Shown: in pieces, positions 1 through 28,253 of the stretch
Position numbering within the stretch: position 1 is the first letter of the stretch
Layout: each line of letters opens with the position of its first letter
Origin: Ignavibacteriaceae bacterium
GTDB lineage: Bacteria; Bacteroidota; Ignavibacteria; Ignavibacteriales; Ignavibacteriaceae
Assembly: GCA_013388525.1 (NCBI GenBank)
Contig: JACAFA010000136.1
Coordinates: 1 to 28,253 of the forward strand
Reading direction: 5' to 3'
Length of the DNA: 28,253 nt
The notes under the pieces: model-generated
Told to the model about the DNA's origin: nothing
Databases searched by the model: none
Seen by the model: the letters and a program-made list of their open reading frames with translations, nothing else
Program-made: the position numbers and the translations under genes

Positions 1-2
1 AA

Positions 3-581
3 GAAAGAAGAAAACTTATCAAAAAAGGGAAACGAGTTTATGTTATTCCTGCAGGCGGCTCTTCAACTTTGGGTATTTGGGGATATATTTCTTTTATTAA
101 CGAATTGAAAAGTCAAATTGAATTGAAAAATATTGATGGAATTTTCTCTGCTTGCGGTTCTGGTGGAACGGCTGCAGGACTTTTAGTCGGTGCTGCTCTG
201 CATAAATCCAAAATGAAAATCTTTGTCGTCAATGTTCTTCATTCTAAAGAAGTTATAAGAAAAAAGATATTGCAGCTTGCTGAAGGTGCTGTTTTGGATT
301 TTAAACTTCCTTGCAAAATAGATGAAAATAATCTGGAAATAATTGATGGATATTCTTCTGAGGGCTATAAAAATATCGATGATAGTAAACTAAAGCTCAT
401 ATCTGAATTTGCATATTCAACCGGAATTCTTTTGGATCCCGCATATACCGGAAAAGCATTTTGTGCATATAATGATCTCGTCTTAAAAAAAGGAAAAGGG
501 AAGCGAATTGTTTTCCTTCACACCGGAGGTATTTATGGAGCTTTTGCGAAGAGAAATTCATATCTGAGATTTGCTGTTTAG
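3..581 (+). CDS. PLP-dependent D-cysteine desulfhydrase / ACC deaminase-like enzyme, C-terminal part
   Basis: The reading frame is open from the window edge (codons from base 3) to a TAG at 579-581, about 192 residues, so the N-terminal half including the Schiff-base lysine lies outside. Visible family signs are RVYVIPAGGSSTLGIWGY near the start, the glycine-rich phosphate-binding loop SACGSGGTAAGL and a closing HTGG segment. This is the pattern of the tryptophan-synthase-beta-like (fold II) enzymes that include D-cysteine desulfhydrase and 1-aminocyclopropane-1-carboxylate deaminase. Those two activities cannot be told apart without the N-terminal residues. A TTG at 69 is only an internal codon, because homology continues upstream of it. 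The next gene starts 85 bp downstream. Confidence 0.82.
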   Translation, partial: ERRKLIKKGKRVYVIPAGGSSTLGIWGYISFINELKSQIELKNIDGIFSACGSGGTAAGLLVGAALHKSKMKIFVVNVLHSKEVIRKKILQLAEGAVLDFKLPCKIDENNLEIIDGYSSEGYKNIDDSKLKLISEFAYSTGILLDPAYTGKAFCAYNDLVLKKGKGKRIVFLHTGGIYGAFAKRNSYLRFAV

Positions 582-666
582 CCTGTATTCAGTTTCTCAA
601 ATCCGAAATCCGAAATTGAATATTAAATACTTTGTCTTAAAATTTAATAAGCACTATTTTTGAAGT

Positions 667-1098
667 ATGGAATGCATTTTTTGTAATATTAAAAACCGTA
701 AAGCAGAAGCAGAAATAATTTTTGAAGATGATCACATTCTTGCATTTCTTGATATACAGCCTGTTAATTTTGGTCATACACTGGTAATAACAAAAAATCA
801 TTACGATAATTTTTTAACTGTTCCTAAAGATGAACTTGATAAACTCATTCATGCAACGCAATTTATTGCCGGTATTGTCAAGCGAAGTATGAGTGCCCAG
901 GGTTTTAACATAATTTCAAACAATGGTAGTCCGGCAGGACAATCCGTTTTTCATTTCCACTTTCACGTAATTCCCCGTTTTAATGATGACTTTAACCTGA
1001 GACCCAAAGTAAAAAACTATGAAGATGGAGCATTAAAAGAGTACGGCGGAAAAATTCGTTCTTTCATAAGTAAATACAAGGATATATATAATGGATAA
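667..1098 (+). CDS. HIT family nucleotide hydrolase/transferase (Hint-like)
   Basis: The 143-residue product has the full length of a bacterial Hint/HIT protein. The histidine triad is clear as HFHFHVIP (H96, H98, H100), H98 being the expected nucleophile by family knowledge. The N-terminal ECIFC pair (C3, C6) and the GH-T-LVI strand (~36-41) are also typical. Family members hydrolyse nucleoside phosphoramidates or dinucleotides in the cytoplasm; the substrate here cannot be assigned. Its stop overlaps the start of the next gene by 8 bases (ATGGATAA, 1091-1098), which implies translational coupling to the B12-binding protein. No strong Shine-Dalgarno site precedes the ATG. Confidence 0.9.
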
Positions 1099-1522
1099 AG
1101 AAAAATCCCGAACTGAAGAAAAAATAAGAGTTCTCGTTGCGAAAGCGGGTTTGGATGGTCACGACCGTGGTGCAAAGGTTATTGCTGCTGCTTTGCGTGA
1201 TGCCGGTATGGAAGTTATCTACACTGGTTTGAGACAAACACCCGAGATGATTGTTGAAGCAGCAATTCAGGAAGATGTTGATGTAATTGGAATAAGTATT
1301 CTCTCGGGTGCTCACATGACAATTCTTCCCAAAATAAAAACTCTTATGAATGAAAAAGGGCTTGATGACGTTCTTCTCACCGGTGGCGGAATCATTCCCG
1401 AAGAGGATATTAAAAAATTGAAAGAAATGGGAGTTGGCGAATTATTTACTCCGGGTGCATCCACAAAAAACATTGCAGGATATATTAAGGAATGGAGAAA
1501 AAATAATCCGCGTAAAAATTAA
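1091..1522 (+). CDS. Cobalamin-binding domain protein, methylmalonyl-CoA mutase C-terminal (small) subunit type
   Basis: This 143-residue protein is a single B12-binding Rossmann domain. It carries DGHDRG (residues 22-27, with H24 as the predicted lower axial cobalt ligand), SILSG at ~69-73 and the TGGG loop at ~97-100, the DxHxxG...SxL...GG signature. The wording [20 protein letters not shown] is that of acyl-CoA mutases (methylmalonyl-CoA or isobutyryl-CoA/ethylmalonyl types). In the two-polypeptide form of these enzymes the catalytic TIM-barrel chain is separate, and it is not in this window. The gene overlaps the HIT gene by 8 bases. Methylmalonyl-CoA mutase is the likeliest identity, but the substrate needs the large subunit to settle. 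Confidence 0.87.
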
Positions 1523-1566
1523 TTCTTCTCAGTAATATTTTTAAAATAAAATTTTTGAGGTAAACG

Positions 1567-4500
1567 ATGAAAAAGTTTTTACTTTTTTATTTGATCTTTA
1601 TTTCTTCTATCTCTCTGTCTCAAACGTTAATTGAAACCGTAAACCTTCCTAGTGGTAATTTCTATGATTATGGATATGGTTTGGTTTTTAATAATGGCAA
1701 GTACTGGATCAGTTCTTCATCATCAACTACCGGTAAGCATATTATTTATGCAGTTAACAGCAGCGGTACTCAGGTTGATGTTTTAAATTTCAACATGAAC
1801 TGGATCAGAGAATCACAAGGTCTTGCTTTTGATGGAACCGACTTTTGGTATGTCGAAAGAAAAACTGCCAGATGTGATCTTTATAAAGTATCTACTACAG
1901 GTGTTGTGATTGATTCAATTCCAACTGCTGAATTATTTGGTGGAGCAACAAATATCTTTCTTGGTGGTGCAGCCTGGGATGGAGATGGACTTTGGATATC
2001 AGTTTATTCACCTGATACAAGAGCGGCATTATATAAAGTGAATGTTGCTGCAAGAGCAATTGTAGATACAATATTTGTTACAGGTCTGCAGCCAACAGGA
2101 ATTACTATAAAAGGTGATACGTTGATTTATGTGAATGATGGATTTTCTTCAAATGGTTCTCAAGGTTATGATAGTGTTTATGCAGTTAACAGAGTTACAA
2201 ATACTAAATTATTTTCGTTTGGACTTCCTCATCCGACTAACACTACAAATTCGCCACGGGGTCTTGCGTGGGATGGAACCTATTTTTGGCTTATGGCAAA
2301 ACCCGTTGGTGCAAGTTCAGGGAGACAATTTTTCAAATATGATCTTGGTGGAAGCGGTACTCCGGGGATAACAATTCCTGTTTCAACAATTAACTTTCCT
2401 AACACAACTGTTGGTAATACCAGCAACTATAATCTTACAATTTACAGCACCGGTACAGCAGCATTAACTCTGGATTCTATCACAATTTCAGGAAATAATT
2501 TTTCATTAAGTCCTTTATCTTTCCCGATAAATATACAACCCGGCGGAACGCAAAATGTTACTGTCAACTTTACACCAGCAACTTATAATTATTATCAGGG
2601 TATGCTGAAAATTTATTGCAACGATCCGGTGAAACCAATTAACAATGTTAATCTTCGCGGCCAAGGTGTTTTGAGCGGACCCCGAATAGGTTTGTCTGCA
2701 ACATCTCATAATTTCGGGACTGTTTGGGTTGGAGAAGAAGGTATAGCATTCTGGAACTTTAAAGTTTTTAATATGGGTGATCAGACTCTTCAAATTTCCG
2801 ATTTACATTTTAATCTTCCTGAATTTACTTACAATGCTCCCGCTGTTCCATTTCAGATTTCTTCTACAGATACTTTACAACTAACAGCATACTTCTATCC
2901 AACACAAGTTGGCACTTATAACGATACATTAAAAATTTCTAACAACGATGCTACTAATCCGGTAGCAAAAATATTTTTTCAGGGAACAGGAACATATAGT
3001 GCTTATAATTATGGATACATGTTCTGGGAATATCAGGTTCCGCCTCATCCGGCTTCAAGCAGTGCCGAACCAAGAGTTGAAGGGTTAAAATACATTAATG
3101 ACATTACCGGAGATGGAATTCCTGAAGTTATCATATCAACTGAAAATTACTGGACGATGTGTCTTGACGGTGTAGCTTCGGGAACAACTTATCCTATCTG
3201 GATATTCACTACATATATGAGCAGCAGTAATGCAGGTTCAATTGGTTCAAACTTTGAATATGGAGTTCAGGATGCAATCCAAATTGCAAATGACTTAAAT
3301 GGTGATGGTGTGAATGATGTTGTTATTGCAGTTGGCGGAGGAAACGAACACGTTTATGCTCTCAATGGAAGGAACGGACAAATTATCTGGCAATATGGTG
3401 ATGATATTAACTGGAGTCTTGGAGACTTTGAAGCAGTTGATGTTCGAAGAGATTTTAATGGTGATAACGTTGTTGATGTATTAGCTATCGCAGATGGAAA
3501 TAACGAAGGGACTGGTTACAAAAGAGCATTTTTATTTAACGGAACAAATGGAAATATTATTTGGGAACACTCTTATCCGGGTCCTAATCCTTCGTTCGGA
3601 AAAACTATTATTTCTATAAACGACCTGAATGGAGATAATCATCCTGATGTTATAATTGCTTACGGAAATAATGGAACAACTGATTTGGCTGTTCGGGCTC
3701 TTAACGGAATAAATGGTCAAACTCTATGGACGAGACCAATGATTTCCTACGAACCAAAAGAACTTCTCGAACTACCATTACCTGGTGGTGGATCTGATAT
3801 TATTGCTGCAGAGTATTTTAACAGGATACACAGGTTGAATGGAACTAACGGAAGTATACTCTGGACATATCCTTTAGGTACGTCGGCAGGTGTTATTCAA
3901 ATTGCACTGATAAATGATATTAATAATGATCAGATTCAGGATGTTCTTATTGCATCCTTTGCAGGTAACGGTTTAAACTGTTTGAGTGGTGCAAATGGTT
4001 CTCAGCTTTGGGCCTGGCCGATGGATTATCAGTTTGGTGTTGCTTCAATTCCCGATATAAATGATGATGGAACAGATGATGTAATTGCAGGTGCACGCTA
4101 TGGAAATTTTTATTGTATCAGTGGTAAAGGGGATTCATTACTTTTTACGTATTCATTCCCTGGTGATTGGGTTTATACAGTTTATGGTATGCCATCGATT
4201 GATGGAAACTTCAGTAATGAAATTTTAGTCGGAACAAAAAATGGTAAAGTTGTTTGCTTCTCCGGTGGAACCGTTGCCGTTCCTGTTGAACTTACTGCTT
4301 TCTCCGGATATGCTTCGAATGGAAAAGTCTTTCTGAATTGGTCAACCGCAACGGAAACAAATAACCAGGGATTTGAAATTGAACGGGCTTCGCTTTCAAC
4401 TGCGCCCAATCAAGTTTGGGATAGGGTAGGATTTATTCCTGGTGCCGGCACAATTACAGAACCAAGATCATATTCTTTTGTTGATAATGATATAACTCCA

Positions 4501-4851
4501 GGAAAATATTCTTACAGATTAAAACAAATTGATTTCAATGGCGCATCTGAGTATTCTGATGTTATCGAAATTGAAGTCGGTACACCAGTTCAGTACTCAT
4601 TAGAACAGAACTATCCAAATCCTTTTAATCCTGTTACAACAATTTCTTATTCAATTAAAGACAAAGGATTAGTGACTCTGAAAGTTTATGATATTCTCGG
4701 TAACGAAGTTGCAACACTTGTGAATGAAGAGCAATCTGCTGGTATATATAAATTTAAATTTGATGCTAAATTCTTCGCCAGCGGAATATATTTTTACACG
4801 CTGAAGGCAGGAGAATTTGTTTCAACGAAAAAGATGATTCTTCTGAGATAA
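1567..4851 (+). CDS. Secreted T9SS-sorted protein with choice-of-anchor D and FG-GAP/PQQ-like repeats
   Basis: A 1094-residue exported protein. The first ~19 residues form a signal peptide (MKKFLLFYLIFISSISLSQ). Residues ~20-265 contain beta-propeller-like strands. Residues ~268-478 hold two HYDIN/choice-of-anchor-D Ig-like domains (NFPNTTVGN..., HNFGTVWVGEEG...). From ~505 to ~850 there are repeated calcium-loop motifs such as DLNGDGVNDVVIA, DFNGDNVVDVLAIA, DLNGDNHPDVIIA and DINDDGTDDVIA. They alternate with LNG.NG..LW strands, so this part reads as an FG-GAP/PQQ-like propeller. The C terminus (~1008-1094, YSLEQNYPNPFNP...GIYFYTLKAG) is a type A T9SS sorting domain, so the protein is expected to cross the outer membrane by the type IX system. 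The RBS is GAGG at ~1557-1560. Ligand and role are unknown; adhesion or binding is only an inference. Confidence 0.9.
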   Translation: MKKFLLFYLIFISSISLSQTLIETVNLPSGNFYDYGYGLVFNNGKYWISSSSSTTGKHIIYAVNSSGTQVDVLNFNMNWIRESQGLAFDGTDFWYVERKTARCDLYKVSTTGVVIDSIPTAELFGGATNIFLGGAAWDGDGLWISVYSPDTRAALYKVNVAARAIVDTIFVTGLQPTGITIKGDTLIYVNDGFSSNGSQGYDSVYAVNRVTNTKLFSFGLPHPTNTTNSPRGLAWDGTYFWLMAKPVGASSGRQFFKYDLGGSGTPGITIPVSTINFPNTTVGNTSNYNLTIYSTGTAALTLDSITISGNNFSLSPLSFPINIQPGGTQNVTVNFTPATYNYYQGMLKIYCNDPVKPINNVNLRGQGVLSGPRIGLSATSHNFGTVWVGEEGIAFWNFKVFNMGDQTLQISDLHFNLPEFTYNAPAVPFQISSTDTLQLTAYFYPTQVGTYNDTLKISNNDATNPVAKIFFQGTGTYSAYNYGYMFWEYQVPPHPASSSAEPRVEGLKYINDITGDGIPEVIISTENYWTMCLDGVASGTTYPIWIFTTYMSSSNAGSIGSNFEYGVQDAIQIANDLNGDGVNDVVIAVGGGNEHVYALNGRNGQIIWQYGDDINWSLGDFEAVDVRRDFNGDNVVDVLAIADGNNEGTGYKRAFLFNGTNGNIIWEHSYPGPNPSFGKTIISINDLNGDNHPDVIIAYGNNGTTDLAVRALNGINGQTLWTRPMISYEPKELLELPLPGGGSDIIAAEYFNRIHRLNGTNGSILWTYPLGTSAGVIQIALINDINNDQIQDVLIASFAGNGLNCLSGANGSQLWAWPMDYQFGVASIPDINDDGTDDVIAGARYGNFYCISGKGDSLLFTYSFPGDWVYTVYGMPSIDGNFSNEILVGTKNGKVVCFSGGTVAVPVELTAFSGYASNGKVFLNWSTATETNNQGFEIERASLSTAPNQVWDRVGFIPGAGTITEPRSYSFVDNDITPGKYSYRLKQIDFNGASEYSDVIEIEVGTPVQYSLEQNYPNPFNPVTTISYSIKDKGLVTLKVYDILGNEVATLVNEEQSAGIYKFKFDAKFFASGIYFYTLKAGEFVSTKKMILLR

Positions 4852-4864
4852 TCAGAAACAGGAT

Positions 4865-5155
4865 TTAAGATTTTAGAATTGATTTAGCATCTTCAAGTCT
4901 TCCTTCAGGGATGAGAATCTTTTCTTTCCCTGAGGAAGATTGTTTTGTTGTTATTCCTTTCTCTTCCAGAAGGCTGATGGCTTTTACAGCAACACTTTCA
5001 TTTTCAAATTGCAGTTCAACCAGAGGGACACGATTCACTGATAAACTATCTGATAAAGATATTCCACAGATAGGGCAGTGTTCAGCATCAAATTGAGGAA
5101 CTGATTTAAATTCAGATAAATAATCTTCGAATTCTTTCAGGTCAGTATCTAACAT
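4865..5155 (-). CDS. Small CPICG-motif protein with DUF2007-like C-terminal half
   Basis: A 96-residue protein on the minus strand, convergent with the T9SS gene (13 bp between stop codons). Residues 27-31 are CPICG, a single zinc-knuckle-like half site with no second CxxC, so it may bind metal only as a dimer or not at all. Residues ~43-96 (VPLVELQFENESVAVKAISL...KILIPEGRLEDAKSIL) follow the pattern of DUF2007 putative signal-transducing proteins, which have a small ferredoxin-like fold. The start ATG is preceded by AGGAAA on the coding strand. No function can be assigned. The DUF2007 assignment rests on pattern only. Confidence 0.65.
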   Translation of the reverse strand: MLDTDLKEFEDYLSEFKSVPQFDAEHCPICGISLSDSLSVNRVPLVELQFENESVAVKAISLLEEKGITTKQSSSGKEKILIPEGRLEDAKSILKS

Positions 5156-5377
5156 TAAAATTATTTCCTGTTTGTTTACTCTATACCAATCTGATAACTA
5201 AAAAAAGCAATCCACTGAATAATAGAACTGTAAGGCAACAGACTGATTTTATTAAACTCTTGAAGTCAAAAAAAATGAATTAAAGGTTAAATGTCAAATG
5301 TCGCAGTCTTAATTAAATAAACATTTTTTTGTTTTAATTTTTAAGTTAGTTCTCATTTTTATTCATTCTTTGAATTT
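5156..5377. other. AT-rich intergenic stretch upstream of the candidate sRNA
   Basis: This stretch holds no ORF of note and no recognisable promoter. It contains the RBS and presumably the promoter of the minus-strand gene that starts at 5155, and a short tandem echo AAATGTCAAATGTC near 5288-5301. Between the terminator and pcrA (5510-5744) there is only the T-less hairpin at 5517-5543 and AT-rich sequence that presumably carries the pcrA promoter. Confidence 0.5.
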
Positions 5378-5509
5378 TAAGGAGAAAAATCCTTCGTTTT
5401 TTATTCAGAAATGAGGCTAACCAGTGGCACACATGTTGGCAACCTAACTTTGCATCATATGTTCTCTCCTTATAACCCCTGCAACTCTTCAGTAGTTGAG
5501 GGGTTTTTT
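5373..5509 (+). ncRNA. Candidate structured small RNA ending in an intrinsic terminator
   Basis: In the 541-bp gap between the genes at 5155 and 5745, an 8-bp stem TAAGGAGA (5378-5385) / TCTCCTTA (5465-5472) closes a domain of about 80 nt. This domain contains a second hairpin GCTAAC (5416-5421) / GTTGGC (5435-5440) and is followed directly by a strong terminator (5474-5509). No convincing ORF runs through it and I find no SRP, 6S, tmRNA or riboswitch signature. It could be a free-standing sRNA or an attenuated leader. The 5' end is a guess because no clear promoter box was found; TTTG at 5369-5372 is the only faint match to a Bacteroidota -7 element. Confidence 0.4.
5474..5509 (+). terminator. 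Rho-independent terminator
   Basis: The stem AACCCCT-g-CAACT (5474-5486, one bulged G at 5481) pairs with AGTTG-AGGGGTT (5494-5505) around the loop CTTCAGT. A run of six T (5504-5509) follows. It lies in front of pcrA and well away from the minus-strand gene at 4865-5155, so it should end the transcript of the candidate sRNA. A second, weaker hairpin (AATAATCAGA..., 5517-5543) follows and lacks a T tract. Confidence 0.8.
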
Positions 5510-5744
5510 ATTGGAAAATAATCAGACAATTCTGAAGATTATTCCTGACCTATATCGTTTAATTTATCAGCTATTACTTGCGATAAATAATATTGTAATT
5601 TAAGCTTGATGAATGAACAATTAATATCCGGTAACATTCAAAAGCTTCTGTAAAAAAAATAGTTTACTACTGTTATTAAGCCTTTTCAATAGAATTATGT
5701 TTAGTTATATTTGCTCTCAATTTTTCAAAAAATTCCCGGATAAT

Positions 5745-7928
5745 ATGATCGAATTAAAGAAATTAAATCCTGACCAACAAAAGGCAGTTGAATATACAGG
5801 TGGAGCTCAGATGATTGTTGCCGGAGCTGGTTCAGGAAAAACAAAAGTTCTTACATACAAAGTTGCATATTTATTAAAGCACGGCTACAAGCCCGAATCA
5901 ATTCTTGCACTTACTTTTACCAACAAAGCTGCTAATGAAATGAAGGAAAGAATAGTTGAATTGGTTGGTAAAAAAGCCGATGCTATCTGGATGGGAACCT
6001 TTCATTCGATTTTTGCCAGGATTTTAAGAACCGAGGCAAGCTCCACAGTTTATAAACCAAACTTTTCTATATATGATACTGAAGATTCTTATTCTCTTGT
6101 CAGCAACATAATGCTCAACTTTAATATTGAAATTGAAGGTTTGACAGTTAATTCGGTGAGACACAGAATAAGTTTTCTCAAGAATCATATGATTATGCCT
6201 CCCGAATACAGAAAGCATTTTGTAAAATCTTTTAAAGAAGAAAAAATCGCCGAAGTTTATGAGGAATATCAGAAGAGATTAGTAGCAAATAATTCAATGG
6301 ATTTTGAAGATCTTCTTTTAAAGTCAATCGAGCTATTTAATTCAAATAGCAAAATTCTTCATAAATATAGAAGCAGATTTGAGTATATACTTGTAGATGA
6401 ATTTCAGGATACGAATAAAGCACAATATGAACTATTAAAACTTCTTCTGTCGAGAAGTTGCAAAATCACAGTTGTCGGTGATGATGCACAGAGCATCTAT
6501 AGCTGGAGAGGTGCTAACGTTGGCAATATGCTCGACTTTAAAAAGGATTTCAAGAATCATAAACTTTTTAAACTTGAACAGAACTATCGTTCAACCAAAA
6601 CAATTCTTGCTGCTGCTGATTCAGTAATTAAAAATAATAAGAACCAGGTAATCAAAACTTTATGGACGCAGAATAACGATGGTGAACCTTTAACTTTAAT
6701 ACGATGTGCTGATGAGAAAGATGAAGCGTTTCAACTAGCCAAGTATATAAAGAAAGAAATCAGTAAGAAAAAACTATCATATAAAGACTTTGCTATTCTT
6801 TACAGAACAAATGCCCAAAGCCGGGCCATGGAAGATATTTTCACAAAAGAAAAAATTCCATATGTTATAATTGGTGGTGTTGAGTTCTATAAAAGAAAAG
6901 AAGTTAAAGATGTAATTGCTTATTTAAGAGTAATTGCAAATCAGAATGACGAAGAAAGTCTGCTTAGAATAATGAACTTTCCGCAACGGGGAATTGGTAA
7001 TACAACAGTAACCAGAATGATAACCTTTGCCAGAAAACACGACCTTACGCTTTTCCAGACTATGAACCGGGTATTTGAAGTAATCGATATCAAAGAACGG
7101 ATTCAGAAAAATGTTAAGGGCTTTAGAGTTCTGCTTGAGAAATACATAAAAATAAAAGATACATTATCGGTTGGTGAACTTTCATTAGCTTTAATTGATG
7201 AATTAGGTTTAGTGAGGATGTTCAAATCTGAAAACACTCCCGAATCTCAGGCAAGATTGGAAAATATTAATCAATTGATGGCTGCGATTTCAGAATACTC
7301 AAAAGAGCATCGTGATGCTAAACTCGATCAATTTCTTGAAGAAGTTTCACTTGTTTCAGATATTGATATGAAGGATGATAAAAAAAATGCAGTCACTTTT
7401 CTTACAGTTCACAGCGCTAAAGGATTAGAATTTCCGATAGTATTCGTCTCAGGATTGGAAGAAGAAATATTTCCTCTGGCGAACCGATTCAGCGAAGATT
7501 CCACAGTTGAAGAAGAGAGAAGACTCTTTTATGTTGCGGTTACAAGGGCTCAGCAAAAGGTTTATCTATCACATGCAAGAAGCCGTTATCGTTTCGGTGA
7601 AGTTGCTTATCAAAGCCGTTCACGTTTTATTGATGAATTGGATCCTTCAACTGTTCAGGAAATAAATGGCGGCATTGGCAGAAAAGCAAATCGCAAAACA
7701 AAAAAAGAACTTTTCTATGAGTACTTCAACTCGGTGGATTACGAAGATTTTGATCAGGAAAATAAAGTTGTAAGAATTGGAAGTCGTGTAATGCATGAAA
7801 AATTTGGATTGGGTAAAGTTATCGATGTAACAGGCGCCGGCGATCAGATCAAAGCTACCGTTTCATTCGAAGGTAATAATGTCAGACAGCTTATGCTCAA
7901 GTTTGCACGGCTGAAGATACTGCATTGA
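5745..7928 (+). CDS. pcrA: ATP-dependent DNA helicase PcrA/UvrD (SF1A)
   Basis: The product is a complete SF1A 3'-5' helicase of 727 residues from this start. Motifs in order: Q motif LNPDQQKAV, Walker A AGAGSGKT (~26-33), Ia TFTNKAANEM, GTFHSIFARIL, Walker B LVDEFQDTN, III VVGDDAQSIYSWRGA, IV LEQNYRST, V TVHSAKGLEFPIVFV and VI EERRLFYVAVTRA. The last ~50 residues (VRIGSRVMHEKFGLGKV...) form the Tudor-like tail known in PcrA/UvrD to contact RNA polymerase. By family knowledge it acts in nucleotide excision repair, replication-fork maintenance and transcription-coupled repair. The frame is open to an ATG at 5697, but homology begins at MIELKKLNP, so 5745 is preferred; neither site has a good Shine-Dalgarno sequence. 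Confidence 0.95.
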   Translation: MIELKKLNPDQQKAVEYTGGAQMIVAGAGSGKTKVLTYKVAYLLKHGYKPESILALTFTNKAANEMKERIVELVGKKADAIWMGTFHSIFARILRTEASSTVYKPNFSIYDTEDSYSLVSNIMLNFNIEIEGLTVNSVRHRISFLKNHMIMPPEYRKHFVKSFKEEKIAEVYEEYQKRLVANNSMDFEDLLLKSIELFNSNSKILHKYRSRFEYILVDEFQDTNKAQYELLKLLLSRSCKITVVGDDAQSIYSWRGANVGNMLDFKKDFKNHKLFKLEQNYRSTKTILAAADSVIKNNKNQVIKTLWTQNNDGEPLTLIRCADEKDEAFQLAKYIKKEISKKKLSYKDFAILYRTNAQSRAMEDIFTKEKIPYVIIGGVEFYKRKEVKDVIAYLRVIANQNDEESLLRIMNFPQRGIGNTTVTRMITFARKHDLTLFQTMNRVFEVIDIKERIQKNVKGFRVLLEKYIKIKDTLSVGELSLALIDELGLVRMFKSENTPESQARLENINQLMAAISEYSKEHRDAKLDQFLEEVSLVSDIDMKDDKKNAVTFLTVHSAKGLEFPIVFVSGLEEEIFPLANRFSEDSTVEEERRLFYVAVTRAQQKVYLSHARSRYRFGEVAYQSRSRFIDELDPSTVQEINGGIGRKANRKTKKELFYEYFNSVDYEDFDQENKVVRIGSRVMHEKFGLGKVIDVTGAGDQIKATVSFEGNNVRQLMLKFARLKILH

Positions 7929-7993
7929 TCTCTTTTATCTCAAAATTATTCTTTGCAATTTTCTTTTGAACAATTAAAGGAAAGAAAATTATT

Positions 7994-9358
7994 ATGTCTA
8001 TTGCACCGAAAAAATTAGCAATACTAGTTAGTGGTGGTCCTGCTCCGGGAATTAACAGTGTAATCGGCGCTGCAACAATAAGGGCTGAAGTGGAAGGTGT
8101 TGAAGTCCTTGGTATCAAAGATGGATTCCAGTGGATTATGGAAGGTGATACTTCACACGTTAAAGAACTAACAATTCACAATGTGAGTCGAATTCATTTT
8201 CGCGGCGGATCTTATATTGGAATTTCTCGTGCCAATCCTACAAAAAATGAAAAGCATCTTGAGAATGCTGTTACTTCGTTACTACGCCTTGATGTTGACA
8301 AATTAATTACTATTGGAGGTGATGACACAGCTTTCAGCGCCTTAAAAGTTAACGAAATGGCTGCCGGAAGAATTCGTGTTGTACACGTTCCGAAAACAAT
8401 TGATAATGATCTTGACTTACCTCACGGTATCCCAACCTTTGGCTTTCAGACGGCAAGACACATTGGAGTTGAAATAGTAAAAAGTTTAATGGTTGATGCT
8501 CAGACAACATCGCGCTGGTATTTTATCGTAACAATGGGCAGAAAAGCCGGACATCTTGCTCTTGGAATTGGTAAAGCAACGGGTGCAACTTTAACTCTTG
8601 TGCCCGAAGAATTTCCGGGTGATTCAATCAGCCTTAATCATGTTGTTGATGTTCTTGTTGGTTCGATAATTAAGCGAATGAGTTATGGAAGATCTGACGG
8701 AGTTGCAATTCTTGCTGAAGGAATTGTTGAAAGATTAAAAATTGATGACCTTGATCAGCTTGTAGATATCGAACGTGATGCACATGATAACATAAGAATT
8801 GCCGAGGTAAATTTCGGCGAAATACTTAAAACCAAAGTTCAGCAGAAGTTAAAAGAATTTGGTTTGAAAACAACCATTGTGGCTAAAAATATTGGTTACG
8901 AGCTAAGATGTGCGGACCCGATACCGTTTGACATGGAATATACCCGTGATCTTGGATTTTCAGCTTCGCAGTTTATTCTTGATGGCGGTAGTGGTGCAAT
9001 GATTTCAATTCAAAACGGAAGATTTGTACCAATGTATTTTAAGGACATTCTGGATCCGGTTACGAAAAGAACAAAAGTCAGGATGGTAGATCCAAGTTCA
9101 GAATCTTTCTATATCGCAAGAAAATATATGCTGAGATTAAATAAAACTGATTTTGAAGATCCTCATGAATTGGCAAAGCTTGCAGCAACAGCTCATCTTT
9201 CCATAGACGAGTTCAGGAAAAAATTTTATTACCTGATCGAAAAAGACCTTATGTATAAACATCTGGAACAAGGTACCATTTCCTTTTTAACAGCTGACAG
9301 TAATGTAGCTTTTAAAGTTCTCTCTAATCCAAAAGAAAATGGCGAAGCAATTGAATAG
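7994..9358 (+). CDS. Pyrophosphate-type 6-phosphofructokinase
   Basis: A 454-residue PfkA-superfamily enzyme. The phosphoryl-donor site reads GGDDT (108-112) where ATP enzymes have GGDG, and the substrate loop reads PKTIDND (133-139) where ATP enzymes have PGTIDND. The Asp and Lys at these two places (D111, K134) are the established marks of PPi-dependent enzymes. The call is therefore diphosphate--fructose-6-phosphate 1-phosphotransferase, a reversible glycolytic step. MGRKAGHLALG further on is the usual fructose-6-phosphate binding segment. The length suits the longer PPi/group III class (E. coli PfkA is ~320). An AAGGAAAG Shine-Dalgarno site lies just upstream of the ATG. It is probably co-oriented with pcrA but not functionally linked to it. 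Confidence 0.92.
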   Translation: MSIAPKKLAILVSGGPAPGINSVIGAATIRAEVEGVEVLGIKDGFQWIMEGDTSHVKELTIHNVSRIHFRGGSYIGISRANPTKNEKHLENAVTSLLRLDVDKLITIGGDDTAFSALKVNEMAAGRIRVVHVPKTIDNDLDLPHGIPTFGFQTARHIGVEIVKSLMVDAQTTSRWYFIVTMGRKAGHLALGIGKATGATLTLVPEEFPGDSISLNHVVDVLVGSIIKRMSYGRSDGVAILAEGIVERLKIDDLDQLVDIERDAHDNIRIAEVNFGEILKTKVQQKLKEFGLKTTIVAKNIGYELRCADPIPFDMEYTRDLGFSASQFILDGGSGAMISIQNGRFVPMYFKDILDPVTKRTKVRMVDPSSESFYIARKYMLRLNKTDFEDPHELAKLAATAHLSIDEFRKKFYYLIEKDLMYKHLEQGTISFLTADSNVAFKVLSNPKENGEAIE

Positions 9359-9375
9359 GCAAAATTAGTTATATC

Positions 9376-10980
9376 TTAACCGTTTTTTGTTTTTTGATAT
9401 TCGATATGATCAATAGAAAAATATTCTTTAGTCAGCTTCTTTAACATTCCTGAGAGTAATATAATAGCGAGCAGATTTGGAAATGTCATAAACCCGAGTG
9501 CAGCATCACCAAATGCCCACACAGCTTCAAGTTCAGCAATAGCTCCTATAAAAACAAAAAGAATATAAATCCATTTATAAGGTAATGTTGCTTTTTTTCC
9601 GAAAAGATAATTTGCAGCGCGTTCACCATAATAAGACCAGCTAATAGCAGTTGATATTGCGAAGAGTAAAACAGAAACAGTAACAATTTTATCACCATAA
9701 CTAAAAAGCCAGCTTAGCCCTTCTTTAAATGCGAAAGAAGTCAGCAAACTGCTATTAAGTAATCCTCCGGCAAAAGCAGTATCAATTCTTGTTTGAAAAA
9801 ATTGTGTGTAATGCCAGGCATCTGTTGTAATAATTACGAGACCGGTAATGGAACAAATTGTAATCGTATCAATAAATGGTTCCAATAATGCAACAGCACC
9901 CTCACGCACCCCATATTCTGTTTTTGCAGTTGAGTGAGCAATAGCTGCGCTTCCCTGTCCGGCTTCATTCGAATATAGACCTCGTTTAATTCCCCAAAGC
10001 ATTGTATTAAGCATCACAAGAAATGTTCCTGCACCAACACCTGCAATTTCTGCAGGAGGATTGAATGCCATACTAAATATCAATTCAAAGCTATCATCAA
10101 TATGTGAAAAGTTAGATACTAATATCATCACACCGGCAACGACATAAAATACAGCCATAAATGGTGAAAGAAAACCTGTTACATTCCCAATCCTTTTTAT
10201 TCCTCCGATAATTACAAGTCCAACAATTAGTGAAAGCAAAATTCCATTAATTACCTGCTGAACTGAAACCGAAAAATCACTGAACACAGGATGTTTTGTT
10301 GTGAGGAAATGAGTCAGTCCAACAACTTGTGCTACTTCAGAATAAATCTGATCTGACACAGTAAATGTTTGGATTGCATTACCTGTTGCAAATGAACAAA
10401 TTACTGCAAAGCAAGCAAATGCAACTGCTAACCATTTCCAGTTATTTCCAAGTCCTTTTTCAATAGTGTACATAGGACCGCCAGCGGTTCTGCCGTACTC
10501 ATCAAATTCTCTGAAATGATGAGCCAGTGTTACTTCTGAGTATTTGAGTGCAGTTCCGAAAAATGCAGTTACCCACATCCAGAACATTGCACCAGGACCA
10601 CCGTAATAAATAGCCGTTGCAACACCTGCTATATTACCAATTCCTACCGTTGCTGAAAGAGCAGTAGCCAGTGCTCTGAAATGGTTCAGATCTCCCGCGT
10701 CTTTGGGATTATCATAAACACCACTGGTAACTTTAATACCGTGCTTAAAATATCTGATTTGTGGAAATCCTAATTTTATTGTGATGAAAACTCCGGTTCC
10801 TACTAATGCTAAAACCATAAATGGAATGGAGCCAATCGGATATTCTGGTGAAGGAAAATTCTTTATGAAGTTAAAGTTACCCGGGAATGCCCAGACGGAT
10901 TCAAATAATGATACACCACCAATTATTATAAGAAGAAAAATTATTACAAATGCAATTATGCCAGCGGTTGATCTTTTCAT
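9376..10980 (-). CDS. Sodium:alanine/glycine symporter (AGCS family)
   Basis: A 534-residue polytopic membrane protein with about ten hydrophobic segments. The AGCS signature ATVGIGNIAGVATAIYYGG lies around residues 110-130 and is followed by GPGAMFWMW. EAGQGSAAIAHSTAKT near residue 340 is a second family landmark. Members import L- or D-alanine or glycine with Na+. The first ~60 residues add a hydrophobic segment and a short loop ahead of the usual core, so the N terminus is longer than in many relatives. It lies 31 bp downstream of the NSS transporter on the same strand, so the two are probably one transcript. Its stop is 17 bp from the stop of the phosphofructokinase gene (convergent). Confidence 0.92.
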   Translation of the reverse strand: MKRSTAGIIAFVIIFLLIIIGGVSLFESVWAFPGNFNFIKNFPSPEYPIGSIPFMVLALVGTGVFITIKLGFPQIRYFKHGIKVTSGVYDNPKDAGDLNHFRALATALSATVGIGNIAGVATAIYYGGPGAMFWMWVTAFFGTALKYSEVTLAHHFREFDEYGRTAGGPMYTIEKGLGNNWKWLAVAFACFAVICSFATGNAIQTFTVSDQIYSEVAQVVGLTHFLTTKHPVFSDFSVSVQQVINGILLSLIVGLVIIGGIKRIGNVTGFLSPFMAVFYVVAGVMILVSNFSHIDDSFELIFSMAFNPPAEIAGVGAGTFLVMLNTMLWGIKRGLYSNEAGQGSAAIAHSTAKTEYGVREGAVALLEPFIDTITICSITGLVIITTDAWHYTQFFQTRIDTAFAGGLLNSSLLTSFAFKEGLSWLFSYGDKIVTVSVLLFAISTAISWSYYGERAANYLFGKKATLPYKWIYILFVFIGAIAELEAVWAFGDAALGFMTFPNLLAIILLSGMLKKLTKEYFSIDHIEYQKTKNG

Positions 10981-11011
10981 CTAAAACTTAAATCTTTTTT
11001 TTGATAGAATG

Positions 11012-12397
11012 TTAAAAAAATAAACTCAAGATATTCTGTAATATTCCCAGTGACTGAAGTAGTACGAGGAAAATTAAAGCAGGGGCAAAATATTTTATGA
11101 GTATTCTCCAGCCTGTTATCATCCAGGGATTCTTATTAAATAATTTTGCTGCTCCTTTTTTTAGTTCAGGGATTGCTTTGTCAAATCCCCAATGATAGGC
11201 TATGAAAATTGCTATTAGTAAACCGCCGAGGGGAAGCATAATATTTGCTGTCAGGTATTCGAGGATACCGAATATTGTCAATCCTAAAATTGTAAAATCA
11301 CTAAGGACATTGAAAGAAAGTGCACTTGGTATTCCGAAAATAATTGTAATGATACCAAATACAATAACTGCATTATGTCGTTTCCAGTTAAGTTCATCAA
11401 CAAAGTATGCTGTAATGACTTCCATCAATGAAATTGTGGATGTTAGCGCAGCAATGCTAAGTAATATGAAAAAAATTATTGCGAATATGTAACCACCTAC
11501 CATCTTTGAAAATACAACGGGTAAAGTATGGAAAATCAAACCCGCGCCTTCAGACGGATTTAATCCTGTTGCAAAAACGGCAGTAAAAATCGCAACTCCG
11601 GCAATTACAGATACCGCCGTATCTAAAAAAATTATCTGAACAGATGAAACAGGAATATTATCATTGTCTGACATATAACTTCCATAAGTTAGCATCGCAC
11701 CCATTCCCAAACTTAGTGTGAAGAATGCTTGTCCAAGTGCAAGCAGAATTGAACTGGCAGAAATTTTTGTCCAATCAGGTTTAAATAAAAAGTCTATACC
11801 GGCACTGCTACCTTCCATCGTAATTCCTTTTATCATAACGATAATCAAAAGAATAAAAAGAGCTGGCATCATAATTTTGCTGCCACGTTCAATTCCTTTT
11901 TGAACGCCGAAATAAACAACAAGCATTGTAAGCAGCATAAAAATTATAAACATTACAAGTATCCAGGTAACATCAGAAATCAGGAAGTTGAAATGTTGGG
12001 CAGCCTGATCAGGTGAAGAATAACTTACTACAGAACCATTTATTGCTTCAATTATATATCCAAATGACCATCCGGCAACCACAGAGTAAAAAGATAAAAT
12101 CATAAATCCTGCAAGTATTCCCATCCCACCAACGTAAGGCCAGAACTTAGATTTTGTGAGAGCTTTAAAAGATCCGACAGGGTTGCGTTTGCCTGTACGA
12201 CCAATTAATATTTCAGCTATAAGAACAGGAACACCGATTAGTGCTATGCAAGCAAGATAAACAAACAAAAAAGCTGCTCCACCGTTTTCACCCAGTATGT
12301 AAGGAAATCTCCAGATGTTACCTAAACCTATGGCTGAACCGGCTGCTGCTAATATGAAGCCTAACTTTGAGCTCCAAACTTCTCTGTTATTCTGCAT
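11012..12397 (-). CDS. Neurotransmitter:sodium symporter (NSS/SNF, LeuT-like)
   Basis: A 461-residue protein. The N-terminal signature WSSKLGFILAAAGSAIGLGN (from ~residue 8) and IWRFPYILGENGGAAFLFVY contain the unwound TM1 and the Na+/substrate-binding residues of the LeuT fold. About eleven or twelve hydrophobic helices follow. Bacterial members carry amino acids (Leu, Ala, Trp, Tyr) with Na+; the substrate is not determinable here. It is the first gene of a probable two-gene minus-strand operon with the AGCS transporter. It is divergent from the dipeptide epimerase across a ~150-bp shared upstream region. Confidence 0.93.
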   Translation of the reverse strand: MQNNREVWSSKLGFILAAAGSAIGLGNIWRFPYILGENGGAAFLFVYLACIALIGVPVLIAEILIGRTGKRNPVGSFKALTKSKFWPYVGGMGILAGFMILSFYSVVAGWSFGYIIEAINGSVVSYSSPDQAAQHFNFLISDVTWILVMFIIFMLLTMLVVYFGVQKGIERGSKIMMPALFILLIIVMIKGITMEGSSAGIDFLFKPDWTKISASSILLALGQAFFTLSLGMGAMLTYGSYMSDNDNIPVSSVQIIFLDTAVSVIAGVAIFTAVFATGLNPSEGAGLIFHTLPVVFSKMVGGYIFAIIFFILLSIAALTSTISLMEVITAYFVDELNWKRHNAVIVFGIITIIFGIPSALSFNVLSDFTILGLTIFGILEYLTANIMLPLGGLLIAIFIAYHWGFDKAIPELKKGAAKLFNKNPWMITGWRILIKYFAPALIFLVLLQSLGILQNILSLFF

Positions 12398-12548
12398 AAT
12401 TTTTAGTCAAAATTATTGGATGATTGATTGTTCTTAATTATTAAAAAAATTTTTGGTTTGGAATATGAGGACTTTAGAGTTTATTTTCAAACGCTTTTGA
12501 TAAAAGATTTTATAAACTCTTTAAAAAGTATGCTTGCTGGTTATTGAT

Positions 12549-13568
12549 ATGGAAGTAAAATTTTACCCTTACACAATTAAACTTAAAGAAGAGTTTACAC
12601 TTTCGGGCAGTTCGAGGTTAAGCACTCCCGCAGTTATGGTTGAAATTAATCATGATGGTTTAATTGGTTATGGTGAAGCTTCGCTACCTCCTTACTTACC
12701 TGAAAATCAAACGAGTGTAATTGATTTTCTTAAGAGTATAGGGCTTGATTCTTTTGATGTAAATTCTGAAATAGATTTGATTCTGGATTATATTACTAAT
12801 TTATCAGAAGGAAATAATGCAGCTAAAGCAGCACTGGATATTGCATTATATGATTTGGTTGGAAAATTAAACAGCATTCCTCTTTATAAATATCTCAATA
12901 TTACAAAAAGAGAAGATATATTTACATCATTTACAATCGGAATAACGAAACCTGATGATATTAAACGAAAAATTGATGCTGTATCTCATTACAAAATTCT
13001 TAAAATTAAGTTAGGAACTGAAGCTGATAAAGAAATTGTCTCAACTATCCGAAAGTATACTGACAAGCCTCTGTTTGTAGATGTAAACCAGGGTTGGTCG
13101 GATAGATATTTTGCTCTTGATATGATTGAGTGGCTTTCCGGACAAGACGTTTTACTTGTTGAGCAACCACTTCCAAAAGACAAAGTGGAAGATATGTTTT
13201 GGTTAAGAGAGAAATGCTCTTTACCTATAATTGCTGATGAAGCAGTTCAAAACCTGAATGATCTAGAGAAGTTTAAAGATATTTATTCAGGTATTAATAT
13301 TAAGTTGATGAAAGCCGGAGGAATCAGGCAGGCTTACAGGATGATACAGCGGGCAAAAGAACTTAATCTGAAAATAATGCTCGGATGCATGACAGAAACA
13401 TCCTGCGCAATAACCGCAGCTTCTCATTTATCTCCTTTAGCTGATTGGGTGGATTTGGATGGAGCCGAGCTAATTTCGAATGATCTATTTAGCGGAATGA
13501 AAATGAAAAATGGCAAAATTGTTATCCCTGATTTACCCGGTCTTGGAATAGAAAAATTATCAAAATAG
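12549..13568 (+). CDS. Dipeptide epimerase (L-Ala-D/L-Glu epimerase type, enolase superfamily)
   Basis: A 339-residue enolase-superfamily enzyme. It has the MLE-subgroup catalytic set: KIK (K152, K154), metal ligands in DVN (D178), VEQP (E205) and ADEA (D230), and the second catalytic lysine in IKLMKAGG (252-258). The C-terminal DLD (D302, D304) is the dipeptide-binding DxD motif that separates dipeptide epimerases from cycloisomerases. L-Ala-D/L-Glu epimerases act in the cytoplasm on murein-derived dipeptides; other dipeptide specificities are common, so the exact substrate is open. A TTG at 12534 would add five residues, but the ATG at 12549 fits the family N terminus (MEVKFYPYTIKL). Its divergent neighbours are two Na+ amino-acid symporters, which fits peptide/amino-acid scavenging. 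Confidence 0.88.
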   Translation: MEVKFYPYTIKLKEEFTLSGSSRLSTPAVMVEINHDGLIGYGEASLPPYLPENQTSVIDFLKSIGLDSFDVNSEIDLILDYITNLSEGNNAAKAALDIALYDLVGKLNSIPLYKYLNITKREDIFTSFTIGITKPDDIKRKIDAVSHYKILKIKLGTEADKEIVSTIRKYTDKPLFVDVNQGWSDRYFALDMIEWLSGQDVLLVEQPLPKDKVEDMFWLREKCSLPIIADEAVQNLNDLEKFKDIYSGINIKLMKAGGIRQAYRMIQRAKELNLKIMLGCMTETSCAITAASHLSPLADWVDLDGAELISNDLFSGMKMKNGKIVIPDLPGLGIEKLSK

Positions 13569-13655
13569 CAAATAAGGGTTATAATTCTGGATATTTATTA
13601 TTTAGCAAATATGATTAAATTTCGATTGCTAATAATTAACAATTAAGGAAAACCA

Positions 13656-14282
13656 ATGGCAAAAAATTATGTTTCTAATAAAGATGAAACTGTAAGAATG
13701 TTCGAAAGTGACTTCATGGAATTTTTTTCCAGAGTTCACTATACTGTCCCAATATATATTTATTTACCTGTAATTCTCGTTCTGATGTATCTTTCAATCT
13801 TTGTTTACAATGTATCAGCAATAAATATTTTTATATTATTTATTGGCGGAGTAGCTGCCTGGACTTTGGCAGAATATTTACTTCACCGTTTTGTCTTCCA
13901 CTTTAAAGCTAAAAGTGAATTTGGTAAAAAAATACATTTTATTTTTCATGGTGTTCATCATGATTATCCGAGCGATTCAAAAAGACTTGTTATGCCTCCA
14001 TCGGTGAGTATTCCTTTAGCAGTTTTATTCTTCTTCTTTTTCAGATTATTATTCGGTGAAATATTGATGATGCCTTTCTTCGCAGGTTTTATACTTGGTT
14101 ATCTTTTTTATGACATTTCACATTATGCAATCCATCATTTCAATATGCATAGTAAGTTCTGGCTTGCAATAAAAAATCACCATATGTTACATCACTATCA
14201 GGATGAGTATAAAGGGTATGGCGTAAGTTCACCATTCTGGGATTATGTTTTCAAAACTACTTTCACTAAGAAGAATAGCTAA
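13656..14282 (+). CDS. Fatty acid hydroxylase / sterol desaturase superfamily membrane protein
   Basis: A 208-residue integral membrane protein with three or four hydrophobic segments and the eight-histidine di-iron pattern: HRFVFH (77-82), HFIFHGVHHD (94-103), HYAIHH (156-161) and HHMLHH (175-180). This spacing resembles the Scs7/FA2H fatty-acid 2-hydroxylase branch more than the sterol C4 oxidases. That would place it in hydroxylation of membrane-lipid acyl chains, for example in sphingolipid- or sulfonolipid-like lipids, but this is inference. An AAGGAAA Shine-Dalgarno site precedes the ATG at ~8 bp. The gap of 87 bp to the epimerase gives no strong operon signal. Confidence 0.87.
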   Translation: MAKNYVSNKDETVRMFESDFMEFFSRVHYTVPIYIYLPVILVLMYLSIFVYNVSAINIFILFIGGVAAWTLAEYLLHRFVFHFKAKSEFGKKIHFIFHGVHHDYPSDSKRLVMPPSVSIPLAVLFFFFFRLLFGEILMMPFFAGFILGYLFYDISHYAIHHFNMHSKFWLAIKNHHMLHHYQDEYKGYGVSSPFWDYVFKTTFTKKNS

Positions 14283-14310
14283 GCAAAGAAATTAACCGCT
14301 TATAATTTTT

Positions 14311-14691
14311 ATGAAGGGGAATTTGAAAAAACTTTTGGTTGTCGAAGATAATAAGGAAACCCAGCTACTGATTAAGGTTTCACTCAGGAATGATTTTGAT
14401 GTTAAAATTGCTGCCAGTGCAGATAATGCATTTTCTTTGTTATCAGATAATCATTTTGATCTCGTATTACTTGATGTGAATTTAAACGGGCACGGTGATG
14501 GAAAAAGTATCCTGAAAAACATTCGTGAGGAAATGAAAAATAACGATCTTCGGGTTTTGGTTACGACTGCTTACGATTTGAGTGATGATGATAAAAAATA
14601 TTTTGATGAAAATGCTAATGGATTTATCCAGAAACCATTTGATAAAAAAATTTTATTGAGTTCGATTAATCATCTGTTAAACAACAATTAA
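14311..14691 (+). CDS. Stand-alone response regulator receiver domain
   Basis: A 126-residue CheY-like protein with no output domain. The acidic pair is in VVEDN (E12, D13), the phosphoacceptor is in LLDVN (D55), the conserved Thr is in VTTAY and the Lys is in FIQKPF. It closely resembles the receiver at the C terminus of the protein at 23371-25494: both share AAS...A..LL....FD....D.NL.G...G, TAY, and F-x-x-KP followed by a hydrophobic helix. It ends 263 bp before the polysaccharide operon and may take part in the same phosphorelay. It starts 28 bp after the hydroxylase gene. The receiver identity is certain; the output partner is unknown. Confidence 0.93.
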   Translation: MKGNLKKLLVVEDNKETQLLIKVSLRNDFDVKIAASADNAFSLLSDNHFDLVLLDVNLNGHGDGKSILKNIREEMKNNDLRVLVTTAYDLSDDDKKYFDENANGFIQKPFDKKILLSSINHLLNNN

Positions 14692-14869
14692 TATCATTCA
14701 AGTCAGCAATTCCTTTTTTCGAAACTTTCCGGATTCAATTTCTGCATAGCTGGTTAAGTAAAACTTTAATTCTATCCGAAAATTTTGCTTTTTAGTAAAA
14801 AAACAAACAAAATTATTGTTGCAATATAGTACAAGGTATTTTTTCTTGTCTCTCTTTAGTGCAACGAAA

Positions 14870-14887
14870 ATCAATTAAAAAGTTGAT
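14870..14887. promoter_or_regulatory. Inverted repeat ATCAA-N8-TTGAT (candidate operator)
   Basis: The core arms ATCAA (14870-14874) and TTGAT (14883-14887) extend to AAATCAATT (14868-14876) / AGTTGATTT (14881-14889), nine pairs with one G-T. The centre lies about 35 bp upstream of the GG of the sigma-54-like element at 14913. A matching ATCAA-N9-TTGAT repeat lies at the equivalent place upstream of the histidine-kinase-like gene. Confidence 0.45.
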
Positions 14888-14912
14888 TTAGTAATTAAAC
14901 AAGCCTGTTTCA

Positions 14913-14928
14913 CGGCATAATTATTGGC
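14913..14928 (+). promoter_or_regulatory. Sigma-54-like -24/-12 promoter element
   Basis: CGGCATAATTATTGGC matches the TGGCA-N6-TTGC spacing of the RpoN consensus. The -24 GGCA and the TTG of the -12 box are in register, but the -12 GC is replaced by GG. A start of transcription about 12 bp downstream would leave a ~16-nt leader before the ATG at 14955. The same 15-mer, GGCATAATWATTGRC, occurs at 23202-23216. A sigma-70 reading with TAATTA (14918-14923) as -10 has no good -35 box. Confidence 0.45.
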
Positions 14929-14954
14929 AATCTCAAGAAAACTATTTTAGGGCA

Positions 14955-16190
14955 ATGAATAAAAAGCTACAGATTAGCCCTTCCGGAAATCCATTAGTTG
15001 ACATGACGTGGGGAGGATTTTATCGGGGTGGAACTTATTTTCTTTTAGGTCCAAGAAAATCTGGAAAAACTATATTCGCACTTCAATTTGCCATACAAGC
15101 GGTAAGTTCAAAAGAAACTTGCCTCTATTTTTCCAGTTACAGACCAAAGGATTTAATGATTAATGCCATATCAATCGATATTGATTTGCAGCATTATATC
15201 ACTCAAAATCTTTTTACCCTGGTCAGAGTTACTCCAGCAAAAAATATTGAGCTTGCAAATAATCCGGATTCATACCTTACCGAATACATAAAAGACTTAA
15301 AATCAATAGTAGATCAATATAATCCTGATAGAATAGTATTCGATGAGCTAACCGAATTTGTAGGATACAAAGATCCGGCTTTACTGAGAGAAGCATTTCT
15401 TGAAACTATTGATTACATTGAAAACAAAGGTATTACGAGTCTTTTTTTGATAAGGGAACCTGCAACTTCTGCGGCAAATAAAATTGTTTCAACTTTATTG
15501 AGTCTATCAACGGGAAAAATTGTTCTGGAAAAAAAAGAAGGTCTGTTGAATAAAAATAATCCGGGGAAGATGGTAATCACTCCTAATGTTGGTCATGTTG
15601 AAGGAGAATTTTCCTGCAATTACTACATCGAACCTGATAAAGGAATTCAGGTTGATTATAAACCTGAAATAGTTGTAAAAAAAATTTCCTCTTCTGAAAC
15701 TAAAAATAGTCATTATATGTCGATAGCAGATACTTTACCACTTTTCAGTACTTTGTCTCCTGCGAGTATCTACAATCTGAATGAATTCAAACTTTTGTTA
15801 AATAATCAAATTGCTTTTTACAAGGAGACGGGAATAGTATCAACATTAATTGCAGTAAAGCTTGATGATGATTCTTTGAAAAATAAAATAATTAATGTTG
15901 ATCAACTTGCAAATGCTGTCAGAACAGTTATAGATAAAAAAGATAAAATTTGCATTTTGAAAAACATGCTCCTTATACTTTTTACGAAAGAAAATAGGGA
16001 CGCAAATTCATTAGTGCCATTGTTATTAGATAATCTTTCTAAAGACACTCCTCAATATCTAAGTAAAGTGGCGAAATATATTTCTATATATTCAGTTAAG
16101 ATGGATAGGGGAACACAAAATGCAGAAGATATGTTCAGGCAATTACTTGCTGCAGATATCCCTGATGAAAATAAAATCGGTCTTAACTGA
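14955..16190 (+). CDS. KaiC/RecA-like ATPase with C-terminal degenerate GGDEF-like domain
   Basis: A 411-residue cytoplasmic protein. Residues ~8-200 are a KaiC-type RecA-fold ATPase: GGFYRGGTYFLLGPRKSGKT with Walker A GPRKSGKT (32-39), and Walker B RIVFDE (126-131). Only one ATPase domain is present, whereas clock KaiC has two. Residues ~275-400 follow the secondary-structure rhythm of a GGDEF domain (FKLLLNNQIAFYKETGIVSTLIAVKLDD, LANAVRTVIDKKDKICILKNMLLILFT, YISIYSVKMDRGTQNAEDMFRQLL). KNMLL sits where GGDEF should be, so no cyclase activity is expected. It is the first gene of the polysaccharide operon, overlaps the next by 26 bp and follows a sigma-54-like element. A regulatory or energy-sensing role in export is an inference. 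Confidence 0.75.
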   Translation: MNKKLQISPSGNPLVDMTWGGFYRGGTYFLLGPRKSGKTIFALQFAIQAVSSKETCLYFSSYRPKDLMINAISIDIDLQHYITQNLFTLVRVTPAKNIELANNPDSYLTEYIKDLKSIVDQYNPDRIVFDELTEFVGYKDPALLREAFLETIDYIENKGITSLFLIREPATSAANKIVSTLLSLSTGKIVLEKKEGLLNKNNPGKMVITPNVGHVEGEFSCNYYIEPDKGIQVDYKPEIVVKKISSSETKNSHYMSIADTLPLFSTLSPASIYNLNEFKLLLNNQIAFYKETGIVSTLIAVKLDDDSLKNKIINVDQLANAVRTVIDKKDKICILKNMLLILFTKENRDANSLVPLLLDNLSKDTPQYLSKVAKYISIYSVKMDRGTQNAEDMFRQLLAADIPDENKIGLN

Positions 16191-19041
16191 TTTTAACCAT
16201 CAACCGGTTTTTATTCTCCTTACAGGGATATTATTTATTTCCAGTACTTTTCTCTATTCGCAAAGCCAAAATGATTTGTTAATAACTCATGCTGAAGCGC
16301 ACATGAAAACCGGGAAATTTGGAGAAGCAATAAATCTCCTTAACCGGTACATATCTGCTAATCCTCAGGATGCAACTGGATATAATCTTCGTGGACTCTG
16401 TTATGAAAACAGAAAAGATTATGAAAAATCAGTTTATGATTTCAGATCGGCTGTAAAACTTGCCCCCAATGATAAAAGTTATAATGAAAATCTTCAGCGG
16501 GTTGTAAAAAGCTGGGAAACACTTCTTTATAATAAGATTGTAGGTTTCAAGCGTGAGCTTAAAATTAATCCTGATAAATCTGTTAACTATCTGGAGATAG
16601 GGAAGTGTTATAAAAATCTTGGTAACTGGTCCGAAGCAGAAAATTGGTATGATGAATTTATAAAAAGAGATATTCTTTCATCAGATGAATTGATAAGATA
16701 TACTGAAATTCTTGCTAAGAATAATCATATTTCAAAAGGTGAGCCTTTGCTGAAAAGTTTTACAGAAAAATATCCGGATGATCACAGACTTTGGTCGAGG
16801 TATGGTTATTTCGCTATGTGGCTTGGCAAAAAAGAGATTTCAATAAAAGCTTTTGAAAAAGCTCTTGAACTAAGACCATATTTTAAAGAGGCTCTTGATG
16901 GGTATGATCTTGTAAGAGGAAAAGGATATATCTACACAGTTAATGATACGACAACCAGATTTAATTATGGTTTGCCAGTCTCAACAGGAAAAGGTGAATA
17001 TCCAATAGATAAATATTACAGAATCCTTGCTAAGAAATCTGAGAATAATGAAACAAGAATACTGCTGATAAACGAACTTATAAAAAATAACAGATTTGCT
17101 GAAGCTGAAGAACAATTAAAAATTCTATCCAGGTCTGAATCGTATCAAAGTAAAGTTGATGAGCTGGAAGAAATTCTGGAGTTTAATAAGAGTCAATATT
17201 ACTCCAAAAGAATTGTTGAGTTACAAAAAGAAATTTCGATTAAACCTCTGGATAAAAAGTTGAATCTGGAGTTAGCTCAGTTGCTGGCTGAGAAAAAAGA
17301 GTATGATTCATCTCAGACGGTTTTAACTAAATTAATAAATGAGTATCCATCTAATGAAGAATTGCTTTATAAGTATGCAATCGTAAGTCTGGCTTCTGGT
17401 GATTTGAATACAGCCTATGAGAAAACCGGAATGCTCATTAATAAAAATCCTGACAACAAAAATTATCAGCTTCTTTTCGGGCAATTATCTGTTTGGTTAA
17501 ACAAGGATGTTGATACAGCAAAAATTTTTCTGAATAAAGTTTTAAGTAAGGATCCCGCAAACTATTCTGCACTTTCTACTTTAACTTTATTGTTAATCCA
17601 GAATAATGAGCTTGTCGATGCAGAAAAATATCTGGGAGAACTTTCGCTTATAAATTCTTCAGATCCGGAATACTTAAAACTTACCAATATGCTGGAAACA
17701 CAGAAAAAAAATAATCAGGAGGCAGAATTATTCAGGATTGCTGAAAGTGCAAGAGAGTATTTGTTAAAAAAGGAATGTGATGAGGCAATAAGGTTATTCA
17801 AATTGTATTTATCAAATGAAAATGCTGACAGAAATGTAAATCACGAGTTAGTCAACGCTTATTTATGCAAAGGTGATTTCATAAATGCAATCAGTATTTA
17901 TGATAGGCTTTTAACAGATAACCCCAATGATTATTTCACATTAAAACAAAGAGCAAAACTTTTATTCTGGAGTAAAGATTATTCCGGTGCCTTAAATGAA
18001 TTCGTGAAGTTAAATAAAATAAATCCGGAAGATATTGAAGTAAAACTTCTGCTTGGTGATTCATACACTGCCGTAAAAAATTATGATGAAGCAAAAGTTA
18101 TTTATGAGGAATTACTTGTACTCTCTCCATCTTCTGAGCTACTCAAACAACGATTAAGCTGGATCGAAGGACCTTCCTATCAAAGTGGATTCCCTGCTTA
18201 CACAATGTTAACTCCTGACTTTAGTTATTTTACAGACAACTTTGGATTCCTTTATTCAACTTACGGTCTCAGATTAGATTTAGGAATAACAAATTATCTG
18301 ACTATTGGTGCTTCAGCATATCGTGGTTCACTTGGCTCAGATTCATTAACAAATAATATTTCTATTTATAAGGGAAGTTTAATAAGTCGGTTTTCCCGAA
18401 CAGTATATGCTTCTGCTTCGTTTGGCAGTACAATTTTCCCGGATGATGAAAACCAGTTTTTAGCAGATGCAACTTTAAAAGCCGAACAACCGAAGGTCTA
18501 TTCTTTTTCAGCCAATTTTTATTCAATGGATGCTGCACAGTTGCTGTATTCTCCAAACCTTATCGATACAAGATTACGTTCAAATTATTTTTTACTGATG
18601 GGTGATTATATCATCAAAACCGGCTGGAAGTTTGCTGGCTCTTATGCATTCATAACAATTTCGGATGATAACAAAGCTAACCGTTTACAATTAAGATTCG
18701 GAAAAATATTTGATAAAGTTGTTGGAGTTGGTTATGAATACTATTATTTCGATGTAAAGAATGAAACCAGCCTTTATTGGTCTCCTGAGAATTTTGAATC
18801 ACACAGTATCTGGGTTGATTGGGAAATTGTTAATGACCAAACTGCTACTGCAAATATCGGAGGAAGAGTTGGTTACATTCCTTCTGACGAATTTATTCTT
18901 CGTGAATTTTATGGAATGACCAGTGTTAAACTTGCAGATTCATTTACAATTCAGGGTAGGCTAACTTTCAGCACAAACGCTCAATCCGGAAAAGGTTATA
19001 CTTCAACATCTTTCGGTTTGTCAGCATTCTGGAGTTTTTGA
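16165..19041 (+). CDS. TPR outer-membrane beta-barrel exporter (PgaA/BcsC/PelB-like)
   Basis: A 958-residue envelope protein. A signal peptide spans ~1-31 (hydrophobic VFILLTGILFISSTFLYSQ). Residues ~35-665 are about fifteen tetratricopeptide-like helical pairs, e.g. AEAHMKTGKFGEAINLLNRYISANP. From ~672 to the end, short alternating aromatic/polar strands (YSTYGLRLDLGITNYLTIGASAYRG...) close with the C-terminal phenylalanine of GLSAFWSF, the recognition mark of BAM-inserted barrels. This is the plan of exopolysaccharide exporters: a periplasmic TPR scaffold in front of an outer-membrane pore. The start at 16165 is chosen because it begins directly at the signal peptide; the open frame extends to 16120. 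The neighbouring GT2 synthase supports polysaccharide export. A YaiO-type barrel is an alternative label. Confidence 0.82.
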   Translation: MKIKSVLTDFNHQPVFILLTGILFISSTFLYSQSQNDLLITHAEAHMKTGKFGEAINLLNRYISANPQDATGYNLRGLCYENRKDYEKSVYDFRSAVKLAPNDKSYNENLQRVVKSWETLLYNKIVGFKRELKINPDKSVNYLEIGKCYKNLGNWSEAENWYDEFIKRDILSSDELIRYTEILAKNNHISKGEPLLKSFTEKYPDDHRLWSRYGYFAMWLGKKEISIKAFEKALELRPYFKEALDGYDLVRGKGYIYTVNDTTTRFNYGLPVSTGKGEYPIDKYYRILAKKSENNETRILLINELIKNNRFAEAEEQLKILSRSESYQSKVDELEEILEFNKSQYYSKRIVELQKEISIKPLDKKLNLELAQLLAEKKEYDSSQTVLTKLINEYPSNEELLYKYAIVSLASGDLNTAYEKTGMLINKNPDNKNYQLLFGQLSVWLNKDVDTAKIFLNKVLSKDPANYSALSTLTLLLIQNNELVDAEKYLGELSLINSSDPEYLKLTNMLETQKKNNQEAELFRIAESAREYLLKKECDEAIRLFKLYLSNENADRNVNHELVNAYLCKGDFINAISIYDRLLTDNPNDYFTLKQRAKLLFWSKDYSGALNEFVKLNKINPEDIEVKLLLGDSYTAVKNYDEAKVIYEELLVLSPSSELLKQRLSWIEGPSYQSGFPAYTMLTPDFSYFTDNFGFLYSTYGLRLDLGITNYLTIGASAYRGSLGSDSLTNNISIYKGSLISRFSRTVYASASFGSTIFPDDENQFLADATLKAEQPKVYSFSANFYSMDAAQLLYSPNLIDTRLRSNYFLLMGDYIIKTGWKFAGSYAFITISDDNKANRLQLRFGKIFDKVVGVGYEYYYFDVKNETSLYWSPENFESHSIWVDWEIVNDQTATANIGGRVGYIPSDEFILREFYGMTSVKLADSFTIQGRLTFSTNAQSGKGYTSTSFGLSAFWSF

Positions 19042-19049
19042 TAATTATT

Positions 19050-20438
19050 ATGAATAGAAATCAATCAATAAAGGAATTAAAATTAAGATTCAGAAACGAA
19101 CCGGCTGATAATAATTTTAATGGTAACGAGTGGAAATTAATCAGACGAATAATTTTCAGCGGAATCATTTCGATTATTCTGCTGCTTGTAATTTATTATA
19201 CTTTACCACTAACTATTTTAATAGTATCATCGTTGATTGAATATGCAACGATAATCGCACTCATAATATTTTTATTCATTCTGTTAATACGCTATTTCGG
19301 AATACTTTTTTTCTCTTACTTCTATATGAATGAATATACATTCAAACCAACAAATGGGTTTAAGCCATTCGTGTCGATTATTGTCCCGGTTTTTAATGAA
19401 GCAAAGGTTTTGAATAAATCTATCAATTCATTGTTAAATCTTGATTATGAAGATTATGAGATTATAATTGTTAACGATGGTTCAACAGATAATACAAAAA
19501 GTGTAGCAGAAAAATTTGTTGGATATCAGAAAGGTAAATATGGCGGAGTAAAAATATCACTTATAAATAAACCAAATGGCGGAAAGTCAAGTGCTCTTAA
19601 TCTTGGAATAAAAGTTTCGAAAGCTGAATTTGTATTGTGCATGGATGGAGATTCAATTCTAACTCCTCTTTCTCTGAAAATGGCAATTCGTCACTTTGTC
19701 GAGCCTGAAGTCGGAGCAGTTGCCGGAAATGTTAAAGTCCTTAACAGAAAAAAATTTTTTACAGATTTACAAGCTCTCGAATATGTTGAAGGATTAAATA
19801 TGGCACGTGGTGCACAAAGTGCTATTCGTTTAGTAAATATAATTCCCGGTCCGATTGGTGTTTTTAGAAAGTCAGCAATACAAAGTGTAGATTATTATTC
19901 GGGTGATACTTTTGCTGAAGATGCAGATATGACTCTTCGCCTCATTTCTCACGGCTGGAAAATTTATTACGAACCAAAATCTATTTCTTACACAGAAGCA
20001 CCGGTAAAACTTCAGCAACTTTTAAAACAAAGATACAGATGGACAAGAGGAATAATTCAATCTATCAGAAAACACAAAAAGTTAATGCTGAATCCAACAA
20101 TAAACTTTGGAGATTCATTTATTCTCTGGACGATGTTTTATGAAGCATTGCTCTGGCCACCAATGAATATTGCGGCTCATCTGTTTTTTATTTTTGCAGC
20201 TCTGGTTTTTGGTTTTACATCTCTGATATTTTACTGGTGGGCAGCTCTTGCGCTTCTTGATATTGTTGCTGCAATTTATTGTGTTGCTGCCGAAAAAGAA
20301 GAATTCAGATTGGTTGGCTATGCAATAATTTATAGAATGGTTTTTATTTTGATAATAGATATTTGTAAAGCAATGTCAACAATAGAAGAATTTTTAGGAA
20401 TCAAAATGACCTGGGGCAAACTAGATAGGGTCGGTTAA
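19050..20438 (+). CDS. Processive family 2 glycosyltransferase (PgaC/IcaA-like polysaccharide synthase)
   Basis: A 462-residue inner-membrane synthase. Two hydrophobic segments (~33-60, ~65-90) precede a GT2 catalytic domain (~106-335), and two or three segments (~355-440) follow. Catalytic residues are in place: D143 in NDGST, DGD (199-201), the AED acid/base triplet (D291) and QRYRW (Q327-W331) marking processive synthases. KPNGGKSSALN and VGAVAGNVKVLNR...LQALEY match poly-beta-1,6-GlcNAc synthases better than cellulose synthases. There is no PilZ domain, so any c-di-GMP control must act through a partner. A TTG at 19038 overlaps the upstream stop, but the ATG at 19050, eight bases after that stop, is preferred. 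The polymer made is unproven. Confidence 0.9.
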   Translation: MNRNQSIKELKLRFRNEPADNNFNGNEWKLIRRIIFSGIISIILLLVIYYTLPLTILIVSSLIEYATIIALIIFLFILLIRYFGILFFSYFYMNEYTFKPTNGFKPFVSIIVPVFNEAKVLNKSINSLLNLDYEDYEIIIVNDGSTDNTKSVAEKFVGYQKGKYGGVKISLINKPNGGKSSALNLGIKVSKAEFVLCMDGDSILTPLSLKMAIRHFVEPEVGAVAGNVKVLNRKKFFTDLQALEYVEGLNMARGAQSAIRLVNIIPGPIGVFRKSAIQSVDYYSGDTFAEDADMTLRLISHGWKIYYEPKSISYTEAPVKLQQLLKQRYRWTRGIIQSIRKHKKLMLNPTINFGDSFILWTMFYEALLWPPMNIAAHLFFIFAALVFGFTSLIFYWWAALALLDIVAAIYCVAAEKEEFRLVGYAIIYRMVFILIIDICKAMSTIEEFLGIKMTWGKLDRVG

Positions 20439-20466
20439 TAAAGTCATAATAAAAGAGGGTTAACAA

Positions 20467-20907
20467 ATGGAACTTATTCCAATTTTATCAACAATAATAC
20501 TTGTTGCTACAATAAGCACATTTATTCTTGCCGTTGGTGCTTATATCTTATATAAGATTCGTGAAGGCAAAGCAAGAGTAACACCTGAGCGGAAACCGGA
20601 ATATCTTGAAGCTGAATATTTAGTACCCAAAGAAAAGAAGGAACATAAAGTTTTCGTTGAGGAAGTTATTGAACCTAAACCAAAAGTAAATGTTAATGCT
20701 GAAGGTTTTGAACCAGTGAAACCGGTCAGCAAAAAACAACCTGATTCTAAATACAGCGTTGTGGAAGATTTAGGCAGCAACAAGGAAGCGAAGTCAACTT
20801 CCCGGAATAAGGTGGTAATGCCAAAAACAAAATTTGAAAAATATAACTTGCCTTCTGACGAAATGGTTATCAAAGATTCTTTTCAAGAAGAGATAAAGTG
20901 GCGATAG
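20467..20907 (+). CDS. Single-pass membrane protein with long charged tail, operon-specific
   Basis: A 146-residue protein I do not recognise. Residues ~5-31 form one transmembrane helix with few N-terminal residues, followed by KIREGKAR, so the tail is predicted to be cytoplasmic. Residues ~35-146 are rich in Lys, Glu, Pro and Val, low in predicted structure, and resemble a flexible linker or docking tail. Position between the synthase and the deacetylase-like gene suggests a synthase accessory subunit, as PgaD is for PgaC; PgaD itself has two helices, so this would be an analogue at most. It has one of the better Shine-Dalgarno sites of the operon (AGAGGG, 20454-20459). The last 10 bases overlap the next gene. 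Confidence 0.75.
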   Translation: MELIPILSTIILVATISTFILAVGAYILYKIREGKARVTPERKPEYLEAEYLVPKEKKEHKVFVEEVIEPKPKVNVNAEGFEPVKPVSKKQPDSKYSVVEDLGSNKEAKSTSRNKVVMPKTKFEKYNLPSDEMVIKDSFQEEIKWR

Positions 20908-22772
20908 AAAATAAAAATAAATTCAGATCCCATATATTTTTTCTGTTTCTGACCGGTTTAATAGTTCTGATTTTTTCTGCGCTTATTTATTTACTTATCA
21001 TCAGAACAGTGTATGGCAGATTTTCAGCTGCCCAGCTTGTGCCGAATGCAAAAGCAGTAAATGAATTATTATTTGGTACTTTTCCTTCTACCGCAATACT
21101 TAATTCTTATTACACCAGAAATATTCTTTCTGAAGAAAGCGGCTGGTTTGATGATAACCTTAAAACATGGCAAAAGTCTTTACGGAATCTTGATATAAAA
21201 TATCAGCTCATTCCTGATGAAGACGTTGAGCTTGGAAAAATAGATGAATATCATCTCATTGTACTTTCCGGATGTAAATCTTTAAGTGAAAGAGAGATTA
21301 TCCAGCTAAAGAAATATCTGGAAAATGGTGGAAGCATTTTTGCAACAGGCGGAACCGGTTCATTTTCTGAAGATGGTAAATGGAGAGGATGGGAATTTTT
21401 ATCAGATGTTTTTGGAATTACTTTTAGAAAAGAAATTGGAAATGATGATAAAACCAAAATTCATACATTGAGAGGCGGACTTCCTTTAACAGCTAATATT
21501 CCTACAGGATTTCCTCTTAACATCGCTACCTGGGATCATCCTGTTGCTGCTGAAGTTCTGGATCCCCGTACAACTCAGGTAAGTTTTTGGTACAACCATA
21601 AACTTGAAGATGGTCTGGTAAGAGAAGGAATTAAAGAGTCTGCAGGAATTGTTTATGGTAACTATGGTAAGGGAAGATTTGTCTGGATGGGATTTGAAAT
21701 AAATTCAGTTCTCGGACGGCAGGATGATTATGTTTATTTCGACAGACTTTTTAATAACTGTATAAGCTGGTTGACTTATAAACCAATTGCTTACCTGAGG
21801 AATTGGCCAAATGGTTACAGAGGTGCTGCTATGATAGCACCAATAGTATCTGATAGTCTGCAAAATTTAAATCACTTGCTTTCAGTTTTAGGTGAAACAA
21901 AAACCAAAGCAACCTTTTTTGTTAATCCATCAATTGCCGGACAAAATCCTCAACTAATAAAAAGTTTAGTAAACTTTGGTGAGATAGGAGCTTTCATTAA
22001 TCTTGAATTTAGTAACGCAATCTCAGATAACGATGATATTCTAAAAAATATTTTGCAGGATAAGATACAGCTTGAAAAAATCATCGGAGTTAAAGTTGAT
22101 GGAATCTATCCATCAGTAAATGTTTCATCTGAAAATATTCTTAAAACTCTGATAGCAAGTAAGTTCAAATACTTCATATCCGATTCGCTGGATGACAGAT
22201 CAGTACCAAAAACAATCAAACGCAAAGAGGATAAGATAATATCAATTTCAAGAACTGTCCGTGATGATTATGATATCATCAGAGATTTTAATCTGACAGA
22301 AAAAGAGTTTCAGTTTTATTCATACCAGGAAGATGTTGATCGGATTGCATTTGAAAGCGGATTATATGTATTCAAAGTGCATTTAGATTATCAGTGTTCA
22401 CCACAAAATGTAGAAGTAGTAAAGGACTTAATCCGTGATATTAAATCGAAAGATTATTGGATTGCCACTGCATCAGAAATTGCTGATTGGTCGGATAAAA
22501 AAGAGTTTATCGAACTTAGAACTCAAAAAAGAGGAAGCAGCAGGGTAGCAGTTACAATTACAAACTACGGTATTTTTAATATTAATTATCTGGTAGTTGA
22601 TGTTGACTTAAATCAAAAAGCTAAAAGGGTAAGTCTTGATACGGAGATTATAGGAACTAAGAAAGCACAATATAAACACAAAGATGGCTCGCAATTCGTA
22701 TTTATGTTAATCGACGAACTTGCTGCTGGTGAATCGCGTACTTATTATATCGATTATGATCTCTACAACTGA
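20898..22772 (+). CDS. Membrane-anchored GATase-like plus degenerate polysaccharide-deacetylase-like protein
   Basis: A 624-residue protein. An N-terminal signal anchor (~13-36) places the rest in the periplasm. Residues ~60-295 read as a class I glutamine-amidotransferase-like (ThuA / beta-galactosidase-trimerisation type) domain with YHLIVLSGCKSLSEREIIQLKKYLENGGSIFATG-like spacing but no obvious nucleophile triad. Residues ~308-490 follow the NodB deacetylase fold (TKATFFVNP at 337-345; LIKSLVNFGEIGAF), yet the catalytic TFDDG is replaced by MIAPIVSD (312-319) and the HxxxH zinc site by FINLEFSN. Residues ~510-624 look like a beta-sandwich. The start is GTG (20898) inside the previous gene, with GAAGAGA upstream. 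Position suggests a PgaB-like partner without deacetylase activity. Confidence 0.75.
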   Translation: MAIENKNKFRSHIFFLFLTGLIVLIFSALIYLLIIRTVYGRFSAAQLVPNAKAVNELLFGTFPSTAILNSYYTRNILSEESGWFDDNLKTWQKSLRNLDIKYQLIPDEDVELGKIDEYHLIVLSGCKSLSEREIIQLKKYLENGGSIFATGGTGSFSEDGKWRGWEFLSDVFGITFRKEIGNDDKTKIHTLRGGLPLTANIPTGFPLNIATWDHPVAAEVLDPRTTQVSFWYNHKLEDGLVREGIKESAGIVYGNYGKGRFVWMGFEINSVLGRQDDYVYFDRLFNNCISWLTYKPIAYLRNWPNGYRGAAMIAPIVSDSLQNLNHLLSVLGETKTKATFFVNPSIAGQNPQLIKSLVNFGEIGAFINLEFSNAISDNDDILKNILQDKIQLEKIIGVKVDGIYPSVNVSSENILKTLIASKFKYFISDSLDDRSVPKTIKRKEDKIISISRTVRDDYDIIRDFNLTEKEFQFYSYQEDVDRIAFESGLYVFKVHLDYQCSPQNVEVVKDLIRDIKSKDYWIATASEIADWSDKKEFIELRTQKRGSSRVAVTITNYGIFNINYLVVDVDLNQKAKRVSLDTEIIGTKKAQYKHKDGSQFVFMLIDELAAGESRTYYIDYDLYN

Positions 22773-23167
22773 TCTGGCTCTCTCTCCTGAAATTATTTAC
22801 CTGAACTAAATTTTTTACTGAGCCACTAAACAATCTTTACTCCACTATCTCTGCACAATTAAGAACGGATTCTTGAATTAATAATCCAATAAATACTCAG
22901 TCTCCTCAAATGATTAATATGTGTTAGAAAAATTATCACGATGGTAGGATTTTACTCCAATTTTTACTTACTCTCTACCGGTAACTAAATTCATACTTAA
23001 AGAAAAATTAAACCCAAAATAAATATCTCTATCCCCGAATTATGTTCGGTCAGTAAAATTTAGGTAATTTTAGGCTTTCTTAAGAAGAATTTAGTAATTT
23101 AAGTGAGGTAAAAAGAGAAATTTTTGTAAAGACAATTAATTCAGTCATCTTTCCTGGTAAGTATTAA

Positions 23168-23186
23168 ATCAATATTTAATATTGAT
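23168..23186. promoter_or_regulatory. Perfect palindrome ATCAATATTTAATATTGAT (candidate operator)
   Basis: Nine-base arms surround a single central T. The centre is 25 bp upstream of the GG of the sigma-54-like element. The outer ATCAA...TTGAT is shared with the repeat at 14870-14887, whose centre is ~35 bp upstream of its own element. Confidence 0.5.
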
Positions 23187-23200
23187 AAAACGAGGTTGGA

Positions 23201-23216
23201 TGGCATAATAATTGAC
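23201..23216 (+). promoter_or_regulatory. Sigma-54-like -24/-12 promoter element
   Basis: TGGCATAATAATTGAC keeps TGGCA and TTG at exact RpoN spacing but has A in place of the -12 C. It matches the element at 14913 in 13 of 15 positions from the GG onwards. A competing sigma-70 reading is TTGATA (23182-23187), an 18-bp spacer, then TAATAA (23206-23211), so the class of promoter is undecided. The leader to the ATG would be ~143 nt. Confidence 0.42.
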
Positions 23217-23239
23217 CAAACATCAATCTGGAAGTTAGT

Positions 23240-23269
23240 TATCTCAGGAGTCGGTGGAATTCTGAGATA
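23240..23269 (+). promoter_or_regulatory. Hairpin in the 5' leader of the PAS/kinase-like gene
   Basis: TATCTCAG (23240-23247) pairs with CTGAGATA (23262-23269), eight base pairs, around the 14-nt loop GAGTCGGTGGAATT. It lies between the promoter-like element and the start codon and has no T tract, so it is not a terminator. GGA in the loop would fit an RNA-binding-protein site, but nothing else supports that. Confidence 0.4.
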
Positions 23270-23370
23270 TACTTTATTGAGTAATTTAGTTTATATTCAA
23301 CAAATTAAAACAACAGTTTACTTGCAGCTTTATAGAAATAATAAATAAAATTATAGCGCACCATTGAAAG

Positions 23371-25494
23371 ATGCTTGATATACTTGTAAAAAATAATCCT
23401 AATCCCGTTTTTGTTTACGACAAAGAAAATTTAAGATTTCTCGAAGTAAATGATGCTGCATTAAATCTTTATGGTTATTCTGAAGATGAATTTCTCCAGA
23501 TGGATCTGACAGACCTTTACACACCTGAGGATATTCAAACTTTACTTGAAACTTCTGAAGACTCTCTAACCGAAGGAGAATTTGGTAAAGCATTAAGACA
23601 CAGGAAAAAAGATGGGAGTTTTATCTTTGTAAGAATAAGTAAATTCAATTATCAATTTGATGATACTCCGGCGATTTATAATTTAATTGATAATGTAACG
23701 GAGAAACTTGATCTCGAAAAATACAACCAGATTTTCAGATCTGCATTCGAAAACACACAGGACATCATTTTCGTCACGGATTCAACAGGAATTATAACGT
23801 TTGCTAATGATGCTGCATCCAAGACTCTTGGAATTCCAAGATTAGAATTAGTTAATACTTCACTAACCTCTCATTGTGAGGATGAAGATAGAGTATTTTT
23901 AAATAGTTCTGTTTTCCAATCTCATATCAAAGAAACTGTTACCTTCACGATAAGACTGAAAAATTCAGCCGGTGAATTTGTTGAAACTGAGATGACATCA
24001 ACTCCAATCTTTAATAGTAATCACGATGTAGAATCATTCTCATTCATTGCAAGACACTTACAAGTTTCTGCCGGTTCTGTTGCCAGCCCAAAAGAAATAG
24101 TAAAAGAAGTAATTAAAGAAGTCGTTGTAGAAAAACCAGTTTATAAGGAATCCATTCAAAATGAATTAAACACTTCTTTTTTATCAAGTGTATTTCACGA
24201 GATTTTAACACCGATGAATGTGATTCTTGGTTTTTCACAAGAATTAACTGAAAGTATAGAAAATCTTTCTCCGGAACAGAAAGAAGCTGCTGATATCATA
24301 AATCAGAATAGAAGCTCGTTACTTAGCCTGATGAATTCAATTATTGAATTCTCCGATATCCAGTCAAAAAAAGTCTCTAATGAAATTAGTGAAGTTACAA
24401 TAGTTGATATTATTGAACCGCTTGATAAAAATATTAAAGAAATCACCGGTCAAAAGGAAATCGAATTTGCATATGGGAAAATATCTTCTTCATTAAAGTT
24501 CTCAACTGATAGAAGGAAATTTGAAAGTTTGCTCAACAATTTAATCAGGATCGTCAGTAAAATCAGTTCTCAAAAAAAGATTTACCTTTCTGCTTATCCG
24601 GTTGAAGATGACACTTTCAATATTTCTGTATCAGATGGTTTTGCAAGATCATCCGGTCCTTTGCTTGAAACTTTGAAGAAACTATTTATTGAGAAAAAAG
24701 ATCCTAAAGAAATGGGCTTATCTAAATTGAGTTTTCAGATAATTAACTCGCTTATTAATATGCTCGAAGGAAAATTTGTTACAATTAATGAACATACTGA
24801 TAAACACGATTTTGCTTTTAATTTCCCCCTGACATTAAATAAAAGAATAGAAATTCCCCCGATAGAAGAAGAAATTAAGGAACCGATAATTACACCGGAT
24901 AAAATTGAAATGAAGGAACCGGAGCCTTTCAGCCTGAAGGAGGAAATAGAAATTGAAGATGTAGAATCAGATAATACTAAAGCTGAACCAATTGAAGAAA
25001 TTCCAATTACGGAAGTAATTGAAGTGGAAGATAAACCCGAAGTTAAGATGGAAGAAGATACCATAACCGAAGAAGAAATTTCAATAAATGAAACACCTGA
25101 ACCGGCTAAAAGAAAGAATGGTATATCTTCACTCAGATGTCTTTATATAGAAGATCAGATTGACTCTCAGATTCTTTTTAAGGTTCAAATGAAGGAACTG
25201 AAGAATATTCAGTTTGCCGCAAGCTTTGAGGAAGCTCTGCCACTTCTGGAATCTCAGAAATTTGATTTCATCGTTATGGATATCAATCTTCAAGGTGAAT
25301 ATAATGGTTTGGATGCGCTTAAGATTATTCATCAAATGACAGGCTTAGAAAATATTCCCGTAATTGCAGTAACCGCTTACGTCCTTCCCGGCGATAAGGA
25401 AAAGTTTATCGCAACCGGTTTCACTGATTTTATTTCAAAGCCAATTTTTCGGGAAAAGTTGCTTGAATCGCTAAATAAGATTTTTGTAAACTAA
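23371..25494 (+). CDS. PAS-PAS-histidine kinase-like-receiver hybrid with eroded ATP-binding site
   Basis: A 707-residue soluble protein. PAS 1 (~3-115: NPNPVFVYDKENLRFLEVND) and PAS 2 (~125-232: TQDIIFVTDSTGIITFANDAA) lead into a dimerisation helix with the H box FHEILTPMNVILGF, phosphoacceptor H276. The HATPase region (~370-485) keeps the fold pattern but has lost key boxes: the N-box Asn is Ile in NLIRIVSKIS, G1 reads SDGFARSS instead of DxGxG, and G2 reads EMGLSKLS. An acidic Glu/Pro-rich linker (~490-585) precedes a good receiver domain with phosphoacceptor D637 (FIVMDIN) and ISKP. A phosphorelay scaffold fed by another kinase is therefore as likely as an active kinase. No transmembrane segment was seen. 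Confidence 0.85.
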   Translation: MLDILVKNNPNPVFVYDKENLRFLEVNDAALNLYGYSEDEFLQMDLTDLYTPEDIQTLLETSEDSLTEGEFGKALRHRKKDGSFIFVRISKFNYQFDDTPAIYNLIDNVTEKLDLEKYNQIFRSAFENTQDIIFVTDSTGIITFANDAASKTLGIPRLELVNTSLTSHCEDEDRVFLNSSVFQSHIKETVTFTIRLKNSAGEFVETEMTSTPIFNSNHDVESFSFIARHLQVSAGSVASPKEIVKEVIKEVVVEKPVYKESIQNELNTSFLSSVFHEILTPMNVILGFSQELTESIENLSPEQKEAADIINQNRSSLLSLMNSIIEFSDIQSKKVSNEISEVTIVDIIEPLDKNIKEITGQKEIEFAYGKISSSLKFSTDRRKFESLLNNLIRIVSKISSQKKIYLSAYPVEDDTFNISVSDGFARSSGPLLETLKKLFIEKKDPKEMGLSKLSFQIINSLINMLEGKFVTINEHTDKHDFAFNFPLTLNKRIEIPPIEEEIKEPIITPDKIEMKEPEPFSLKEEIEIEDVESDNTKAEPIEEIPITEVIEVEDKPEVKMEEDTITEEEISINETPEPAKRKNGISSLRCLYIEDQIDSQILFKVQMKELKNIQFAASFEEALPLLESQKFDFIVMDINLQGEYNGLDALKIIHQMTGLENIPVIAVTAYVLPGDKEKFIATGFTDFISKPIFREKLLESLNKIFVN

Positions 25495-25569
25495 ACTGTC
25501 CTTCTTTCTATCCCAATATTTATAGTTACAATTCTTGCCTGTTGACTTATTCTTTTTATTAAATTAAAT

Positions 25570-25595
25570 TACCATACAAATGTATGGTATTTTTT
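25570..25595 (+). terminator. Palindrome TACCATACAAATGTATGGTA followed by T6: terminator and/or LexA-region operator
   Basis: The eight-base arms TACCATAC (25570-25577) and GTATGGTA (25582-25589) enclose AAAT, and TTTTTT (25590-25595) follows. It sits 76 bp after the kinase-like gene and 107 bp before lexA. The T tract supports a terminator; the perfect dyad in front of an autoregulated repressor gene supports an operator. The two roles are not exclusive. GC content of the stem is low for a strong terminator. Confidence 0.5.
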
Positions 25596-25602
25596 ATAAA
25601 AT

Positions 25603-25685
25603 AGATTAAGAGTAAGAAAAAGAGTAAGAAGATAAAATCTCAAAGAATCTCTGTCTTACTCTTAATCTTTCTCATACTCTTACTC
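25603..25685. repeat. Four GAGTAAGA repeats, two per strand, in the lexA leader
   Basis: Direct copies lie at 25610-25617 and 25622-25629, and reverse copies (TCTTACTC) at 25654-25661 and 25678-25685. The first direct and first reverse copies belong to a perfect 15-bp inverted repeat, AGATTAAGAGTAAGA (25603-25617) / TCTTACTCTTAATCT (25654-25668). A nested alternative pairs copy 1 with the last copy and copy 2 with the third. It ends 16 bp before the lexA ATG. Confidence 0.6.
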
Positions 25686-25701
25686 TTCTTAGAGGATTAT
25701 T

Positions 25702-26328
25702 ATGAAAAAGGAATTAACCAGAATCCAGAAAGACATTCTTGATTATCTCATAGACCAGATAAAAGGAAAGGGAATACCTCCAACTCTGGCTGAGGTTGCA
25801 AATCATTTTGGCTACAGTAACAGAGCTACAGTTCAGCAGCATCTTGGAGCGATTGAAAAAAAAGGATTTATTAAAAAGAATCCTAAGCTTTCCCGCGGTA
25901 TTGAACTTACGCTTGAAGATAAATTTTTTGTTCCGAAGCCTGTACTTGGAGAAGTGGCAGCAGGAAATCCCCTCACAATTTATCCCGATGCAATTGATAC
26001 TATTGAACTTCCTACTATTGCAAGAATGCCTAAAGATTCTTTTCTGCTTCGTGTAAAAGGGGATAGTTTGAAAGACGCATATATTTTTAATGGTGATATT
26101 GTAATCGTAAATCCAAACCTTGAACCCAAAAACGGCCAGATTGTTGCTGCTGTTCTTGACGATGCTGCAGTAGTGAAAAGATTTTATAAAAGGAAAAATG
26201 AAATTGAGCTTGTTTCAGAAAATCCGGATTATCAGCCGATAGTTATTGACAAAAAATATTCTTCATTTAAGCTGGTTGGAATTGTTATTGGCGTTTACAG
26301 AAGTATGGAGAAGAAGAAAGCAGGATGA
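25702..26328 (+). CDS. lexA: LexA SOS transcriptional repressor
   Basis: The product is 208 residues, full LexA length. An N-terminal winged helix-turn-helix (1-~70: LTRIQKDILDYLIDQI...PPTLAEVANHFGYSNRATVQQHLGAIEKKGFI) is joined to a peptidase S24 domain. The autocleavage bond is A87-G88 (EVAAGNP), the catalytic Ser is S122 in KGDSL and the Lys is K159 in AAVVKRF; all keep E. coli spacing with an offset of three. The serine motif has Leu where GDSM is usual. By family knowledge RecA filaments trigger self-cleavage and de-repress DNA-repair genes. The RBS is AGAGGA (25691-25696). A palindrome and repeat cluster lie upstream, and a TcmP-like gene starts 51 bp downstream. Confidence 0.95.
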   Translation: MKKELTRIQKDILDYLIDQIKGKGIPPTLAEVANHFGYSNRATVQQHLGAIEKKGFIKKNPKLSRGIELTLEDKFFVPKPVLGEVAAGNPLTIYPDAIDTIELPTIARMPKDSFLLRVKGDSLKDAYIFNGDIVIVNPNLEPKNGQIVAAVLDDAAVVKRFYKRKNEIELVSENPDYQPIVIDKKYSSFKLVGIVIGVYRSMEKKKAG

Positions 26329-26379
26329 AACTTATTTATTATATTCTATCTACATAAATAAAATTGTATGGGAGGGTGA

Positions 26380-27237
26380 ATGAAATTTAGTCATGATAGT
26401 ATAGAGGCATTTAATGATGGATTGTTTACTCCTGAAGTAGGAGCCTGGGCTGAAAACAAATATGAAATTCTGCATCACTATAATCATATGTTTGCCACAG
26501 GAATGAAAAATCGTTTTGATAACAGGGTGTATATTGATCTGTTTTCCTCGGCTGGGATTTCTCAAATTAGAGATACCAATAGATTTGTTCTAACTTCCTC
26601 ACTAATAGCGATGAATCTTCCAGATCCATATAATCAATACATTTATTGTGATATTGATAAAAAGTGTATAGAAGCACTATCACAAAGAGTTGAGAAATAT
26701 TTCCCAGGTAGAAAAACATATTATATTGTTGGGGATTGTAATGAAAAAGCTACGGAAATATTATCCCTATTACCGAAGCCTTCAAAGTCGAATACGGTGT
26801 TAACTTTTTGTGTTGTGGATCTGTTTAATCTCGGGATCAATTTTGAAACTATGAAGACGTTAAATAAATATAGAATGGATTTTCTTATTCTCTTATCCTG
26901 GATGGATGCGACTAGGAATGAGTACATTTACATTAATCCAACAAATGAACGCATAGATAATTTTTTGGGAGATAAGAAATGGCGGGAGAAATGGAGCGAA
27001 CTAAAAAAAGAAAATTATGACTTCAGAAAATTTTTAGCAGAGGAATTTGTACAAAGGATGATGGCTCTAGGTTATCCAGATACAGCATTTAAGACATTAT
27101 TTCCTGTTAGATCAACTGATAAAAAATTATTTTTATATCACTTAGCTTTCTTTTCTAAAAGTGAAAAGGGTTATGATTTTTGGAAAAAAGCAAGACTTGG
27201 TGGACCAAAACAAACATCATTAGATTTTAAGGATTAA
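26380..27237 (+). CDS. tcmP: Three-Cys-motif partner protein (TcmP-like)
   Basis: A 285-residue protein with the wording of the TcmP family: GLFTPEVGAWAENKYEILHHY near the N terminus, then RVYIDLFSSAGISQIRDT, a Rossmann-like strand YIYCDIDKKCIEAL and VVDLFNLGINFETM. The IDLFSSAG and DID-K spacing resembles a methyltransferase-type nucleotide-binding fold, but no activity is established. The family is named for occurring next to the three-Cys Gp37/Gp68 protein, which is exactly the gene that follows two bases later. Its Shine-Dalgarno sequence GGGAGGG (26370-26376), five bases before the ATG, is much stronger than those of most genes in this window, a sign of transfer. Co-transcription with lexA is possible. 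Confidence 0.85.
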   Translation: MKFSHDSIEAFNDGLFTPEVGAWAENKYEILHHYNHMFATGMKNRFDNRVYIDLFSSAGISQIRDTNRFVLTSSLIAMNLPDPYNQYIYCDIDKKCIEALSQRVEKYFPGRKTYYIVGDCNEKATEILSLLPKPSKSNTVLTFCVVDLFNLGINFETMKTLNKYRMDFLILLSWMDATRNEYIYINPTNERIDNFLGDKKWREKWSELKKENYDFRKFLAEEFVQRMMALGYPDTAFKTLFPVRSTDKKLFLYHLAFFSKSEKGYDFWKKARLGGPKQTSLDFKD

Positions 27238-27239
27238 TC

Positions 27240-27986
27240 ATGGCAAATAAATCAAGTATTGAATGGACAGAGTCAACTTGGAATCCTGTAACAGGATGTT
27301 CAAAAATAAGTCCTGGTTGTAAAAATTGTTATGCAGAGAGAATGGCTAAGAGACTTCAAAGAATCGGAGTTGAAAGGTACAAAAATGCATTTAAGCTTTC
27401 TTTGCATCCTGATGTGTTAGAAGTACCTTTATCTTGGAAAACACCCAAAACGATTTTTGTAAATTCGATGAGTGATCTTTTCCATGAAAATGTACCGCTG
27501 AGCTTTATTGAAGATACGTTCGAAGTTATGAGAAAAGCTGATTGGCATACATTTCAAATTCTTACAAAAAGATCAGAGAGACTAAAATTACTTGCTCCAA
27601 TGATAGAATGGCCTGATAATGTGTGGATGGGAGTGAGTGTAGAATCACAGAGATATGTTTACAGGATAGATCATCTAAGAACTGTTCCATCAGCCGTAAG
27701 GTTTCTTTCGATAGAGCCCTTGATCAGTAGAATTGATGGAATGGACTTGAAAAACATTGATTGGGTAATAGTTGGTGGAGAATCTGGACCAGGGGCTCGT
27801 CGATTAGAGGAGGAATGGGTAATTCATATTAAAAATATTTGTGAAAAGTATAGAGTCCCTTTCTTCTTTAAGCAATGGGGTGGTACTAGGAAGCACAAAA
27901 CTGGAAGAAAATTATTAGGTAGAACTTGGGACACAATGCCTGTACCAAAGAGTCCCCGAAGAAGAAGAGCTGTTCTTCAATATTAA
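27240..27986 (+). CDS. Phage Gp37/Gp68 family (DUF5131) three-Cys protein
   Basis: A 248-residue protein. The signature SSIEWTESTWNPVTGCSKISPGCKNCYAERMAKR is present with C20, C27 and C30 (CX6CX2C), an arrangement likely to hold an iron-sulfur cluster as in radical-SAM-like proteins. Further family marks are TIFVNSMSDLFHENV, WHTFQILTKRSERL, VWMGVSVES, RFLSIEPLI and DWVIVGGESGPGARRLEEEWV, ending in PFFFKQWGG. Members occur in phages and in mobile regions of bacterial chromosomes; the substrate is unknown. The ATG follows the TcmP stop by two bases, so the pair is translationally linked. The last ~20 residues are Arg/Lys-rich. Confidence 0.9.
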   Translation: MANKSSIEWTESTWNPVTGCSKISPGCKNCYAERMAKRLQRIGVERYKNAFKLSLHPDVLEVPLSWKTPKTIFVNSMSDLFHENVPLSFIEDTFEVMRKADWHTFQILTKRSERLKLLAPMIEWPDNVWMGVSVESQRYVYRIDHLRTVPSAVRFLSIEPLISRIDGMDLKNIDWVIVGGESGPGARRLEEEWVIHIKNICEKYRVPFFFKQWGGTRKHKTGRKLLGRTWDTMPVPKSPRRRRAVLQY

Positions 27987-28031
27987 AAGTTTTTATGTAA
28001 AAATATTCCTCAAGTTATCATAAGGTTAGTT

Positions 28032-28253
28032 ATGTTAAGATTTTTTTATATAGTTACTGTTCTAATAGTTTTTGTTCTCCAATCAAAGGAAAGCTTTGCT
28101 CAATGTTCCGATGCCGGAATTTGCCAGCTTGGAGCACATTCGATGGAAGATGAAGTGCTATTTGTTATATCCGGATTCTATAAATATGGTTATAGTGGCA
28201 AAGAGGATGATGTTCGGTTTAGTTCACTTCAGTTAAATGTAAGCTATAATGCT
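28032..28253 (+). CDS. Exported protein of unknown function, N-terminal part (cut by window end)
   Basis: The frame is open for 74 codons to the window edge. Residues 1-24 form a signal peptide (MLRFFYIVTVLIVFVLQSKESFAQ) with likely cleavage after SFA or SFAQ. The mature start CSDAGICQLGAHS has two cysteines six residues apart. A later stretch, VLFVISGFYKYGYSGKEDDV, alternates hydrophobic and polar residues. This resembles secreted or outer-membrane proteins of Bacteroidota that begin with QCSDAG; a function cannot be given. An AAGG Shine-Dalgarno-like site is at 28022-28025. Confidence 0.7.
   Translation, partial: MLRFFYIVTVLIVFVLQSKESFAQCSDAGICQLGAHSMEDEVLFVISGFYKYGYSGKEDDVRFSSLQLNVSYNA

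What the first reader, a model, noticed from the sequence alone, without database searches (positions are those of the whole stretch)
14955..25494. Synthase-dependent exopolysaccharide locus of unusual composition
The order is ATPase, TPR/beta-barrel exporter, PgaC-like synthase, one-helix protein and NodB-like periplasmic protein. The last four match the logic of pgaABCD with the pieces rearranged. New relative to pga, bcs, pel and alginate are the KaiC/GGDEF-like first gene and the inactive-looking deacetylase. Tight spacing and overlaps from 14955 to 22772 show one operon. That the synthase and barrel form a secretion machine is inference from established families.
Basis: partly seen in the sequence, partly recalled or inferred. 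Interest (0 to 1): 0.72.

Follow-up and report, generated by a model that had tools for sequence, protein, structure and literature searches.

The report
Sugar-polymer export operon, unusual regulator
Bacteria related to Ignavibacterium carry a conserved five-gene set that looks like a machine for making and exporting a sugar polymer, built from parts that resemble three different known biofilm machines but, it seems, mostly without the signal molecule that usually switches such machines on.

Summary
Window 14955-22772 carries KaiC-like NTPase, TPR/barrel candidate, GT2 synthase, one-helix protein and NodB-fold protein, tightly spaced on +. The order is exact in 56 of 61 relatives with enough sequence and in 7 of 7 checkable loci of a divergent, GC-richer lineage.

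It is not simply a rearranged pga. The synthase is nearest PgaC (31%). The NodB-fold protein resembles PelA without its hydrolase and lacks the metal-binding His pair in every aligned copy. The KaiC-like protein, with a possible GGDEF-like domain, and the one-helix protein with a conserved tail motif resemble the cellulose pair BcsE/BcsF. Most relatives add a GH9 hydrolase, absent here.

Of 25 carrier genomes examined, 24 show no canonical GGDEF protein.

Best reading: an undescribed synthase-dependent exopolysaccharide system whose BcsE/F-like module scaffolds the synthase under another input. Polymer and ligand are unknown. In two natural losses of the synthase, the one-helix protein's membrane helix is the most divergent of 61, so it probably contacts the missing parts. 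Function is inferred; nothing was measured.

The parts
14955..16190 (+). Cytosolic KaiC/RecA-like NTPase domain (residues 1-240, about 14955-15674) plus C-terminal possible GGDEF-like domain (residues ~270-400, about 15762-16154); proposed BcsE-like scaffold/sensor
16120..19041 (+). Periplasmic TPR array plus C-terminal outer-membrane barrel candidate (18181-19038); proposed exporter
   Evidence: TPR_19 E 6.8e-41, 6 stretches; last residue F in the window and F, L or Y in 59 of 64 proteins, window included; barrel identity not significant by sequence (BCSC_C in 2 of 24, best E 0.029; no meaningful PDB match).
19038..20438 (+). Inner-membrane processive-type GT2 synthase (five hydrophobic segments, 2 before and 3 after the catalytic domain)
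   Evidence: PF00535 E 1.3e-32; TIGR03937 PgaC_IcaA 192.4 bits, cut-off 422.3; 31% identity to E. coli PgaC, E 8e-47; DGS 57 of 57, ED 56 of 57, Q[RK]xRW 57 of 57 relatives over 400 aa.
20467..20907 (+). One-helix adaptor: near-invariant membrane helix (residues 1-34, 20467-20568), variable linker, tail motif (residues 122-135, 20830-20871), Trp near the end; proposed BcsF-like anchor
   Evidence: Alignment of 61 homologues, window included, and 8 of the divergent lineage; no Pfam match better than E 0.096 and no NCBIfam match.
20898..22772 (+). Membrane-anchored periplasmic PelA-like pseudo-deacetylase: helix 13-39, ThuA/GH42M-like alpha/beta (from residue 64), carbohydrate-esterase fold (~300-537) without the His pair, beta-rich end
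23371..25494 (+). Neighbouring hybrid sensor kinase (PAS, PAS, HisKA, receiver); possible input, not shown to be in the operon
   Evidence: recurrent neighbour in 22 of 31 loci.
14311..14691 (+). Neighbouring single-domain response regulator upstream
   Evidence: PF00072 E 5.6e-19; matched in 10 of 80 relatives' loci.

Best explanation
The five genes encode a synthase-dependent exopolysaccharide secretion machine. Inferred working: (1) the GT2 synthase polymerises a sugar from the cytosol and passes the chain across the inner membrane; (2) the one-helix protein sits beside the synthase through its near-invariant helix and holds the KaiC-like protein at the membrane through its cytosolic tail motif, as BcsF holds BcsE in the cellulose machine; (3) the KaiC-like protein is mainly a (pseudo-)NTPase scaffold and sensor whose degenerate GGDEF-like domain reads a ligand or partner other than c-di-GMP, possibly under two-component control; (4) the membrane-anchored PelA-like pseudo-deacetylase binds or guides the polymer in the periplasm without deacetylating it; (5) the TPR/barrel protein exports it. 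In most relatives a GH9 hydrolase may trim or clear the chain, as BcsZ is thought to do for cellulose (recalled); it is absent beside this window. Shown here: gene order, co-occurrence, domain content, loss of metal ligands, and lack of recognisable canonical GGDEF proteins in 24 of 25 carriers examined. Inferred: every step of the mechanism, and the polymer.
For: Exact order in 56 of 61 loci and in 7 of 7 divergent-lineage loci with the KaiC gene on the fetched piece (L091-L096, L099; in L091 the small gene is recognised only weakly, 17 bits). Co-occurrence: 31 full-length KaiC-like and 32 full-length NodB-fold hits in 197 class genomes, 31 shared; 55 and 50 of 395 phylum genomes at E<=1e-20, all 50 shared. 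Of seven genomes whose locus shows no synthase, four (L014 partial, L018, L020, L029) have a 60-66% relative on another contig; L009, L016 and L066 have best hits of only E 4e-29 to 7e-31 at 29-30%. Natural test: L009 and L016 lost barrel and synthase from the locus, apparently independently (L009 groups with the complete L015 at 100/96); their small-protein helices are the two most divergent of 61 (7 and 11 mismatches, next 6, median 3). PelA fold match over three domains (PelA domains from PMC12022489 section 4 part 1). BcsE/F precedent. GH9-cluster gene within 1.5 kb upstream in 57 of 65 loci, catalytic-type motifs in 58 of 61 (motifs recalled). c-di-GMP enzymes: 18 of 18 GGDEF-family hits in 17 lineage-1 genomes lack GG[DE]EF; 7 of 8 divergent-lineage genomes have no hit; EAL in 1 of 20; PilZ in 0 of 5.
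Against: KaiC-like and small proteins persist intact in L009 and L016 without a nearby synthase or barrel, so they may have a second role. No match of the KaiC-like family to BcsE (hhalign probability 0.5%; PF10995 in 0 of 5 genomes). The GGDEF-like domain is not significant: 0.8% against a mixed GGDEF set (score 17.2), 0.2% against E. coli DGCs alone (13.7), which is below the response-regulator control (14.6); a positive control (E. coli DGCs against BcsE) failed too, so the test has little power. The window's own Walker A and B look intact, so ATP use is not excluded. Barrel not identified by sequence. The PelA match has rmsd 11 and ranks 31st, below many single-domain deacetylases; much of its Z may come from the esterase fold. 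One carrier, G347, has a canonical GGDEF-EAL protein. HD-GYP proteins were not searched and genome completeness is not given. No experiment; no complex could be predicted.
Confidence: 0.6

Rival explanations
1. A divergent pga locus: the system makes poly-beta-1,6-N-acetylglucosamine and the NodB-fold protein is a decayed PgaB.
For: Synthase scores best with PgaC among NCBIfam models and is 31% identical to E. coli PgaC; TPR part hits PgaA models.
Against: PgaC and PgaA cut-offs far from met; PgaB gives no profile match; three-domain PelA match instead; relatives carry GH9, whose known substrates are mostly beta-1,4-linked (recalled).
Confidence: 0.1
2. A cellulose- or chitosan-like beta-1,4 polymer is made, with GH9 as the cognate hydrolase; a Bcs-type system in other clothes.
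For: GH9-cluster gene next to the operon in 57 of 65 loci, the only GH9 hit in L074's genome; BcsE/F-like module; BCSC_C as a weak barrel hit in 2 of 24.
Against: Synthase is 22% identical to E. coli BcsA against 31% to PgaC, no PilZ hit and no bcsB-like gene recognised in the operon; of 8 genomes checked, 7 chosen for lacking the adjacent GH9, 6 have no GH9 at all, among them L001 and L072 with the whole operon; no GH9 match in the divergent-lineage loci fetched.
Confidence: 0.25
3. The KaiC-like protein is an active ATPase or switch that powers or gates assembly, rather than a pseudo-NTPase scaffold.
For: Window has GPRKSGKT and DE in Walker B; K35 and T39 are invariant in 35 of 35.
Against: The GK lysine is Arg in 24 of 35; in the divergent lineage Walker A and B are degraded in six of seven operon copies while the operon is kept.
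Confidence: 0.25
4. Not a polymer exporter: the GT2 modifies a membrane lipid or protein, and the TPR/barrel and KaiC-like proteins serve envelope signalling.
For: No polymer is known; KaiC-like and small proteins survive without the synthase in two genomes.
Against: Processive-type motif Q[RK]xRW in 57 of 57; synthase, TPR/barrel and a PelA-like protein together fit the parts list of synthase-dependent secretion (PMC7112194, passages).
Confidence: 0.08

Closest known systems
E. coli type II Bcs cellulose system, BcsE/BcsF module (PMC7439463, PMC11470070, passages)
   Same: KaiC-like NTPase domain followed by a possible GGDEF-like domain; single-helix partner with a cytosolic tail; TPR/barrel exporter; a hydrolase in most relatives.
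   Different: No REC* domain seen between the two, no RxxD, no PF10995 match in 5 genomes, no PilZ hit; BcsB, BcsQ, BcsR not recognised in the operon; 24 of 25 carriers show no canonical GGDEF protein; synthase closer to PgaC.
Pel system, PelA (9CGY, PMC12022489)
   Same: Alpha/beta ThuA-like, carbohydrate-esterase and beta-rich domains in the same order.
   Different: No hydrolase domain, no His pair, membrane-anchored; GT2 synthase, whereas Pel uses PelF/PelG (recalled).
PNAG system pgaABCD
   Same: TPR/barrel, PgaC-like GT2, small membrane protein, NodB-fold periplasmic protein.
   Different: Equivalog cut-offs not met; PgaB unrelated by profile; extra KaiC-like protein; GH9 in relatives.
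CE4 pseudoenzymes such as 7BKF (title seen)
   Same: NodB fold reported as a pseudoenzyme.
   Different: Here in a three-domain PelA-like setting inside a secretion operon, in some loci as a tandem pair.

Membership tests
Synthase-dependent exopolysaccharide systems (parts list of PMC7112194) | Inner-membrane polysaccharide synthase | tested here: met
   motifs in 57 relatives. Activity not tested.
Synthase-dependent exopolysaccharide systems (parts list of PMC7112194) | c-di-GMP-binding regulatory or co-polymerase part (given there as typical) | tested here: inconclusive
   No RxxD in my register of the GGDEF-like domain; 24 of 25 carriers without a canonical GGDEF protein, EAL 1 of 20, PilZ 0 of 5. 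Binding itself needs an assay.
[quoted passage not shown]
   TPR clearly met; barrel only by terminal residue and weak hits.
Synthase-dependent exopolysaccharide systems (parts list of PMC7112194) | Periplasmic modification enzymes | tested here: inconclusive
   NodB-fold protein lacks the His pair; GH9 in 57 of 65 relatives but not beside the window's operon.
pga/PNAG | PgaC equivalog score | tested here: not met
   192.4 bits against cut-off 422.3.
pga/PNAG | PgaB two-domain deacetylase-hydrolase | tested here: not met
   No PgaB model among the hits; hhalign probability 0.07%.
pga/PNAG | PgaD subunit | not tested
   PgaD was not fetched in full; the small protein has no NCBIfam match.
Bcs cellulose | BcsA with PilZ domain | tested here: not met
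   No PilZ hit in P0003; 22% identity to BcsA.
BcsE | PF10995 family score | tested here: not met
   0 of 5 genomes, E. coli control rings; no hit for the window protein.
BcsE | RxxD I-site | tested here: not met
   In my register columns 327-330 read mostly DKKD, D330 invariant, no Arg at 327 in 35 of 35.
BcsE | KaiC-like NTPase fold followed by GGDEF fold | tested here: inconclusive
   NTPase met; GGDEF part weak.
PelA | Alpha/beta, esterase and beta-rich domain order | tested here: met
PelA | N-terminal hydrolase domain and deacetylase metal ligands | tested here: not met
   Protein starts with a membrane helix and the alpha/beta domain; His pair absent in 18 of 18.

The most novel reading that the evidence does not exclude
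A further kind of synthase-dependent exopolysaccharide secretion system, spread over two lineages of its phylum, in which a BcsE/BcsF-like scaffold runs without c-di-GMP, having kept the folds of an NTPase and a cyclase domain as reader of another signal, and in which dead deacetylases act as the periplasmic polymer conduit.
Probability: 0.4. Interest if true: 0.76.

Novelty: new variant of a known kind. Interest (0 to 1): 0.6.

Why it matters
A survey of synthase-dependent systems counts five polymers and treats c-di-GMP binding as a typical part (PMC7112194, passages). A conserved system of this kind in bacteria that seem mostly to lack c-di-GMP enzymes would show that a BcsE/F-type control module can work on another input, and would make the question of what a degenerate GGDEF-like domain reads in such hosts directly testable. 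It also offers a family-wide case of a NodB-fold protein kept for a non-catalytic role in polymer secretion.

Tried and rejected
Simple pga reading: rejected by cut-offs and by the PgaB comparison. c-di-GMP control as in BcsE: disfavoured, as no RxxD in my register and no canonical GGDEF protein in 24 of 25 carrier genomes examined. Sequence proof of the GGDEF-like domain: failed. In one search the alignment to a mixed set (three E. coli DGCs and four degenerate relatives) was colinear over 142 columns with the highest score of the six comparisons of that domain, yet probability 0.8%; E. coli DGCs alone scored below the response-regulator control; the positive control with BcsE failed. BcsE is not among the 50 rows shown by VIA-align, whose rows cover residues 1-240 only; this says nothing about the C-terminal domain. 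Barrel by PDB profile: one meaningless hit at E 0.96. Promoter/terminator scan no better than shuffles (34 against mean 38.5, 4 against mean 4.2). dN/dS in L009/L016: synonymous sites saturated, no use. Conserved WR at the end of the small protein as a mere result of the 10-nt overlap: weakened, because the Trp is kept in 7 of 8 aligned divergent-lineage proteins, whose genes do not overlap. Paper searches (10 used) showed no title or abstract start that describes this operon; only open-licence PMC papers are held, lists were capped, and most entries were seen as listing only. Read as passages: PMC7439463, PMC11470070, PMC7112194; PMC12022489 as passages and section 4 part 1.

First loose count of GH9 (66 loci) was replaced by the strict one, 57 of 65. 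In the order count, consecutive ORFs with the same label (split ORFs, a duplicated barrel, a second NodB-fold paralogue) were collapsed to one. A1 uses 34 of the 120 listed of 495 homologues plus the window; A2 uses 17 of 120 listed of 977 plus the window. GH9 and SGNH labels of whole clusters rest on one Pfam-tested member each, the SGNH one below its cut-off. On checking before this final version I corrected the account of the deacetylase motifs, of the synthase hits in L009, L016 and L066, and of the GGDEF controls; the confidence of the best explanation went from 0.62 to 0.6 for the last.
Full report
Where it lies. No whole genome is held for the window. Its KaiC-like protein is closest, among the loci fetched, to that of an Ignavibacteriaceae MAG (L001, 72%). 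GC of the window is 0.343.

Observation. ORFs at 14955, 16120, 19038, 20467, 20898 and 23371 are as described. Families: KaiC PF06745 E 1.3e-24; TPR_19 E 6.8e-41 plus a 286-residue C-terminal part; GT2 PF00535 E 1.3e-32; no significant family for the 146-residue protein; weak PF08532 and PF01522 for the 624-residue protein; PAS/HisKA/receiver for the last. The first five are tightly packed; the kinase is 598 nt away.

Conservation. A search with 35 rows (the window and 34 of the 120 listed of 495 homologues) gave 80 loci of 122 confirmed. Among the 61 with at least 8 kb after the KaiC-like gene, 56 show barrel, GT2, small, NodB-fold in that order; exceptions L009, L014, L016, L020, L029. The small gene overlaps the NodB-fold gene by 10 nt in 57 of 59 loci. 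In the class sample, 31 of 197 genomes hold a full-length KaiC-like protein and 32 a full-length NodB-fold protein, 31 the same; 12 further genomes match only in the KaiC domain, as ordinary KaiC-like proteins would. In the phylum sample (395 genomes, E<=1e-20) the numbers are 55, 50 and 50 shared. Thirteen of these 50 form a divergent set by score; I fetched nine of the thirteen and two other regions. Seven of the nine have the KaiC-like gene on the fetched piece and all seven show the five genes in order, the small gene of L091 being recognised only weakly (17 bits); the two others are cut. GC of the nine is 0.47-0.65. Kinship between genomes is confounded in all these counts. L101, with a similar KaiC-like protein, shows no other operon gene nearby, and L100 shows a shorter barrel-like protein and a different GT2.

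c-di-GMP. Of 17 lineage-1 genomes (5, 12; L009 and L016, counted here, hold only part of the operon) each has one GGDEF-family hit, L016's has two; none of the 18 has GG[DE]EF. Of 8 divergent-lineage genomes, 7 have no hit and G347 has a canonical one in a protein that also matches EAL. EAL: 1 of 20. PilZ: 0 of 5. HD-GYP was not searched. Completeness of these genomes is not given, so absence is provisional. E. coli and others ring as controls.

Synthase. Best NCBIfam model PgaC_IcaA, 192.4 bits against a cut-off of 422.3; 31% identity to E. coli PgaC over 292 columns, 22% to BcsA. Catalytic motifs are kept in 56-57 of 57 relatives.

Small protein. Helix consensus MELIPILSTIILVATISTFILAVGAYILYK is nearly invariant over 61 rows and recurs with few changes in the divergent lineage, where the linker differs but a tail motif (window KFEKY..., other relatives such as KFFKYTSEGYIP, divergent lineage FWEYTDEGFVP) and a terminal-region Trp (7 of 8) are kept. 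A permissive tail pattern is found in 55 of 61; no chance level was computed. L009 and L016 show no barrel and no synthase in the locus; no close synthase was found elsewhere in those genomes (best E 4e-29 and 7e-31); the barrel was not sought elsewhere. They are not sisters (L009+L015 at 100/96; L016 with L012 at a weak 91/19), and have the two most divergent helices of 61 (7 and 11 mismatches; next 6, 6, 6; median 3). If ranks were random, that pair would be top in 1 of 1830 cases (my arithmetic), though a faster-evolving lineage could do the same. This suggests that the helix touches something that was lost. That KaiC-like and small proteins remain in both suggests that these two form a pair of their own; in E. 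coli the cytosolic BcsF tail adds a strand to the BcsE NTPase sheet (PMC11470070, passages).

Extras. A gene of the GH9 cluster (one member tested: PF00759 E 3.9e-80 with CelD_N) lies within 1.5 kb upstream in 57 of 65 loci. It is absent beside the window; of eight genomes checked, six have no GH9, L016's has four elsewhere and L074's has the adjacent one only. An SGNH-hydrolase-like gene (one member tested, 27.8 bits, below the cut-off of 32.9) accompanies 19 of 60 loci with a synthase, between barrel and synthase.

Interpretation. The parts list fits synthase-dependent secretion. What sets it apart is the mixture (PgaC-like synthase, PelA-like dead periplasmic protein, BcsE/F-like cytosolic module) and the apparent lack of c-di-GMP enzymes in nearly all hosts examined. 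I file it as a new variant of a known kind. The mechanism is inferred from family knowledge and comparison; no activity, interaction or polymer was measured.

Noticed in passing
23371-25494: Hybrid kinase has PAS, HisKA and receiver hits but no HATPase_c hit at E<=0.5; its ATP-binding part looks degenerate by eye.
   Followed up: no
L009 11252-11692 and L016 11222-11583: Barrel and synthase are missing exactly between KaiC-like and small genes, leaving 360-440 bases in which no gene was called; L016 also lacks the NodB-fold gene.
   Followed up: partly
L029 and its genome G009: Operon split: KaiC-like and barrel on one contig, synthase and NodB-fold gene together on another.
   Followed up: partly
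L005, L006, L010, L018, L022, L023, L025, L031, L051, L055, L062: One or more genes that look by eye like a dlt-type cassette (AMP-binding ligase, Pfam-tested in L022 only; small protein; MBOAT-like) in 11 of 80 loci; possible acyl or alanyl modification.
   Followed up: no
L017, L033, L034, L036, L047: A second, shorter KaiC-like paralogue (about 250-356 aa) directly upstream of the main one.
   Followed up: no
L081-L085, L103-L114: A conserved ~620-aa protein with a degenerate GGDEF domain (such as FGRLDEK-F in place of the GGDEF stretch) in each of the 17 lineage-1 genomes examined.
   Followed up: partly
12534-14282: Enolase-family and fatty-acid-hydroxylase-family genes upstream are recurrent neighbours (hydroxylase matched in 41 of 80 loci).
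   Followed up: no
L101 6433-7776: A KaiC plus GGDEF_2-like protein of the divergent type without recognised operon genes next to it.
   Followed up: no
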